From positions 124,001 through 188,000 of the forward strand of contig FOUN01000001.1 of NCBI GenBank assembly GCA_900114885.1: a DNA stretch of 64,000 nt. Reading direction: 5' to 3'. This DNA is from Psychrobacillus psychrodurans. Lineage in GTDB: Bacteria > Bacillota > Bacilli > Bacillales_A > Planococcaceae. This document shows, piece by piece, positions 1-64,000 of the stretch (position 1 is the first letter of the stretch; each line of letters starts with the position of its first letter). The notes below the pieces were generated by a model. The model was not told where the DNA came from and did no database searches. It saw only the letters and a program-made list of their open reading frames with translations. The position numbers and the translations under genes were made by a program.

Positions 1-959
1 GCATCGATCATTTCGCGACCCCTCGCAGGATTCTCTCGTAAATACAAAGCTGTTGCAGGCAATAGGCATGCGATAACTCCTTGCTTGGCCATTGCAGCAA
101 TACCGCTATCTGATGCCTTCAATAAATGCTCTGCAGAAATAGCTCCCACTTCCGCCGCAAGCTCGGCTCCTCCATAAGGTTCAATTTCATCTGCATGAAT
201 TTTAGGTACCAATCCAAGAGCCTTCCCAGCCTCTAAAATTCGCTTTGATTGCTCAGGGGTAAAGACGCCTACTTCACAGAAGACATCATTAAACTTAGCG
301 AGCTTTTCACCGGCTACTCTAGGCAGCATATCATTCACTATCAAATCAACGTATTCATCTTCTTTACCTTTAAATTCAGCGGGAACAGCATGTGCCCCCA
401 TAAAAGTTGGAACAATATCTATTGAATGTTCTGTCTGCAACCGCTGCATAACACGAAGTTGTTTTATCTCCGTTTCAACATTTAAACCATATCCACTTTT
501 CCCTTCTACAGTAGTAACGCCATGAGCTAAAAAAGAGTCTAGTCTTTTCTTTGTTTGGGCGAAGATATCTTCCTCAGTTGCTTCTCGTGTCATCCTACTA
601 GTCGCATGGATACCTCCGCCTGCGTTCATAATATCCATATAAGTGGCGCCTTCTAGACGCATTTCAAATTCACGCTCACGACTTCCACCGTATGCGACAT
701 GCGTATGAGGATCAACAAGTCCTGGTGTGACAAGTTTTCCAAACGCATCAATAATTTCCGCTTCATCTATACGAGTTGCATACTTTCTTTGCAACTCCTC
801 TGTTGTACCTATAGCTTGAATCAATTCATTTTCTATCCATATACTTCCATCTTCAATGATAGACAGCTTACTCATGGCTTCATTCGTTCGTGGACCTTTA
901 TGCTCGGTAGCCAAGGTAACTAATTGTGATGCATGTTTAATCCATACAGGATTACTCAT
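1..959 (-). CDS. hutI: Imidazolonepropionase, C-terminus cut by window edge
   Basis: Third enzyme of histidine degradation, hydrolysing 4-imidazolone-5-propionate to N-formimino-glutamate in the cytoplasm. About 319 codons are visible. The amidohydrolase metal motif DPHTHVAYGG (His85, His87) and a later HADE motif, both typical of HutI, are present. The start ATG at 957-959 follows a GGAGG that overlaps the end of hutU, leaving only five bases between the two genes, so they are almost certainly co-transcribed and translationally coupled. The last roughly 100 residues lie beyond the left edge. Identification is firm from the motifs and from the hutU neighbour. Confidence 0.96.
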   Translation of the reverse strand, partial: MSNPVWIKHASQLVTLATEHKGPRTNEAMSKLSIIEDGSIWIENELIQAIGTTEELQRKYATRIDEAEIIDAFGKLVTPGLVDPHTHVAYGGSREREFEMRLEGATYMDIMNAGGGIHATSRMTREATEEDIFAQTKKRLDSFLAHGVTTVEGKSGYGLNVETEIKQLRVMQRLQTEHSIDIVPTFMGAHAVPAEFKGKEDEYVDLIVNDMLPRVAGEKLAKFNDVFCEVGVFTPEQSKRILEAGKALGLVPKIHADEIEPYGGAELAAEVGAISAEHLLKASDSGIAAMAKQGVIACLLPATALYLRENPARGREMID

Positions 960-964
960 ATGCT

Positions 965-2632
965 TTAGTCCTCCTTTTCCATCATTGGAATATGGACGCC
1001 TTTAGCACGAGCTGTCTTTTCTGCCAGCTCATATCCAGCGTCAAAATGACGAACAATTCCCATACCCGGATCTGAAGTGAGGACTCGTTCTAATCTTGCT
1101 TCGGCTTCTTTTGTTCCATCAGCCACTATGACCATACCAGCATGAATGGAATATCCCATTCCGACCCCGCCTCCGTGGTGTACGGAAACCCATGTTGCAC
1201 CACCAACAGCATTTATCATGGCATTTAAAATAGGCCAATCTGCCACTGCATCTGAGCCATCTTTCATCGCCTCTGTTTCGCGATTAGGAGAGGCCACTGA
1301 TCCTGAATCTAGATGATCTCGTCCAATGACGATGGGAGCACTTAAGTCACCAGAGGCAACCATATCATTGATAATTTTCCCAAAGCGTGCTCGTTCACCA
1401 TAACCTAACCAGCATATTCTGGAAGGAAGTCCTTGGAATTGGATTTTTTCACGAGCCATTTTAATCCAATTGCATAGATGTGTGTTATAGCTAAATTCGC
1501 GTAAAATTACTTCATCCGTTTTATATATGTCTTCAGGATCACCAGACAATGCGACCCATCTGAAGGGACCTTTGCCTTCACAAAACTGTGGACGGATATA
1601 AGCAGGGACAAATCCAGGGAAGTCAAACGCACGATCAAACCCTTCATCCTTGGCCACCTGGCGTATATTATTGCCATAATCGAATGTTATGGAACCTTTA
1701 TCCATTAACTCGACCATAGCACGCACATGCACGGTCATAGAGGTCTTAGAGCGCTTTATATAATCGCTAGGATTTTCTTGGCGTAAGAGTATTGCTTCCT
1801 CTAGGGACGTTTGAGAAGGAATATAGCCGTTTAATGGATCATGCGCTGAAGTTTGATCGGTCAATACATCTGGTGTAAAACCACGAGTAATCATTTCAGG
1901 TAAAATATCCGCAGCATTTCCAACAAGTCCTATGGATAGAGGTTTCCCAGCTAGCTTTGCTTCTTCTGCTAGTTGAATTGCCTCATCTAATGTATGCGCT
2001 TTCAAATCTGTGTAGCGTGTTTCGATGCGTCTATCTATTCTCGTTTCATCTACTTCTATAGCAATACATACTCCACCATTCATCGTAACTGCTAATGGTT
2101 GCGCTGCCCCCATACCACCTAACCCCGCGGTAAGTGTAATCGTATTCTTTAACGTTCCATTAAAATGCTGTTTAGCAAGTTCAGCAAATGTTTCATAGGT
2201 GCCTTGAACAATTCCTTGAGAGCCAATGTAAATCCAACTGCCAGCAGTCATTTGCCCATACATCATCAATCCCTTTTTATCGAGTTCATGAAAATGTTCC
2301 CATGTAGCATAGGCAGGCACTAAATTTGAGTTTGCTATCAATACACGTGGTGCATCGATGTGAGATTTAAATACCGCCACAGGTTTTCCCGATTGGACAA
2401 GCAATGTTTCATCATTTTCAAGTTCTTTTAAGGAGCGAACTATTGCATCAAATGCTTCCCAGTTACGAGCTGCCTTTCCAATACCACCGTATACAACTAA
2501 GTTGTCAGGATACTCTGCTACCTCCGCATCTAAATTGTTCATAAGCATGCGAAGTGCTGCTTCCTGCAGCCAACCTTTCGTATTTAATTTGGTTCCTCTA
2601 TATCGGATAACCTTATCGTTAGCTTTTCCCAT
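965..2632 (-). CDS. hutU: Urocanate hydratase
   Basis: Converts urocanate to 4-imidazolone-5-propionate using tightly bound NAD as an electrophile; second step of histidine catabolism. The 555-residue length is normal for the family. The NAD-binding stretch [12 protein letters not shown] lies near residue 168, and the catalytic-cysteine region [14 protein letters not shown] near residue 405. The start follows a GAGGAGG. It is the first gene of this minus-strand cluster: the gene upstream is divergent, so neither hutH nor hutP precedes it, unlike the Bacillus subtilis hutPHUIG order. hutH and hutG may lie beyond the left edge or elsewhere. Confidence 0.97.
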
Positions 2633-2832
2633 TTAAATACCTCCTCGATTTCTACCTCTATTCTATCTAAATTTTAAAAATATTTAAGGTTTTTTGTGAA
2701 AAAAGTAAAAATTTCTCATCTGCTAACGGGGTGCTTTATTAGCATGCTAGAGTACTGTTTAAGTGAAATGAAACTCTTTCCATTATTAAACGTCTGATTA
2801 TTCAGATATATATATATAAGGGGGCAATTATT

Positions 2833-3711
2833 TTGAGAAAAGCGTGGTTATTCTTAATCACCATAAGCTTTTTTGTGTTATTAGCAGCCTGTAGTGGAGA
2901 CGAAGAGTCAGCTAAGATGAGTTCGGAAGATAGAGCTTCTGACTCGGCAGAATTTAAGTCGGAAGAAGAAAGTGTAGAAGCGGAAGTGGAACAAGAGAGT
3001 GCAACAGGGGATATAGAGGCACCTAACACTCGAATGATTATTCATCAGGCTAGAATAAGCACAAATGTAAAAGATTTAGAAAAAGCCCAGCATAATATGG
3101 AACAAAAAGTGAAGAAGTATGATGGCTATGTTGTAGAGTCCAATGTGTATTTGGAATCTGATGAAACAAGTAGTGGGAAAATGGTTGTGCGAATTCCTGA
3201 AAAGCATTTTGAAACATTTTTGTCTGAAGCAGAGGCAGAAGCTTCCAAAGTTCTAGAAAAAAATGTAACTGGACAGGATGTAACAGAGCAATATGTAGAT
3301 CTAAGCTCTCGAGTGAAATCTAAACGCGCAGTGGAGGAGCGCTTACTGGCATTTATGAAAGATGCTCAGAAAACAGAGGACCTACTTAAAATTTCCACTG
3401 ATTTGGCAAAGATTCAAGAGGAAATAGAAGTACTAGTGGGGAAAATAAACTATTTAGAAAACCAAACATCCTTTTCCACTATTGAACTAACTATGCATGA
3501 AAAGCGTGTCATTATTCCAGAAATAGAAAACAAAGACTTGAATACATGGGAAAAAACGAAAAAGCAATTTATTACAAGTACAAATTCACTGTTATCGGTA
3601 GGCTCGGGAATTATAGTGTTTGTTATCGGTAATTTACCAGTTCTAGTACTTTTAGGAGTTATTATAGTTGTGGTAGTTTGGATTATAAAGAGAAGAAAAG
3701 TAAGAGGATAG
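2833..3711 (+). CDS. DUF4349-type membrane-anchored lipoprotein
   Basis: Predicted 292-residue lipoprotein. A signal peptide ends in the lipobox LLAAC (Cys20), followed by a very acidic Ser/Glu-rich linker (about 25-60). A DUF4349-like region with a long predicted coiled coil follows (about 68-235), then a C-terminal transmembrane helix (about 255-285) with a positively charged tail KRRKVRG. The start is TTG at 2833, eight bases after AAGGGGG. Both ends are therefore membrane-attached, with the coiled coil outside. The function of DUF4349 proteins is not established. It stands alone and is divergent from hutU. Confidence 0.82.
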   Translation: MRKAWLFLITISFFVLLAACSGDEESAKMSSEDRASDSAEFKSEEESVEAEVEQESATGDIEAPNTRMIIHQARISTNVKDLEKAQHNMEQKVKKYDGYVVESNVYLESDETSSGKMVVRIPEKHFETFLSEAEAEASKVLEKNVTGQDVTEQYVDLSSRVKSKRAVEERLLAFMKDAQKTEDLLKISTDLAKIQEEIEVLVGKINYLENQTSFSTIELTMHEKRVIIPEIENKDLNTWEKTKKQFITSTNSLLSVGSGIIVFVIGNLPVLVLLGVIIVVVVWIIKRRKVRG

Positions 3712-3775
3712 TAATCATGGAGTTCTGCTATTGAGGATTCCTAGATTCCGAGAAAAAGCAGCGGTTACTTAAAGA

Positions 3776-3964
3776 ATAGGGCATGTCTTTTACCCGTTTT
3801 CTTAAAGATCGTAGGGTTTTAAAGAACGAATAATCCTGTGATTTCCGTTTCATGTGGACGCTTTCCGCAGGCGAGGCAGTGCCCACGCGTCCACTTTTCG
3901 TTACACTCAACGGCATATCTATGTTTCTATTCTTAAAGGACCGGGCATGTCTTTTACCGATTTT
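3776..3964. repeat. Interspersed GC-rich element, copy A
   Basis: Occupies most of the gene-free stretch 3712-4146. It contains a palindromic GC-rich core (TGGACGCTTTCCGC and GCCCACGCGTCCA) and a 54-base tail at 3907-3960. I count 49 of 54 matches between that tail and the tail of the copy at 11375-11428. The phrase GGCATGTCTTTTACC occurs twice within the element (about 3780 and 3944). An apparent 135-codon open frame across it (3728-4135) has no ribosome site and follows the repeat, so I do not call a gene. The rest of the gap shows nothing recognisable. Confidence 0.7.
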
Positions 3965-4146
3965 TTTATGTTTATTAACATCTGTGTAACTTACACAGTC
4001 GGGTAGTAAATTTTCTCTATTAGCTCTTGATGTTAATTTACTTTCGAAAGGAGTATTTTTACATTTATCAACTGGTGCTGTTTCCTGACTGTCTAAGGTT
4101 GTACGATGGAAAGCGAATCTACCAAAGGTGAACAATACGAAGAAAT

Positions 4147-5172
4147 TTATAAATCCCTATAGTTCCTAATTTTAGGGAAATGAATTGTTACTTTTGTATA
4201 TTTTCCTTCTTCTGATTGAATGGACAGTGTATGACCTAACTTTCGTGTTAATTGTTTTGCTAAGTAGAGTCCGATTCCTGTAGATTTAGGCTGATTCCTT
4301 CCAGTTAAACCTGTAAAACCTTTTTGAAACACACGACTTAAATCTTCAGTCGCAATGCCTATACCTGAATCTAGTATACTTATTCTTTTTTCCCTATCGT
4401 CTTCTTCAAATTGAACAGCAACTTTACCGCCACGTTCTGTATATTTTATGGAGTTTGCAATAATTTGGTCGATAACAAAACCAAGCCATTTACTATCGCT
4501 TTGAACAAATTGGGTAGAATCATCCATTTGGAACTGAATTTCTTTATTGATAAACAGCTTGGAGTATTTTTTTACGCTACTCTTTATAATTTGGTTTGCC
4601 GTTACTTCTGTAATGAAATAATCCGTAGAGAACGAATCGATACGGGAATAGTAAAGTGCTTGTTCAACGTAATTATCAATTTTGTCTAACTCATCCTCGA
4701 ATTTATCGATAAGATAGTCCGTTGTCTTGTTCTCGCTATTTTCCATTAACAAACGGCTTGCCGCTATCGGTAGCTTTACTTCATGTATCCACGATAGGAT
4801 AAACTCTTGTTGATCCTTTTTTTCGTCGTTTAGATGTTGTAATTGGTTTCTATTGTCTTGATGAATTTTTTTCAATAATTCTAGGAAACGTTTTTGCTGA
4901 TTGGTTTGCACTTCAGGGAATAGGATGGCAAACTGTTCTTCTACATTTTCAATCGTTTCTACTAGCCCCTTGAAAAACGCTTTACGATAGAAATAACCAA
5001 TCGTTATATACAGGCAAACAAAAATGAGACAGCTAATATTAATATAAAGAACATTGCTTAAAATATTTTGATCATTTTCACTAAACAACATAACCATTGA
5101 TATAAACAGCATTAGGCATGTATAAAAAAGTAAAAAGTATCGTTTGTCCCTCACATATTCTGAAACGCTCAT
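4147..5172 (-). CDS. BceS-type intramembrane-sensing histidine kinase
   Basis: Sensor kinase of 341 residues. Two transmembrane helices (about 12-31 and 39-61) are separated by only a few extracellular residues, as in BceS/intramembrane-sensing kinases, which receive their signal from a partner ABC transporter. The phosphoacceptor is His130 in SWIHEVKLP, with HATPase boxes NSIKYT, DSGIGI and STGIGLYL. It overlaps the response regulator by four bases (ATGA). Its neighbour is the divergent transporter at 6016-8692, which in this family is both the sensor and the resistance pump for cell-wall peptide antibiotics such as bacitracin. The exact ligand cannot be read from sequence. Confidence 0.9.
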   Translation of the reverse strand: MSVSEYVRDKRYFLLFYTCLMLFISMVMLFSENDQNILSNVLYINISCLIFVCLYITIGYFYRKAFFKGLVETIENVEEQFAILFPEVQTNQQKRFLELLKKIHQDNRNQLQHLNDEKKDQQEFILSWIHEVKLPIAASRLLMENSENKTTDYLIDKFEDELDKIDNYVEQALYYSRIDSFSTDYFITEVTANQIIKSSVKKYSKLFINKEIQFQMDDSTQFVQSDSKWLGFVIDQIIANSIKYTERGGKVAVQFEEDDREKRISILDSGIGIATEDLSRVFQKGFTGLTGRNQPKSTGIGLYLAKQLTRKLGHTLSIQSEEGKYTKVTIHFPKIRNYRDL

Positions 5173-5840
5173 TGGATGATATATCCTTCCCCTTTTTTAG
5201 TTGTTATAAAATCATCTTTTCCAAGCTCCATTAGCTTTTTTCGAAGTCGATTAATATTCACGGTTAACGTATTATCGTCTACAAAATTTTCGTCTTTCCA
5301 TAGACTTCGCATCAGTTTATGGCGACTGACAATTGCCCCTTTGTGCTGAATAAGCATTTTTAATATAGTAAATTCTGTTTTTGTCAGAGAAGTTTTAGCC
5401 GTATCGTATGATACATCCCAATCGTCAAGGTTTAATATTACCCCACCATGTTCCAATACACTCTGTTGCGAATCCAAATAGGAGTATGTTCGGCGAAGGA
5501 GTGCGTTAATTTTAGCAGAAAGTACATCCGTATCAAACGGCTTCTGGATGAAATCATCTCCCCCCATGTTCATCGCCATGATCATATCCATTGGACTAGT
5601 TCGAGACGAAATGAAGATAATTGGCACCTTTGAAACTTCTCTTATTTTATTGCACCAAAAGTAGCCGTCAAACGTAGGCAAATTAATGTCTAATAAAACC
5701 AAGTGAGGACTTTCAGATATAAATAGCTGTAAAATATTATCAAATGTTTCTACCTTTACTATAGTGTGTCCCCATTTTTCAATCGTTTCTCCTAATAGAT
5801 TTCGTATTGTTACTTCATCTTCCACTATCATTAATTTCAT
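5169..5840 (-). CDS. BceR-type OmpR-family response regulator
   Basis: Response regulator of 223 residues. The receiver domain has acidic residues VEDE at 6-9, phosphoacceptor Asp51 in LLDINLP and Lys in QKPF; a C-terminal OmpR winged helix ends KKGEGYIIQ. It is the first gene of the regulator-kinase pair and is transcribed divergently from the ABC transporter genes, which it is expected to activate. A candidate binding site lies at 5907-5920. The ribosome site is GGAGG before ATG. Confidence 0.92.
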   Translation of the reverse strand: MKLMIVEDEVTIRNLLGETIEKWGHTIVKVETFDNILQLFISESPHLVLLDINLPTFDGYFWCNKIREVSKVPIIFISSRTSPMDMIMAMNMGGDDFIQKPFDTDVLSAKINALLRRTYSYLDSQQSVLEHGGVILNLDDWDVSYDTAKTSLTKTEFTILKMLIQHKGAIVSRHKLMRSLWKDENFVDDNTLTVNINRLRKKLMELGKDDFITTKKGEGYIIQ

Positions 5841-5906
5841 TGTAGTACCTCCGTAATTTAATATTGATTTAATAGTAACGAAAAGTAGAAGTAAATAGTA
5901 TCGTCA

Positions 5907-5955
5907 TGACGAAATTGTAAGATAGCCTATGGATACTGTAAGTTTGCATTATAGT
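5907..5955 (+). promoter_or_regulatory. Candidate BceR box and activated promoter of the ABC genes
   Basis: TGACG-AAAT-TGTAA at 5907-5920 resembles the TNACA-N4-TGTAA site described for BceR-like regulators (one mismatch). It partly overlaps a perfect palindrome TCGTCATGACGA (5901-5912). A -10-like TATAGT sits at 5950-5955; the -35 position 17 bases upstream is poor (CTATGG), as expected of an activator-dependent promoter. The first gene starts at 6016. Motif match seen; regulation inferred. Confidence 0.5.
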
Positions 5956-6015
5956 AGCTTATTATAAAATGAAATCAGAAACAAATGTTGAAAGTGCGGA
6001 GGGGAGAGCGGAATA

Positions 6016-6783
6016 TTGAAACAGATAGTTGAAGCAAGGAAAATAAAAAAAACATACGGAGCAAGAGGAAATCTATTTACTGCTTTGGATGAAATAGATC
6101 TAACTGTACAGGAAGGTGAATTTGTTGGAATCATGGGTCCCTCAGGAGCAGGTAAATCCACGCTATTAAATGTGCTAGCTACAATTGATGAACCAACCTC
6201 TGGAGAAATTACAATTGATGGATTTACTATTTTAAATATGAATGAGGAGCAATTATCCAACTTTAGAAGAGATAAGTTAGGATTCATCTTTCAGGATTAC
6301 AATTTGCTAGACACGTTAACGGTTAAAGAGAATATTTTACTTCCGTTAGCATTAGCAAAAATAGATGTTATCAAACTGGAGGAACGGGTTGAAGCGGTAG
6401 CGGAAAAGTTTGGAATTACCGCAATTTTAGATAAGTATCCATATCAAATTTCAGGGGGACAAAAACAGAGAACCGCTGCTTCTCGTGCCATTGTTACGAA
6501 ACCAAGCTTATTGTTAGCAGATGAACCAACAGGCGCATTGGATTCCAAGTCAGCAACTGATTTACTGGAAAGCTTGAAGGAATTAAGCGAGCAGGAACAA
6601 GCAACAATTCTAATGGTTACTCATGATGCCTATGCGGCAAGTTATTGTGGGCGTGTAATATTTATTAAAGACGGTAAGTTATTTACAGAGCTTGTAAAAG
6701 GGAAGTCATCACGAAAAGAATTTTTTCAAAAAGTGTTAGATGTGCTATCCGCACTTGGAGGCGGGACAAATGACATTATTTGA
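6016..6783 (+). CDS. BceA-type ABC transporter ATP-binding protein
   Basis: ATPase subunit of a peptide-antibiotic resistance transporter, 255 residues. It has Walker A GPSGAGKST (41-49), Q-loop FQDYNLLD, signature ISGGQKQR (about 142) and Walker B LLLADEP. The start is TTG at 6016 after GGAGGGG. The reading frame overlaps the permease gene by 14 bases, so the two products are made in a fixed ratio. The MacB/BceA-like fold works with the FtsX-type permease encoded next. Confidence 0.93.
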   Translation: MKQIVEARKIKKTYGARGNLFTALDEIDLTVQEGEFVGIMGPSGAGKSTLLNVLATIDEPTSGEITIDGFTILNMNEEQLSNFRRDKLGFIFQDYNLLDTLTVKENILLPLALAKIDVIKLEERVEAVAEKFGITAILDKYPYQISGGQKQRTAASRAIVTKPSLLLADEPTGALDSKSATDLLESLKELSEQEQATILMVTHDAYAASYCGRVIFIKDGKLFTELVKGKSSRKEFFQKVLDVLSALGGGTNDII

Positions 6784-8692
6784 TTTGGCGAAGAAAAATA
6801 TTCAAGGGAACTTCAGTAATTACTTGGTTTACTTCGTATCAATGGTTTTTAGTATAATCATTTATTTTACATTTGTATCCCTCCAATACAATGAAAAAAT
6901 ACAACAAAGTATTTTATTATCAAATACGATGAACTTTTTATTTATGGCATCCTCTCTATTGCTATTATTGTTTGTCGCTGTATTTATTCTCTATTCGAAT
7001 TCCTTTTTTACACGAAATCGCAAAAGAGAAGTTGGGTTATACTCCTTGCTAGGGTTAAAAAAGAAAACAATCGGAAAAATGCTTTTTTATGAAAATTTTC
7101 TAATGGGTATGTTGGCTCTAGTTGTTGGAATCATATTCGGAACACTGCTCTCTAAGCTATTTACTATGATTTTAGTCAAACTAATGGGATCTAGTGCAGA
7201 GATTGAGTTTGGGATATCCATAGAAGCGATTGGTCAAACAATTTTAGTGTTTTTGATAATTATCATCATCACTTCTATTCAAGGATATCGGTTGATATAT
7301 CGTTTTAAATTGATCGAGCTGTTTCATGCAGCGAAAAAAGGAGAGCTGACACCGAAAGTATCCATTGGCTCTACAGTTCTTGGGCTATTATTGTTGATAG
7401 TTAGTTACTGGCTTATTTTAAGATCCTTCCCGGAAGAATTAACGGAAGGATACATATTGGCCAATTATGGAATTGCGTTAGTCTCTATGGTGATTGGAAC
7501 ACATTTGTTTTTCAGTTCCGTTGTTATCTCTCTCTTAAAATTGTACAAACGAAATAAGGCACGTTACTACAAAGGGACGAACTTAATAGGTACATCTCAG
7601 TTATTACATCGAATTCAAGGCAATGCACGTACATTTACAATGATTGCATTATTAAGTGCAGTGACAATCAGTCTCTTTGGAGCAGCTTATAGTGGATACT
7701 ATGGGAATGAAAAGAATTCCTTTGAAATGGTACCTTTTAGCTATTCCCACCAGTCAAAAGGAGATGAGTTCGACGATCAAATAGAAAGTCTTATACAGGC
7801 TGATAAAGAACATCCGATAACTGCTCAAGTGGAACTTCCTATTGTGGAGGTAGAAGGACAACTGACTTTTACATTTAGCTATGAAGTTACCGCCATGAAG
7901 TTGGTCCCTGTGAAAGCATATAATGAAGTGGTAAAAGCGTTACAGACAGGTAAGGTCTTGTCCTTATCAGAAGATGAAGCTATAGCCATTAAGCCAAGGC
8001 TAACAGAGTATAATTCCTCTCTTTTTAAAGGTGAACAATTGCACCTTTCAGACGAAATGCATGAGCTTACATTTGTAGACATGCTAGAAGGTAGTGTGTT
8101 GCCCTTTGATTATCCAGATTTTTATATCATTGTGAGTGACGAATTTTTTACGGAAATCGCAAACGATATCAAGCCTAAATTATATAAGGTATATGAAGTA
8201 GAAGGGGAAAAATCGACTGCAGTAACCTCTGAGAAAATCAATCAATTGGTTGGTAAGGAAGATTTTCAGGTGTATCCATCATTTTATACTGAATATAAGG
8301 AAGGAAAAGAAGGTAATGCGCTAACTCTATTCATTTTTGGTTTTCTTGGCCTTGTATTTTTAGCTGCAACAGGAAGTATTATATATTTTAAACAGTTAAC
8401 AGAAGCCAATGAAACAAAAACAAGCTATGAAATCCTACGGAAAATAGGTGTAAATAAAAGAGCGGTTCGTAACACCATTCAAATGCAAACTCTATTTGTA
8501 TTTGGATTGCCACTAACTGTTGGCATCGTTCATAGTAGTGTAATATTAAATTTTATAAGTAACTTTATATCCGATCTTATTGGAGCAAATGTAATAGTTC
8601 CAATCGTGACTGCAATGGCTGCCTTTATAGTGATATATATCGGATATTATATTCTAACAGTCCACACATACAATAAAATAGCGAACAAATAA
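6770..8692 (+). CDS. BceB-type ABC transporter permease
   Basis: Large FtsX/MacB-type permease of 640 residues, about ten transmembrane helices. A big extracytoplasmic loop between helices 7 and 8 (about 310-500) is the usual peptide-recognition region of BceB proteins. ATG at 6770 is preferred over an upstream in-frame ATG at 6740 because GGAGG lies seven bases before it and it begins MTLFDLAKKNIQGN, the usual cytoplasmic start. With the ATPase and the divergent two-component pair it forms a complete Bce-like module. Confidence 0.92.
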   Translation: MTLFDLAKKNIQGNFSNYLVYFVSMVFSIIIYFTFVSLQYNEKIQQSILLSNTMNFLFMASSLLLLLFVAVFILYSNSFFTRNRKREVGLYSLLGLKKKTIGKMLFYENFLMGMLALVVGIIFGTLLSKLFTMILVKLMGSSAEIEFGISIEAIGQTILVFLIIIIITSIQGYRLIYRFKLIELFHAAKKGELTPKVSIGSTVLGLLLLIVSYWLILRSFPEELTEGYILANYGIALVSMVIGTHLFFSSVVISLLKLYKRNKARYYKGTNLIGTSQLLHRIQGNARTFTMIALLSAVTISLFGAAYSGYYGNEKNSFEMVPFSYSHQSKGDEFDDQIESLIQADKEHPITAQVELPIVEVEGQLTFTFSYEVTAMKLVPVKAYNEVVKALQTGKVLSLSEDEAIAIKPRLTEYNSSLFKGEQLHLSDEMHELTFVDMLEGSVLPFDYPDFYIIVSDEFFTEIANDIKPKLYKVYEVEGEKSTAVTSEKINQLVGKEDFQVYPSFYTEYKEGKEGNALTLFIFGFLGLVFLAATGSIIYFKQLTEANETKTSYEILRKIGVNKRAVRNTIQMQTLFVFGLPLTVGIVHSSVILNFISNFISDLIGANVIVPIVTAMAAFIVIYIGYYILTVHTYNKIANK

Positions 8693-8697
8693 TAATG

Positions 8698-8736
8698 AAA
8701 GCATCTCTGGATTTCTCAAGGGATGCTTTATTCGTG
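8698..8736 (+). terminator. Hairpin after the Bce-like transporter
   Basis: Arms AAAGCATC and GATGCTTT flank a 16-base loop, followed by a short T-rich tail. It ends the transporter operon, before prkA. Confidence 0.6.
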
Positions 8737-8807
8737 TAAAGAAAAAGGTATCATAATTTCTAAAACTTCATACTATGTATAAATAACTCCCATGAATGGA
8801 GGGAAAC

Positions 8808-10703
8808 ATGGACATTTTAAACAAAGTAAGAAATTATCGAGAAGAAGAGAACCAGCTCAAGTGGGAAGGTACGTTTGAAGAATTTTTAGCGATTGTGAAG
8901 GAACGTCCAGAGGTTGCCCAAACGGCACATGCACGGGTTTATAGCATGATAAAAAATGCTGGACTTACTGAACAAGATAACAAAAAACAATATACTTTTT
9001 TTGAAAATGAGATTTTCGGATTAGAAGAATCATTAGAGCGATTAGTAGAAGAATATTTCCATCCTGCAGCCAGAAGGTTAGATGTACGAAAACGAATTTT
9101 GTTATTGATGGGGCCGGTAAGTGGAGGGAAGTCGACTATTGTAACACTACTTAAACGAGGATTTGAACAATATTCTCGCACAGACGAAGGTGCGGTATAC
9201 GCTATAAAAGGTTGTCCAATGCATGAAGATCCACTGCATTTAATCCCACAGCATTTACGAGAAGATTTCTTTGCTGAATATGGAATTCGTATTGAAGGTA
9301 GTTTGTCACCTTTAAACTCGATGAGGCTTGAGAAAGAGTACGGTGGTCGAGTCGAGGATGTAATAGTGGAGCGTATTTTCTTTTCAGAAGACAAACGAGT
9401 AGGTATTGGGACGTTCACACCTTCCGATCCTAAATCTCAAGATATCGCTGACTTAACGGGTTCTATAGACTTCTCTACAATAGCGGAATATGGCTCAGAA
9501 TCAGATCCTCGTGCTTACCGTTTTGATGGAGAGTTGAATAAGGCAAATCGTGGAATGATGGAGTTCCAAGAAATGTTGAAACTGGATGAGAAATTTCTTT
9601 GGCATTTATTATCATTAACACAGGAAGGAAATTTTAAGGCAGGCCGCTTTGCATTAATCAGTGCAGATGAATTGATCGTAGCCCATACTAATGAAACAGA
9701 GTACCGGTCATTTATAGCCAATAAAAAGAATGAAGCATTACATTCTCGTATTATTGTTATGCCAATTCCTTATAATCTAAAGGTAAGTCAGGAAGAACGC
9801 ATTTATGAAAAGATGATTAGGGAAAGTGATATGACACATGTGCATATTGCTCCACATGCATTAAGGGCGGCTGCATTTTTCTCCGTACTAACGCGACTTG
9901 AGATACCCAAAAAATCAGGAATAGATCTCGTCAAAAAAATGCGACTATATGATGGCGAAAATGTGGAAGGCTTTAATGACATCGATGTGGAGGAATTGAA
10001 GAAAGAGTCCCAAAATGAAGGAATGAATGGAATTGATCCACGTTATGTGATCAACCGTATTTCCTCTGCGATAATTCGAAAGGAAGTTCCGTCGATTAAT
10101 GCGCTAGACGTGTTACGTTCTTTAAAAGAGGGGCTTGATCAGCATGCATCCATCTCAGATGAAGACAAAGAAAAATACATGAATTATATAGCGATTGCTC
10201 GCAAAGAATACGATGAAATTGCAAAGAAAGAAGTACAAAAAGCGTTTGTCTACTCATATGAAGAGTCCGCAATTACATTGATGAATAACTACTTGGATAA
10301 CGTCGAGGCATTTTGCAATAAAAACAAAATGAGAGATCCATTGACTGGTGAAGAGATGAACCCAGATGAGAAACTGATGCGCTCCATTGAGGAACAAATT
10401 GGCATTTCTGAAAATGCGAAAAAAGCATTCCGTGAAGAAATACTCATCCGATTATCGGCATACGCAAGAAAAGGAAAACGTTTTGAATATAATTCGCATG
10501 AACGCCTACGTGAAGCCATCCAGAAGAAATTATTTGCAGATTTAAAGGATGTCGTGAAAATAACAACTTCAGCGAAGACACCAGATGAAGCCCATCTGAA
10601 AAAAGTAAATGAAGTAGTGGCAAGATTAATAGACGAACATGGATACAACTCCACGTCAGCCAATGAGCTATTGAAATATGTTGGTAGTTTACTTAATCGA
10701 TAG
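8808..10703 (+). CDS. prkA: PrkA AAA+ serine protein kinase family protein
   Basis: Cytoplasmic 631-residue PrkA. It has an AAA+ core with Walker A MGPVSGGKST (about 101-110) and a C-terminal PrkA domain. In Bacillus it is a sporulation protein described as a serine kinase, with AAA+ protease-like activity also proposed. ATG 8808 is chosen because GGAGGG (8799-8804) precedes it; an upstream in-frame ATG at 8796 overlaps that site. B. subtilis prkA is sigma-E dependent, and CATACTAT at about 8769 loosely resembles a sigma-E -10, but the match is too weak to claim. yhbH and spoVR follow, echoing the enterobacterial yeaG-yeaH-ycgB association. Confidence 0.95.
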   Translation: MDILNKVRNYREEENQLKWEGTFEEFLAIVKERPEVAQTAHARVYSMIKNAGLTEQDNKKQYTFFENEIFGLEESLERLVEEYFHPAARRLDVRKRILLLMGPVSGGKSTIVTLLKRGFEQYSRTDEGAVYAIKGCPMHEDPLHLIPQHLREDFFAEYGIRIEGSLSPLNSMRLEKEYGGRVEDVIVERIFFSEDKRVGIGTFTPSDPKSQDIADLTGSIDFSTIAEYGSESDPRAYRFDGELNKANRGMMEFQEMLKLDEKFLWHLLSLTQEGNFKAGRFALISADELIVAHTNETEYRSFIANKKNEALHSRIIVMPIPYNLKVSQEERIYEKMIRESDMTHVHIAPHALRAAAFFSVLTRLEIPKKSGIDLVKKMRLYDGENVEGFNDIDVEELKKESQNEGMNGIDPRYVINRISSAIIRKEVPSINALDVLRSLKEGLDQHASISDEDKEKYMNYIAIARKEYDEIAKKEVQKAFVYSYEESAITLMNNYLDNVEAFCNKNKMRDPLTGEEMNPDEKLMRSIEEQIGISENAKKAFREEILIRLSAYARKGKRFEYNSHERLREAIQKKLFADLKDVVKITTSAKTPDEAHLKKVNEVVARLIDEHGYNSTSANELLKYVGSLLNR

Positions 10704-10794
10704 ACGCAGATGAAGGATAAATAACAAAGAGGAAACTAATAGGGAATAATAGTTTTTTGGAGAATAGGATCTTTTTAGTGATACTACTGATTTA

Positions 10795-10920
10795 CGTTTC
10801 AGGTGGAAACTTTTCGCGGGGTGAGCGATGAGCTATCACCGTCGATAGCGCGTCGCTGTGATAGCTCATCTGTCTCACTCATCCCGCAGGAGTCGCTAAC
10901 TGTAACGAATGTCAATATAA
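10795..10920. repeat. Interspersed GC-rich element, copy B
   Basis: Nested palindrome in the 870-base gap between prkA and yhbH. Arms GATGAGCTATCAC and GTGATAGCTCATC enclose a GC-rich centre (CGTCGATAGCGCGTCG), with outer GGGGTGAG and CTCATCCC. It opens with GTTTCAGGTGGAAACTTTTCGCGG and closes with GCAGGAGTCGCTAACTGTAACG. No open frame with a ribosome site. Bases 10921-11190 around it show nothing recognisable. Confidence 0.7.
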
Positions 10921-11191
10921 TGTGTAGTACTAAATATTAAGAGTTAGCAAAGCCTATCGCTAAGACGATAATATTAGTAAAAGTTATTTAGGGATAGAAC
11001 CGTCTGCCCAAATACTATTTTACAATGAAAGAAGAAAGTGGATTTTCTTGTATCTGAGCCCATTTCATTTTTACTTATTTGAAGATAGAACATGTATATT
11101 TGAGTCGATTTCATAATTACTTGTTTCATTTAAAAATACGAATGTTTACTTAATATCGAATATATTATTCGTTTTTTAAAAGCAATCCTGT

Positions 11192-11428
11192 TGATTGGAG
11201 TGGCAGGCGGCGACTCCAGCGGGAACAGCGCGAGCTGAAAGCCCCGTAGGAAAGACATTGGTCGAACTTTGTTTAACCAATGTCTTTGCGACGAGTAACC
11301 GCAGGAGCATATGTTTTCGTAGTGACGAGGAGTTTGAAGCCGTGCCCGCGGAAAGCGTCCGCCCTTCACAACAATCAACGGCATATCTACGTTTCTGTTC
11401 TTAAAGGACCAGGCATGTCTTTTGCCCA
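11192..11428. repeat. Interspersed GC-rich element, copy C (longest)
   Basis: Composite element. Left module GGCGGCGACTCCAGCGGGAA; a hairpin AAAGACATTGGT/ACCAATGTCTTT (11251-11287); a segment 11270-11357 nearly identical to 61999-62086; GCGGAAAGCGTCC; and a tail 11375-11428 shared with copy A. Open frames across it on both strands are repeat-derived and lack ribosome sites. Function unknown. Confidence 0.75.
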
Positions 11429-11444
11429 ACTATTCTTCTTCTTT

Positions 11445-11494
11445 TAAAAAAGGCAATTCCAAAACCGATTATTCGGTATTTGGATGCCTTTTTT
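11445..11494 (+). terminator. Strong hairpin upstream of yhbH
   Basis: Arms AAAAAAGGCA and TGCCTTTTTT with inner pairs TCCAAA/TTTGGA and ACCGA/TCGGT. It lies 740 bases after prkA and 80 before yhbH, so yhbH-spoVR probably has its own promoter. The run of A and T on both sides allows action in both directions. Confidence 0.65.
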
Positions 11495-11576
11495 CTTATC
11501 AGTTTATTTTTAGTTTACATCTGCAATAAGAATGACAAACGGGCATATGATAAAAAATAGGTAGGTGTTGAGAAAA

Positions 11577-12734
11577 ATGGAGAATAAAGAAGCAAAACAA
11601 TTTGTCGTTTCTCAGGAAAACTGGTCTTTGCATCGAAAGGGACACCAAGACCAACAGCGGCATATGGAGAAAGTAAAGGAAGCGATTCAAAACAACTTGC
11701 CCGATTTAATCAGTGAAGAAAATATCATTATGTCTAATGGACGAGAAGTCATTAAAATCCCGATTCGCTCACTAGATGAATATAAAATTAGGTATAACTA
11801 TGATTCATCAAAGCATGTTGGGCAAGGTGATGGGGATAGTCAAGTAGGAGATGTTATTGCAAAAGGTTCAGGTGATGAACAAGGAAAAGCAGGGCAAGGG
11901 AAACAAGCTGGTGATCAAGCAGGTCAAGATTACTATGAAGCAGAGATATCTATTGGAGAAATAGAGACAGAGCTTTTCAACCAAATGGAGCTCCCTAATT
12001 TAGAAGAAAAGGAACAGGCAGAAATTACAACCGAACATATTACGTTCAATGATATACGAAAAAAAGGTCTAATGGGCAATATTGATAAAAAGCGAACTAT
12101 CATGACCGCTATTAAGCGAAATGCAATGAAAGGGAAGGCAGAGATAATGCCTATTCACCAAGATGACTTGCGCTTTAAAACATGGGATGAAGTAGTAAAA
12201 CCAGAGTCAAAAGCGGTAGTTTTAGCGATGATGGATACAAGTGGATCGATGGGGAATTTTGAAAAGTATTGTGCAAGAAGCTTTTTCTTCTGGATGACAA
12301 GGTTTTTACGCTCCCAGTATGAAACGGTGGAAATTGAATTTATTGCCCACCATACAGAAGCAAAGGTTGTAACGGAAGAAGCGTTTTTTTCAAAAGGAGA
12401 AAGTGGTGGTACGATTTGCTCCTCGGCATACATGAAAGCACTAGAGCTTATTCAAGAGAAGTATAGTCCCTCTCGTTATAATATATATCCTGTTCATTTT
12501 TCGGATGGTGAAAATATGACGAGTGATAATGCCAAGTGTATTCAACTAGTGAACGAACTAATGGAAGTATCCAGTATTTTTGGCTACGGTGAGGTAAACG
12601 CCCATAGTAGATATTCCACATTAATGAACACCTATAAAAAAATTGAAAATCCAAAGTTTAGGTACTATGTATTGAAAGAAAATCAAGACGTTTATGAAGC
12701 ACTGAAGAGTATTTTTCAAAAGGGAGTCAAGTAA
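11577..12734 (+). CDS. yhbH: YhbH/DUF444 sporulation protein with vWA fold
   Basis: Cytoplasmic 385-residue DUF444 protein. An N-terminal Gly/Gln-rich linker (about 80-120) precedes a von Willebrand A-like domain carrying the metal-site motif DTSGSM (about 219-224), then [14 protein letters not shown] and [12 protein letters not shown], all close to B. subtilis YhbH. I prefer ATG 11577, nine bases after AGGTG; GTG 11565 and TTG 11568 lie within or directly after that site. The stop overlaps spoVR by one base. YhbH-like proteins work with PrkA and SpoVR in sporulation or stress, by a mechanism not settled. Confidence 0.94.
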
Positions 12735-14128
12735 TGGAGAGAAAACTACAACAAGCCATTGGGGAAATTACCGAAATTGCCACAGCATTCGGCCTCGATA
12801 CGTATCCGATGAGGTACGAAATATGCCCCGCGGATATCATTTATACATTCGGTGCGTACGGCATGCCTACACGTTTTGCCCATTGGAGTTTTGGAAAACA
12901 ATTTCATAAGATGAAAATGCAATATGATTTTGGACTAAGCCAAATTTATGAATTAGTAATTAATTCAGATCCTTGCTATGCATTTTTATTGGACACAAAT
13001 AGTCTTATACAAAATAAGCTTATTATTGCACATGTACTCGCTCATTGTGACTTCTTCAAACATAATGTTCGTTTCTCGAATACACGAAGAGATATGGTGG
13101 AAAGTATGACAGCGACCGCCGAACGAATTGCAGCATATGAAATGCTTTATGGAAAAGAAGAGGTTGAAAGCTTTTTAGACGCCGTATTAGCTATCCAAGA
13201 GCACATCGACCCATCCATTATGAGACCTAAATTACCAGTTTATGAGGATGAGGGAGAAGAAGAGGTCGTAAAAAAAACAGATTATGATGATTTATGGAAT
13301 TTGGATAGTCGAGAAAATAAAACAAGATTGGTTCTTCCTAATAGAAAAAAATTTCCTCCAAAACCCGAAAAAGACCTACTCCTTTTTATAGAGGAATACA
13401 GCAGTGAGTTAGAGGAGTGGCAACGAGATATTTTAACAATGATGCGAGAGGAAATGCTCTATTTTTGGCCACAATTGGAAACAAAAATTATGAACGAGGG
13501 CTGGGCTTCCTATTGGCACCAACGAATACTAAGAGAAATGGATTTAACGAGTGATGAAACAATCGAATTTGCCAAATTGAATGCGAATGTCGTTCAACCT
13601 TCCAAAACTGGCATTAATCCATATTATTTAGGTGTGAAAATTTTCGAGGATATAGAATTGAGATATAATAATCCAACAAAAGAAATGAAGGAGTTAGGAA
13701 TTGAACCTAATTCCGGCAGAGAAAAAATGTTTGAAGTAAGAGAAATAGAATCAGACATTTCTTTTATTCGAAATTACTTAACTAAGGACTTAGTAAAAAA
13801 GGAAGACTTATATTTATTTGAGAAAAAGAATGGCAACTATGAAATAACAGATAAGGATTATGAAAATGTCCGTGATCAGCTCGTGTCGATGCGAGTGAAT
13901 GGAAGCTTTCCTTATATTGTAGTAGAAAATGGGGACTATATGAGGCTTGGAGAGTTGTATTTACATCATGGCTATGAAGGTACAGAACTAGACCCTCACT
14001 ATTTGGAAAATGTTCTCCCATATATTCATCAACTATGGGGGCGAACAATTCATATGGAAACTGTAGTAGATGGAAAACAGGTTTTATATACATTTGATGG
14101 AAAAAAAGTATCTAAAATGAATATGTAA
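12734..14128 (+). CDS. spoVR: SpoVR family protein (spore cortex)
   Basis: SpoVR/YcgB family, 464 residues. Recognised by the N-terminal [20 protein letters not shown] region, the conserved [11 protein letters not shown] and [12 protein letters not shown] motifs, and the C-terminal half. In B. subtilis SpoVR is needed for normal spore cortex. The ATG overlaps the yhbH stop (TAATG), so translation is coupled. The co-location of prkA, yhbH and spoVR supports one functional group. A perfect-palindrome terminator follows directly. Confidence 0.95.
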
Positions 14129-14130
14129 GA

Positions 14131-14168
14131 TAAAAACGAGATTCTCTATATAGAGAATCTCGTTTTTA
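14131..14168. terminator. Perfect palindrome terminator after spoVR
   Basis: 38-base perfect dyad, TAAAAACGAGATTCTC and its complement, with terminal A and T tracts allowing action on either strand. Its sequence closely resembles the hairpin at 16890-16928 at the far side of the HxlR-MFS-reductase group. Confidence 0.85.
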
Positions 14169-14266
14169 TAAGAAAAATTTTAAAATCAGAAGGCTGCTTT
14201 CTGCAAAGGGTCTGCGATTCTCCACTTGGACGCAATATTCACGTTAGAGAAGGGTGCTTTGCATTT

Positions 14267-14638
14267 TTATTTCAAGTTTTCGTTCAAGATGCTATTCTCT
14301 AATACAGAAAATTTATCTCCATACACTTTTGTAATATGCACTTCTCCCCATGTACAGAGCGCACTTAATATACTTTCAAGGCTTGAACCATATTCGCTCA
14401 GTTCATATTCTACTTTGGGTGGTACTTGGTTATAGACAATTCTGTTTATAACACCATCTTCCTCTAATTCTCTTAGTTGTTGTGTCAACATCTTCTGAGT
14501 GATGTCTGGCATAAGTCGTTTCAATTCACTCGTTCGCTTTTTTCCGTGTGTTAAATGACATAATATGACACATTTCCACTTACCACCAATAACTTCCAAT
14601 GTTGCTTCTACAGATATATTATACTTCTTTTGTTTCAT
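14267..14638 (-). CDS. HxlR family winged-helix regulator
   Basis: 123-residue HxlR/MarR-like DNA-binding protein, with the family motif GGKWKCVILCHL near residue 17, then TSELKRLMPDITQKMLTQQL and the wing PPKVEYELSEYG. It is divergent from the MFS exporter and reductase at 14824-16871, the usual layout where an HxlR protein senses electrophiles, aldehydes or drugs and controls the neighbouring detoxification genes. A 22-base near-perfect dyad sits just upstream at 14654-14675. Confidence 0.9.
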   Translation of the reverse strand: MKQKKYNISVEATLEVIGGKWKCVILCHLTHGKKRTSELKRLMPDITQKMLTQQLRELEEDGVINRIVYNQVPPKVEYELSEYGSSLESILSALCTWGEVHITKVYGDKFSVLENSILNENLK

Positions 14639-14653
14639 ACTATTTCTCCTTTT

Positions 14654-14707
14654 ATAGGTACTAAAAAGTATCTATATAACTTTATGGTGCCTATATTACT
14701 TTAAAGT
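14654..14707. promoter_or_regulatory. Candidate HxlR operator region
   Basis: Dyad ATAGGTACT-aaaa-AGTATCTAT (14654-14675, one mismatch between the arms) lies 16 bases upstream of the HxlR start codon, and a second small palindrome ACTTTAAAGT lies at 14698-14707. Both fall in the divergent region with the MFS gene. The dyad is seen; its use as an operator is inferred. Confidence 0.4.
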
Positions 14708-14823
14708 GCGTACTTTTCTTTTGGGTGACTATGAACCATAATAACATTTGCCGGCAGAATTACAATATGTTTTGGTCTCATGGACTATATTTATACAGAA
14801 TTCGAAAGAAAGGTCGAGAAATA

Positions 14824-16014
14824 ATGACTTCAGATAAAAAAAGAAGTAATTTTGCATTACTAGCATTAGCAGTAAGCGCATTTGCAATAGGAACGACAGA
14901 ATTTGTTAGTGTTGGATTGTTACCGCTAATATCAAACGATTTGGATATATCACTAACTACAGCTGGACTAACCGTTTCCTTATATGCGCTAGGTGTAACA
15001 ATAGGTGCACCAGTATTAACATCACTTACTTCTAGGATGCCACGTAAATCCTTACTACTATGGATAATGATAGTTTTTATTATAGGTAATGGAATTGCTG
15101 CTGGAGCAACTAGTGTAACAGTGCTTTTAATTGCACGTATCATTTCTGCATTTTCACATGGTGTTTTTATGTCCATCGGTTCGACAATAGCTGCTGACTT
15201 AGTGCCAGAAGATAAAAGAGCAAGTGCAATTTCTATAATGTTTACAGGATTAACCGTGGCAACTATTACAGGTGTCCCTTTTGGTACTTTCCTTGGGCAA
15301 CAGTTCGGTTGGCGTTTCGCTTTTGTGGCAATTGTCGTTATAGGAATAGTAGGGTTTATAGCAAATAGCATACTTATTCCATCTGATTTACGGAAAGGCA
15401 CACGGACCTCGTTAAAAGATCAAGTAAAGCTTGTTACAAATGGTAGATTATTATTGGTTTTAATAATTACAGCACTTGGTTATGGAGGGACATTTGTCGT
15501 GTTCACGTATTTATCACCATTGCTACAGTCTGTAACGGGATTCAAACAAGGAACTATCGCAGTAATTTTACTTATTTATGGGATTGCAATTGCAATTGGA
15601 AATATGATTGGCGGGAAGCTTTCGGATAAAAACCCGATTGGCTCACTCTTTTATATGTTTATTATACAAGCAATTGTACTGTTTCTATTAACATTTACAG
15701 CTCCTTTTAAAGTAGCAGGGTTAATAACCATCATTTTAATGGGGTTATTTGCATTTATGAATGTTCCAGGACTGCAAGTATATGTAGTAATGCTAGCAGA
15801 GCGATTTGTTCCAAGTGCAGTTGACGTTGCTTCTGCAATGAATATAGCTGCATTTAACGCTGGTATTGCGATTGGATCTTATTTAGGAGGATTTGTTGCT
15901 GATTCTCTCGGCCTCATCCACACTGCTTGGATTGGAGCGATAATGGTAATGCTTGCAGCTATCTTAACCGGTATTAGTCGAATGCTAGAGAGAAAAGACC
16001 AACACAATAATTAA
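14824..16014 (+). CDS. MFS exporter of the drug/sugar-efflux type
   Basis: 12-helix major facilitator of 396 residues, resembling the YdhP/AraJ/PbuE-type efflux group. The first helix has FAIGTTEFVSVGLLP; the loop 2-3 signature appears as GAPVLTSLTSRMPRKS; GVPFGTFLGQ in helix 5 matches antiporter motif C. ATG 14824 gives the normal family start (MTSDKKRSNFALLAL); an in-frame ATG at 14725 would add 33 unusual residues. It is two to three bases from the reductase ribosome site, so it forms an operon with it. The substrate is unknown. Confidence 0.88.
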   Translation: MTSDKKRSNFALLALAVSAFAIGTTEFVSVGLLPLISNDLDISLTTAGLTVSLYALGVTIGAPVLTSLTSRMPRKSLLLWIMIVFIIGNGIAAGATSVTVLLIARIISAFSHGVFMSIGSTIAADLVPEDKRASAISIMFTGLTVATITGVPFGTFLGQQFGWRFAFVAIVVIGIVGFIANSILIPSDLRKGTRTSLKDQVKLVTNGRLLLVLIITALGYGGTFVVFTYLSPLLQSVTGFKQGTIAVILLIYGIAIAIGNMIGGKLSDKNPIGSLFYMFIIQAIVLFLLTFTAPFKVAGLITIILMGLFAFMNVPGLQVYVVMLAERFVPSAVDVASAMNIAAFNAGIAIGSYLGGFVADSLGLIHTAWIGAIMVMLAAILTGISRMLERKDQHNN

Positions 16015-16031
16015 TATTGGAGGAATTAAAA

Positions 16032-16871
16032 ATGAAAAATTTAAAATCTACAAAAACATTACACAATGGTGTAGAAATGCCTTTGTTAGGACTCGGGGTA
16101 TTTAGAGTTGAGGATGGACAAGAATTAATAGACGCAGTGAAAATTGCTATTAAACATGGATACCGTAGCATCGATACAGCATCCATTTATGGAAATGAAG
16201 TCGGAGTGGGACAAGGAATCCGAAAAGGTATAAAAGAGGGAAATGTTGCTAGAGAGGAGCTTTTTATAACCTCGAAAGTATGGAACTCCGAGTTGGGTTA
16301 TGAAGAAACGATTGCTGCCTATGAAGAAAGCTTGGCAAAACTTGGTCTAGAATATTTAGATTTATATTTAATTCATTGGCCGGTAGAAGGCAAATTTAAA
16401 GAAGCATGGAAAGCTCTTGAAACACTTTACAAGGAGGGGCGTGTAAAAGCGATTGGTGTAAGTAATTTTCAAATCCACCACCTAGAGGAGTTAATGATGG
16501 ATGCTGAAATTAATCCCATGGTGAACCAAGTGGAGTATCATCCGCGTTTGACACAAAAAGAATTACAAAAATTCTGTAAGGAGCAAAACATTCAATTAGA
16601 GGCGTGGTCTCCACTAATGGCGGGACAGTTGCTTGATAATGAAGAACTTCAAGAAATAGCATCTAGGCATGGAAAGTCTGTAGCTCAAATTATTGTGCGC
16701 TGGGACCTCCAAAACGATGTTATTACAATTCCAAAATCTACGAAAGAACATCGCATTATAGAAAATGCAGATGTGTTTGATTTTGAGTTAACAAAAGAGG
16801 ACATGGATCAAATTAATCAATTGAATAAAAATCACCGAGTAGGGCCAGATCCAGATAACTTTGATTTTTAA
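16032..16871 (+). CDS. Aldo/keto reductase (YtbE/YvgN-like)
   Basis: NADPH-dependent aldehyde/ketone reductase of 279 residues. Catalytic tetrad residues are visible: Asp48 and Tyr53 in SIDTASIYGNE, Lys in TSKVWN and His in LIHWPV; the cofactor region is IPKSTKEHRI. ATG 16032 follows GGAGG (16019-16023). Pairing with an HxlR-controlled exporter suggests detoxification of reactive aldehydes such as methylglyoxal; inference from context. Confidence 0.93.
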   Translation: MKNLKSTKTLHNGVEMPLLGLGVFRVEDGQELIDAVKIAIKHGYRSIDTASIYGNEVGVGQGIRKGIKEGNVAREELFITSKVWNSELGYEETIAAYEESLAKLGLEYLDLYLIHWPVEGKFKEAWKALETLYKEGRVKAIGVSNFQIHHLEELMMDAEINPMVNQVEYHPRLTQKELQKFCKEQNIQLEAWSPLMAGQLLDNEELQEIASRHGKSVAQIIVRWDLQNDVITIPKSTKEHRIIENADVFDFELTKEDMDQINQLNKNHRVGPDPDNFDF

Positions 16872-16889
16872 TTTAATATAATTTGCAAT

Positions 16890-16928
16890 AAAAAACGAGA
16901 TTCTTCCTTATATAGAATCTCGTCTTTT
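16890..16928 (+). terminator. Terminator after the aldo/keto reductase
   Basis: Arms AACGAGATTCT and AGAATCTCGT followed by CTTTT. Closely similar to the hairpin at 14131-14168. Confidence 0.8.
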
Positions 16929-17068
16929 GCATATACAAAAATAGTTGATTTAGTTAAACATCTTGCGATTATCCAAGTGGAAATAGCGATTTGAAGTCCT
17001 CTACTTGGGGTTTAATAGGTGCATCTAGGGATTTGAAGCAACTAATTTGCGATTTGCAACTATTCGAA

Positions 17069-17194
17069 TTAGTAACCGCCACCGTAACCATCAACAAAAG
17101 CAGCTCCCACAATAATAAGCAAAATAAATAACACGACAATCAGTGTAAAACCAGAACCATAACCGTATCCACTAACACCATCATTTCCTGACAT
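17069..17194 (-). CDS. YjcZ-family small sporulation protein
   Basis: 41-residue protein beginning [15 protein letters not shown], then one hydrophobic helix ([18 protein letters not shown]) and a Gly/Tyr tail VDGYGGGY. This matches the YjcZ/YrhB-like tiny membrane proteins found in many copies in spore formers. AAGGGATGA precedes the ATG by a suitable distance. Monocistronic. The precise role is unknown. Confidence 0.82.
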
Positions 17195-17309
17195 ATTAAT
17201 CATCCCTTCTTTCTTTAAGATATTATTAGAGTATTAATAAATTTAAATAATATCAGGGCTTCAAGGTAAAAAAATATTTGGAAATAAATGAACTGTAATT
17301 ATAGATGTG

Positions 17310-17364
17310 TAAAATAAAGAAGAATATGCTCAGAGAAAAAACTCTGAGCATATTCTTTATTTTA
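17310..17364 (-). terminator. Terminator after the SDR dehydrogenase
   Basis: Long hairpin with arms AATATGCTCAGAG and CTCTGAGCATATT extended by TAAAATAAAGAA on each side (three-base bulge). It lies just downstream of the minus-strand dehydrogenase and is A/T-flanked in both directions. Confidence 0.85.
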
Positions 17365-17405
17365 CAATCAACAGCTAATATCAGCGCTGAATTTAAAATT
17401 CCTAA

Positions 17406-18284
17406 TTAAGACCCTACAAAATCTCCACCATCTACATGAATCGTTTGGCCGGTCATATAACTGGAATCAGTGGATGCTAAAAATACATAAGATGGTGCAT
17501 TTTCCGCAGGCTGTCCACGACGACCGATTGGCGTATTTGCACCATGCTGTTTCACTTTCTCTTTATCAAATGTAGCGGGTATAAGTGGCGTCCAAATAGG
17601 ACCAGGTGCCACTGCGTTTACCCTAATACCTTTTTCGATTAAGTTCAATGCCAAGGAACGCGTGAAGGTGGTTATTGCTCCTTTTGTGGCAGAGTAATCG
17701 ATTAGCTCAGGTGAACCATTGTAGGCTGTGATAGAAGAAGTATTGATGATAGTATCGCCTTTTTTCATATGTGGAAGTGCAGCTTGGGATAAGTAAAACA
17801 TGGAAAAAATATTAGTTGAGAAGGTTTCCTGCAATTGGTCTGGTGAGATTGCTAGAAAATCCTGTGTTGGGAACTGCTTACCAGCATTATTAACTAACAC
17901 ATTCAGTTGCCCAAATTCCTGAATCACTTGCTCCACTGCTTGTTGACAGTTTTCATCATCGCTCAAATCGGTTTTGATTGCTAATGCTTTTCCACCATAC
18001 TTTTCTATAAGCGTTGTAGTTTTTTCTGCATCTTGTTGCTCATTTTCATCTAAATAGACAATAGCAACATTTGCACCTTCCTTAGCAAATGCAACAGAAA
18101 CTGCGCGTCCTATTCCACTATCTCCACCTGTAACTAAGGCAACTTTTCCAGTTAATTTGCCTGATCCTTTATAATTTTGGTCATCAAAAATAGGCTGTGG
18201 AGTCATTTCCTCTTCGATACCTGGTTGCTGTTGCTGTGTTTGACCTAGAACTTTTTTGTCTAGTTCTTCATATTTATCTGCCAT
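17406..18284 (-). CDS. SDR-family dehydrogenase, general-stress type
   Basis: Short-chain dehydrogenase of 292 residues with the extended Gln-rich N-terminus seen in B. subtilis YhxC/YhdF/YdaD. Nucleotide motif TGGDSGIG (52-59), NNAG, catalytic Ser in INTSSITAY and Tyr/Lys in YSATKGA (about 197). The C-terminus has MTGQTIHVDGG. A sigma-B-like promoter lies at 18319-18343, agreeing with the stress role of relatives. The substrate is not known. Confidence 0.92.
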   Translation of the reverse strand: MADKYEELDKKVLGQTQQQQPGIEEEMTPQPIFDDQNYKGSGKLTGKVALVTGGDSGIGRAVSVAFAKEGANVAIVYLDENEQQDAEKTTTLIEKYGGKALAIKTDLSDDENCQQAVEQVIQEFGQLNVLVNNAGKQFPTQDFLAISPDQLQETFSTNIFSMFYLSQAALPHMKKGDTIINTSSITAYNGSPELIDYSATKGAITTFTRSLALNLIEKGIRVNAVAPGPIWTPLIPATFDKEKVKQHGANTPIGRRGQPAENAPSYVFLASTDSSYMTGQTIHVDGGDFVGS

Positions 18285-18318
18285 TATGAATTCCTCCTTT
18301 AACTTGATTGTTACATTT

Positions 18319-18343
18319 ATTCCCTAGATACATAAAAACAAAC
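18319..18343 (-). promoter_or_regulatory. Candidate sigma-B promoter of the SDR gene
   Basis: On the minus strand: GTTTGT (18343-18338), 13-base spacer, GGGAAT (18324-18319), against consensus GTTTAA-N12-14-GGGTAT/GGGAAT. Start codon at 18284. Confidence 0.6.
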
Positions 18344-18377
18344 GTAAAACTCTTCATTTGTCCGAATAGTCCGTTAC

Positions 18378-18403
18378 GTTTCTGGAAATTTATAAGTGGG
18401 TAT
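18378..18403 (+). promoter_or_regulatory. Candidate sigma-B promoter of the amidotransferase gene
   Basis: GTTTCT (18378-18383), 14-base spacer, perfect GGGTAT (18398-18403). The start codon is 46 bases downstream. Divergent from the SDR promoter. Confidence 0.65.
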
Positions 18404-18448
18404 ATATAGAGAGAATATACTTATGAAAAGAGAAGAGAGAGAAAATAA

Positions 18449-19165
18449 ATGAAACCAATAATAGGGATCACAACAGAAGTTCTTGAGGATGGATGTTATT
18501 TTATGCCGCCAGTTTATGCAAATGCGATTATACAAGCCGGCGGAATTCCAATATTAATCCCTCTAGTACCAGAGGAAGACATAGATGAATTGAGTATACG
18601 GTTAGATGGACTTTTTGTTACAGGAGGAGAGGATATTGATCCAGGTTATTACAACGAAGTTCCTCATGTGCACTTAAAGCAGATTACACCCCAATTAGAC
18701 GAAATGGAATATAAGCTTATTCAAAAAATGTTGGATTTAGATAAACCTTATATTGGGGTATGTCGTGGTTTACATATGTTAAATATTGTACAGGGCGGAT
18801 CGCTTTACCAATCCATTCATTCACAGCGGGAAGAACCAGTAATGCAACATTTACAAAAGGCAATTCGAACGCATAGATCGCATCCTGTAAAACTGAAAAA
18901 GGATAACCGACTTTACGATTTTCTGCAGGAAGAAGAATTTAAAGTAAATTCATTTCATCACCAAGCAGTCAATAAAGTAGGCAGAGGTTTAGAAATAATT
19001 GCAAAAGCAGCAGATGGAATCATTGAATGTCTAGAAAGTAAGGACCATAGTTTCGTATTTGGCTTTCAATGGCACCCAGAAGAATTTGCTATTGATGGTG
19101 ACGAGCCTTCAAAGCGTATTTTTAAAGCCTATATAGATGCAGCTATAGAACGCAAGAATAAATAA
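18449..19165 (+). CDS. Class-I glutamine amidotransferase-like hydrolase (gamma-Glu-GABA hydrolase type)
   Basis: Peptidase C26/PuuD-like enzyme of 238 residues that probably cleaves gamma-glutamyl amides. The nucleophile is Cys105 in YIGVCRGLHML; the His/Glu pair is in FQWHPEEF (about 212). FVTGGEDIDPGYY is typical of the family. A good sigma-B-like promoter precedes it. The substrate (gamma-glutamyl-GABA or other) is inferred from the family only. Confidence 0.88.
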   Translation: MKPIIGITTEVLEDGCYFMPPVYANAIIQAGGIPILIPLVPEEDIDELSIRLDGLFVTGGEDIDPGYYNEVPHVHLKQITPQLDEMEYKLIQKMLDLDKPYIGVCRGLHMLNIVQGGSLYQSIHSQREEPVMQHLQKAIRTHRSHPVKLKKDNRLYDFLQEEEFKVNSFHHQAVNKVGRGLEIIAKAADGIIECLESKDHSFVFGFQWHPEEFAIDGDEPSKRIFKAYIDAAIERKNK

Positions 19166-19233
19166 TACCAATAATTTGCCTCTTGGAGTGTTAAAATAAA
19201 TAGATAATTCCTAAATATCAGGAGGCAGAGAAT

Positions 19234-20319
19234 ATGACTGAAAGTATTTCTTTAGTGGAAGCGTTTAAACAAACTCAGTATCAAGTAGCTGGAAATGGAA
19301 AAAGAAATATGCAAGTTATAAAAGAAGTCTTTGAACAGGTAGATGGACAGCAAGAAAGCGATATATACGGAAAAGGACAAATCATTGAGTCTTTTCAAGA
19401 GAAAATGGCTACGTATTTAGGAAAAGAGTCTGCCGTATTCTTCCCAAGTGGTACAATGGCTCAACAAATAGCCTTACGAATTTGGTGCGACGAAAAAGGG
19501 GTTAAGAAAGTAGCGTACCATCCACTAAGCCATTTAGAAATACATGAAGAAGATGGTTTAAAGGAATTGCATCATATTGATACAGTTTTACTTGGTGATG
19601 AAGCAGGCTTAATAGGATTAGAGGATGTCCTGAATTTAGATCAAGATATAGCCTGTCTATTATTAGAACTGCCTCAGCGAGAAATTGGGGGACAGCTCCC
19701 TGACTACAAAACTATTGTAGAAATCTCCGAGTATTGTAAAGCAAACGGGATTCGATTGCATTTAGACGGAGCAAGACTTTTTGAAATTCTTCCGTATTAT
19801 CAGAAATCTGCAGCCGAAATTTGTGGTCTTTTTGATAGTGTGTATATTTCGTTTTATAAAGGAATTGGAGGACTAGCCGGAGCTATTCTTGCAGGAGACA
19901 AAGAGTTTACACAACAATCGAAAGTCTGGAAGCGTCGTCATGGTGGAGATTTAATAAGTCTGTATCCGTATATCTTAAGCTCTAGTTATTACTTTGATAA
20001 GAGAATATCAAAAATGGAGCTATACTATGAAAATGCAATAGAGTTAGCGATGCTATTTAATTCATGCCCTTCCATCCAAACTAAACCTACTGTTCCCGTA
20101 TCTAACATGTTCCATGTACACATAACTCGACCAAAGGAGCAGTTAGAAGCAGTACTTAAAGAAGTTTACTACAAAACTGGAGTAGGTTTGACTAGTTATC
20201 TCAAAGAGACAAACCAATCTACTTATAGTTTTGAGGTGAGTATTGGAGATCAATACAATTCCATACCAAAAGATAAATTAGAAGAAGTATTTCAATTACT
20301 TCAAGTTAAGCTTAAATAA
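19234..20319 (+). CDS. Threonine aldolase-like PLP enzyme
   Basis: Beta-eliminating lyase/threonine aldolase fold of 361 residues: PLP-phosphate region FFPSGTMAQQIAL (69-81), Asp/Arg in RLHLDGARLFE, PLP lysine Lys209 in SFYKGIGG. Likely cleaves L-threonine or allo-threonine to glycine and acetaldehyde. Start ATG after AGGAGG. The active-site sequence deviates from the classic SLSKG, so the substrate may differ. It stands alone between its neighbours. Confidence 0.85.
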   Translation: MTESISLVEAFKQTQYQVAGNGKRNMQVIKEVFEQVDGQQESDIYGKGQIIESFQEKMATYLGKESAVFFPSGTMAQQIALRIWCDEKGVKKVAYHPLSHLEIHEEDGLKELHHIDTVLLGDEAGLIGLEDVLNLDQDIACLLLELPQREIGGQLPDYKTIVEISEYCKANGIRLHLDGARLFEILPYYQKSAAEICGLFDSVYISFYKGIGGLAGAILAGDKEFTQQSKVWKRRHGGDLISLYPYILSSSYYFDKRISKMELYYENAIELAMLFNSCPSIQTKPTVPVSNMFHVHITRPKEQLEAVLKEVYYKTGVGLTSYLKETNQSTYSFEVSIGDQYNSIPKDKLEEVFQLLQVKLK

Positions 20320-20375
20320 TTGATGAATAAAACCTAATAACTTACACAAGTTATTCTTCATGGAGGTGAAATTTC

Positions 20376-20555
20376 ATGTCGAAGAAAAATAACAGTAACA
20401 AGAGTAACTCATTAGACCGTGAAGAATATGGATTCGGATATGATGTCAGTCCAGATGATTTAGATGTCTACGTACAAAACAATAATGCTCAGAAAAAAAA
20501 TAATAACGAAAATAAAACCAATGCCAATCGCAATAAAAATAAGAACGAATGTTAA
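20376..20555 (+). CDS. Small Asn/Lys-rich hypothetical protein
   Basis: 59-residue very polar protein with GGAGGTGAA eight bases before ATG. A central acidic/aromatic patch (EEYGFGYDVSPDDLDVYVQ, about 16-34) is flanked by Asn/Lys-rich ends. No membrane segment. A strong terminator follows 18 bases after the stop, supporting a real single-gene unit. The composition resembles small spore or stress proteins, but I do not recognise the family. Confidence 0.72.
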   Translation: MSKKNNSNKSNSLDREEYGFGYDVSPDDLDVYVQNNNAQKKNNNENKTNANRNKNKNEC

Positions 20556-20573
20556 AAGAATTGAAGTTTTAAT

Positions 20574-20625
20574 AAACCCATATACAAAACGATATAATTG
20601 TTTTGTATATGGGTTTTTTATTTTT
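20574..20625 (+). terminator. Strong terminator after the small Asn/Lys-rich gene
   Basis: Arms AAACCCATATACAAAAC and GTTTTGTATATGGGTTT with a nine-base loop, followed by TTTATTTTT. Confidence 0.9.
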
Positions 20626-20739
20626 ATAAAATATATCATTCTTTAATTTTACTACGAAAACAAAATCAACTTTTGGAGTTCTATTTTTCCCCTTTGTTTC
20701 TTACAGTGTAACAACAGCTAGAAAAAAGGGGATGTTCAT

Positions 20740-21612
20740 TTGTTAATAGATGGAGTTTTTTCAGGAGGTGGACTTAAGGGCTTTGCATTGGTTGGTGCCC
20801 ATCAAGTATTAGAGGAAAAAGGATATAAATTCAAGCGAGTAGCTGGCACTAGTGCAGGAGCGATTCTTGCTAGTTTCATTGCGGCTGGTTTTACTAGTAA
20901 AGAAATAGAAGAATTATTGAACGAACTAGATACATTAGCGCTTTTAGATCCTCGGAATACAATTCTGCCATTTCCATTAATGAAGTGGATAAATCTATAT
21001 TGGCGGCTAGGATTATATCAAGGAAAGGCACTCGAAAACTGGTTTCTAGAAAAGCTTGCTTTGAAAGGAGTATATACCTTTTCAGACATCGAGCAAGGTT
21101 CACTAAAGTTAGTAGCTTCAGACCTTACGAACGGTAAAATAATGGTAATTCCTGATGATTTAGAGCGTTATGGGATATCAGCATCTAGTTTTCCGATAGC
21201 GCGAGCTCTCCGTATGAGCTGCGGAATCCCATTTTTCTTTGAACCCGTTAAATTAAAAGTTACCTCCTCTGATACGATTATTGTGGATGGTGGTGTGTTA
21301 AGTAATTTTCCTATGTGGATTTTTGACAATGGTAACAAAGAGAGACCGATACTAGGCTTAAAACTAAGTAGCAAATCAGAAGACAGGGAACCTCGCAAAA
21401 TAAAAAATGGATTAAATTTATTTGAAGCACTATTCTCAACAATGAAAAATGCCCACGACGAAAGATATATTTCACGGAAAATTGAAAAGAACATAATTTT
21501 TATTCCAGTAGAGGATTACGAGGCAACACAGTTTGATTTGAGCGATGAAATAAAACACGAATTACTAGAAAAGGGTAGAAATCGTGCCACTCAATTTTTA
21601 AAAACGTGGTAA
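20740..21612 (+). CDS. Patatin-like phospholipase family protein
   Basis: Ser-Asp dyad lipid acyl hydrolase of 290 residues. Oxyanion motif SGGGLKG (8-14), nucleophile Ser38 in GTSAGA, and catalytic Asp in VDGGVLSNFP (about 184). The start is TTG at 20740 after AAGGGGATG. No signal peptide, so it acts on the cytoplasmic side. Similar to the YlbK-like patatins of Bacillus. Natural substrate unknown. Confidence 0.9.
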   Translation: MLIDGVFSGGGLKGFALVGAHQVLEEKGYKFKRVAGTSAGAILASFIAAGFTSKEIEELLNELDTLALLDPRNTILPFPLMKWINLYWRLGLYQGKALENWFLEKLALKGVYTFSDIEQGSLKLVASDLTNGKIMVIPDDLERYGISASSFPIARALRMSCGIPFFFEPVKLKVTSSDTIIVDGGVLSNFPMWIFDNGNKERPILGLKLSSKSEDREPRKIKNGLNLFEALFSTMKNAHDERYISRKIEKNIIFIPVEDYEATQFDLSDEIKHELLEKGRNRATQFLKTW

Positions 21613-21619
21613 GTAAAAT

Positions 21620-21644
21620 GTTTAATTCGAGCAGACAAAGGAAT
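21620..21644 (+). promoter_or_regulatory. Candidate sigma-B promoter of the PPOX-fold gene
   Basis: Perfect GTTTAA (21620-21625), 13-base spacer, AGGAAT (21639-21644). The gene starts 38 bases downstream. Confidence 0.6.
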
Positions 21645-21682
21645 AATAAGAAAGAGGATACAATCGAAGGAGAGGATCATTC

Positions 21683-22102
21683 ATGGCAAATAATGCAAAA
21701 GAAGAAGCACTAAAAATTTTAGAGAAAAATATGGTTGGTACGATGGCGACAGTACAACAGAATAAACCACATTCCCGATATATGACTTTTTTTAACGATA
21801 ACCTTACTCTGTATACAGCAACAAGTAAAAAAACACATAAAGCGGAAGAACTTAAGCAAAATCCCAATACACATATACTATTAGGCTATGATGGGCATGG
21901 GTTTGGCGACAGCTTTTTAGAAATTGAGGGGACTGTCATCGAATCAGATGATGAAGCAATGAAAGAAAAAGTATGGAACAAAGCGCTAAAAGGTTGGTTT
22001 GAAGGTCCTGAAGATCCAGATTTGTTAATCTTAAAAGTTACGCCTACAAAAATCCGAGTGATGAATACAAAAGGAGAAGAACCTCAAGTTGTAGAACTCT
22101 AA
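21683..22102 (+). CDS. Pyridoxamine 5'-phosphate oxidase-fold general stress protein
   Basis: 139-residue PPOX-like split-barrel protein of the general-stress-protein-26 type. Recognised by KNMVGTMATVQQNKPHSRYMTF-like N-terminus and LYTATSKKTHKAEELKQNP. These bind flavin or F420-like cofactors, but the true substrate is unknown. GGAGAGG precedes the ATG, and a sigma-B-like promoter fits a stress role. Confidence 0.87.
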   Translation: MANNAKEEALKILEKNMVGTMATVQQNKPHSRYMTFFNDNLTLYTATSKKTHKAEELKQNPNTHILLGYDGHGFGDSFLEIEGTVIESDDEAMKEKVWNKALKGWFEGPEDPDLLILKVTPTKIRVMNTKGEEPQVVEL

Positions 22103-22121
22103 AGTCCTTCTCTGTATTTCG

Positions 22122-22154
22122 GAGACCTTTCTGATGTTAAGTTAGGTCTCTTTT
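22122..22154 (+). terminator. Terminator between convergent genes
   Basis: GAGACCT and AGGTCTC arms followed by TTTT, after the PPOX gene and overlapping the last codons of the convergent ecsC-like gene. Confidence 0.6.
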
Positions 22155-22988
22155 ACTGCTGATTTTAAAAGTATCTAGCATAAGATCACTACTTTCTTCG
22201 TTTAATCTCTCTATAATTCTTCTTTTACGATAAAGCATCATTCCAGCCTCAGCAATATCATGGATTGCTGAACGGTTAATAAAAGCCCCAAAAACAAGAC
22301 CTGCAATTGGAATCATTTGAAATAGCTTTTTCCAGCCAAACTGGTCTCTATAAGACAATACCACTTCACGCCAGCCCTGTATCTCCGATAATACCTCTCG
22401 CTTTGTCTCTTCATCTTGTTTGTCAAACTTAGATAGCTGAGATAAAATAGCTTGTTTTCCGACAATATCTGAGGAAATAAATTGAAGAGATTTGATAATA
22501 AATAATCTTTCCTTTTTGTCATTCGGATCATAACCATAACAAATGGCAATATCCTGTAACGTTTTCAGCTGTAGACCTAATAGGAAAGGGATATCAATGG
22601 ATAATGTAAAGATACCTCCAATACCTGTCCCGGCACCTTGAACGGTAGCTAGGTTTTTTCTATTTTTCGCTATTCCTGTTACTGCATTGTCCATAGTAGC
22701 AATGGGTAATCGGTTGACTTCTTCTATATTTTCAATTCCCATGGTTGGATAATATGATCTGATCTTCGATGTTGAACTTAAATAGCTGCCACCTGTTTGG
22801 ACATATTGTCCAAGCTCATCGATTAACGATCCCATTTTTGATTGAATAAATTTTGGAGTCCATTTATCCATTATTTTAAAAGGCAATCTACCGATTTTCT
22901 CCCAAAACCATAGGTCACCCTGATCTTTCTCCCAAGCTTCTACTTTTATTAACTCAGTATGTAACCATTCTTGTGAATCTAACATCAT
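22137..22988 (-). CDS. EcsC family protein
   Basis: 283-residue EcsC-domain protein; the domain covers most of the length, with hydrophobic segments near IPFLLGLQLKTLQDIAICYG and IPIAGLVFGAFINRSAI. Relatives carry ABC-exporter-linked functions, but stand-alone copies like this are uncharacterised. ATG 22988 (or the next ATG, 22985) follows AGGTGA. A longer frame up to 23018 would place the ribosome site inside the gene. Divergent from the ger operon. Confidence 0.85.
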   Translation of the reverse strand: MMLDSQEWLHTELIKVEAWEKDQGDLWFWEKIGRLPFKIMDKWTPKFIQSKMGSLIDELGQYVQTGGSYLSSTSKIRSYYPTMGIENIEEVNRLPIATMDNAVTGIAKNRKNLATVQGAGTGIGGIFTLSIDIPFLLGLQLKTLQDIAICYGYDPNDKKERLFIIKSLQFISSDIVGKQAILSQLSKFDKQDEETKREVLSEIQGWREVVLSYRDQFGWKKLFQMIPIAGLVFGAFINRSAIHDIAEAGMMLYRKRRIIERLNEESSDLMLDTFKISSKRDLT

Positions 22989-23120
22989 TAAATCACCTCT
23001 TTTTACTAATACGTCCATTCATCAAAATAGTTTCATTCTATGATTTTCTACTGTTTAAAATACATAATTAATGAAAGGGGTGGCAAACTAAGGAAATCTT
23101 TAAGTAGGAGAGTGGTTCTT

Positions 23121-24605
23121 GTGAAAATAGGGAGGTTAGTGCGTGCCACTTTAAGTGGTACATCCCAAAAGAAAACGACAAAAATAGAGCACGAAGAACC
23201 AACAAATGAACTAAAGGACCAAGTTACAGAAAGACTGGAAAATATTAGAAAACAGACATCTGAGATAGATGATATTATGTTTAAAAAAATTGCTACAGAT
23301 GAAGGTGTAGTTACAGTTATATATTCTAATTCATTAGTAGAAAAGATGACGATACAAACGATGGTTTTCATTCCTCTCACAAACTATATCCATCAGATAC
23401 ATCAGGTTTCAGATTCTATTGAGGATACGGATATACAAGAGATAACTAAAAAGGTGATCACTGGACAAACCATTTTGTTTTTTCACAAGACCTTTCAATT
23501 ACTTAGTATTGATACATACAGCGCACCAACCCGTTCTATCACAAACACAGAGGTAGAATCTACCGTAATAGGTCCGCAGGATGCTTTTACAGAATCGTTG
23601 GAAACGAATATCTCTTTAGTAAAGAGACGTATTAAAAGTCCAATGCTGAAAAATGAAACATTTACAATAGGAACTGAAACGGATACAAAAATTTCCGTAG
23701 TTTATATGGATGGCATTGTAAACAAAGATAACCTAGAAGTTTTGAAAGAAAGAATTGAAAAGTTAGATCACCCGGCTTATACGGATGTCACAATTCTCAA
23801 ACAACTAATAGAGGATAATCCTCTATCTCCTTTTCCGCAGTACTATTTAACGGTGCGTCCAGATACAGTAAGTGGCTATTTACATGATGGAAGAATTGTC
23901 GTTTTTATGGAAAATAGTTCTGCTGTAATGATTTGCCCAGTCACTTTTTTGGAAATGTTCATGTCTGTAGAGGATTATTATAATCGCTGGACAACGGCTT
24001 CCTTACTAAGAATGCTTCGATTTTTTGGGTTCTTTTTAACAATCACAATCACTCCATTGTACGTATCAGCTTTGACATTTCATCCAGAAATTCTCCCTTA
24101 TGAGCTTCTACTAAACCTACAGGAATCTAGAGCTAAGGTGCCGTTTCCACCCCTATTTGAAGTGTTATTTATCGAACTCATTATTGAAGTACTAAGGGAA
24201 GCAGGATCTCGAATGCCGGCTAAAGTAGGGCAAACAATAGGTATCGTAGGAGGTATTGTAATTGGAACTGCAGCTGTTGAGGCGGGACTGATTAGTAATA
24301 TCTTGGTTGTACTTGTTGCTACATCCGCATTACTTTCCTTTTTACCACCTATCTTCTTAGTTAGTAATACTAGCAGGTTTGTACGATATATTTTCATTAT
24401 TTCTGCCGGATTGTTTGGCTTGTTTGGGCAAATGATTGCTTTTACTTGGTTAATGGTCCATCTACTAAGAATTGACTCCCTAGGAAAGCCTTATATGAGT
24501 CCTGTTATTCCTAGAAAGGCAACGGATTTATTGAATGGCATCATTAGATTTCCGACTAAGTATTTGACTAAGAAATCGGGGATTTCCAAATCGCCCAAGA
24601 AATAA
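23121..24605 (+). CDS. Spore germination protein, GerA/KA subunit
   Basis: A-subunit of a spore nutrient receptor in the inner spore membrane, about 494 residues. A soluble N-terminal half is followed by four to five transmembrane helices (about 290-460). Family motifs include LPYELLLNLQESRAKVPFP and EAGSRMPAKVGQTIGIVGG. GTG 23121 lies ten bases after AGGAG; earlier in-frame starts back to 23040 lack such a site. Followed after 24 bases by the B subunit. The nutrient recognised cannot be predicted. Confidence 0.92.
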   Translation: MKIGRLVRATLSGTSQKKTTKIEHEEPTNELKDQVTERLENIRKQTSEIDDIMFKKIATDEGVVTVIYSNSLVEKMTIQTMVFIPLTNYIHQIHQVSDSIEDTDIQEITKKVITGQTILFFHKTFQLLSIDTYSAPTRSITNTEVESTVIGPQDAFTESLETNISLVKRRIKSPMLKNETFTIGTETDTKISVVYMDGIVNKDNLEVLKERIEKLDHPAYTDVTILKQLIEDNPLSPFPQYYLTVRPDTVSGYLHDGRIVVFMENSSAVMICPVTFLEMFMSVEDYYNRWTTASLLRMLRFFGFFLTITITPLYVSALTFHPEILPYELLLNLQESRAKVPFPPLFEVLFIELIIEVLREAGSRMPAKVGQTIGIVGGIVIGTAAVEAGLISNILVVLVATSALLSFLPPIFLVSNTSRFVRYIFIISAGLFGLFGQMIAFTWLMVHLLRIDSLGKPYMSPVIPRKATDLLNGIIRFPTKYLTKKSGISKSPKK

Positions 24606-24629
24606 TATTTTAAACGGAGGAGGGAGAAT

Positions 24630-25712
24630 TTGAGTCCAAAGAACTTAAAAGTCCTAGGCGTATACCACGTAATTTTTTTAGTGCAAAATACAATGGTTGG
24701 AACTGGGCTTCTCTCCGCTCCTCAAAGATTAAGTGTTTTAGGCTATAGTCAGGTCTTAATGCCAATCTATTTTGGAATCATAGCAACTATAACCTTATGG
24801 CCCATGGTTTGGATTTGTTCTCAGTATAAAGGGGATAACTTGTTTCGTATTAACGAATTACTATTAGGCAAGTGGATGGGTAAGGGTATTAATGTCTTAA
24901 TAGTTCTTCATTTTACTTTGTTGATTGCTGCAATCATTAGTAATTATATGAATCTGATACAAAGCACTGCGTTACCTGAACAAACTACTACTGTAACCAT
25001 ACTATTAGTGCTTCTACTTCTTACTTATATTGTGAACGGTGGTATTAAAACAATTGCTCGATTCTGCACGTTAGCCTTTTGTTTAGCAATACCGATGGTG
25101 TACTTTTTAAGATGGGGCATTGAAAAAGGTGATCTAAGTCATATATTTCCTTTGTTTAACTTTACTTCACAGGAGTTTTTCAAAGCTATGCAGCAAGGCT
25201 ATTTATCAATTCTTGGCTATGAATTAATTATGTTTTATTTTCCATATATAATTGATCAAAAAAAGGCATTTAAACATGCCATGATTGGAATATGGATTAC
25301 AATTTCTTTAGTATTTATTACAACAGTGGTGAGTGTGATGTACTACTCAGAATGGCAGTTAGAGCATGTAGAATTCTCAGTCCTGCATTTATTTAAAGCT
25401 GGAGAGTTCTCTTTTGTAGAACGAATCGATATCATGGGTATTACGTTTTGGGTTTCTTTAATACTAACAACGGCCGCGGCATACTTGTGGAGCGCAAGAA
25501 AGGGATTAGATTCCATTAGATCCAAAAAAAATAAATACCATGTGTATTTTATTACTGCGGCAATATTTGGGGTTATAATGCTTCCCGTTAACCGTGAATT
25601 TCAACAGAAGCTTTTTGATGCAAGTATTTATATAGAATATATAGTAATCCTATGGCCGATTTTTTTATGTCTAATACATTTAGTAAGAAAAAAGCAGGTG
25701 AAATCAAAATGA
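24630..25712 (+). CDS. Spore germination protein, GerB subunit (permease)
   Basis: B-subunit of the receptor: APC-type ten-helix membrane protein of 360 residues related to amino-acid permeases, probably forming the ligand site. Characteristic N-terminus FLVQNTMVGTGLLSAPQRL. Start is TTG at 24630 behind GGAGGAGGG. Overlaps the C subunit by four bases (ATGA). Confidence 0.93.
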   Translation: MSPKNLKVLGVYHVIFLVQNTMVGTGLLSAPQRLSVLGYSQVLMPIYFGIIATITLWPMVWICSQYKGDNLFRINELLLGKWMGKGINVLIVLHFTLLIAAIISNYMNLIQSTALPEQTTTVTILLVLLLLTYIVNGGIKTIARFCTLAFCLAIPMVYFLRWGIEKGDLSHIFPLFNFTSQEFFKAMQQGYLSILGYELIMFYFPYIIDQKKAFKHAMIGIWITISLVFITTVVSVMYYSEWQLEHVEFSVLHLFKAGEFSFVERIDIMGITFWVSLILTTAAAYLWSARKGLDSIRSKKNKYHVYFITAAIFGVIMLPVNREFQQKLFDASIYIEYIVILWPIFLCLIHLVRKKQVKSK

Positions 25713-26809
25713 AGAAGAGTATCATACTATTCGTTTTAACGATATTGTTAACCGGTTGCTCCGATAAAGAGCTGAAAGTGCCTTTAGAGGATATTGGAAT
25801 GGTCAGTACACTCTCATTTGACTATATTGATGAGGAAATGATGAAATTAACCGTTGCAATACCACAATTTTCACCGGAGGCTAAAGAGAATACGCAACTC
25901 TTCTCGGTGACTACAGATATGATTTCTAAAGGGATTGTTGAGATCGAAATGCAATCGGATAAAAAAATTGTTTTAAATCAATTAAGAGTAGTACTTTTTA
26001 ATGAGGAATTTGCTAAGCATGGAAGAATGAGGAAATTGATACGACATTTATATAGGGATTCATCAGTTGGCAACAAGGTGCTTATTGCAATAGTAAAGGA
26101 AAATGGAGAAGAAGTGTTAAAAGCCGATTATCCTGACAAACCAAATGTCAATTTATATATTAATGATCTATTGCAACCTAGTATTAATACTGCCTTCAAT
26201 CCGAATACGAATATTCATGACTTTATATATACCCAAACGAGTACAGTTCATGATTCTATTGTTCCGATAGTTGATAAAAAAAATGGGATAATTAAAATCG
26301 AAGAGGTTGCTGTTTTCAAGGGGAAAGAAATGATAGAAAGTATACCGCATGATGAAGCACTTATCATACAAGCACTACAGGGGAGAAAAAATCTAGCACC
26401 GCTAGCTTTAGACCTTGGAGATGGAGAAGAAGATAAGCTTGTATTGGATTTAATCAGTAATAAGGTAAAGATGAAAAGTAACAAAAATATGGAAGCACCA
26501 AAGTTATCTATTACTTTAAAAATGGAAGGAACTCTTGTAGATTATGTGGGGTATAGAGGAGGTGAACTAGAAAGTTTGGAAAAAATAACCAAATTGGAAG
26601 AGGATATAGACAAACACACCTCCAAACAGGTCGAAGAATTTCTAGATAAGTTAAAAGAATTAGAAGTAGACCCCATTGGTTTAGCGGAAGAATTTCGGAA
26701 ACATTATCATGGTAAATGGGATAAAGAGAAAACAAATGATATTATTAGCAAACTACAGGTAGATGTTAAAGTAGAAACTTCTATTATCAGTACAGGGAAT
26801 CTAAAGTAA
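25709..26809 (+). CDS. Spore germination protein, GerC lipoprotein
   Basis: C-subunit lipoprotein, 366 residues. Signal peptide with lipobox LTGC (Cys17), then the three-domain GerC fold with typical VPLEDIGMVSTLSFDYIDEE at the start. ATG 25709 follows AGGTGA eight bases upstream; an earlier in-frame start inside gerB would hide the signal peptide. Completes an A-B-C receptor operon. Confidence 0.93.
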   Translation: MKKSIILFVLTILLTGCSDKELKVPLEDIGMVSTLSFDYIDEEMMKLTVAIPQFSPEAKENTQLFSVTTDMISKGIVEIEMQSDKKIVLNQLRVVLFNEEFAKHGRMRKLIRHLYRDSSVGNKVLIAIVKENGEEVLKADYPDKPNVNLYINDLLQPSINTAFNPNTNIHDFIYTQTSTVHDSIVPIVDKKNGIIKIEEVAVFKGKEMIESIPHDEALIIQALQGRKNLAPLALDLGDGEEDKLVLDLISNKVKMKSNKNMEAPKLSITLKMEGTLVDYVGYRGGELESLEKITKLEEDIDKHTSKQVEEFLDKLKELEVDPIGLAEEFRKHYHGKWDKEKTNDIISKLQVDVKVETSIISTGNLK

Positions 26810-26871
26810 ATTCGTTAGATACGGAATTATAATAACAATCAAGTTCAATTTTGGCGTGAATAAAGAAGACA

Positions 26872-26919
26872 TGATAGCGTTTACATTTTGTTGAATACTA
26901 AATGTAAACGCTTTAATAT
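26872..26919 (+). promoter_or_regulatory. Mannitol operon promoter with two cre-like sites
   Basis: A perfect match to the CcpA cre consensus TGWAARCGYTWNCW lies on the minus strand (TGTAAACGCTATCA, 26885-26872). A second on the plus strand, TGTAAACGCTTTAA (26903-26916), has one mismatch. Together they make a 12-base inverted repeat GCGTTTACATTT/AAATGTAAACGC. A possible promoter TTGAAT (26891-26896), 17-base spacer, TAATAT (26914-26919) is overlapped by the second site. Repression by glucose via CcpA is inferred. Confidence 0.7.
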
Positions 26920-26963
26920 GGTAAACAACAATAACTTAATAATTTAAATAGGGGGACAGAGAA

Positions 26964-28400
26964 ATGAGTACAGAACAACAAGAACAATCTGGGTTCAAAG
27001 TTAAAGTACAGCGATTTGGTAGCTTTTTAAGTGGCATGATTATGCCAAATATCGGTGCGTTCATAGCATGGGGTCTTATTACAGCATTATTTATAGAAAC
27101 TGGATGGTTGCCAAATGCAGAATTTGCAGAGCTAGTCGGACCAATGATCAACTATTTACTGCCAATCCTAATTGGTTTTACTGGTGGTAGACTTGTCCAT
27201 GGTATTCGAGGTGGAGTAGTTGGTGCTACCGTAACGATGGGGGTAATCGTTGGAGCGGATATCCCGATGTTCCTTGGGGCGATGATTGTAGGACCTCTAG
27301 GTGGTTGGGCTATTAAGCAATTTGATAAGCTAGTAGAAGGTAAAATAAAAGCTGGCTTTGAAATGCTAGTGAATAACTTTTCAGCAGGAATTATTGGTGG
27401 TTTACTAACATTAGTTGCTTACAAATTAATAGGTCCAGCTGTTAATGCATTAACAGATTTCCTTGCAGCAGGAGTTCAATTCATATTTGATGCAGGTCTA
27501 TTACCACTTGCAAGTATTTTCATAGAACCAGCCAAAGTATTATTCTTAAATAACGCTATTAATCATGGAATATTAGGACCTTTGGGAATAGAGCAAGCTG
27601 CAGATGCAGGTAAGTCGATTCTGTTCTTATTGGAGTCAAACCCAGGACCAGGTCTTGGTATTTTACTTGCATTCATCTTCTTTGGGAAAGGAGCAGCTAA
27701 ACAAACTGCACCTGGAGCAGCAATTATACACTTCCTAGGTGGAATTCATGAAATTTACTTCCCTTATATTTTGATGAAGCCATTCTTACTTGTAGCCGCT
27801 ATTGCCGGTGGAGCTTCTGGTATCTTTACACTGCAATTATTCAATGCAGGTCTAGTGGCAGCTCCTTCACCAGGAAGTATATTTTCAATACTAGCGTTAA
27901 CTCCAAAAGGAAGTCATATAGGAGTAATATTGGCTGTAGTAGTCGCTACTGCAGTATCCTTCCTGATTGCTTCTCTTATTCTTAAAACGTCTAAAGATAT
28001 AGCGGAAGATGATTTAGTTAAAGCAACAGAAAAAACTTCTTCACTTAAAGGGAAAGAAAGTAGAGTCGCAGAATTTATCCAGCCAACTACAACAGCTGAC
28101 TTAGTTCAGGAAACTTCTCTTGCTAATGTAAAACATATTATCTTTGCTTGCGACGCGGGTATGGGGTCAAGTGCGATGGGAGCTTCTATTTTAAGAAACA
28201 AAATGAAAAAAGAAGGTCTTGATGTATCTGTAACGAATACTGCTATTAGCAATCTTCCGTCAGACGCAGAAGTAATCGTAACTCATAAGGATTTGACGAG
28301 TCGTGCTAAGGAACAATCGCCAAATGCCTATCATATTTCCGTAGAGAATTTCTTGAATAGCCCGAAATATGATGAGCTTATTGAACAACTAAAAAAATAA
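26964..28400 (+). CDS. mtlA: Mannitol-specific PTS enzyme IICB
   Basis: Membrane transporter that imports mannitol and phosphorylates it to mannitol-1-phosphate; 478 residues, the usual length for Bacillus MtlA without a fused IIA. The IIC domain has GGIHEIYFPYILM and NHGILGPLG; the IIB domain carries phospho-Cys396 in FACDAGMGSSAMGAS. IIA is encoded separately (mtlF). GGGGGA precedes ATG. First gene of a six-gene operon. Confidence 0.97.
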   Translation: MSTEQQEQSGFKVKVQRFGSFLSGMIMPNIGAFIAWGLITALFIETGWLPNAEFAELVGPMINYLLPILIGFTGGRLVHGIRGGVVGATVTMGVIVGADIPMFLGAMIVGPLGGWAIKQFDKLVEGKIKAGFEMLVNNFSAGIIGGLLTLVAYKLIGPAVNALTDFLAAGVQFIFDAGLLPLASIFIEPAKVLFLNNAINHGILGPLGIEQAADAGKSILFLLESNPGPGLGILLAFIFFGKGAAKQTAPGAAIIHFLGGIHEIYFPYILMKPFLLVAAIAGGASGIFTLQLFNAGLVAAPSPGSIFSILALTPKGSHIGVILAVVVATAVSFLIASLILKTSKDIAEDDLVKATEKTSSLKGKESRVAEFIQPTTTADLVQETSLANVKHIIFACDAGMGSSAMGASILRNKMKKEGLDVSVTNTAISNLPSDAEVIVTHKDLTSRAKEQSPNAYHISVENFLNSPKYDELIEQLKK

Positions 28401-28411
28401 AAACACATCCG

Positions 28412-28441
28412 AAACTCGGCCTATTTTTATAGGCTGAGTTT
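28412..28441 (+). terminator. Stem-loop between mtlA and mtlR
   Basis: Arms AAACTCGGCCTAT and ATAGGCTGAGTTT (one G-T pair), four-base loop, only TTTT after. Probably a weak attenuator or mRNA 3'-end stabiliser that lowers expression of the regulator relative to mtlA; inferred. Confidence 0.55.
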
Positions 28442-28480
28442 TGCCAATGATTTAGGATCGTTAGGAATGAGGTGTTGACC

Positions 28481-30577
28481 ATGCTTATTTCGAGCAGAGA
28501 AAAGATGATTATTGAAGCACTAATTGTAGAGCAGGAAGAAATAACGATTAAAGAATTATCTAAAAAAATTGATGTGAGTTCACGAACAATACAGCGAGAT
28601 TTAAATAATGTTCAGAGTATTTTAGATTTCTACGAGCTTGAACTGATTAGGAAATCAGGAGTTGGTGTTCAAATCATAGGGAATGAACAAAGAAAGCAAG
28701 AATTAGTTCAACAGCTTAAACAGTTCAGACAAAGGGAATATACATTAGAGGAAAGGCTAACATTGATACTATGTATTTTGTATGAATCAGCTGAGCCGGT
28801 CAAACTCTATTCCCTTTCCAAAGATTTGGGAGTTTCGATTTCAACTGTCAGTGCAGATTTGATGAAGCTTGAGGAACAGCTACAGCCTGTCCAGCTTTCG
28901 ATATTGAAAAAAAGAGGTTATGGAGTAGAACTTTCAGGAACGGAAAATGCAAAGCGTAGAGCTATCAGTTACGCAATATCTAAAACCTTAAAGGAAGAGG
29001 GACTTTTTTCCTTAATTAAAGAAAAGATTCATCAAAAAACGAGCAAGTATGAAGATCCAATTTCGGAAAGGCTAATGCACCTTGTAGATAGAGAAAAGTT
29101 AGGGATGATTGAAGAGGCTATGAAGGATTTATATCCAGACTTCTCTTTATCAATGACAGATAGTGCTTACGTGGGGTTAATAGTTCATCTTGCCTTGGCT
29201 ATTGAACGTATTTTACAAGGTGAAAATATTACTATTGATGAAGCATATTTAAAGCAAATAGCGCTTGAACCAGAATACCCGATTGCAAAAAAAATTATTA
29301 ATATGTTAATGGACCGTTTCCAAGTTGATATACCAGAAGCAGAAGTCGGTTATATAACGATGCATCTTCAAGGATCTAAACTTCGTCAACAAGAAGGGGT
29401 ATTAGTTGAATCATCCAATTTAGAATTATATAGAAAGGCGAAAAAGTTAATTCAGGAAATGGAGAAGCAAACTAGCTTTCGTTTATCAAATAATGAATCC
29501 CTTCTTGAAGGATTAGTTACCCATTTAAAACCTGCGATTTATCGGGTAGAGCAAAATATGGGTATAGTGAACCCTTTACTAGAGGAAATTCAAACGAATT
29601 ATAAAGAGTTGTTTGAGCAAGTAAAGGCTGCTGCACGAAAAGTTTTTCCAAAGCTATTAATCCCAGATGAAGAAATTGGATATTTGGTTATGCATTTTGG
29701 ATCTGCCTTAATTGGGGTACTAGGTAAGGGAGATCTAAAGGCATATATTATTTGTTCAAGTGGAATTGGAACTTCTAAATTACTGGCATCAAGATTATTG
29801 CGGGAAATTGAAGAGATATCAGAGGTGTCGAATATTTCCGTATTCGAATTAAATAAGTTGACCACCACTATCACTGATAGGGACCTTATTATCTCAACCA
29901 TTTACCTGCAGGATTTTCACAGGGAATATATTATGGTTAACCCTTTTTTAACAACCGAAGAGATTAACCAAGTGCAACTGTATGCAAGAAGGAAAATGCT
30001 TATCCAGAAACCTCAAACACTAGTAAAGGAAAGTCATCCAACTGTAGAAATATTAACGAAAAAAATAGAAAAAATAAATCAGTTCACAGGAGTAATGCTA
30101 AAGGTTTTAACGAATTTTCAACTTAGTCTACTAAAAGAACAAAATACAGTTAAGCAATATATGCAAGAGATTTGTGTGTTGTTGGAGGATAGAAAAATCA
30201 TTGAAGAAAAGGAAAAAGTTATAGAAGCTTTATTGGAAAGAGAGAAAATTGGTGGTATTGGTATTCCGGGGACAAAACTTGCGTTATATCATACACGTAA
30301 CGAATATGTTCAAGAACCATCGTTTACTATTCACAAACTTAAACAGGCCATCCGTACAAAAGGAATGGATGGAAACGACATGAAAGTGGATACACTACTT
30401 GTATTACTTTCACCTGAAGCATTTCTAAAGGCAGGTTTAGAAGTGCTGAGTTTAATCAGTACCTTAATAATTCAAAATGAACAAAATACCCAATTATTTG
30501 AAACAGGAGATGAATCTCAAATTCAAGCATTTTTAGCAGAAGAATTTGAAGCATTTATTAGAGAAAATATAAATTAA
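28481..30577 (+). CDS. mtlR: Mannitol operon activator MtlR (PRD regulator)
   Basis: 698-residue PTS-controlled transcription activator. Two N-terminal HTH domains, two PRDs with His in IVHLALAIER/TMHLQGSKL and THLKPAIYR/VMHFGSALIG, a Gat-type IIB-like domain with Cys425 in IICSSGIGTS, and a IIA-like domain with His604 in ALYHTRN. Phosphorylation by HPr and by MtlA/MtlF sets its activity. ATG 28481 follows GAGGTG. Position between mtlA and mtlF matches the Geobacillus stearothermophilus arrangement rather than B. subtilis. Confidence 0.95.
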   Translation: MLISSREKMIIEALIVEQEEITIKELSKKIDVSSRTIQRDLNNVQSILDFYELELIRKSGVGVQIIGNEQRKQELVQQLKQFRQREYTLEERLTLILCILYESAEPVKLYSLSKDLGVSISTVSADLMKLEEQLQPVQLSILKKRGYGVELSGTENAKRRAISYAISKTLKEEGLFSLIKEKIHQKTSKYEDPISERLMHLVDREKLGMIEEAMKDLYPDFSLSMTDSAYVGLIVHLALAIERILQGENITIDEAYLKQIALEPEYPIAKKIINMLMDRFQVDIPEAEVGYITMHLQGSKLRQQEGVLVESSNLELYRKAKKLIQEMEKQTSFRLSNNESLLEGLVTHLKPAIYRVEQNMGIVNPLLEEIQTNYKELFEQVKAAARKVFPKLLIPDEEIGYLVMHFGSALIGVLGKGDLKAYIICSSGIGTSKLLASRLLREIEEISEVSNISVFELNKLTTTITDRDLIISTIYLQDFHREYIMVNPFLTTEEINQVQLYARRKMLIQKPQTLVKESHPTVEILTKKIEKINQFTGVMLKVLTNFQLSLLKEQNTVKQYMQEICVLLEDRKIIEEKEKVIEALLEREKIGGIGIPGTKLALYHTRNEYVQEPSFTIHKLKQAIRTKGMDGNDMKVDTLLVLLSPEAFLKAGLEVLSLISTLIIQNEQNTQLFETGDESQIQAFLAEEFEAFIRENIN

Positions 30578-30592
30578 TGGAGGCGTTTTACA

Positions 30593-31030
30593 ATGGCATT
30601 ACCAATTTTAGCAGCAGAAAATATTTTACTAAGTCAACAATTAGCTACAAAGGAAGAGGCAATCCGTTTAGCGGGTCAAATGTTAGTAGATAAAGGTTAT
30701 GTGGAGTCTGGTTATATAGAAAAAATGTTAGAAAGAGAAGAGATGACATCTACGTTTATGGGAAACTTTGTTGCAATTCCACATGGGACAGATGATGCCA
30801 AAAAAGAAGTGAAAGAATCAGGTATCACTATTATTCAAGTTCCAGCCGGTGTAGATTTTGGAGATGGAAATATAGTAAAACTAATTTTTGGTATTGCTGG
30901 CAAGGGTGATGATCACTTGGACATTCTTTCTAATATTGCAATTACTGTTTCTGAAGTAGAAAATGTAGAAAAGATAGTTAATGCAACTTCACCAAAGGAC
31001 GTACTTGCCTTTTTTGAAGGAGTGAACTAA
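30593..31030 (+). CDS. mtlF: Mannitol-specific PTS enzyme IIA
   Basis: Cytoplasmic 145-residue IIA protein; phospho-His64 in GNFVAIPHGTDDAKK. Takes phosphate from HPr and passes it to Cys396 of MtlA, and by phosphorylation informs MtlR. GGAGG precedes ATG. The next gene begins one base after the stop. Confidence 0.97.
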   Translation: MALPILAAENILLSQQLATKEEAIRLAGQMLVDKGYVESGYIEKMLEREEMTSTFMGNFVAIPHGTDDAKKEVKESGITIIQVPAGVDFGDGNIVKLIFGIAGKGDDHLDILSNIAITVSEVENVEKIVNATSPKDVLAFFEGVN

Positions 31031-31031
31031 T

Positions 31032-32195
31032 ATGAATGCTGTTCATTTTGGAGCTGGAAATATCGGAAGGGGATTTATCGGTTTATTGCTGCATCAGTCT
31101 GGATATAAGACCTGTTTTGTCGATGTCAATGAAGAAATTGTTAATTTATTAAACGAGAAGAAGCAATATACTGTTAAGTTTGCTGAGGAATCTCAGAAAG
31201 AGTTCCTCGTTGAGAATGTTCATGCAATTAATAGTATAAAGAATCCTGAATCTGTCATTAATGCGGTAGCGAATGCGGATATTGTAACTGCTGCAGTAGG
31301 AGCTAATATACTTCCTTTAATATCAGGATTAATAGCAAAGGGATTGAAAAAACGGCTGACACAATCGAAAAAGCCTTTAACTATTATTGCTTGTGAAAAT
31401 ATGATTGGTGGCAGTACATTCCTAAAGGAAAAAGTATTAGAAGAGCTAACAATGGATGAAAAAATCCAATTCAACACGCATTTCAGCTTTCCAAATGCGG
31501 CAGTAGATCGAATTGTCCCAAATCAAACTAATGCCGATAAATTAGCAGTAGTAGTTGAGCCATTTTATGAGTGGGTAGTGGATGAATCAGAGATAAAGGG
31601 AACCAATCCACCAATTCAAGGAGTTACATTTGTACAGAATTTGGAGCCGTTTATTGAACGTAAATTGTTCACTGTTAACACGGGGCATGCTGTTGTTGCT
31701 TACTTTGGTTATTTAGCTGGAATTCGCAATATGCATGAAGCCCTTGAGAATATGGAAATAAGAGAAATGATAGAGCGAGTATTGCAGGAAACAGGAAGAT
31801 ACCTTACTACAACCTACTCTTTTAATGAAAAAGAGCATGCTGAATATGTACAAAAAATCATAAATCGTTTTGCTAACCCATATATTTCAGATGATACAAC
31901 GAGAGTTGGGCGTTCACCTATGCGTAAGCTTAAAAACAATGATCGACTTGTCCGTCCGGCGACCAAATATGTAGAAATGTTCAACGAGAATCCTTTATAC
32001 TTAGTAAAAGGGATAGCAGCAGCTTTACATTATGACTTCAAAGAGGATTCAGAAGCAAATGAAATACAAACTATGATTGAACAAAAAGGAATTCAATTTG
32101 CAATAGAAGAAACGACTAGTTTAAAGCCTGGTACAGATCTATTTGAGCTGATTCATGAGCAATATGATAGAATGGCTATAAGCAAAATAAAATAA
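31032..32195 (+). CDS. mtlD: Mannitol-1-phosphate 5-dehydrogenase
   Basis: Oxidises mannitol-1-phosphate to fructose-6-phosphate with NAD. 387 residues; N-terminal Rossmann motif [13 protein letters not shown] (5-17) and the polyol-dehydrogenase motif [12 protein letters not shown] with catalytic Lys. GGAGTG at the end of mtlF serves as ribosome site. Ordinary length. Confidence 0.97.
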
Positions 32196-32220
32196 AACCA
32201 ATTCAAGGGAGAAGATTATT

Positions 32221-32487
32221 ATGACAAACCACACTTACACAGTTGTAGCAGAATCAGGAATTCACGCAAGACCGGCGACGGGACTTGTACAAATTGCATC
32301 AAAATTCGTTTCAGACATTTCCATGGAGTATAAAGGGAAAAAAGTTAACCTAAAATCAATTCTTGGTGTTATGTCTCTAGGTGTAGGGCAAGGAGCTAGT
32401 ATTTCTATATTTGCTGAGGGAACTGACCAACAAGAAGCGTTGGAGTCAATCGAAAGCTTTCTTAAGTCTGAAGGGATAATTGAGTGA
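32221..32487 (+). CDS. ptsH: Phosphocarrier protein HPr
   Basis: 88-residue HPr with both regulatory residues: His15 in SGIHARPAT (phosphorylated by enzyme I) and Ser46 in [11 protein letters not shown] (target of HPr kinase, making HPr the CcpA corepressor). 25 bases after mtlD with GGGAGAAG as ribosome site. Placement in the mannitol operon rather than a separate ptsHI locus is unusual; the cre-like boxes upstream would then put the corepressor gene under its own control. Confidence 0.97.
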
Positions 32488-34205
32488 TGACAGAAAATTT
32501 AATAGGAATTGCAGCTTCCAGTGGTATAGCCATTGGTAAAGCTTTTTTGATGATAGAACCAGATTTAACTATTTCAAAAAGTACAGTTTCTAATAAGGAA
32601 GAAGAGGTTACTCGATTCCATGAGGCAGTAAACGCTGCTAAGTTAGAACTGCAAAAGATTCGTGACCGTGCTGAAATTGACTTAGGCGCGGAAAACGCTG
32701 CGATTTTTGATGCACATTTACTTGTTCTTAGTGACCCTGAATTAATAGGCACCGTAGAATGCAAAATAAATGACGAAGCAGTAAATGCAGAGGCTGCTTT
32801 GCAAGAAACTGCAGATACATTAGTTGTCATGTTTGAACAGCTTGATAACGAGTATATGCGTGAGCGGGCAGCTGATATTCGAGATGTAACGAAGCGAGTA
32901 ATAGCAAGACTTCTTGGCGTGGAAGTACCGAATGTTGGGTTGATAGATGAAGAAGTTATAATCATCTCCAAAGATTTAGCACCCTCAGATACGGCTCAAT
33001 TGAATAGAGCATTCGCTAAAGGATTTACAACGGATATGGGTGGACGCACGTCACATTCTGCTATTATGGCCCGTTCATTAGAAATTCCTGCGGTTGTTGG
33101 TACAAAAAACGCTACATCTGCTATTAAACAAGGTGATTTTATCGTTGTGGACGGAGATAATGGTGAAGTAATTATAAACCCTTCCAAGGATGTTATTGAG
33201 AGCTATGTCACGAAAAGAAATCAGCAAGAAGTAGAGAAACAAGAACTATTGTTGCTAAAAAATAAGCAAACGATCACATTAGATGGAATACATGTGGAAG
33301 TAGCAGCAAACATCGGAACTCCAAAGGACATAGAAAGTGTTCTTGAAAACGGAGGAGAAGGAGTCGGGCTATATCGTACAGAGTTTCTGTATATGGAACG
33401 AGATTCTTTACCAACAGAGGAAGAGCAGTTCCAAGCATATAAGCAAGTGCTTGAACAGATGGATGATAAACCTGTAGTTGTTCGTACATTGGATATTGGA
33501 GGAGACAAGCAGCTTCCATATTTAAATCTTCCAGAAGAAATGAATCCATTCCTTGGCTTCAGAGCAATTCGACTATGCTTAGAGGAACAAACAATATTCA
33601 GAACTCAACTTCGCGCTTTACTACGCGCAAGTAACTTTGGGAATCTTAAAATAATGTTCCCAATGATTGCAACTCTAGAGGAATTCAGAGAGGCAAAACA
33701 ATTACTTTTAGAAGAAAAAGAAAAGCTTCAGCAGGAAGGCACACTAGTATCAGATCATATAGAAGTCGGTATTATGGTAGAAATTCCTTCGACCGCTGTA
33801 TTAGCTGATCAATTCGCAAAAGAAGTGGACTTTTTCAGTGTTGGAACAAATGATCTAATCCAATATACAATGGCGGCAGATAGAATGAACGAATCAGTTG
33901 CCTATTTATATCAGCCTTATCATCCAGCTATTTTACGATTAGTTAAAATGGTAATCGATGCTGCACATGCCAATGGAAAGTGGGCAGGAATGTGTGGAGA
34001 AATGGCAGGAGATTCTATAGCTATTCCATTATTAATAGGTTTAGGGTTAGATGAGTTCTCTATGAGTGCTCCTTCAATGCTAAAAGCGAGAAATCAGATC
34101 AATCAGCTGACGCAAATGGAGATGAAACAGCTTGCGGATAAAGCCCTGTCTATGCAGACATCGGAGCAAGTTAAGCGATATGTAAAAGAAACTTTAGGAG
34201 TTTAA
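32487..34205 (+). CDS. ptsI: PTS enzyme I
   Basis: Phosphoenolpyruvate-protein phosphotransferase, 572 residues, first step of the PTS. Phospho-His190 in [17 protein letters not shown]-site motifs [16 protein letters not shown] and [14 protein letters not shown]. The ATG overlaps the ptsH stop by one base (TGATG); a GTG at 32484 is an alternative. Last gene of the operon, followed by a strong terminator. Confidence 0.97.
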
Positions 34206-34217
34206 TAGCTCTTAGAT

Positions 34218-34284
34218 TAAAAGCTTCATGAAAACCCACTCAGTTGATAAGAGCGGGCTTATTCATGAAGCTTATTTTTTTTTT
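34218..34284. terminator. Shared terminator between ptsI and a small convergent gene
   Basis: Arms AAAAGCTTCATGAA and TTCATGAAGCTTATTTT with an inner AACCC/GGGCTT pair and a run of ten T. It overlaps the 3' end of the minus-strand gene at 34272. Confidence 0.88.
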
Positions 34285-34427
34285 GCTTTAGGAGTAGCTT
34301 TTTCTAGTTCTTCAAATTCTTTGGCAAATTCTTCTCGGATGTCGCCTGGTTTGATTTTTAGATTTTTTGGCGTTTGAGGTAGTGAATCTTTGTTGTTACT
34401 TCTTCCTTGCTTATTGTCTCTCCCCAT
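34272..34427 (-). CDS. Small basic protein with YfhD-like N-terminus
   Basis: 51 residues, highly charged, starting MGRDNKQGRSNN and containing LPQTPKNLK, the phrase found at the start of YfhD-family small proteins of spore formers, then an acidic helix REEFAKEFEELEK and a Lys-rich end. AAGGAGAT stands nine bases before ATG. The C-terminal half departs from YfhD, so it may be a relative rather than a true member. Confidence 0.72.
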   Translation of the reverse strand: MGRDNKQGRSNNKDSLPQTPKNLKIKPGDIREEFAKEFEELEKATPKAKKK

Positions 34428-34603
34428 ATAAATCTCCTTCCCTTTATTCGTTCAAACTTAATATGGCTAATTTCAACTCATTTAAACGGGATAAGCTGAA
34501 TTATATGTAAGATGTGTAAGAGGTTGAAGGAGCTACGTAATTTATCCACGATGGCTCATACTTGCCAGTCCGATGAACTCAATATTCATATCATCTATTT
34601 TCT

Positions 34604-34656
34604 AAAAAAATGCTCAAGTACATGGCATAAACATTCCACGTACTTGAGCATTTTTA
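34604..34656 (-). terminator. Terminator of the 34654-35085 gene
   Basis: Arms ATGCTCAAGTAC and GTACTTGAGCAT, with inner TGG/CCA, followed on the minus strand by seven T. Confidence 0.85.
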
Positions 34657-35085
34657 CTTTTTATTAAAAAAGGTGGTAAGCTGTTTTTTAGTAGGGGCTT
34701 GAATTTTGTAGGTTAACTCTCGATCACCACTGTTTTCTATACGTGGAATGATGGACTCTATTACATTGAATTTCCAAAAGGATGGTTTACTTTTTGTACT
34801 CTTTTCCGTATCTTTTGTCATCATTTTGCGTTGAAAAGGGTGCAGCTTAGCCATTAAAAATTTTTCTTTTATACGAATTAATAGGTAACCTTCATCTGTT
34901 TCAGGATTGAATTTTTTCATTAGGGATTCACCTAACTCGAACGTATTCGATTTGTTTTGAACAGATGGCGAAAGAACTAAAATATTCCCTTTGCGGAACA
35001 AGGCTGTATTCGACACTTGCTTGAGACCTAAATCATTAATAAGAAAATCTAAGTTCACTTGAGACGCTTCACTAGCGACTGACAT
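34654..35085 (-). CDS. Hypothetical protein, 143 residues
   Basis: Cytoplasmic protein without signal peptide or membrane helix; Lys-rich C-terminal half with a Lys/Ser/Thr stretch near 90-102. GGAGG precedes the ATG and a clear terminator follows, so it is a genuine single gene. I do not recognise the family. Flanked by unrelated genes. Confidence 0.7.
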   Translation of the reverse strand: MSVASEASQVNLDFLINDLGLKQVSNTALFRKGNILVLSPSVQNKSNTFELGESLMKKFNPETDEGYLLIRIKEKFLMAKLHPFQRKMMTKDTEKSTKSKPSFWKFNVIESIIPRIENSGDRELTYKIQAPTKKQLTTFFNKK

Positions 35086-35401
35086 ATTCCATACCTCCTC
35101 AACATTTACAGACTCCTATGTTAAGTATACCCTAATTTGTAGTCGATATCTTCCGTTTTGGAATATTTACTTAATTTATAGTGATTTAACGCAAAAAATG
35201 GACTTTTTTTCGCAAAGCTAAGTTTGCGTGATGCTTTTTGACAGATTATTTCTAGATTCTGGATGTGGAAAGAAAAGTGGATGTGTAATAAAGTAATTGA
35301 CTATATATAGATAGGGTCTGAATTTATGATTGTTTTGTTATAAAGTATAAAAAATGCAGTAATCCTCGATAGTAGACCGAGAATTACTGCAATAATAAGT
35401 A
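35086..35401. other. 316-base gap without a gene
   Basis: Holds the upstream region of the 143-residue gene, an inverted pair TTTGCGTTAAATC-like/CGCAAAGC..TTTGCG around 35190-35230, and the terminator at 35349-35392. Nothing else recognised. Confidence 0.5.
35349..35392 (-). terminator. Terminator of the SbsC-like gene
   Basis: Arms TGCAGTAAT and ATTACTGCA with an inner TCG/CGA pair; six T follow on the minus strand. Confidence 0.85.
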
Positions 35402-36508
35402 TTATTCTACTTCTGGAAGATCTGATTCATCAGACTCTTCTAATACATCAAAGAATTTCCATTCACCAGCTTCATTTTTTTCTAAAAGATAGGCTATAGT
35501 GGTTTCAATAGTATTTTTGTCATCAATTGTGGATTTTTGATGTTGTATAACTAAAGCGCTGTTATTCAGAATATATTGAACGTCAAAATTAAGTGTTTCG
35601 AATCGAACATCGAAGTCTTTAAATGTTGCTTCTATTGTTTCTGACAGCGTAGCATAGCCAGGGAATTCTTCACTGTATAAACCGATAGTTGCCTCTAGAT
35701 TTTCAGCATTTGCATATTCATCAGCCTTTTGGAAAAACTCCTTAATTTCGTTTTCTTGCTTAAGGAAGTTCTCATCTTTGCGAATACTTTGATAATATGC
35801 TTCATATAGATCTTCTATAATTGCCTCATCTTTGATAGTATCTAGTGAGTCAAAAAACGTATTAACCTGTTCTTCCACTAATTTTTGGTTGGATTTTTCC
35901 ATGATTAATTGATCTAACTTGTCTATATGCATTTTCGCCGTAATTACGTTTTTAGATGATTGAAGAGCTTTTTCACCCGGAGTTTTAAACTGAGTTAAAA
36001 TGGCATCTCTAGTAGACTTTCCGTAAACACGGTAAAGTAAAATTGCTTGTTTTCGTATTTCACTAGATAAGTTATGGTAACTTTTCTCCGTTACATCAGA
36101 TGTTGGATTTTTAGAATATAGAGCATTAAATTCATTTGCCTTTTCTACTATTTTCTTTCCAGAAGTAATCGCATCGATATATCCCATTGCTCTTTTATAA
36201 TGAATACCAGCATTATCTTCTAATCGTTTTTCTAACTTCACCTTATCCTTAACGTTTACTTTTTCTAATTCGCTTTTTGCATTTAAATAAGCATTTTTAG
36301 TTAAGTTGAAAATTTTCATATCAGGGTATTTAATGTCCTTAGTCAATTCATACGAAATTTGCCATTTCAATGCACCTGCATGTTCCTCCGCTACTTTAAC
36401 TAGAGATTCTGCTTTTGAAATAGAAGCTGCCTCAGCATTTGTAATAGGTATGAATATATTTGCGCTAATAATTCCCGCTATCAATCCATAAGATAATAAT
36501 TTTTTCAT
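35402..36508 (-). CDS. Secreted protein with SbsC C-terminal-type helical domain
   Basis: 368 residues. Signal peptide (1-28, cleaved near TNAEAAS), then a helical region with AGALKWQISYE, AMGYIDAITSGKKIVEKANEFNALY and LYRVYGKSTRDAIL, similar to the C-terminal domain superfamily of S-layer protein SbsC. The C-terminal part (about 250-368) is acidic and looks like a small alpha/beta domain. Probably a cell-surface protein. Monocistronic. Confidence 0.78.
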   Translation of the reverse strand: MKKLLSYGLIAGIISANIFIPITNAEAASISKAESLVKVAEEHAGALKWQISYELTKDIKYPDMKIFNLTKNAYLNAKSELEKVNVKDKVKLEKRLEDNAGIHYKRAMGYIDAITSGKKIVEKANEFNALYSKNPTSDVTEKSYHNLSSEIRKQAILLYRVYGKSTRDAILTQFKTPGEKALQSSKNVITAKMHIDKLDQLIMEKSNQKLVEEQVNTFFDSLDTIKDEAIIEDLYEAYYQSIRKDENFLKQENEIKEFFQKADEYANAENLEATIGLYSEEFPGYATLSETIEATFKDFDVRFETLNFDVQYILNNSALVIQHQKSTIDDKNTIETTIAYLLEKNEAGEWKFFDVLEESDESDLPEVE

Positions 36509-36757
36509 ATGTATTCTCCTAAAATGTAAGTCTTATAAAATAGTATTTTATAAGCCTTAATAAGAATATGTTATTATATTGTTAAATACTAGATAATATT
36601 GATGGTTATACATCCATAAAACGGTAAATTGTTTACTTATTTAATAGTGTTTAAATATATTTATTTGCCGTCATGTTACTATTTTTTACTTAATCTTAAA
36701 TTCTTCCTACTTTCATGTTAAAATAAGCACTTACCAAAAGAGAAGGAAGTGTTAAGT

Positions 36758-37744
36758 ATGGTAGGTCGAAATGATCCTTGTCCATGTGGTAGTGGAAAAA
36801 AATACAAAAAGTGCTGCGAGTCAAGGCAGACTGATTCTATAGAAGAGGTACAAACGGAGGAATTGGAACGATTATTGCAATCTTTTTATGACCACTATCC
36901 AGAGCGTAAGGATATGGAAGAATATGCGAACCTTGTGCGTGCTTGGAGCAAAACGATTGGCGACTATTTAGATTTAGAAATGATTGAAGCCATCGTAATG
37001 GATGAGTTCTTTTTCCATTATAAACAGCAGATATGGTTAGGCTATATAGAAAAGCAAAAGAAGAAGATGGTGCGTCCATCTACACTAAGTGTTTTGAGCC
37101 AATGGGATAATCCGGTGGTGTTTGTTGGTAAAGTAGCAGAGGTGGATGAGAACTATATGACGGTTTCTCATATACTCACCAAAGAGAGCATTATGCTTAG
37201 ACGAGAAAGTGATAAGCCAGTGCCAGTAGGAGTCCATGTATACTGTTTTATCTTGCCTGATGGCACTAACAAAGAAAATCATTATTTAGCTATTTCAAGT
37301 TTAGTTTTCTTCCCAGTTGATCATCAAGAAGTCTTTGATAAAATAGAAAAACAATTTGAAAAGCAAGATACTCTATCAGCTTCGGCCTTTTTAAAGGATA
37401 CGGGAGCAACCTTATGGAAATTGCTTGGAGAAAATGGCTATGAGGGTGGAGAGTATACACACTTTGAAGTCGGAGTATTACAAGTAGCGATAGATTTCTT
37501 AGAGAAAAATAATCGTGAATATGGTAAGTTTATAGAAATTGTAGAAGATTATTTAGTGGAGCAACAACCGAATGCACGTAAGGAAGTGGCAATTGCTGCT
37601 GGAGCCATTCGATTTGGTCAAGAAAATGGGTTGTTTGAACCTTTTAATATGACTATAAAAGAAATTGCAGAGACTTTTGAGGTTTCCACTTCCTCTCTAA
37701 ATAAGTACTACAATGAAATAACGGAGTATTACAAAGGAAAATAG
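36758..37744 (+). CDS. SEC-C zinc-motif protein
   Basis: 328 residues beginning with the SEC-C zinc-binding motif GRNDPCPCGSGKKYKKCC (3-20), known from SecA and many small adaptor-like proteins. The rest contains no catalytic motif I recognise, but ends with a helix-turn-helix-like IAETFEVSTSSLNKYYNEI. ATG 36758 follows GAAGGAAG; a GTG at 36749 sits on the ribosome site. Role unknown. Confidence 0.82.
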   Translation: MVGRNDPCPCGSGKKYKKCCESRQTDSIEEVQTEELERLLQSFYDHYPERKDMEEYANLVRAWSKTIGDYLDLEMIEAIVMDEFFFHYKQQIWLGYIEKQKKKMVRPSTLSVLSQWDNPVVFVGKVAEVDENYMTVSHILTKESIMLRRESDKPVPVGVHVYCFILPDGTNKENHYLAISSLVFFPVDHQEVFDKIEKQFEKQDTLSASAFLKDTGATLWKLLGENGYEGGEYTHFEVGVLQVAIDFLEKNNREYGKFIEIVEDYLVEQQPNARKEVAIAAGAIRFGQENGLFEPFNMTIKEIAETFEVSTSSLNKYYNEITEYYKGK

Positions 37745-37754
37745 TTTATGTATA

Positions 37755-37794
37755 AAAGGTCACCACTTATTATTTTTATAAGTGGTGACCTTTA
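37755..37794. terminator. Bidirectional terminator after the SEC-C gene
   Basis: Arms AAAGGTCACCACTTAT and ATAAGTGGTGACCTTT, seven-base loop. Lies between convergent genes, so it may serve both. Confidence 0.75.
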
Positions 37795-37823
37795 ACTATT
37801 AATAATGGAATTCAAGGCAAGTA

Positions 37824-38018
37824 CTAATTAAATATTCCACTTAAAATCCCTTTGCCTTTTGATGAGTTACTGTATGTTTTATCTGCTTTCGTTCCACGAA
37901 TAGGAGTATTTTTAAAGCTACTAAATTGCTTTGCTAGTTTATCCCTTGATCCCTTATTTCTCATTAAAAATGCAGCTCCAAGACCTAGTGCAGTTAGTGC
38001 CATTTTATTTTTATTCAT
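37824..38018 (-). CDS. Small hydrophobic-start protein (DUF3918-like)
   Basis: 64 residues: MNKNKMALTALGLGAAFLMRNKGSR, a short hydrophobic anchor, then a basic, Ser/Lys/Gly-rich tail. AGGAGGAAA precedes ATG. Resembles small Bacillus proteins of the DUF3918 type. A good sigma-B-like promoter (38055-38079) suggests stress induction. Confidence 0.72.
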   Translation of the reverse strand: MNKNKMALTALGLGAAFLMRNKGSRDKLAKQFSSFKNTPIRGTKADKTYSNSSKGKGILSGIFN

Positions 38019-38054
38019 AATAGTTTCCTCCTAAATTTTTTTGTTATGAATTGT

Positions 38055-38079
38055 TTTCCCACATTTATTGATGTTAAAC
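38055..38079 (-). promoter_or_regulatory. Candidate sigma-B promoter of the 64-residue gene
   Basis: Minus strand: perfect GTTTAA (38079-38074), 13-base spacer, GGGAAA (38060-38055). Start codon at 38018. Confidence 0.6.
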
Positions 38080-38094
38080 AAACATTTGGCCAAT

Positions 38095-38119
38095 GTTTAG
38101 TAATCGAAAAAAAGGATAA
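38095..38119 (+). promoter_or_regulatory. Weak candidate sigma-B promoter of the 74-residue gene
   Basis: GTTTAG (38095-38100), 13-base spacer, GGATAA (38114-38119). Divergent to the better site at 38055-38079. The -10 match is only partial. Confidence 0.35.
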
Positions 38120-38152
38120 ACAATTTAAAACATACTAAGGAGAGTGGTAACT

Positions 38153-38377
38153 ATGAAAAAGCATTCAAAGGATAAAGAAAAACAAGATATTTCGGGTCGT
38201 ATTATGGACAATCCTGATTTATTAAATACAGAAAAGGAAAGTATTTTTGATAAAGATGAAGATATGAAGACAGTTGATCCTATCCCAGTAGAAGAATTAA
38301 ATGAAAAAGTGAAAGATGAAAAAGATAAGCGAAATACTAAGTCTACTTCTGCTAGTGAAGAGCGTTATCCAGGATAA
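38153..38377 (+). CDS. Small very polar hypothetical protein
   Basis: 74 residues, almost all charged or polar, no hydrophobic helix, probably disordered. AAGGAG precedes ATG 38153 by ten bases; an upstream GTG at 38144 is too close to that site. The family is not recognised. Divergent from another small protein, with sigma-B-like motifs between them. Confidence 0.7.
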   Translation: MKKHSKDKEKQDISGRIMDNPDLLNTEKESIFDKDEDMKTVDPIPVEELNEKVKDEKDKRNTKSTSASEERYPG

Positions 38378-38452
38378 GTGCTTTTGAGTTGTTTATTTTC
38401 GCTAAACATTGGTGATAATTTAATTGATATAGTAGACAGGAGGATTTTCGAA

Positions 38453-38890
38453 ATGAAAATAAGGAAGTATCCATTACTTGGAAGTGTGGTTATCTCATCT
38501 TTCCTATTATTAGGAGCTTGTGGAGATAAGGAAGAAGTGAGCGAAGCTCCCGATAAAGAGACTGCTCAAAGTGAATTTGGTTTTCAGTCATTTGAATTGG
38601 ATGTAGATACGGCAGATCAAAAGGATGCAATTGACGCTTCTTTTGATATTGATATATCAGAAACAGAGGCTGAGTACTTTAACCAATTAGAATCGAAGAA
38701 TCTTTCTGGAAACGATGCTTACACAGAGTTGGAGCCTATTTTTAAGGAAATTGCTCTAACTAAAGATATGAGCAAGGAAGAAGTGATTGAAAAAGTTACT
38801 CAAGCATTTGGAGTAGAGGAGTATACAGAGTTCGAGCTAGAAGTAGAGTTCTCTGACGGAGACACACAAGAATTTAATGATAGGAAATAG
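38453..38890 (+). CDS. YusW-like lipoprotein
   Basis: 145-residue lipoprotein; lipobox LLGAC (about Cys22). The folded part has FELDVDT, a central KNLSGNDAYTELEPIF and the end FELEVEFSDGDTQEF, matching the YusW domain. ATG 38453 follows AGGAGG; a longer frame from 38378 would bury the signal peptide. Function unknown; terminator follows. Confidence 0.85.
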   Translation: MKIRKYPLLGSVVISSFLLLGACGDKEEVSEAPDKETAQSEFGFQSFELDVDTADQKDAIDASFDIDISETEAEYFNQLESKNLSGNDAYTELEPIFKEIALTKDMSKEEVIEKVTQAFGVEEYTEFELEVEFSDGDTQEFNDRK

Positions 38891-38896
38891 AAGATT

Positions 38897-38938
38897 AAAA
38901 CCTTGAGAGACAATGAAAGCTGTTTCTTGAGGTTTTTT
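38897..38938 (+). terminator. Terminator after the YusW-like gene
   Basis: Arms AAAACCTTGAGA and TCTTGAGGTTTT followed by TT. Confidence 0.8.
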
Positions 38939-39102
38939 ATATCTTATATAAGTTTCTCTGGATAGAGTGGGTGTTCTCGTTTCCGCTTCAATCAATTAAG
39001 ATTTCTAATAAATGTAGGGTTATCTATAGACACTGAGTAGAAAGCAACTTTTAGTCATTCGATCTACACATTTAGGTAGAGAATTAGTAAAGTTATTTGG
39101 TA

Positions 39103-39240
39103 ATGTTATCCACTACACAAGTAAATGGTAATAGTCCGCAAGTAAATATTGGCTTCGAGCAAGTAAATCCTATACGACCGCAAGTAAGCTGCAGTTGGGA
39201 GCAAGTAAATAATAGATTGGAGCAAATAAAGCTAAAATAG
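39103..39240 (+). repeat. Six-copy 21-base-period array (CAAGTAAAT), with an overlapping 45-codon frame
   Basis: The word CAAGTAA(AT) starts at 39118, 39139, 39160, 39181 and 39202, with a last variant CAAATAA at 39223: exactly 21 bases apart each time, separated by non-conserved stretches. Because 21 is a multiple of three, one frame stays open: ATG at 39103 to TAG at 39240 gives a peptide with Gln-Val-Asn every seven residues. There is no good ribosome site, so I annotate it as a repeat rather than a gene. The surrounding 855-base gap (38891-39745) has no convincing gene. Confidence 0.75.
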
Positions 39241-39264
39241 AGTTGAATCATTCATGAGGTAAAG

Positions 39265-39403
39265 ATGTAATGCCTCTTGAGAGCACAAATAAAATTCAGT
39301 GTTCCTGCTATATTGAACGATATATGATCATGCAAAATAAAAAGGCATTACATATTAAATCTCCTCAACTAGTTAAAAAGCATATGACAAAAAGTAGCAG
39401 GAA
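39265..39403. other. Two interleaved inverted repeats
   Basis: ATGTAATGCC (39265-39274) pairs with GGCATTACAT (39344-39353), and TTCCTGCTA (39302-39310) pairs with TAGCAGGAA (39395-39403). The arms interleave, so as RNA they could form a pseudoknot. No known RNA family recognised. Confidence 0.4.
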
Positions 39404-39683
39404 AGTGAGCACCCGAAATTGTAACTTCAGGGGCTTCCTTTATAAATAGAAAAGCATCTTTTCCCTAGTTCCGATAAAGCACTAACCTGTTTCTAAAAGC
39501 TGAGTGACAGACAGTATCTCCAAATAGTCAATCGGTAAAAATCCATCAACAAACCTGTCCAAAGCACACCTAGTTCAGGCGTTTTTTACTTGGTTTTCTT
39601 AGAATCTATAAATATAAAGCTATGATTCTAATAGTAGAATAATTACTGTTTCATTACAAAGTGATTAACAATGGTCACATTGT

Positions 39684-39710
39684 GTTTAGTTTCCATCTTA
39701 AGGGGGGTAC
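39684..39710 (+). promoter_or_regulatory. Candidate sigma-B promoter of the GSP17M-like gene
   Basis: GTTTAG (39684-39689), 15-base spacer, GGGTAC (39705-39710), 36 bases before the start codon. The spacer is one base longer than usual. Confidence 0.5.
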
Positions 39711-39745
39711 ATACAGAATAAGACTAATTTTGAGGAGGCAATACC

Positions 39746-40585
39746 ATGAACATTGAATCGAATAGACGAATTGAAATTGCTCGTACGGAAGAAGAAATGT
39801 ATGAAAAATTGGAAGGCCTACAAAATCAGGGTTATGCAGAAAGCGATATACATGTCATTTCAACTGAAAATGTACATTTAAATGCACTTAGTCGTCATTC
39901 AGAAGTGTCTACCCATGAGGCTGGTACATTTATAGATAAGTTCAAATCTTGGTTTACTGGAGAAAATGCAGTAGCAGAAGGATTACGAAAGTTAGATTTA
40001 AGTGAAGAGGAAAGAACAAGGTATGCGGGAGAAGTAGCGGGAGGAAGTATCGTCCTATATACAGATGTTCTCACGCTAAACGACGAGCCAATGTACGGTA
40101 CCCATGAAAATGAATTTGAGCAAGAGTATACGGATACAGTAGGTACAGAGGTAGTACAAAATCGTTTTATGGAAAACGAAGACCCGATTAGTGATTATGC
40201 CAAAGAGCAAGGATTTAAACCATCTAATAATGAATTTGTAAATGAAACAGATAGTCGCTTTGATGAACCTCAGGATCGCTTCGCACGTGGAGAGACCTTT
40301 GCGACGGATCCACACTTAGCTAGAGAAGAGGATCATATAGGCCACTCTATGCAAGAAGATAGAGTAGTTAGAGATTCTCGACCGATTGTTGATGAAACTG
40401 TTACGAATGAAGGGAAATCATATGGCACGCAATCTCCAGGAGCTGATCCGAATCTAGGTCCTGCAGCATATGGTAGTGACACAGTAAATGAGGAAGAAGA
40501 AAGACTTTCTCATGATCAATATGAAGAAAAGTTGGACTATCAAAGGAAACTTGATGATATCCCTCCAACTAATCGACTATACTAA
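39746..40585 (+). CDS. General stress protein 17M-like (YflT domain) protein
   Basis: 279 residues. The N-terminal 110 residues match the general-stress-17M/YflT domain (IARTEEEMYEKLEGLQNQGYAESDIHVIS; WFTGENAVAEGL; YAGEVAGGSIVLYTD). The remaining 170 residues are acidic, low-complexity and rich in repeated Asp/Glu/Arg phrases, probably disordered. GGAGG precedes ATG. A sigma-B-like promoter fits the stress family. Molecular role unknown. Confidence 0.82.
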   Translation: MNIESNRRIEIARTEEEMYEKLEGLQNQGYAESDIHVISTENVHLNALSRHSEVSTHEAGTFIDKFKSWFTGENAVAEGLRKLDLSEEERTRYAGEVAGGSIVLYTDVLTLNDEPMYGTHENEFEQEYTDTVGTEVVQNRFMENEDPISDYAKEQGFKPSNNEFVNETDSRFDEPQDRFARGETFATDPHLAREEDHIGHSMQEDRVVRDSRPIVDETVTNEGKSYGTQSPGADPNLGPAAYGSDTVNEEEERLSHDQYEEKLDYQRKLDDIPPTNRLY

Positions 40586-40600
40586 ATCACACCTAACTAT

Positions 40601-40630
40601 AGAACCTCTCTTTTTGGAGAGGTTCTTCTT
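40601..40630 (+). terminator. Terminator after the GSP17M-like gene
   Basis: Arms AGAACCTCTC and GAGAGGTTCT, six-base loop, CTTT tail. Confidence 0.8.
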
Positions 40631-40684
40631 TGCATTCTATTATGAGATAATGAGTTTTAATCCAACAACATGAGGTGACTTATA

Positions 40685-41605
40685 ATGGACTTTATAGCTA
40701 TCGATTTTGAAACAGCTAATAGCCTACGTTCAAGTGTTTGTTCAGTAGGGATTGTACAAGTTAAGAACGGGAAAATATATAAAGAAATACATTCCTTAAT
40801 AAATCCTTTAAGTGAATTTCATTATTATAATACAAAAATTCATGGAATTACTGAATATATGGTACATGGTGCACCAACCTTCGAAGAATTCTGGCCAGGT
40901 ATGAAAAATCTAATTAAAGATCAAGTTGTCGTTGCACATAATGCTAGTTTTGATATGGGTGTATTACAGGAATCCTTACGTCAATTTCATGAACCCTCAC
41001 CAAATTTTGAGTATGGGTGCTCTTATCGAATTGCCAAAAAAGTTTGGCCACAACTTTACAATCATAAGTTATCAACGGTAGCGAATTATTTAGGTATTAG
41101 CTTAAGACATCATGATGCTTTAGAGGATGCCCGTGCAGCTGCTATTATTACGATAGAAGCGATGCAGAAAACCAAAACAAATACAGTTCAACAACTGGCA
41201 AAACTACATAATGTAAAAATAAATCCATCGATTCAAACTAAGAAACAACCATCTTCTCAACGTAATGGTAAAGCAGATTTGACTATTGAATATTTGAAAC
41301 CTGAAAGTACAGAGCTAAATTCCAAACATCCGTTTTATGGAGCCCAAATTGTTTTCACGGGAAGAATGCTTGCGATGACTAGATCGAAAGCAGCACAACT
41401 TGCAGTGAATTGTGGGGCGGTTTGTAAGGGAACAGTGGATCATCAAACAAATTACTTAGTCGTAGGGGATAATGATTTAGCCAAGTACCTACAAGGCATC
41501 AAAAGCTCTAAAATGCAAAAGGTAGAAGGCATGATTCAACAAGGACTTCCAATTGAAATCGTTGGAGAGCAAGATTTTTTAAGGTTAGTTCGATATCCAT
41601 TTTGA
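40685..41605 (+). CDS. DnaQ-like 3'-5' exonuclease with C-terminal BRCT domain
   Basis: 306 residues. DEDDh exonuclease (1-165): AIDFETAN, VAHNASFDMGVL, and HHDALEDARAAA supply the acidic and His residues. A BRCT domain (about 217-306) follows a linker: FYGAQIVFTGRMLAMTRSKAAQL and KYLQGIKSSKMQKV. Similar stand-alone epsilon-like exonucleases are common in Firmicutes and act in DNA or RNA processing. GAGGTGA precedes ATG. Confidence 0.92.
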   Translation: MDFIAIDFETANSLRSSVCSVGIVQVKNGKIYKEIHSLINPLSEFHYYNTKIHGITEYMVHGAPTFEEFWPGMKNLIKDQVVVAHNASFDMGVLQESLRQFHEPSPNFEYGCSYRIAKKVWPQLYNHKLSTVANYLGISLRHHDALEDARAAAIITIEAMQKTKTNTVQQLAKLHNVKINPSIQTKKQPSSQRNGKADLTIEYLKPESTELNSKHPFYGAQIVFTGRMLAMTRSKAAQLAVNCGAVCKGTVDHQTNYLVVGDNDLAKYLQGIKSSKMQKVEGMIQQGLPIEIVGEQDFLRLVRYPF

Positions 41606-41740
41606 TAAAGATAGGGATTAATGAACAATAGTTACGATCATTAAATGATAATAACGCATTTCTTTTTAATAACTGAGAAATTGTATAAATAAGTTATCCC
41701 GGTGAAATCCTATTAATAGTTAAGGAAAGGGTGAATCATC

Positions 41741-42598
41741 TTGGACAATTCAATATCTTACGGTGACGATTATAAATATATACCAGCAACTTCAGTAGGA
41801 AGCGGAATAGGCTTGGAGATTCTTCCAGACATTTTTTGTCATACTATACAAATCGTCAATATTTGTTTAGTAGGCATTCCTAATTCAAATGACTTTGTGT
41901 TGGTAGATGCAGGTATGCCTTACTCAGCAGAAGAAATTATTTCAGTAGTTGAAGAGCGTTTTGGAGTAGATAAGAAACCCAAAGCCATTATATTAACTCA
42001 TGGCCATTTTGATCATGTTGGAGCAATAATTGAGTTAGTAAAAAAGTGGGAAATTCCAGTATATGCTCATGAGGCGGAATTGCCATTTTTAACTGGCAAA
42101 GAAAGCTATCCTAAGCCTGATCCAACCGTAGAAGGTGGATCAGTTGCCAAAATGTCTTTTATATTTCCTGTTGATCCCATAAATTTGGGTAATCACATAG
42201 AGGTATTGCCTGCAGATGGAGCAGTTCCTTTTATGTCTGATTTTCAATGGATTCATACACCTGGTCACACACCTGGCCATATTTCATTATTTAGAAAAGA
42301 GGATGGGGTATTAATAGTTGGAGATGCATTTGTTACTGTAAAGCAAGAATACTTATATAAAGTGTTCACACAGGAGCAGGAAATAAGTGGTCCGCCAAGA
42401 TATCTTACTCCTGATTGGGAAGCGGCTAGGGAATCGGTGAATAAACTTGTCGATCTAAAACCAAAAGTCGCGATTACAGGACATGGCTTACCTATGACAG
42501 GAGATTTACTTACAAGTAATTTGCATTTACTAGTGACTGAATTTGACTCGATTGCCTTACCTAGTCATGGGAAATATGTAAATAAAAAAATACAGTAA
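41741..42598 (+). CDS. MBL-fold metallo-hydrolase
   Basis: 285 residues; metallo-beta-lactamase fold with THGHFDHVG (metal His/Asp), later HTPGHTPGH, VGDAF and TGHG. The start is TTG at 41741 after GGAAAGGGTGA. Resembles YflN/glyoxalase-II-like hydrolases; the substrate is not predictable. Not in an obvious operon. Confidence 0.87.
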   Translation: MDNSISYGDDYKYIPATSVGSGIGLEILPDIFCHTIQIVNICLVGIPNSNDFVLVDAGMPYSAEEIISVVEERFGVDKKPKAIILTHGHFDHVGAIIELVKKWEIPVYAHEAELPFLTGKESYPKPDPTVEGGSVAKMSFIFPVDPINLGNHIEVLPADGAVPFMSDFQWIHTPGHTPGHISLFRKEDGVLIVGDAFVTVKQEYLYKVFTQEQEISGPPRYLTPDWEAARESVNKLVDLKPKVAITGHGLPMTGDLLTSNLHLLVTEFDSIALPSHGKYVNKKIQ

Positions 42599-42604
42599 AA
42601 GTTC

Positions 42605-42642
42605 AAGATCCCATTCATCCAAAAATGACGGGATCTTCTTTT
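42605..42642 (+). terminator. Terminator after the MBL hydrolase
   Basis: Arms AAGATCCC and GGGATCTT with inner CAT/ATG pairing and a CTTTT tail. Confidence 0.8.
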
Positions 42643-42697
42643 AATTATCAGAATAAAAAGTTAAAATGTAAATATATTAACTGAAAGGAGAGTACAT

Positions 42698-43543
42698 ATG
42701 ACATTTTCTATCGTTGGTTTCGATCCCCATACAAAGGAATTAGGTATAGCTGTTGCGTCCAAGTTTTTGTGTGTTGGAGCAGTCGTACCATTTGCCAAGG
42801 CTGGCGTAGGAGCAATAGCAACTCAGTCGTGGGCAAATTTAAATTATGGGATAGATGGCTTGGACATGCTACAAAGTGGTATGTCACCGGAAGAAGTTCT
42901 TAAAGAATTAGTTGTAAATGATGAAAAGTCAGGTGCTCGACAAGTTGGAATTGTAGATGCTGTCGGTCGCAGTGTTACATTTACGGGTGAAGACTGTTTC
43001 GAATGGGCAGGAGGACACTCTGGAGAAAACTTTGCGATTCAAGGAAATATCTTGGTTAATCAGGAAACAGTGGATGCAATGAAATCAGTTTTCTTACAAC
43101 AGGATGGGCCACTTGAAGAACGATTATTGGCAGCGTTATATGCTGGAGATATTGCAGGGGGAGACAGCAGGGGGAAACAATCTGCAGCTTTGTTAGTAGT
43201 AAAAGAAAATGGAAGTTACGGTGAGTATACTGATCGTTACATCGACCTTAGAGTGGATGACCATACCGACCCAGTTAAAGAATTAGGAAGACTATTGAAA
43301 CTTCATCAACTATATTTTTCAGGAACAGCTCCAGAAGATATTGTCTCTATTGATGGTGTGTTAGCGGATGAGATTCAAAACATGTTATATGAAAATGGCT
43401 TTTTAGATCGAGATCTTACAGAAAAAGATGATTTATTAGATGCTATCCAATCTTATCATCTCATTGAAAATTTTGATGAAAGAGTTCAAGAGAGAGGGTT
43501 TATCGATAAGAAGGTTGTAGAATATATGCGTATTAATAAATAG
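42698..43543 (+). CDS. DUF1028 protein (Ntn-hydrolase-like)
   Basis: 281 residues. Begins directly with [21 protein letters not shown], the DUF1028 start, which resembles the N-terminal strand of Ntn hydrolases; a later [19 protein letters not shown] motif is conserved. The C-terminal 80 residues look like a peptidoglycan-binding-like helical add-on. AAAGGAGAG precedes ATG. Function unknown. Confidence 0.85.
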
Positions 43544-43589
43544 AATGTTAATAAAACAGATACGTAGAGGGAAATCATTAGTGAAATAG

Positions 43590-43838
43590 AAAGAGGTTGG
43601 GACAGAAGTAGAAATTTATTGGATTAGGAGAAAGCTATATTAAATGATGGATATTTAATAAAATTGATTGGAATGGAGGGGCGACTCCTACGGGAATAGC
43701 GTGACGCCTGAGACTACAGGCTCAGGCCACGCCCGTGGAAAGCGTCCCTGGAATGGAAACCAATTTTGTGCACAGCAAAAAAACAGCATTTTTCTCACAG
43801 AGAAAAATGCTGTTTTGGGGTTCTGTCCCAGTCTCTTT
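43590..43838. repeat. Large inverted repeat with nested GC-rich element, copy D
   Basis: Outer arms AAAGAGGTTGGGACAGAA (43590-43607) and its near-complement TTCTGTCCCAGTCTCTTT (43821-43838), 16 of 18 paired. Inside are a GC-rich palindromic element (43668-43768: GGGGCGACTCCTACGGGAA, CCTGAG/CTCAGG, GCCCGTGGAAAGCGTCC) and a perfect hairpin (43780-43816). It fills the gap between convergent genes. A 70-codon frame here is repeat-derived. Confidence 0.8.
43780..43816. terminator. Bidirectional terminator inside repeat D
   Basis: AAAACAGCATTTTTCT and AGAAAAATGCTGTTTT with a five-base loop; A/T tracts on both sides. Confidence 0.75.
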
Positions 43839-43847
43839 TCTTCATTA

Positions 43848-46800
43848 TTACTTAATCTTTTTAAACTTCCACTTCTTTGATTTTTGATCGTAGTATGCGA
43901 CTTCCTTTGTAACTTTTTTACCTTCTGTAGTGATGGTAAAGTAATCAGAAAATCCTTTTGTTATAGTTTTCCTATTGTTATCATAGAAAGCCATATCTTT
44001 TAGTTTTAAATTGTCTTTAATCTTGTGTTTGTTTTTTTCCTTTAATAATCCCGGTGGAATATGATAATCCAGATATAAGGTGAATTGTCCACTTACTGCA
44101 AGAACATCAAAGTTTTTAGCGGTTATTAAGAATGTCCCGTTGATAAGTTTGATAACCACATCTTTGTTTGCTGCATTAATCTTAGTAGTTGCAGCTTCTG
44201 TAAAACGAATATTCACTTCTCCCGCATTATGCATTACTGAACCATCCACAATAATTACCTTCTTAGAAGTGTCTACTTCATCTTCTGTAATAACGGCTTC
44301 GCCATCTTTAACAGACTGGACAGTTACACTAATAGATACAGAGTTACCGCCGTATGCTGCCTTGATAGTAGTTAACCCAGCGGCTTTGGCAGTTATAACC
44401 CCTTTGTCTACAGAAATAACTTTACTATTAAAGCCACTATAAGTAGCTTCGGAAGTAACATCCTTTGTTGTTGTAGTACCATCCTGTTTGGTAGTTGTTT
44501 CAATAAGTTTGATGTTGGACTGCTTACCTTTTTCTAACTCAATGGCTGTTTTGTTTGCGTCAAGAGTTTTAGTATCTGGTTCGTTCAAATCTAGTTGAAT
44601 AAGAATAGGATCATGGTCTGAAGCGCGACCGTGAATATCCATATAGTTAGCATTGATATGAATCATATCGACAGTTGTTTTATTGGCTAAATTATTTGTT
44701 ACTAAAATATGGTCAAGTACCTGGTTGTTCCCTTGGTAGTAATAAGAAAAACGCTCATCTGCCGGTACTTTTTCTACCATATTTGTTAAAATTCCACCTT
44801 TAAGTGCAGCAAGAGTCGGTGTGAATTCAAAATCATTCATATCTCCAGCAACGATTACATTTAAATCTGGATCCTTTTCTAAACCTTCCTGGATGAAGTT
44901 ATTAATCATCGTAGCTAGTTCAACTCTTTCTGCTTCTGACTCAAGGAATGGAGGTTGGTTTTTACCGAATAAAGGCTGATCCCCACCTTTAGAATTTAAA
45001 TGAGCACCGATTACGACTACTTTCTCTCCTTGGAACTCGAATTGTGCAGCTAATGGCTTACGTGTGTTCTTTTGGGGTAAGTCAAGAACTCTACCAGGGT
45101 TCAGGGTAAGATTACCAACTTTGTCCCAGGCAACTTTATCAGTTGAACTGCCTTTTGTTCCTTCTGTAAGTGTTACACGATCAGGGTTATAAAGGTAACC
45201 AACACGAATGTTTCCTCCTGGTTGTCCACCATCTTGATCATACTCGGGTGCAATATCAGTCCAAGCGTAAGTTGGTCCACCAGCAGCCTCAATTGCTGCG
45301 ATTAAACGTTCATAGCTTGCTGATGCATCTGTATTTCCAGAGGCAGTCGGTCCATCATTATCTTGTACTTCTACAAGAGTGATAATATCGGGAGATTTCA
45401 TATTTTCCACGAATGATTTTGCGATTTTCTCAACTTTTTCATCTGGCGTGTTATTTGTGTTTGTTGAGAAATTTTCAACATTATATGCTGCTACTGTTAA
45501 TTTATCTTTTGAAGGTTCGATATCGGTTACTACAGTTGGTTTTTCAATACGAGTGATTGGAGGAAGGTTATCCTCCTCTGTCCATAACTTGAAGTTACCA
45601 AAACCATATCCCATAACACCAACGATATCTCCTGTATAATAATCGCCAGATTTTGCATCATATGCTTCATTACCTGTTAATACTAATATTCTTTCAGGAT
45701 TATAGTCATTAGCAGAAATATTTACGCCTCCAAGTACATTGAACTGTGTATTCGTTGAATTCCCTGAAATTACAGGTATTTCACCATATTCTTGAGGTCC
45801 AATAACTTTTGCATTTGGTACAGCCAAACGCATTAATTCGATAGATTCCCAAAAATCTATTCCATCTTCTAATGGATTGAATGTTGTTAAATCATCATTA
45901 TCAATGATTTCCGTCGGTGGGAAAATATCTTCTCCAATCACTAAAGGTGCAGGTAATTCTGCTATTCCAGTTTTAGTAGCAGAAGTGGCACGTATTCTAG
46001 TAATGGGAAGATCATTTGCTTTCATATCTGAGTAGCCCTCGTAATACCATTCTTCCACGGTTCCAGCTACTGTAACTAAATCTCCAATTGCAAAACCATT
46101 GGAAGCCTTGTTGACTATGATTGCTTCTGATGTTGTGTTGTTATCATCAGCATTAATATCTTGAATTACAAAGTTTGCTGAATTATACAGATGAGTAACA
46201 ACGCCAGTAATATTTTGAACTGTTGTACCATCGTAGTCAGAGAAGTGACCTTGTCCTTGAATATCTCGTATAGTTAGATTGTTTGTTTTTAATATATTGT
46301 ACGTAAAAGTAAATACGTCCGAGGTAGTTTCACTTACAGCGATTGCTTTAATCGTTGTGTCAGCTAATAAGGTAATTGGTTCAGTATATAACGTGCTATC
46401 TGTAGTTGGGGTAGAGCCGTCTATTGTGTAATATATTGCTACACCTTCAATTGGTGACATTAATGAAATTTGTGTTCCCTCTGATACCGTACCAGGGAAA
46501 ATATCTGTGTATACAGCTGGTTTATTTACTAAATCAAAGCTCTCTAGACCAAGTGTTTTAACTTGGTAGGTCGTGTTGAAGATTGAAGAAATACCTGTAA
46601 CTTGAACTATGTCACCTTCTTTATAACGCTGCGTGAATGTATCATAATCTAGACCATTACGATTGTCATTTCGAATTATAACGGACTCTCCGTTTTCATG
46701 TGTTGCAGTAAATTCGAATGTTCCATAGTCATTTGTTTTAGTTAAATTAGTAATTTCAACATTTTTTAATAGAATTCTTTCACCCTGTGTTTCATCATTT

Positions 46801-47585
46801 ACTCCAGCTGGTGTAATGATTTGCTGGGCAGGTAGTTCATTGCCAGAGGAGATTTTTGTTATTTTGGTAGGTTGAATCTGTAATTCACCGCTATATGGAC
46901 TAACTTTACCTTCTAGTTCAACAACATCACCGGGATTAACATTAGCTGAAGAGGTAAACGCATAGATTCCAGCGGAAGTATCTTGAAGGTAAAAGGCTTT
47001 TCCACCCCAAAAGCCTGTCCCAGTTGTTACAGTTCCTGTAACTTTTATCAATTTGTTTGCATCCTCAACTGCTCGAGCAGCAGCAATGTTTTCCATGTTC
47101 TCTGCTTCAGGAGTTTCGGGAGGAGTTTCACCATCAGAAATTATAGTATATGCGGTCGGACTTTTTAGACCGGGAACAGAGAAGTATGCCTCAAGTGAGC
47201 CTGTCACCGTTATTTCTGCTTTAAAATTTTGTGGGTTATCCTTTAAGTTTAGTGTAGTTCGAATTGTACCAGATGGTAATTGTACCGGTAAAATATTGGA
47301 TGGATTTGTCTCATTTGGTGAATCTGCTAGTCCAATATTTGTAGCTACTGTAAAGGGGGCTTCTTGATCGTAGGAAGATCCCGAGTTAGCAGTTCCAACA
47401 ATGTAACCCTGTACGGTTGCTGTACCCGTGTTGTTTGTAATTGCTTCTGACACGCTAATTGGTTCAGCAGCCTGAACATTAGTTTCAATTATAAATGGGA
47501 CGAACATGGAAACTACTAATATGAAGGAAACAATAACCTTATTATAAGCATGGTTCCAAATACTCTCTTTTGACACTCTATCCAC
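43848..47585 (-). CDS. Secreted multidomain nuclease (YhcR-like)
   Basis: 1245 residues. Signal peptide (about 14-40, ending VQAAE); several OB-like nucleic-acid-binding domains (about 45-345 and 430-540, with an ITGVVTHLYNSANFVIQD-type phrase); a chitobiase-type domain (about 355-430, YYTIDGSTPTTDS). An endonuclease/exonuclease/phosphatase domain follows (about 690-995; AAYNVENF, LVEVQDNDG, VAGDMNDFE, SDHDPIL), then a BIG2 Ig-like domain (about 1002-1085). The layout matches B. subtilis YhcR, but there is no LPXTG anchor, so it is probably released or held through the C-terminus. Likely degrades extracellular DNA/RNA. Confidence 0.88.
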   Translation of the reverse strand: MDRVSKESIWNHAYNKVIVSFILVVSMFVPFIIETNVQAAEPISVSEAITNNTGTATVQGYIVGTANSGSSYDQEAPFTVATNIGLADSPNETNPSNILPVQLPSGTIRTTLNLKDNPQNFKAEITVTGSLEAYFSVPGLKSPTAYTIISDGETPPETPEAENMENIAAARAVEDANKLIKVTGTVTTGTGFWGGKAFYLQDTSAGIYAFTSSANVNPGDVVELEGKVSPYSGELQIQPTKITKISSGNELPAQQIITPAGVNDETQGERILLKNVEITNLTKTNDYGTFEFTATHENGESVIIRNDNRNGLDYDTFTQRYKEGDIVQVTGISSIFNTTYQVKTLGLESFDLVNKPAVYTDIFPGTVSEGTQISLMSPIEGVAIYYTIDGSTPTTDSTLYTEPITLLADTTIKAIAVSETTSDVFTFTYNILKTNNLTIRDIQGQGHFSDYDGTTVQNITGVVTHLYNSANFVIQDINADDNNTTSEAIIVNKASNGFAIGDLVTVAGTVEEWYYEGYSDMKANDLPITRIRATSATKTGIAELPAPLVIGEDIFPPTEIIDNDDLTTFNPLEDGIDFWESIELMRLAVPNAKVIGPQEYGEIPVISGNSTNTQFNVLGGVNISANDYNPERILVLTGNEAYDAKSGDYYTGDIVGVMGYGFGNFKLWTEEDNLPPITRIEKPTVVTDIEPSKDKLTVAAYNVENFSTNTNNTPDEKVEKIAKSFVENMKSPDIITLVEVQDNDGPTASGNTDASASYERLIAAIEAAGGPTYAWTDIAPEYDQDGGQPGGNIRVGYLYNPDRVTLTEGTKGSSTDKVAWDKVGNLTLNPGRVLDLPQKNTRKPLAAQFEFQGEKVVVIGAHLNSKGGDQPLFGKNQPPFLESEAERVELATMINNFIQEGLEKDPDLNVIVAGDMNDFEFTPTLAALKGGILTNMVEKVPADERFSYYYQGNNQVLDHILVTNNLANKTTVDMIHINANYMDIHGRASDHDPILIQLDLNEPDTKTLDANKTAIELEKGKQSNIKLIETTTKQDGTTTTKDVTSEATYSGFNSKVISVDKGVITAKAAGLTTIKAAYGGNSVSISVTVQSVKDGEAVITEDEVDTSKKVIIVDGSVMHNAGEVNIRFTEAATTKINAANKDVVIKLINGTFLITAKNFDVLAVSGQFTLYLDYHIPPGLLKEKNKHKIKDNLKLKDMAFYDNNRKTITKGFSDYFTITTEGKKVTKEVAYYDQKSKKWKFKKIK

Positions 47586-47839
47586 TCCTTATGAATTTTA
47601 TATTTCGAATAGATTATAGCAAAAGAAAATGACAGGATTGTGTAAATGTTGTAAAAGTTTAAATATTCCGATAAAAATAGGTGGGAAGTAAGTGGTGAAA
47701 ATTATTTGTTATGAAAATATATCTATTTTTAATTGAATCTAAAGATTCAGAAATAATATTTGTTTTATCCTACATTAGTAGTATGATAGATATATATACC
47801 GTATTTTTTAAGTAATCTTAAAATTTGGAGTGAAGCAAA

Positions 47840-48790
47840 ATGTTAACAGCATTTAAATCGAAAAAAGAAGATATTGAACAATTCAAACAAAAGATAGATG
47901 ATTTAAACACAAAGCTGGATAAAAAAGATAATGAGTTTCAAATTTTCTTGAATGATTTACATAAAGAATTAGTATCTACTATCGGTCAACATGACATTGT
48001 AAACAATCAACACGCTATTTTAGGGAAAATGGTTGGAGAAATCTTAAAAGAGTTTAAACGAGTTGAAGAAAGTACGATAAACTCAAATAAGATTTCAGAG
48101 GAAGCGCTGGTGAAAGGAGAGTCACTAATCGCTTCATCAGATGAGATGGTTACATTATCCGTAGATAGTAGGGAAGCTGTACACGCTGTAGAAAATCTTA
48201 TCGATACCTTGGGGGATCAATCTAGAAAAACATCTGCAAGTATGAATCAATTAAGTGAACGGTCAAAACAGATTGAAGAAATTGTAAAAGTGATTAGCGA
48301 TATTTCTAGTCAAACAAATTTACTTGCCTTAAATGCATCGATTGAAGCTGCGAGAGCGGGAGAGCATGGGAAAGGATTTTCGGTTGTTGCAGATGAAGTC
48401 CGGAAACTTGCTGAAAGCACGAAGGAGAGCACCGCAGACATTGCAGATCTAACTCAAAAAATTCAAGAACAAATTTCAAAAGCGTACGAAGACAATATAA
48501 ACAACATGAACTTAGTAAGTGAAGGCATAAAAACTAGTTCTCAAACATCCGAGCAAATAAACTCCTTATTGAACATTATTACAAATGTTCAAGGGGAGGT
48601 AAATGAACTATTAAATTTCATTAAGCATCAAAAAGTTTCGAATGAAGATGTTATACACAAATTCCAAAAGACAACTGCATTGTTCGATGAAACTAATGAT
48701 GTGCTGATGAATCATATCGATGAATCAGAAGTAGTTACTGAAAAGCTTTTAGAAGCTGTTGATAAAGTAAAAGGCTTTCAATCCAAATAA
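47840..48790 (+). CDS. Soluble methyl-accepting chemotaxis-like protein
   Basis: 316 residues with no membrane helix or known ligand domain: an N-terminal coiled coil (1-60) and the MCP signalling domain whose conserved tip [20 protein letters not shown] lies about 163-182. Would act in the cytoplasm through CheA/CheW or another kinase. GGAGTGAAG precedes ATG. Single gene; stimulus unknown. Confidence 0.9.
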
Positions 48791-48833
48791 AAATACCAAG
48801 TATCAGCCTGCTGATACTTGGTATTTTTATTTT
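48789..48833. terminator. Terminator between chemoreceptor and mvaB
   Basis: AAAATACCAAGTATCAG and CTGATACTTGGTATTTT, four-base loop, A/T on both sides: serves both convergent genes. Confidence 0.9.
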
Positions 48834-48853
48834 GTTAGTTGATTACTTAATAC

Positions 48854-49765
48854 CTAATGTTGAGATTCATAGTATTTTACGCTATAACTATCTAAAGGTT
48901 TTTGTAGTTTTTCTTGTATAAAAAGTGCTGCTCTATTGAGTTCGACGGGATTTATGTTTGTTACAATACCCATATTTGTAAGCATGTAATTTAAGTCATC
49001 CGTTGCCAAATTACCAGATGCTCCTGGAGCGTATGGACATCCACCCAACCCACCTAAAGAGCTATCAAATTTAGAAATACCCATTTCTAATGAAGCTAAT
49101 ACATTTGCTAAAGCAGTTCCACGGGTATTATGAAAATGCATAGCGATACTTTCGGGAGAATATCGTTTGAGAACTTTCTCTAATACTTTTTTTACTTGAG
49201 ATGGGTTAGCTATTCCAATGGTATCACCTAATGATAATTCATTTATGCCCATTTCAAACAACGAATCTGCTAATCGAATTACCTGATCAATTTCAATATG
49301 TCCTTCAAAAGGGCAACCAAAAACAGTTGAAATATACCCTCGAACTGTTTTTTTATTAGAGATACTTTCTTTAACGACCTCGGATAAAACAATTTCAGTT
49401 TCTGAAATTGTTTTATTAATATTATTCTTATTATGAGACTCACTCGCAGATATGAAAACAGCTACCTCATCAATACTACTCTCCAATGCTCGGGATAATC
49501 CTTTTATATTTGGAATAAGTGCGGCATAAGTAACATCGGGGTTTTTCTTTATATGTTTTGCTACATAATCTGCATCCGAAAGTGCGGGTATCCATGTAGG
49601 ATTTACAAAAGAAGTTACTTCTATATAGTTTAATCCTGTATTAGATAAGTGGTCTATCCATTGAATTTTATCGTCTGTTTGAATAAATTTAGACTCATTT
49701 TGTAATCCATCACGTGGGCCTACTTCTCTAATGTATACTTTTTCGGGAAAACTAGGTACGACCAT
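48854..49765 (-). CDS. mvaB: Hydroxymethylglutaryl-CoA lyase
   Basis: Cleaves HMG-CoA to acetyl-CoA and acetoacetate; 303 residues, TIM-barrel. N-terminal REVGPRDGLQNE and the catalytic-Cys signature GGLGGCPYAPGASGN (Cys about 240) identify it. ATG 49765 follows AAAGGAG by eight bases; nine upstream codons lack a site. Last gene of the four-gene operon with HMG-CoA reductase, small membrane protein and TctA permease. In this context it probably completes mevalonate breakdown rather than leucine breakdown. Confidence 0.95.
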   Translation of the reverse strand: MVVPSFPEKVYIREVGPRDGLQNESKFIQTDDKIQWIDHLSNTGLNYIEVTSFVNPTWIPALSDADYVAKHIKKNPDVTYAALIPNIKGLSRALESSIDEVAVFISASESHNKNNINKTISETEIVLSEVVKESISNKKTVRGYISTVFGCPFEGHIEIDQVIRLADSLFEMGINELSLGDTIGIANPSQVKKVLEKVLKRYSPESIAMHFHNTRGTALANVLASLEMGISKFDSSLGGLGGCPYAPGASGNLATDDLNYMLTNMGIVTNINPVELNRAALFIQEKLQKPLDSYSVKYYESQH

Positions 49766-49781
49766 ATTAAAAACTCCTTTC

Positions 49782-51137
49782 TTAAATTCCAAATAGGGTC
49801 ATCATAATCCAAGTTGAAGCGTAGAAAATCATAAATTGCACACCAGCCCCGATTCCAAGAATTCGATTTAAAAGACCACCAACTGCTGCTACTGTGAATG
49901 TAAGTACAACACCAACAAGTTGTGCTTCATGGTAAGCCAGTAGACAAGCAAGCCCGATGAACATTGCAACAATAGCTTCTTGACTTACAAGTTTCATTAC
50001 GAGAACAGAAGCTTTTCTTGCATAGTTCATAGAGAAAGGGTAAGCGATCAATGAAGCTACAATAAGACCTATTGCTCCGTAAAGGAAAAACTCCCATGAA
50101 GTTAAATAGGTATGCAGATTATTAATAGGATCTACGGTGAAAACAGGTGGTGCATTAAATAATGGCGAACCAGGACCTAGAGCGACAGGACTTAGTGGAA
50201 TTCCAAACGCTATTAATGGAATGATTACCTCTGCAATATATGTTGACTCTGTTACCCCGTTCATTACTGCTAAACTAGTTGTAGACTTCTTATAAGCACC
50301 TTTTGTACGGGAACCGACAATTTCACCCATAAGAGATGTCATACCTACAGGACTAAAAACAAAAGTAAGAGAAGATATAAACGTAGTAATAGAAGTGAAT
50401 ATTTGTTGTCGACCAGTTAAAATCTTCAAGGGATTCGGGAAGTATCCCTTCCATGATTTAGTTTCTGGTGCTAGATGATATTCTTTAGGCTTATCTCTTT
50501 CAATTGTCTTTTTAGCACTAGAGGAAGTGGCAAATAGAAGATCACAGAAAATCGGACCTATTGCAATTCCTAAGAAAAAACTGATTGATAAATGCTTATC
50601 TAATATACTAAAACTCATCAAATCTAAACTTTTAATAAAGAATGCAAATGGAATAATCATTAAAACACTCACCCATTTACCTTTAGAGAAAAAGGCGATT
50701 AAAATTGCAGCAAGTGTAAAAATTATTCCAGTTGATGACTTGAAAAAGTCAGCAAATTGTCCTAAAAATTGACCTAACAGAACAGCGGTTGGTAGGGCGA
50801 TAAATGCGCCAATAATCCCACCAGAAATCATCTTTCTCAGGGCAATATGAGGCATACCCATTCTTCTTAAAGTAGTTGCATGATCTATTAATGGAACAGC
50901 AGTAGTATCCCCGGGAATACCCATTAATGCAGTTGGAACTGCATGTGTAAGATGTTTTGCTAGAACAGCTGCCATGAAAAATGAAAATACAGCAGCAGGA
51001 GGAGCACCTAATAGAATTACTAACAAAGTAAGAGGGACCATAATTGCAGTCTCATCAGTACCAGATATTAATCCTATTAAAGAAAAGACAATAGCACCAA
51101 GTAATGCAAATAAAATAGCTGTGACTAGTAAACTCAT
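49782..51137 (-). CDS. TctA-family organic-acid permease
   Basis: Tripartite tricarboxylate transporter (TctA) large permease, 451 residues and about eleven to twelve helices, somewhat shorter than the usual 500. Signature GIPGDTTAVPLIDHATTLRRMG (about 74-95). Starts within the stop of the small upstream membrane gene (ATGA). No periplasmic-type binding protein (TctC) gene is nearby. The neighbouring enzymes make mevalonate a plausible substrate; this is inference. Confidence 0.85.
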   Translation of the reverse strand: MSLLVTAILFALLGAIVFSLIGLISGTDETAIMVPLTLLVILLGAPPAAVFSFFMAAVLAKHLTHAVPTALMGIPGDTTAVPLIDHATTLRRMGMPHIALRKMISGGIIGAFIALPTAVLLGQFLGQFADFFKSSTGIIFTLAAILIAFFSKGKWVSVLMIIPFAFFIKSLDLMSFSILDKHLSISFFLGIAIGPIFCDLLFATSSSAKKTIERDKPKEYHLAPETKSWKGYFPNPLKILTGRQQIFTSITTFISSLTFVFSPVGMTSLMGEIVGSRTKGAYKKSTTSLAVMNGVTESTYIAEVIIPLIAFGIPLSPVALGPGSPLFNAPPVFTVDPINNLHTYLTSWEFFLYGAIGLIVASLIAYPFSMNYARKASVLVMKLVSQEAIVAMFIGLACLLAYHEAQLVGVVLTFTVAAVGGLLNRILGIGAGVQFMIFYASTWIMMTLFGI

Positions 51138-51580
51138 TTCTTTTGCTCCTCTCCAAGTGCCCGAAAACTATTTAAAACTCCTAGTTCTTCCAGTTCTTTT
51201 TTAGTAATAGGGTCATTCTCGATTAGTTCTAATTCTTCTTGAGGATCCAGTTGTAAATCTTCGAAAACTTGTCTCATGCTTTCAGACGAGGTTTCCTCTT
51301 CAACTAATATTCTTTTTGGTTTAAATAGAATGGAACAAAGAACTAAAGAGATAACACTTCCTAAAATTCCGATTAACAATGAGTATGAAGCAACCATACT
51401 TTCACTTGCGATAGCAGGAAGCAACCAAAGACCAATATTATACCCTCCTAAACTAATTCCTACGCTTAATAAAACCGCTAGAAGCAATTGATTTGGTAGG
51501 ATGGTATCTCCAAGTATTTCTAAATACGTTTTTTTGTTCTCATTCAAACTAGTAGCTGATGATTTCTTGTTATTTACCAT
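51134..51580 (-). CDS. Two-helix membrane protein, probable small subunit of the TctA system
   Basis: 148 residues with two hydrophobic segments (about 33-55 and 65-87) and a long acidic cytoplasmic tail (LDPQEELELIENDPITKKELEELG). TctB subunits normally have four helices, so this is at best a shortened or unrelated functional replacement. ATG 51580 follows AGGTGA that lies in the last codons of mvaA; overlaps tctA by four bases. Position strongly suggests that it works with the permease. Confidence 0.78.
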   Translation of the reverse strand: MVNNKKSSATSLNENKKTYLEILGDTILPNQLLLAVLLSVGISLGGYNIGLWLLPAIASESMVASYSLLIGILGSVISLVLCSILFKPKRILVEEETSSESMRQVFEDLQLDPQEELELIENDPITKKELEELGVLNSFRALGEEQKK

Positions 51581-51581
51581 C

Positions 51582-52850
51582 CTATTCACCTCTTCGAATT
51601 GCTTTAGTTATTTCTAAGATACGGTCATACCTAAGGTCTTTCTCTTTGACTGCTTGTGCGACGATTCTATCTATATCTTCCTTTTTTGCTCCTGCCATTA
51701 CTGCTAAGTTTCTGGCATGTAATGACATGTGGCCTCTTTGGATACCTTCAGCTGATAAGGCCCTTAAGGCAGCCGCATTCTGCGCCAATCCTGCCGCTGC
51801 TATACAACCTGCAAGCTCCTCAGCAGAATTTACTCCCATAATTTTAAGAGCGCCTTGTGCAACAGGATGTGTTTTCGTGGCTCCACCAACAATTCCAACA
51901 GCCATCGGTAGCTCAATAGAACCTGATAAATTACCATCTGCATTTATTTCCCATTTTGTTAAAGACTTATATTGACCAGATATAGATGCATAGGCATGTG
52001 CTCCTGCCTCTACAGCACGAGTATCGTTCCCAGTTGCTAAAACTACAGCAGAAATTCCATTCATTATACCCTTGTTGTGGGTAGTAGCTCGATAAGGATC
52101 ATAATCGGCAAATTCGAAAGCGCTTACAATGTTATCGACAACCTCTTTGCCACCAAATGCATCTGTAGAAAAAGTAGCTCTTGCACGAACTAATCTACGG
52201 TCAGCTAAATTAGATATAATTTTTAATACAACTTTACCACCAGTAATTGTCTCGATAGTAGGGGAAACTGCTTCTGCCATCGTATTTACAGCATTTGCAC
52301 CCATTGCATCTTTTGTATCAACAATTAGATGAATAACTAACATTATTTGAGAGTTTGTTGGAATGATATGAACCTCTAAATCCTTAGCTCCTCCGCCTAA
52401 TGAAACTAATGTTGGATCTTTCTCATTACAATAAGCTAAAATTTCTTCTTTATGCTCAAAAATCTTAGCTTTTGCAGCATATGGATCTGCTACATTTAAA
52501 ACTTGAATTTGTCCACGCATGATGGTTCCGCTTATTGATGTGAAAAAACCACCGTGTTCATAGCTTGCTTTTGCTGCATTACTAGCGGCTGCTACAACAG
52601 AAGGTTCTTCTGTTGCCATAGGAATAAACATATCTTTTCCGTTAATTTTAAAATTGGTTGCAATCCCTAGTGGAATTCCAATCTGACCAATAACGTTTTC
52701 TATCATTGAATCTGCTAAATCCATCGAAAGTGGATACTCCCCAGATAAATACTTTAATTGATCATCTGTTAGGTTGCGTCCCTCTGTTACAATATCAAAT
52801 CTTTCTTTAGGTGATAAACGATAAAATCCTGGAACTCTTGTATTTGACAT
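51582..52850 (-). CDS. mvaA: Class II (degradative-type) HMG-CoA reductase
   Basis: 422 residues, cytoplasmic. Class II motifs: ENVIGQIGIPLGIA (51-64), catalytic Glu in MATEEPSVV (78-86), dinucleotide motif DAMGANAVN (181-189), Lys260 in HNKGIMNG, Asp276 in GNDTRAV, His in RGHMSLHARN (372-381). No N-terminal membrane region. In Pseudomonas mevalonii the enzyme runs mevalonate to HMG-CoA with NAD. Being in one operon with HMG-CoA lyase argues for catabolism. ATG 52850 follows AAGGGGTG, right after the palindrome. Confidence 0.95.
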   Translation of the reverse strand: MSNTRVPGFYRLSPKERFDIVTEGRNLTDDQLKYLSGEYPLSMDLADSMIENVIGQIGIPLGIATNFKINGKDMFIPMATEEPSVVAAASNAAKASYEHGGFFTSISGTIMRGQIQVLNVADPYAAKAKIFEHKEEILAYCNEKDPTLVSLGGGAKDLEVHIIPTNSQIMLVIHLIVDTKDAMGANAVNTMAEAVSPTIETITGGKVVLKIISNLADRRLVRARATFSTDAFGGKEVVDNIVSAFEFADYDPYRATTHNKGIMNGISAVVLATGNDTRAVEAGAHAYASISGQYKSLTKWEINADGNLSGSIELPMAVGIVGGATKTHPVAQGALKIMGVNSAEELAGCIAAAGLAQNAAALRALSAEGIQRGHMSLHARNLAVMAGAKKEDIDRIVAQAVKEKDLRYDRILEITKAIRRGE

Positions 52851-52865
52851 AATATACACCCCTTA

Positions 52866-52912
52866 TTTTTGTGTAATAGCATTCAACCTAGTTGAATGCT
52901 ATTACACAAAAA
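52866..52912. promoter_or_regulatory. 47-base perfect palindrome before mvaA
   Basis: Arms of 22 bases, beginning TTTTTGTGTAATAGC and ATTCAAC, perfectly complementary around a three-base centre CTA. It starts at the predicted -10 and ends at the mvaA ribosome site. T precedes and A follows the hairpin, the reverse of an intrinsic terminator, so an operator or a 5'-leader hairpin is more likely. Sits between the XRE-cupin gene and the operon it may control. Confidence 0.75.
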
Positions 52913-52937
52913 TACATTAATAATTATTACTTGTAAA
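52909..52937 (-). promoter_or_regulatory. Predicted promoter of the mvaA operon
   Basis: Minus strand: TTTACA (52937-52932), 17-base spacer, TATTTT (52914-52909). The start of transcription would fall within the left arm of the palindrome, so a protein bound there would block it. Confidence 0.45.
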
Positions 52938-53061
52938 TACCAAATTTAAAATCTATTCAGAAAATGAAATCTCTTTAAATATTAGCTTAATAATTATTAA
53001 TGAAGATTAGGAATGGCAGAGAAGGAGAAAAATACGGTTGGTTCCTTCGATATGATACGAA

Positions 53062-53625
53062 TTAAAGGGGATTATTTTGTATAAAAAAAGTCAACACTGT
53101 TGCTTCTTTGTTCTTATCTGCTGAAAGAAAAATATGTGGTATATTTCCTTCGAAATAGGCGCTATCACCTTGTTCTAAATAATGCAGCTCACCATCATAA
53201 TAAAGATTGATAGATCCGTTAAGAATATAAATAAACTCGTCTTCCACATGAGTAAATGGTTCTACATACTCAGCTTCAGGTAGGACGGTTACTATAACTG
53301 GCTCTACTTTACTGAAACGGGGACGATTGGCAAGTGCCTCGTAAGTATATCCAATCTCTTTATTTCCGATTTTTAATTTTTTTTCATTGCTTTTAACTAT
53401 TGATAATTTATTTTGAAGATTGGATTCCAAAAACCATGACAAAGGAGTATCCAACTCATGTGCTATTTTTGATAGAGTCGCTACAGCGGGTGCAGCTTGT
53501 CCATTTTCTATTTTTGAAATATGACTTTTTGTAAGATTGCATCTTTCAGCTAGATCTTGTTGAGTAAAATTCTTGCTTAACCTAGCTTCCTTAACTTTTT
53601 TACCGATATTATGTTGAAGATAAAT
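53062..53625 (-). CDS. XRE-cupin transcriptional regulator with apparent ATT start codon
   Basis: 187 residues: XRE helix-turn-helix (about 7-62: GKKVKEARLSKNFTQQDLAE, SHISKIENGQAAPAVATL), then a cupin domain (about 110-180: PFTHVEDEFIYILNGS, YYDGELHYLEQGDSAYF, IPHIF). The frame opens at a TAG (53640-53638) and holds no ATG, GTG, TTG or CTG before the HTH; the first TTG (53454) would delete it. ATT at 53625-53623 is eight bases after a perfect AGGAGG, so it is the probable start. Upstream of and co-oriented with the mva operon. Confidence 0.8.
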   Translation of the reverse strand: MYLQHNIGKKVKEARLSKNFTQQDLAERCNLTKSHISKIENGQAAPAVATLSKIAHELDTPLSWFLESNLQNKLSIVKSNEKKLKIGNKEIGYTYEALANRPRFSKVEPVIVTVLPEAEYVEPFTHVEDEFIYILNGSINLYYDGELHYLEQGDSAYFEGNIPHIFLSADKNKEATVLTFFIQNNPL

Positions 53626-54012
53626 TGGGCTCTCCTCCTAAAAGTATGCTTGCGATTAATAATCATATAATACATTAATTTTTCTCATTTGTAATTCTTT
53701 CAAAGCAAGTTCATATGAAAAAAGAAAACAACATAGCAAGGATTCCCTTAGTAATATTTAAAAGGAGCCTCAACCCAAATTTTAAGATGGAGAAAAGGAT
53801 TGGAAGGAGCGGCAGACGGCGACTCCAGCGGAAATGGGAGTTGTTAGTATTTCACTTTTTAATATGCTTTTATGAATTGATTCAATGAGTTCAAAATTTG
53901 TTCGAAAGAATGAGAAAAAGACAGAACTATTATCTTAATTTAATAAAAATTATAACTCTAGAAGTCGTTGTAAGCCTTTAGTTTAGAAATGAAAATAGCC
54001 TGTCTTAAGCAC
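53626..54012. other. 387-base gap with a truncated repeat
   Basis: Contains a fragment of the GC-rich interspersed element (53797-53850), described separately, and AT-rich sequence without a gene or clear terminator. Confidence 0.5.
53797..53850. repeat. Interspersed GC-rich element, copy E (truncated)
   Basis: GGATTGGAAGGAGCGGCAGA, then CGGCGACTCCAGCGGAAATG, matching the left module of copies C and D; the rest of the element is missing. Confidence 0.6.
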
Positions 54013-54501
54013 TCATTTATTCAATTTCCAAACGGCATAATTAAGACCCAATGCAAAAGCAACCCATCCAACATATGGAACCATTAGTGCTCCGGCTGTT
54101 TTATCTACTTGTTGAAATTCGTATGCCGTTAATGTAATGCATGCTAGCATAAGGGTAATTTCTACAAGCGCAGTTCCACGTAATCCCCATCGGAAAAATA
54201 GAAAGGACCATAAAAAATTCAAACCCAATTGTAGGTCATACAAGGGAACAGCAACTGGAGAGTCCTTCTTTTTTTGATCTACACGGTATTTAGCAATTCC
54301 CATTGTCGTGTAGAGTGTGGTCCAAACGATAGGAAAGACAGCGCCAGGGGGTGAGAATGATGGTTGTTTTAGTTTTTTGTATTTCTCCTGTGCATTTTTA
54401 TTAGCAATCCAACCAGTAATTGAGCCTCCAATCACTGGTATAAGAATACTAAGTGCTAATTTTTTTTTATTTATACGACCATTTACTTGTAGCAATTCCA
54501 T
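54013..54501 (-). CDS. TspO/MBR family membrane protein
   Basis: 162 residues, five transmembrane helices. TspO motifs: GSITGWIA, KQPSFSPPGAVFPIVWTTLY (about 44-63), LNFLWSFLFF and WVAFALGLNYAVWKLN. TspO proteins bind porphyrins and cholesterol-like compounds and are linked to oxidative or osmotic stress. AAGGAGG precedes ATG. Single gene, divergent from the phosphoesterase. Confidence 0.93.
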   Translation of the reverse strand: MELLQVNGRINKKKLALSILIPVIGGSITGWIANKNAQEKYKKLKQPSFSPPGAVFPIVWTTLYTTMGIAKYRVDQKKKDSPVAVPLYDLQLGLNFLWSFLFFRWGLRGTALVEITLMLACITLTAYEFQQVDKTAGALMVPYVGWVAFALGLNYAVWKLNK

Positions 54502-54636
54502 TTTACAGCCTCCTTGTTCTATTTGTTATTCCATTCCCTAAACCTTTCAAAATAATCTAGTTTTATCAAAGTAGATTAATTAGAAAAATTTGAATATGGT
54601 ATAATTGTCAAGTTAAATACATAAACGGAGGCGTCT

Positions 54637-56025
54637 ATGAGACTTAAAATATTGCATACAAATGACATACATAGTAATTTTGAAAACTACAAAAAAATAG
54701 TTACTTTGATTAACCAACAGAAAGATGAAGACACGATTATTTTAGACGGAGGGGATTTTGCTGATTTTAAAAGCATTGAGCTCCAAGGCACAAGAGGTAT
54801 GGCTGCTATAGAGTTATTAGCTGCCGCTGGTTACGATGCAATAACAATTGGAAACAATGAAATGTTCAATGGAATTGACACACTAGAACTTATGGCAAGT
54901 AGCAGTCCGATTCCGTTTATTAGCAATAATTTATTAAAAAAAGATTGTTCATCTATTAATGGGGTAAAGCCAAGCGTTATTTTAGAAAAAAATGGGGTAC
55001 GGGTCCTTATTACAGGGTCTTCCCCTGATATGGGAGTATTTAATGACGGGCTAGGCATTCATATGACTGACTACTCAAGAGCTATAAAAGAAGAGATATA
55101 TAAAAACAAAGGTAAGTATGATATTTGCATTTTGTTAAGTCATATTGGCACCTTTGCAGATGAATCTCTTGCTAAAGAGATTAAAGAGATTGACATTATT
55201 ATTTCTGCACATGATCATAAGTTATTTGAGCAGGCAAAGATTATAGATCAAACAATTATGAATAGCGCAGGTAATTACGGGGAACATATAGGCATTATGG
55301 AGTTAGATATACTAGATGGTAAAGTACATCTTGTCCATTCAGAGACTATTTCTACAAAGGATATAAAAGAGAGTGAACAGATAGAATCTATTTTAAGATA
55401 TAGTAAAGAAAGAGCTATAGAAGCATTAAGTAAACCTTTGTATACAATAGAACATCCTTTGTGGCATGACGTTGTGGAAGAAAATCCAATTTCTAATTTA
55501 ATAGCTGACGGGCTGAAGGATATGCTGGGAACAGAAATTGGCCTTATCAATAGTGGTATTTGTAATGCGGGAATATTTCATGAAATGACACAAAAAAAGC
55601 TAATCGAGATATGTCCTTCTCCATTAAATCCAACTTCTTTTGAGATGCAAGGGAAGTATTTAAAGGAAGCATTGGAGCAGTCATTAGATGCACAAATATG
55701 CTTAGCAGATGGGAGAGGTCCGGGATTTAGAGGGAGATTTGTAGGGAGCCTTCATGCTTCGGGACTTCAAATAGAACATGACGGGAAAAAGATTCATGCA
55801 ATATATGTGAATGGGGATTTGTTAGAAGAGGAAAGATGGTACATGGTAGGCAGCTCAGACTATCTACAAAGAGGGTCAGGTTATCCAAGTCTCATGAACA
55901 ATCGTAATGAAAAATACTTAGCAGAAGAGATTAAGGATGTTCTTCGATTATATGGAGAAAAACAAGATTTTTGTGATGGATCTTTCCTTCATAGGTGGAA
56001 AGAGGTTTCTAAAGTAAAGGGGTAG
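54637..56025 (+). CDS. YunD-like metallophosphoesterase/5'-nucleotidase
   Basis: 462 residues, no signal peptide, hence cytoplasmic. N-terminal calcineurin-like phosphoesterase with HTNDIHSNF (9-17), DGGDF, IGNNEMF (Asn where many have His, as in YunD), LLSHIG and SAHDHK; C-terminal 5'-nucleotidase domain. GGAGG precedes ATG. Followed after five bases by a P1 peptidase; the pair look like an operon. Natural substrate unknown. Confidence 0.88.
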   Translation: MRLKILHTNDIHSNFENYKKIVTLINQQKDEDTIILDGGDFADFKSIELQGTRGMAAIELLAAAGYDAITIGNNEMFNGIDTLELMASSSPIPFISNNLLKKDCSSINGVKPSVILEKNGVRVLITGSSPDMGVFNDGLGIHMTDYSRAIKEEIYKNKGKYDICILLSHIGTFADESLAKEIKEIDIIISAHDHKLFEQAKIIDQTIMNSAGNYGEHIGIMELDILDGKVHLVHSETISTKDIKESEQIESILRYSKERAIEALSKPLYTIEHPLWHDVVEENPISNLIADGLKDMLGTEIGLINSGICNAGIFHEMTQKKLIEICPSPLNPTSFEMQGKYLKEALEQSLDAQICLADGRGPGFRGRFVGSLHASGLQIEHDGKKIHAIYVNGDLLEEERWYMVGSSDYLQRGSGYPSLMNNRNEKYLAEEIKDVLRLYGEKQDFCDGSFLHRWKEVSKVKG

Positions 56026-56030
56026 TAAAA

Positions 56031-57080
56031 GTGGATCCTAAAAAGATTAGACAGCGTGGTATAAAGATTGGTAGATTACCTGTTGGTAAAAAAAACTGCA
56101 TAACAGATGTAGAAGGTGTGAAAGTAGGACATATTACATTAGATAGCTCACTTGGAGGAGAAGATTATGCTTGTACCGGAGTGACCGCTATTTTACCGCA
56201 TGGAGGTAATTTATTTCAACAGAAAGTAGTTGGGGCAAGTTACATTTTAAACGGTTTTGGTAAAACAACCGGACTTGTACAAGTGAATGAGCTAGGGCTA
56301 ATTGAATCACCCATTATGCTAACGAATACATTTGGCATTCCAGCAGTTACTCAAGGGACACTGGAGTACATGCTAGAAAACAATCCTGAAATAGGGGATT
56401 CTACGGGGACTCTTAATATAGTGGTAGGAGAATGCAATGACAGCCGGTTAAATTCTATTCGTAAACTCCCTGTTGAGCCAAAACATGCGATTGAGTGTAT
56501 TCAAAGTGCTTCGGCTGATGTTTCACCAGAGGGGGCAGTTGGTGCAGGTAAAGGTATGATTTGCTTTGGATATAAAGGTGGCATCGGTTCTTCATCACGT
56601 ATTATTGAAGATAATGATTCGGTATATACTATCGGTTGTATGGTGCTGAGTAATTTCGGAAGAAAAGAAGAATTTCAGGCTACTCAATATCAAGTAAATC
56701 AAATGAGAGATGTGCCTAATTTTCCTAAGCTAGCAGACGGGTCCATCATGATTGTATTGGCAACAGATGCTCCCTTAAGTAATAGACAGCTTACACGACT
56801 TGCTAAACGATGCGGGATAGGCCTAGGTAGAACAGGTAGTCATTTTAGTAATGGAAGTGGCGATATAGTTATCGCATTTTCCACTGCACATCAAATACAG
56901 CATAATTCACAAGAAAGTGTGGAGGTAAGGCGGCAATTACGAGATGACCACTCAATTATGAATGATTTATTCCAAGGAGTGGCAGAGGTAACAGAAGAGG
57001 CTATTTTAAATTCTTTGTCACAGGCTGTAACTACAACAGGGCGAAATGGAACGGTAGTTCATGCATATCCTTTTGAATAA
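56031..57080 (+). CDS. P1 family (DmpA/BapA-type) peptidase
   Basis: 349 residues. Self-processing Ntn-type aminopeptidase fold: GAVGAGKGMICFGYKGGIG, and the cleavage region ADGSIMIVLATDAPL, whose Gly-Ser gives the nucleophilic N-terminal Ser after autoproteolysis; also RTGSHFSNGSGDI. Start is GTG 56031, with AAAGGGG overlapping the stop of the previous gene. Members cleave D-amino or beta-amino peptides; substrate here unknown. Confidence 0.9.
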   Translation: MDPKKIRQRGIKIGRLPVGKKNCITDVEGVKVGHITLDSSLGGEDYACTGVTAILPHGGNLFQQKVVGASYILNGFGKTTGLVQVNELGLIESPIMLTNTFGIPAVTQGTLEYMLENNPEIGDSTGTLNIVVGECNDSRLNSIRKLPVEPKHAIECIQSASADVSPEGAVGAGKGMICFGYKGGIGSSSRIIEDNDSVYTIGCMVLSNFGRKEEFQATQYQVNQMRDVPNFPKLADGSIMIVLATDAPLSNRQLTRLAKRCGIGLGRTGSHFSNGSGDIVIAFSTAHQIQHNSQESVEVRRQLRDDHSIMNDLFQGVAEVTEEAILNSLSQAVTTTGRNGTVVHAYPFE

Positions 57081-57083
57081 AAT

Positions 57084-57120
57084 GAAGGCTGATCTTCTCC
57101 ATGGAGATCAGCCTTATTTT
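57084..57120 (+). terminator. Terminator after the P1 peptidase
   Basis: AAGGCTGATCT and AGATCAGCCTT with a short central stem, then ATTTTG. Confidence 0.85.
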
Positions 57121-57198
57121 GAATAAAGATATCATTTGGGAATTCAATATTGTGATGAATTTTAAATAACAACATTATATTATAAGGGAGGTGTTTAG

Positions 57199-57741
57199 AT
57201 GAATCTTGTTGCTTGGACAATAGTTGTCTGTGAAATTGGATTTTGGGTTGTTATCTTACTAGGCCTTTTAATCCGCTATATGTTTAAACGTGAAAAACTA
57301 GGCTTATTCTTTCTGGCACTGACGCCTGTTATCGATCTTGTTCTTCTCATCGTTACAGCTGTAGATTTATATAACGGTGCAATAGCCAATCGATTTCATG
57401 CACTTTCAGCAATTTACCTTGGAGTATCGATTGCATTTGGTAAAAGTATGATTCGATGGACGGACGAACGGTTTCTTTATTATGTGAAAAAACAAGGCAC
57501 GAGACCCATCCGGAAAACTGGTATGGATTATGCCTATCACTCTATGAAAGGATCTATTTTGCATCTTCTTGCTTATGTTATCGGTGCTGTAATTATTGTT
57601 GCGATGATCTATTTCATAGATGACACTACAAGAACAAAAGTATTATCCGGCACATTGGAACTCTGGTTATTCATTCTCGGAATTGATTTTGCTATTTCAA
57701 TTTCTTATTTCATCTGGCAACGGCCAAAGAAAGAGAAGTGA
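57199..57741 (+). CDS. Integral membrane protein, YmcC-like
   Basis: 180 residues with about five hydrophobic helices (1-25, 35-56, 62-80, 113-137, 150-172) and a basic middle loop KKQGTRPIRKTGMDYAYHSMKGS. Similar in plan to B. subtilis YmcC, but I am not certain of the family. GGGAGGTG precedes ATG. Convergent with topB; function unknown. Confidence 0.72.
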   Translation: MNLVAWTIVVCEIGFWVVILLGLLIRYMFKREKLGLFFLALTPVIDLVLLIVTAVDLYNGAIANRFHALSAIYLGVSIAFGKSMIRWTDERFLYYVKKQGTRPIRKTGMDYAYHSMKGSILHLLAYVIGAVIIVAMIYFIDDTTRTKVLSGTLELWLFILGIDFAISISYFIWQRPKKEK

Positions 57742-57755
57742 GCATACTGTTGTTA

Positions 57756-59885
57756 TTAAAACTCCAATTTAATTTTACCTTCAACAAATGCTAAGTAGGC
57801 ATCAAATTTTTGACCGTTTTCGGCTTCAAAACCTTTGATAATATTTGTTTTACCCTTTGTACAAAGCATTTTTATTTGGCTAGGGGTTACTTTTTTCTTT
57901 AAAAAGAATCCATTAAATGTCTGAGTACAACCATTTTTATATTCAGTGCAACCATAGAAACTTTTATGTGCTATGATAGACCCTTTTTGACATTTTGGAC
58001 ATATTACAATTGGGTCTCTCTTAAATTTGGAATCATATTTTGATGCACGAGGCGCTAGCTTTATATCAATTTGTTTTGTTTTTAATTGATTTGGTACTTC
58101 TTGCATTAAACTATGGATAAACTTAGCAATACTTCCTAAAAAGCGATCCATTGAACCTTCTCCATTACCGATTTTTCGTAAATAGGTCTCCCATTTAGCT
58201 GTCATCGATGGACTAGCGAGAAGATTACCGTCAATTGCCTGACAGAGGACTCGTCCTTTATCTGTTATGGAAACAATATTTTTCGTGACACTTATATAAC
58301 CGTGACGTTTAATAGTTTCGATAATTCCGCTTCGGGTTGCTTCGGTTCCAAGACCCTCCACTTCTTTTAAAATCTCCGTTTCTAGTTTGTCTTCCACAAG
58401 CTTTCCACAGGTTTTCATCATGGCAATGAGTTGGCCTTCTGTATATGGCTTCGGAGGCATTGTTTTACCTTCTTTAATACCAATATCGCTCTCGACCTTT
58501 TCCTGTTCCTGTAATGGAGGAAGAGGTTGTTCTTCTCTATCGCTAGTGGAGCGGGCAAACAAAGCCTTCCAGCCTTGATCTCGTTCCGTTTTTCCAGTAG
58601 TAAAAAAGGCTAGTCCATTCACATCTGTTATAACCTTCGTCTCTGTATATAAGTAGTCAGTATGAAACATCGCTAAAGTAGTACGAATGATTTCTTCATA
58701 AAGATTTCTCTCAAGACTCGAGAGTCCACCCAATTTAGCAGGGGTTGGGAGCTTCTTCGTTGGTATTATAGCATAATGTTCCTGTACCTTTGAGCTATCG
58801 ACATACCTTTTTTTAGGGGCGAATGAAGCAACTTCAAAAGTGTGACCAATAATCTGTTGATAGGATGAAACCTGAGATGCTATATAGGAAAACTCATTTG
58901 GTGTAATATGTCTTGCATCAGTTCTCGGATATGAAACTAGTTTTTTTTCATATAGTCCCTGCATTGTTTTTAGCACATCTGCTGGACTCGTTTTCCATAA
59001 ACGATTGGCAGTTGCTTGTAATGTCGATAAAGAATGGAGCTGAGGAGGCGGTGTTCGTTTATCGATTTTTTCTATAGAAGTAATGACACCAGGAGAGTTC
59101 GGCTGAATAAGATGCCCGGAAAGGAGCTCTTGAATCTTTTCTCTGTTGGATTCCTTTGCTTTTGCTTTTCCTTTGTATTTCCCTTGTTCCGCTTGAAAGG
59201 TAGCTTCTATCTCATAAAAGGGTTCTGAAACAAATTGTTCAATTTCTAGATGACGTTGATAAATCAAAAATATAGTTGGTGATTGTACCCGTCCTATAGG
59301 AAATACTTCCTTAATACCTTGTCCTTGCAATAAAAGAGAATATAATCTGGAACCATTCATACCTACGAGCCAATCACTAATTTGACGAGCCTTGGCTTCG
59401 TCGTATAATAAAAGATCCTTACGATTATCCTGTAAATTACTGAAACCTTTCAGAACCTCATCAACCTCTAAAGAATTAATCCATAAACGTTTAATCGTTT
59501 GACCGCGGGCTCCGCTTTGATTGTATATACTATAAAAGATATTCGATCCTTCGCGGTCCACATCACATCCGTTAATAACAGTATCAGTAGACTTGAGTAA
59601 TTTTTTTACAACAGAAAACTGTTTAAATTTCCCTTTAGCAATCTGAAATTCGTACTTCTCTGGCAAAATGGGTAAACTAGTTAAAGACCATTTATTCCAT
59701 TTTGGATCGTATGCTTTGGGCTCTTTTAATTCAACTAGGTGCCCAATTCCCCATGTAATATAGGCACCCTCTGGAAAAATAGAACAAGGGTGGATCTCTA
59801 AATAGCCTTCGTGACGTTTTACTTTAAAAGCATCTGCATATGCTTTTGCCTGACTAGGTTTTTCGGCTAGGATGACCGGTTTCAT
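57756..59885 (-). CDS. topB: Type IA DNA topoisomerase III, divergent paralogue
   Basis: 709 residues. Toprim domain VILAEKPSQAKAYADAF (4-20) and DVDREGSNIFYSI (about 111-123; the Asp-x-Asp-x-x-Gly metal site is retained, although most TopB have DREGEL); active-site Tyr in SYPRTDARH (about 317); C-terminal Cys4 zinc motif CPKCQKGS..CTEYKNGC. ATG 59885 follows AGAGGTG; 11 upstream codons are unlikely. Relaxes or decatenates single-strand-containing DNA. The sequence differs from B. subtilis TopB, so it may be an accessory copy. Confidence 0.88.
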   Translation of the reverse strand: MKPVILAEKPSQAKAYADAFKVKRHEGYLEIHPCSIFPEGAYITWGIGHLVELKEPKAYDPKWNKWSLTSLPILPEKYEFQIAKGKFKQFSVVKKLLKSTDTVINGCDVDREGSNIFYSIYNQSGARGQTIKRLWINSLEVDEVLKGFSNLQDNRKDLLLYDEAKARQISDWLVGMNGSRLYSLLLQGQGIKEVFPIGRVQSPTIFLIYQRHLEIEQFVSEPFYEIEATFQAEQGKYKGKAKAKESNREKIQELLSGHLIQPNSPGVITSIEKIDKRTPPPQLHSLSTLQATANRLWKTSPADVLKTMQGLYEKKLVSYPRTDARHITPNEFSYIASQVSSYQQIIGHTFEVASFAPKKRYVDSSKVQEHYAIIPTKKLPTPAKLGGLSSLERNLYEEIIRTTLAMFHTDYLYTETKVITDVNGLAFFTTGKTERDQGWKALFARSTSDREEQPLPPLQEQEKVESDIGIKEGKTMPPKPYTEGQLIAMMKTCGKLVEDKLETEILKEVEGLGTEATRSGIIETIKRHGYISVTKNIVSITDKGRVLCQAIDGNLLASPSMTAKWETYLRKIGNGEGSMDRFLGSIAKFIHSLMQEVPNQLKTKQIDIKLAPRASKYDSKFKRDPIVICPKCQKGSIIAHKSFYGCTEYKNGCTQTFNGFFLKKKVTPSQIKMLCTKGKTNIIKGFEAENGQKFDAYLAFVEGKIKLEF

Positions 59886-60350
59886 GAGGACACCTCTTTT
59901 CGGATATAATAGAAACATTCGATCTTTTATTATCGCATAAATTCAGAAGGTTTTCTAATGGAATTGAAGTCCTTATTACTATGCCCATCAAAAGAAAGAT
60001 TCCTTAAATGAACTTTGTGGTGTTGAACAGGCTCAACTATTGAATTGATACATATCTTTTAAATATAGTAAAAACTATACTAGGTCAATACATTGTATTT
60101 CCTACAATCTAGAGAAGCGGAACTATTAGTTTCTTCTCATTTTGGAATGCACATAAATCCAGATTTTTAATCTGTTTATGTGCATTTTTGTATTTCATGC
60201 CACAATATTTTACTTGTTGTCTTTTTAGTGTATGGATACCGATAGAAATAGATGTACTAGAATAGGCTTACATCTATTACTATATTTCATTTCATGAATT
60301 CGTTATGATAATTAGATAGTATTAGGAAAATAAAAAGAGGGTGCATAACA
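59886..60350. other. 465-base gap with an orphan terminator
   Basis: Between divergent topB and the response regulator. Holds small palindromes ATAGTaaaaACTAT and AATACATTGTATT (about 60065-60100) and a hairpin terminator (60146-60189) with no gene upstream on its strand. No convincing open frame; the longest with ATG is 17 codons (59958). Confidence 0.5.
60146..60189 (+). terminator. Orphan terminator
   Basis: AATGCACATAAA/TTTATGTGCATT with inner CAGATT/AATCTG, then TTTTG. Could end a small RNA in 59930-60145. Confidence 0.65.
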
Positions 60351-61046
60351 ATGTCAAAGCATATTCTACTTGTTGAAGACGATGTATCAATTAGCGAAAT
60401 GGTAGAGAAATATTTAATCACCGAAGGCTTTAGCGTTACATCTGCTTCAAATGGAGTCGAAGCACTGAATAAGTGTAAGAGTACTTCATTTGATTTAATG
60501 ATATTAGATATTATGATGCCAAAGCTGGATGGTTTAGAAGTATTAAAATTAATTAGAGAGAAAAGTGCACTGCCGATTTTAATTATGTCAGCAAAAGATA
60601 GTGATGTGGATAAAGCAATAGGACTGGGATTAGGAGCAGATGATTATATTGCTAAGCCGTTTTCAATGTTGGAACTGTCAGCACGAGTGAAATCTGCAAT
60701 TAGGAGAGCAACAATTTACTCGAATCATTCAGATAACAAGCAAGATATGTTGATATTCGGTGATCTTACGATTGACCTTATGAACTTTTCTGTCATGAAA
60801 AACCAGCAAACTATAAAGCTTACTTCAAAGGAGTTCGCCATTTTGAAATTGTTTGCTACAAATCGTCAGCGTGTCTTTACGAAACAGCAAATCTATCAAA
60901 TGATTTGGAACGATGAATATTATGGTGATGAAAATATACTAAATGTACATATAAGACGTCTTCGTGAAAAAATTGAAGACGATCCATCCAATCCACATTA
61001 TATTAAAACACTTTGGGGTATTGGCTATAAGTTTGAGGGGGATTAA
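60351..61046 (+). CDS. OmpR-family response regulator
   Basis: 231 residues. Receiver with VEDD (8-11), phosphoacceptor Asp53 in LMILDIMMPKLDG and Lys in AKPFS; C-terminal winged helix ending LWGIGYKFEGD. AGAGGGTG precedes ATG. Followed by its kinase after one base and by an ABC exporter; probable binding repeats lie at 62236-62264. Confidence 0.94.
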   Translation: MSKHILLVEDDVSISEMVEKYLITEGFSVTSASNGVEALNKCKSTSFDLMILDIMMPKLDGLEVLKLIREKSALPILIMSAKDSDVDKAIGLGLGADDYIAKPFSMLELSARVKSAIRRATIYSNHSDNKQDMLIFGDLTIDLMNFSVMKNQQTIKLTSKEFAILKLFATNRQRVFTKQQIYQMIWNDEYYGDENILNVHIRRLREKIEDDPSNPHYIKTLWGIGYKFEGD

Positions 61047-61047
61047 A

Positions 61048-61989
61048 ATGGTACTATTTCTTTCTATTATTATATTGCTATTACTCATCGTTATTTCTTT
61101 CCAGTACCGTGAAAAAAAAGAGCACAATGCTTCCATTTATTATACTTCTCAAAAATTACAATCCATCATCGCTGAGCAATCGGGAGAAAAAATTTTAAAT
61201 ATGACTACCAATAAGGAATTACAGCTATTATTCAATGAGATTAATAGGTTATTGGACCATAATCAAAAAGTTATTGCTACCCATCGTAAAATAGAAAACT
61301 CGACTAAGAAAATGTTGGCAAATATTTCTCATGATATAAAAACACCATTGACTGTTGTTTTGGGGTATACGGAAATGCTTCAACTTAACACTGCAATCAG
61401 TGAACAAGAACAGCAACGTTTGCTCTCAGGTGTTCATTCAAAATCACTTGAAGTCCTTCAACTAATTCATCAATTCTTTGATTTGGCAAAAATTGAAGCT
61501 GGCGATTCGAATTATCCCATTACAAGGATAAATGTGAATGAAATCTGTCGGAAAAATATTTTATCTTTCTATGATATCGTAACGACAATGGGAATTGACA
61601 TGCAAATCGACATCCCGGAATCAACAGTTTTTGCCCTTGGAAACGAAGAAGCACTGGACAGAATTTTGAACAATTTACTATCTAACGCCATTACTTACGG
61701 TGCCGAGGGAAAGGTAATAGGCTTAGCTATCGGATATGATGATAAGACTATTTCTATTGATATTTGGGACCGGGGGAAAGGCATTGATGAACATCATAGA
61801 GATCATGTCTTTGAAAGAATGTACACCCTCGAAGATTCTAGGAATAAGTCGTTTCAAGGCAGTGGTCTTGGGCTGACAATTACAAAGCGACTAGTTGAAG
61901 TGTTGGGAGGTTCTATTCATTTATCAAGTACTCCCTATGAAAAGACTGTCTTTAGCGTGTCCTTAAAAAGGATAACCTATATGGAATAA
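61048..61989 (+). CDS. Sensor histidine kinase with short N-terminus
   Basis: 313 residues: one transmembrane helix at the very start (3-18), then a short cytoplasmic region; DHp with His95 in NISHDIKTPLTVVLGYTEML, HATPase boxes NLLSNAITYG, DRGKGI, GSGLGLTITKRL. No extracellular sensor domain, similar to kinases beside lantibiotic/bacitracin exporters (BcrS/YxdK-like). ATG 61048 follows GAGGGGGA. Confidence 0.92.
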   Translation: MVLFLSIIILLLLIVISFQYREKKEHNASIYYTSQKLQSIIAEQSGEKILNMTTNKELQLLFNEINRLLDHNQKVIATHRKIENSTKKMLANISHDIKTPLTVVLGYTEMLQLNTAISEQEQQRLLSGVHSKSLEVLQLIHQFFDLAKIEAGDSNYPITRINVNEICRKNILSFYDIVTTMGIDMQIDIPESTVFALGNEEALDRILNNLLSNAITYGAEGKVIGLAIGYDDKTISIDIWDRGKGIDEHHRDHVFERMYTLEDSRNKSFQGSGLGLTITKRLVEVLGGSIHLSSTPYEKTVFSVSLKRITYME

Positions 61990-61991
61990 AC

Positions 61992-62106
61992 CTCTACTTG
62001 TTTGACCAATGTCTTTGCGACGAGTAACCGCAGGAGCATATGTTTTCGCAGGGACGAGGAGGCTGAAGCCAAGCCCACGGAAAGCGAAGTGGTGGTCCTT
62101 GCCGAT
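61992..62106. repeat. Interspersed GC-rich element, copy F
   Basis: 61999-62086 is nearly the same as 11270-11357 (CCAATGTCTTTGCGACGAGT, then AACCGCAGGAGCATATGTTTTCG), ending CCCACGGAAAGCG. It lacks the first module and the long tail of copy C. A 61-codon frame starting inside it is not a gene. Confidence 0.7.
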
Positions 62107-62235
62107 TTTAGTATACAACTCTATGCACCAAAAATTGAGATTGTCTACAGTCTGTAAGAAGATATTTTGTAAATATTCTTCTTTTTTCGATTAATTGTGA
62201 GACTGACATAGGTATATACATACATATTTTTTACG

Positions 62236-62288
62236 TAAGAAATTCTTAAGAAACAGGTAAGAAAAAAGAGAACTTCATTTCTTATACT
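62236..62288 (+). promoter_or_regulatory. Candidate response-regulator site and promoter of the ABC exporter
   Basis: TAAGAAA begins at 62236, 62247 and 62258, exactly 11 bases apart (one helical turn), as in OmpR-family tandem sites; TTCTTAAGAA (62243-62252) is also palindromic. A -10-like TATACT lies at 62283-62288, and its -35 position falls at the edge of the last repeat and is poor, as expected for an activated promoter. Confidence 0.5.
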
Positions 62289-62320
62289 AAGGTAAGTAAC
62301 AAATGAGGGAGGAAATTCAT

Positions 62321-63244
62321 ATGACATATCTAATCCGAACAAATCGGCTCACAAAAGTATATGGGGGAAAAGAAGTTGTTTCCGAAGTGAGCATGCATGT
62401 AAAAAAAGGTGAAATTTATGGTTTTTTAGGTTCCAATGGTGCAGGGAAAACAACAATCATGAAATTAATTACAAATTTAATAAAACCAACTAATGGCTAC
62501 ATCGAAATTTTTGGAGAGACATTAACGCATAAATCTTATGAAGTTTTAAAAAGAATGGGCACAATTATTGAATATCCTATTTTCCATGAAAATTTAACTG
62601 CTAAAGAAATATTGGATCTCCATTGTGAATACATGGGCTATTACGACAAAAAGGAAATCGACCAAGTACTTGATCTAGTTAATTTGTCACATACGGAGGG
62701 GAAGCCTGTAGGAGATTTCTCACTTGGGATGAAACAACGATTGGGCATTGCACGTGCAATTATTACTAAACCCGAATTACTTATTCTAGACGAGCCCATT
62801 AATGGGTTAGATCCGAGTGGTATTAAGGAAATTCGTGATTTATTGAAGATGTTATGCAAAGAATATGGCATTACCATTCTTATTTCTAGCCATATTTTAG
62901 GTGAAATGGAGCAAATTGCAGATACAATTGGTGTTATTCACAACGGCAGATTAATTAGTGAGCTTGCAATGTCTGATGTAAAACTTAGTCAAATAGATTA
63001 CATCGAAATGATTGTCGACGATGGAAAAAAAGCAGCTTTTATTTTAGAGGACAAATTAGCCATTGTCAATTACAAACTAGTAGAGGATCATTGTATCCGT
63101 ATCTATGAATCGAAAATCACACAGAACACTATTTCAAGGGCATTGATGGAGCAAAACGTGGAGATAAAGGAAATTAGCATGAAAAAAAATTCGTTAGAGG
63201 ATTACTTCTTAAAGTTAATTAACGGAGGTGAGATGAGTGCCTAA
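62321..63244 (+). CDS. ABC exporter ATP-binding protein (BcrA-like)
   Basis: 307 residues: Walker A LGSNGAGKTT (36-45), signature FSLGMKQRLGIARAI, Walker B LLILDEP, C-terminal extension of about 90 residues as in BcrA/lantibiotic-immunity ATPases. ATG 62321 follows GAGGGAGG. Overlaps the permease gene by eight bases. Likely exports or protects against a membrane-active peptide antibiotic. Confidence 0.92.
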   Translation: MTYLIRTNRLTKVYGGKEVVSEVSMHVKKGEIYGFLGSNGAGKTTIMKLITNLIKPTNGYIEIFGETLTHKSYEVLKRMGTIIEYPIFHENLTAKEILDLHCEYMGYYDKKEIDQVLDLVNLSHTEGKPVGDFSLGMKQRLGIARAIITKPELLILDEPINGLDPSGIKEIRDLLKMLCKEYGITILISSHILGEMEQIADTIGVIHNGRLISELAMSDVKLSQIDYIEMIVDDGKKAAFILEDKLAIVNYKLVEDHCIRIYESKITQNTISRALMEQNVEIKEISMKKNSLEDYFLKLINGGEMSA

Positions 63245-63932
63245 TTTAATGCGTTTAGAAATGAAAAAGTATAAATTATTTTCATATATAAAGGGAGCAA
63301 TAATTGCCAATATCATTATAGCAGGATTGTTGGTAGCCATGCTGTTCATCGCGAAGGTGGAAGGTGACCTATTTTTAACCAATTATACAGAAGCCATAAC
63401 CATAATTGATACGATTGTAAGGGCAACCTTTATTATTTTTGCTGCAAGCTTAATTTCTAAGCTCATTATTGGTGAGTTTAAGAATAAAACAATTACCACA
63501 TTATTTTTATATCCTATTAATAGAAAAAAACTAATTACGGCAAAGCTTGCAATCGTAATCCTTTTCACATTCTGCTCCATTATCCTTTCTAATGTATTCT
63601 TAACAATAGTGTTCTCTTCTGTCACAAACTATTTTGATCTGATACCTGGCACATTATCAATCACTATGGTCACACAGCATACGCCTTCCATGCTGATGAA
63701 CGCGATTGCAGCATCAGGAATGTGCCTCATTCCATTATATTTCGGAATGAAAAAGTACTCTGCATCAACTACAATTATTTCTTCCATTCTCATTGTCATG
63801 ATTGTTTCTTCGAATAGCGGCAATTTTTCATTAAACGATATTATTATAATTCCAATATCACTAGCCATAATTGGCATTAGTATCGCTTACTTTGCAATCC
63901 GTAATATTGAAAAGACAGATTTAAAATGTTAA
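63237..63932 (+). CDS. ABC-2 type permease of the peptide exporter
   Basis: 231 residues, six transmembrane helices; ELIIGEFKNKTITTLFLYPINRKKL-type loop (near residue 80-103) typical of BcrB/SpaE-like permeases. The start is GTG 63237, with GGAGGTGAG inside the end of the ATPase gene. Pairs with that ATPase. Confidence 0.88.
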   Translation: MPNLMRLEMKKYKLFSYIKGAIIANIIIAGLLVAMLFIAKVEGDLFLTNYTEAITIIDTIVRATFIIFAASLISKLIIGEFKNKTITTLFLYPINRKKLITAKLAIVILFTFCSIILSNVFLTIVFSSVTNYFDLIPGTLSITMVTQHTPSMLMNAIAASGMCLIPLYFGMKKYSASTTIISSILIVMIVSSNSGNFSLNDIIIIPISLAIIGISIAYFAIRNIEKTDLKC

Positions 63933-63949
63933 TAATTTGTAGTAGTTGG

Positions 63950-63978
63950 AAAGAGCTGCATTATTGCGGCTCTTATTT
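63950..63978 (+). terminator. Terminator after the ABC exporter
   Basis: AAGAGCTGCA and TGCGGCTCTT (one mismatch), five-base loop, ATTTATT tail. Confidence 0.65.
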
Positions 63979-64000
63979 ATTGATAAAGGTCTTTATCAAT

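Follow-up and report, generated by a model that had tools for sequence, protein, structure and literature searches.

A predicted mevalonate import and degradation operon in Psychrobacillus psychrodurans and its candidate carrier family

Class II HMG-CoA reductases of other Gram-positive bacteria serve mevalonate synthesis. The question raised by the locus analysed here, which lies in a 64,000-nucleotide stretch of Psychrobacillus psychrodurans DNA (hereafter the window), is what such an enzyme does in a five-gene unit that also encodes an HMG-CoA lyase and a permease. The unit is read here as a substrate-controlled system that imports and degrades mevalonate, with a probability of roughly 0.87.

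Gene content and enzymes of the unit

All five genes are on the minus strand and encode an XRE-cupin regulator (53062–53625), a class II HMG-CoA reductase with an NADH-type helix (51582–52850), a small membrane protein of 148 amino acids (51134–51580), a TctA-like permease of 451 amino acids (49782–51137), and an HMG-CoA lyase (48854–49765). A preliminary description of this DNA had reported this gene content and its tight packing, and both hold: all five genes were found, and those for the reductase, the small protein, the permease and the lyase follow one another with a 1-base gap, a 4-base overlap and a 16-base gap. The end of the regulator gene and the reductase ATG are separated by 211 bases, so the regulator need not share the operon transcript. 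Other families and phyla carry homologous gene sets too, their permeases being 50–98% identical, which argues against a chance assembly. A terminator-like stem-loop (48787–48830), a consensus match only, lies between the lyase gene and a convergent chemotaxis-protein gene; terminator-like sites show little excess in the region (5 versus 3.2 expected in shuffles). The host had also been called a spore former, which is borne out by gene content, since YhbH, a sporulation protein, and a germination protein of the Ger(x)C kind are encoded in the window, each scoring above cut-off.

The reductase matches TIGR00532, the "degradative" model, with 476.5 bits (cut-off 259.95), and its likely start is the ATG at 52850, the listed open reading frame beginning at a GTG further upstream. 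Its catalytic motifs are intact, as previously described: E81, K260, D276 and H374 are all present. The counterparts in the Pseudomonas mevalonii reductase include D283, which we take to be a catalytic residue of that enzyme and have set beside its E83, K267 and H381. These last three are named in the accessible text of PMC10070635, where the residue that determines NADH use is given as an Asp. The same residue is reported in five NADH enzymes (PMC12292504, accessible text). In the window, the cofactor helix reads DPTLVSL, with D145 and L151; its third position is a T, versus the V or L of the NADH motif given in the accessible part of PMC13370337. Read against the motifs from that source, Bacilli reductases divide at this helix, which opens with D in all 18 catabolic-type enzymes and has (Y/H)xSxxxR in all 13 others read. 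The window enzyme is thus predicted from its sequence to be NADH-type and to run oxidatively, and family chemistry and gene context suggest that it would work backwards, with NAD+ and CoA, to convert mevalonate into HMG-CoA.

The lyase scores 435.3 bits with NF004283 (cut-off 246) and aligns to the solved HMG-CoA lyases 1ydo and 2cw6 across nearly its full length. Its location in the reductase operon is the arrangement of MvaA/MvaB-type mevalonate catabolism, and, on the same kind of evidence as for the reductase, it would cleave HMG-CoA into acetyl-CoA and acetoacetate. The latter could be activated by a CoA-transferase encoded elsewhere, as the genome holds two matches above cut-off to the pcaJ/scoB family; a scoB-family match is absent in two other genomes (G204 and G380). 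It counts against this reading that, among 17 loci of relatives, only 11 contain a lyase (one of these spanning 191 of 303 residues) and 12 contain the regulator.

The permease pair and its two contexts

Almost the entire permease is covered by a PF01970 match (91 bits, cut-off 28.9), which places it in the TctA family, and its AlphaFold2 model has a pLDDT of 79.8. The small protein is the predicted partner of the permease, on the basis of gene context, alignment and an AlphaFold2 model showing two long helices (residues 29–56 and 60–85) followed by four short ones; of 51 other loci, 50 have a small open reading frame ahead of the permease gene, one of these frames being spurious. This protein differs from TctB, which has four to five membrane helices versus the two of the model, and the TctB model is not among the Pfam matches of 19 small-protein members at E values up to 1, a range in which the HMMER filters drop most matches above 0.1. 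No TctC gene was found among the operon genes and the five neighbours scanned. Searches with the AlphaFold2 models of both proteins gave no PDB match at E ≤ 0.001, and phmmer with the permease gave a single, chance-level match (E 0.32).

The pairing with a TctA-like carrier had been considered unusual, a view that has to be abandoned: of the 18 catabolic-type loci in Bacilli (window included), 16 encode the permease, as do 21 of the 51 non-archaeal named HMG-CoA reductase loci. Bacilli, Clostridium, Nocardia and Pseudomonadota all include loci, some of them on plasmids, in which the small protein and the permease adjoin the reductase. The contig profile scan covered 80 of 590 matches and is biased, relatives of 70% identity found in another search being absent from it. 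Across 398 genomes of the class, at least 26 permease places were found, at most four candidates per genome having been scored in most genomes, so that further copies may be missed. Sixteen of these adjoin an HMG-CoA reductase, one adjoins a lyase in a deleted cassette, three are permeases alone (two in G268 and one in G371), and six lie inside clusters for mevalonate kinase, decarboxylase and phosphomevalonate kinase.

These six clusters, each in a different genome, provide an independent context that supports the import of mevalonate proposed in the preliminary description. All 20 of their proteins scanned against NCBIfam score above cut-off for the expected enzyme, and their permeases form a branch about 38% identical. 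In four of the six genomes (G251, G259, G176 and G129), no HMG-CoA reductase and, above cut-off, no HMG-CoA synthase was found, and ispG is present. Since mevalonate is what the catabolic and the kinase-cluster contexts share, the most plausible function of the pair is mevalonate import.

An unlikely alternative is that the permease moves another acid, such as acetoacetate or 3-hydroxy-3-methylglutarate, and that mevalonate enters by a different route. TctA-family carriers do transport several kinds of carboxylate, according to the accessible text of PMC5812351, and two catabolic-type loci have an MFS carrier in the place of the permease (L046, by Pfam; L049, by similarity). However, neither of those acids is common to the two contexts, both of which are contained in a single branch of the permease tree, and the MFS or TRAP genes that adjoin the reductase in some permease-less loci also speak against this alternative. 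Even less probable is a reversed operon, in which reduction of leucine-derived HMG-CoA would yield mevalonate that leaves the cell as overflow. The reaction is reversible, and sequence cannot show the direction of transport, but the neighbouring lyase would drain the HMG-CoA, and the four genomes mentioned above carry relatives of the permease without an HMG-CoA reductase; as they cannot make mevalonate by that route, they would need to take it up.

The isoprenoids of the host, in turn, would come separately, by the MEP route. The genome is 99.96% complete, and, as anticipated, it holds ispG (434.7 bits) and no match to mvaD (diphosphomevalonate decarboxylase) above cut-off, the best reaching 21.1 bits; HMG-CoA synthase is likewise not found above cut-off (matches of 45.2 and 35.6 bits versus 360.35). 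These three genes, which stand in for mvaK1, mvaK2 and dxs, indicate that the mevalonate pathway is absent and the MEP pathway present. Among 20 genomes, ispG is above cut-off in 17 and mvaD in only three (G371, G380 and G227), where it is close to a reductase; G253 has neither above cut-off. HMG-CoA synthase exceeds its cut-off in 4 of 28 genomes, none of the four having a catabolic-type reductase alone. That the window reductase is biosynthetic and supplies mevalonate for isoprenoids is hardly credible: three of 20 extended loci (L051–L053) do lie close to mvaD, but this role is contradicted by the host genome, which has ispG and lacks mvaD and HMG-CoA synthase above cut-off, and it is further opposed by the HMG-CoA-destroying lyase in the same operon and by the NADH-like cofactor helix.

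Returning to mevalonate import, the TctA-like permease and its small two-helix partner would form a secondary importer with no adjoining gene for a binding protein. We consider it likely, though with less confidence than the reading of the unit itself, that such pairs constitute a dedicated bacterial family of mevalonate importers with two opposite uses. One is the burning of mevalonate; the other would be its salvage in MEP-bearing Bacilli that lack HMG-CoA reductase and synthase, in which mevalonate kinase would direct the imported compound into isoprenoid synthesis. The combination of MEP and salvage genes in these genomes would fit a scavenging of mevalonate by bacteria, with fungi or plants as possible sources, and a role of mevalonate as a traded nutrient. 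If this is correct, the pair represents a genetically defined bacterial mevalonate importer that could help to supply mevalonate to engineered isoprenoid producers, as well as a carrier of the TctA type whose two-helix partner takes over from TctB and TctC. In the accessible text of a 2018 review, bacterial TctA proteins without TctC are described as rare, and their working as only guessed at (PMC5812351). Neither a mevalonate importer of this kind nor the small subunit or the operator described below was found in the open-access literature searched, from which subscription journals are mostly missing; among the matches listed there, none reported mevalonate transport by tripartite tricarboxylate carriers in title or abstract.

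The regulator and its candidate operator

The regulator contains both an HTH_3 (64 bits) and a Cupin_2 domain (46.9 bits), each above cut-off, as expected for a PuuR-like XRE-cupin protein, and its score with the PuuR model (69 bits, below the cut-off of 211) indicates that it is not PuuR itself. The stretch from the in-frame stop to the HTH contains no ATG, GTG or TTG codon, as is also the case in locus L034, and translation probably starts at the ATT codon at 53625.

A perfect inverted repeat with 24-nucleotide arms and a 3-nucleotide loop (52864–52914) lies just before the ribosome-binding site of the reductase. It contains the core ATTCAAC-N3-GTTGAAT (52881–52897), the predicted binding site of the XRE-cupin protein and the only exact copy in the genome. 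A second inverted repeat (CATTAATAATTATTA), with arms at 52915–52929 and 52988–53002, spans positions 52915–53002. A promoter-like site of the operon, TTTACA-17-TATTTT, matches the consensus at 52909–52937 on the minus strand; the region as a whole has no excess of such sites (14 versus 19.9 expected in shuffles), and 9 of 17 related loci likewise gave a TTTACA hexamer ahead of the operator.

With up to one mismatch, the operator is found upstream in all 17 catabolic-type Bacilli loci, in none of the three biosynthetic and none of the six salvage loci, and is absent at the Pseudomonadota loci. Sites with two mismatches at two salvage loci and at L051 are taken as chance; the chance expectation of sites with up to two mismatches is 0.6 in the window alone. 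Exact sites number 22 genome-wide and occur in 20 of 38 genomes; two unlinked sites among the 22 lie ahead of HMG-CoA lyase/XRE-cupin genes, in two genomes. One of the ten cassette-less genomes (G111) has an exact site too. It is proposed that the regulator binds this operator near the transcription start and represses the operon, and that mevalonate or a product, on being sensed by the cupin domain, would lift this repression. If so, the operator is a candidate mevalonate-responsive switch.

Comparison with known systems

The catabolism of mevalonate is in itself already known, as Pseudomonas mevalonii reportedly degrades this compound by means of mvaAB. The window unit resembles that system in combining an NADH-type class II reductase, which aligns with the P. 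mevalonii enzyme (1qax), with an HMG-CoA lyase, and differs from it in its Firmicute host, its XRE-cupin regulator and the conserved palindrome that goes with it, and its TctA-like carrier with a small partner. With TctABC systems it shares the large PF01970 permease, but its partner has two membrane helices, where TctB has four to five, and neither the operon nor the scanned neighbours encode a TctC. Closer in this respect are the TctA homologues of archaea that lack TctB and TctC and are thought to act without a binding protein; in contrast to the window pair, no small partner is reported for them in the accessible text of PMC5812351, which gives their substrates as unknown.

Among the plasmid records of Gram-negative bacteria that were inspected, such as pRo-1 of Roseomonas gilardii, two share these four genes and their order. 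These clusters are annotated as "HMG-CoA reductase, degradative", hypothetical, "tripartite tricarboxylate transporter permease" and HMG-CoA lyase. Unlike in the window, the divergent neighbour is a protein with an aminotransferase domain, joined in two of the three scanned by a GntR domain, as in MocR-type proteins, and the palindrome was not found with up to one mismatch. Finally, reductase loci of Acidovorax, Allopusillimonas, Rhizobium halophilum and others similarly place the reductase next to a carboxylate carrier, which in their case is a DctPQM-type TRAP carrier that includes a binding protein, as judged from one representative scanned per subunit cluster.

Gene organization and a conserved candidate operator

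The unit spans positions 48854-53625 of the window on the minus strand and comprises five genes: an XRE-cupin regulator gene and, after a 211-base gap, those encoding a class II HMG-CoA reductase, a 148-aa membrane protein (the small two-helix protein), a TctA-like permease and an HMG-CoA lyase, the last four being separated by a 1-base gap, a 4-base overlap and a 16-base gap. A perfect palindrome with 24-nt arms directly precedes the reductase gene, and a second perfect inverted repeat, CATTAATAATTATTA (52915-53002, arms 58 bases apart), lies upstream of the operator described below. Promoter-like and terminator-like consensus matches flank the operon on either side, the former showing no excess in the region (14 versus 19.9 in shuffles) and the latter little (5 versus 3.2). 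The XRE-cupin gene seems to use an ATT start (53623-53625) with AGGAGG 8 bases ahead of it; the stretch from the in-frame stop to the HTH contains no ATG, GTG or TTG, and the start in the sister species (locus L034) likewise seems to be ATT. Sporulation and germination genes over cut-off are also encoded in the window.

The upstream regions of the reductases have in common the palindrome ATTCAAC-N3-GTTGAAT, the predicted binding site of the XRE-cupin regulator. With at most one mismatch, this operator is present in 17/17 Bacilli loci read as mevalonate-degrading (catabolic-type), in 0/3 reductase loci near mvaD (diphosphomevalonate decarboxylase) and in 0/6 salvage loci, which combine mevalonate kinase pathway genes with a TctA-like permease; it also occurs at L054, L162 and L169, and was not found at the orphan permeases L160 and L161. 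A scan of 38 genomes yielded 22 exact sites in 20 genomes, while the reversed control pattern gave no exact site in the same set. Reductase cassettes account for 17 of the 22; 18 genomes have such a cassette, and 16 of them contribute these sites. Genome G181 holds two exact sites, one of them before the regulator gene, and G383 and G316 hold one-mismatch sites. Of the remaining five, G121 has one at its deleted cassette and G268 one at an orphan permease; two precede pairs of HMG-CoA lyase and XRE-cupin genes unlinked to a permease (contigs C22 of G380, where the pair was confirmed by Pfam, and C14 of G371); the last falls within an ORF of G111, which belongs to the 10 genomes lacking a cassette, and is taken as background. 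At L196 of G371 the operator is followed by HMG-CoA lyase and XRE-cupin genes, and the only reductase of this genome adjoins mvaD; L161, named above as without an operator, is the orphan permease of G371.

The source genome has a single exact site. When two mismatches are allowed, 0.6 chance sites are expected in the window, so what counts is that the match is exact, conserved and unique in the genome. In 14 of the 17 loci, the -10 hexamer chosen automatically stops 2-14 bases short of the operator, as would suit a repressor site. This hexamer lies farther away in L034, L037, L050 and the window, for which a separate promoter scan gave a site with 11 bases between it and the operator.

Degradation versus biosynthesis of mevalonate

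The preliminary description expected the source genome to encode ispG, the marker of the MEP route, and to lack mvaD. Both expectations were borne out in this 99.96% complete assembly, in which ispG scores 434.7 bits and mvaD has none over cut-off (a single 21.1-bit match). The genome encodes one HMG-CoA reductase; for HMG-CoA synthase the matches, at 45.2 and 35.6 bits, stay below the cut-off of 360.35. Two genes of the pcaJ/scoB family score over cut-off and could serve to activate acetoacetate. Twenty genomes were compared, this one and the 19 with reductase loci that were read: mvaD exceeds its cut-off in three (G371, G380 and G227), always at most about 2 kb from a reductase, and ispG in 17, the exceptions being G380, G371 and G253. 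The last, with neither gene over cut-off, is the least complete of the 20 (97%). In G386, which also has mevalonate pathway genes, ispG appears in three adjacent pieces (C7:46927-47964): either the MEP route is decaying here or the sequence contains errors.

Bacilli reductases fall into two sets at the cofactor helix. The motifs given in an excerpt of PMC13370337 are Dx(V/L)xxxL for NADH and (H/Y)xSxxxR for NADPH, and a passage of PMC10070635 names Asp-146 and Leu-152 in the P. mevalonii reductase. The 18 catabolic-type Bacilli reductases (window and L034-L050) have D at the start of the helix in 18/18 and L at its end in 16/18; the window helix, DPTLVSL, departs from the NADH motif at the third position. 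The remaining Bacilli reductases show (Y/H)xSxxxR in 13/13, namely L024-L033, for which the reading covered the helix, and L051-L053. G380 is a natural control, as its C11 reductase (L052) adjoins mvaD and has the NADPH-type helix YPSIVAR, and its C1 reductase (L047) adjoins a TctA-like permease and has DPTLVSF. The four catalytic residues are conserved in 116/116 aligned reductases.

Distribution of the cassette and its small two-helix protein

HMG-CoA reductase was detected in 82 of 398 genomes of the class, four of them by weak matches alone (21-32 bits). The extended loci read were the best 20 places after that of the source genome, comprising 17 catabolic-type loci and three near mvaD. 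The small protein and permease adjoin the reductase in 15 of the 17, and the order reductase, small protein, permease, lyase is kept in 10; a lyase is present in 11 (the L049 match spans 191 of 303 residues) and the regulator in 12, none being found within the stretch read in the other five. In L046 and L049, an MFS carrier and an SMP-30-like beta-propeller protein replace the TctA-like pair; a relative of the latter also lies near the cassette of L101.

Among the 80 of 590 GTDB matches listed, sorted by record title, the permease occurs in 21, corresponding to 0/29 archaeal-titled and 21/51 other loci, from Bordetella, Achromobacter, Burkholderia, Caballeronia, Cupriavidus, Variovorax, Pseudomonas, Rhizobium, Acinetobacter, Salinicola, Nocardia, Clostridium and Oceanobacillus. 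These 51 include 19 with a lyase within the stretch, 12 with lyase and permease. Some other listed loci encode a TRAP carrier, one representative per subunit cluster matching DctP, DctQ and DctM. The permease search of plasmid records gave six matches; the five records opened encode the reductase (5/5), the small protein (4/5, by tblastn) and the lyase (3/5), and the three that are annotated label the small protein "hypothetical". Their divergent neighbour holds an aminotransferase domain (3/3 scanned) and a GntR domain (2/3), which makes it MocR-type and not XRE-cupin.

Outside the window, 51 loci were examined, and all but one (the deleted L162) have a short ORF closely 5' of the permease; the L103 candidate lacks hydrophobic stretches, leaving 49 convincing by eye. 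In a 19-member alignment covering both contexts (window numbering), three positions are invariant (G71, P88, R90) and three more almost invariant (D25, G74, K89). The window protein matches no Pfam model over cut-off, and TctB was not among the Pfam matches of the 19 members. AlphaFold2 predicts two long helices followed by four short ones (pLDDT 78.0), and a PDB fold search with this model gave no match at E ≤ 0.001.

Permease contexts and the predicted substrate

The permease search of the 398 genomes returned 26 places in 25 genomes. Of the 17 at 64-100% identity, 14 are beside a reductase, one is in a deleted cassette beside a lyase (G121, L162) and two are alone (G268, G371); the nine at 37-40% comprise two beside a reductase (G380, G144), one alone (G268) and six within mevalonate kinase clusters (L163-L168). 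Small proteins of this second branch, salvage and reductase-linked, have 75-94 aa and miss the C-terminal part. In L162, an in-frame internal deletion fuses the first HMG-CoA reductase residues to about permease residue 123; the fusion is flanked by regulator and lyase, the operator is kept, and G121 lacks HMG-CoA reductase.

NCBIfam scanning of 20 proteins from the six kinase clusters gave matches over cut-off for mevalonate kinase (6/6 clusters), diphosphomevalonate decarboxylase (5/5 scanned), phosphomevalonate kinase (5/5 scanned) and type 2 IPP isomerase (4/4 clusters where one was seen); in L166 the remaining decarboxylase was identified by its Pfam domains, and the remaining phosphomevalonate kinase, in L167, was assigned by eye. 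Both reductase and synthase are present in two of these genomes (G386, G244). In the other four (G251, G259, G176 and G129), HMG-CoA reductase is absent, no synthase exceeds its cut-off and ispG does. This way of making mevalonate is closed to them, and with a working MEP route they would not need it; nevertheless they retain mevalonate-using genes with a TctA-like carrier in their midst. Both contexts, degradative and kinase, have mevalonate as their common metabolite.

In the permease tree, the six salvage copies, three reductase-linked copies and one orphan share one side of a 100/100 branch, which indicates a change of context inside this group. Support for the salvage copies as a group is 88/76, and the tree program warns of long branches. 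The AlphaFold2 model of the window permease (pLDDT 79.8, pTM 0.80) likewise matched no PDB fold at E ≤ 0.001.

Every function proposed for the unit is deduced from sequence and context. Mevalonate degradation by a reductase and a lyase is of a known kind, represented by P. mevalonii; as far as the literature searched shows, what is new is the assignment of the carrier, together with its two-helix partner, the operator and the salvage clusters.
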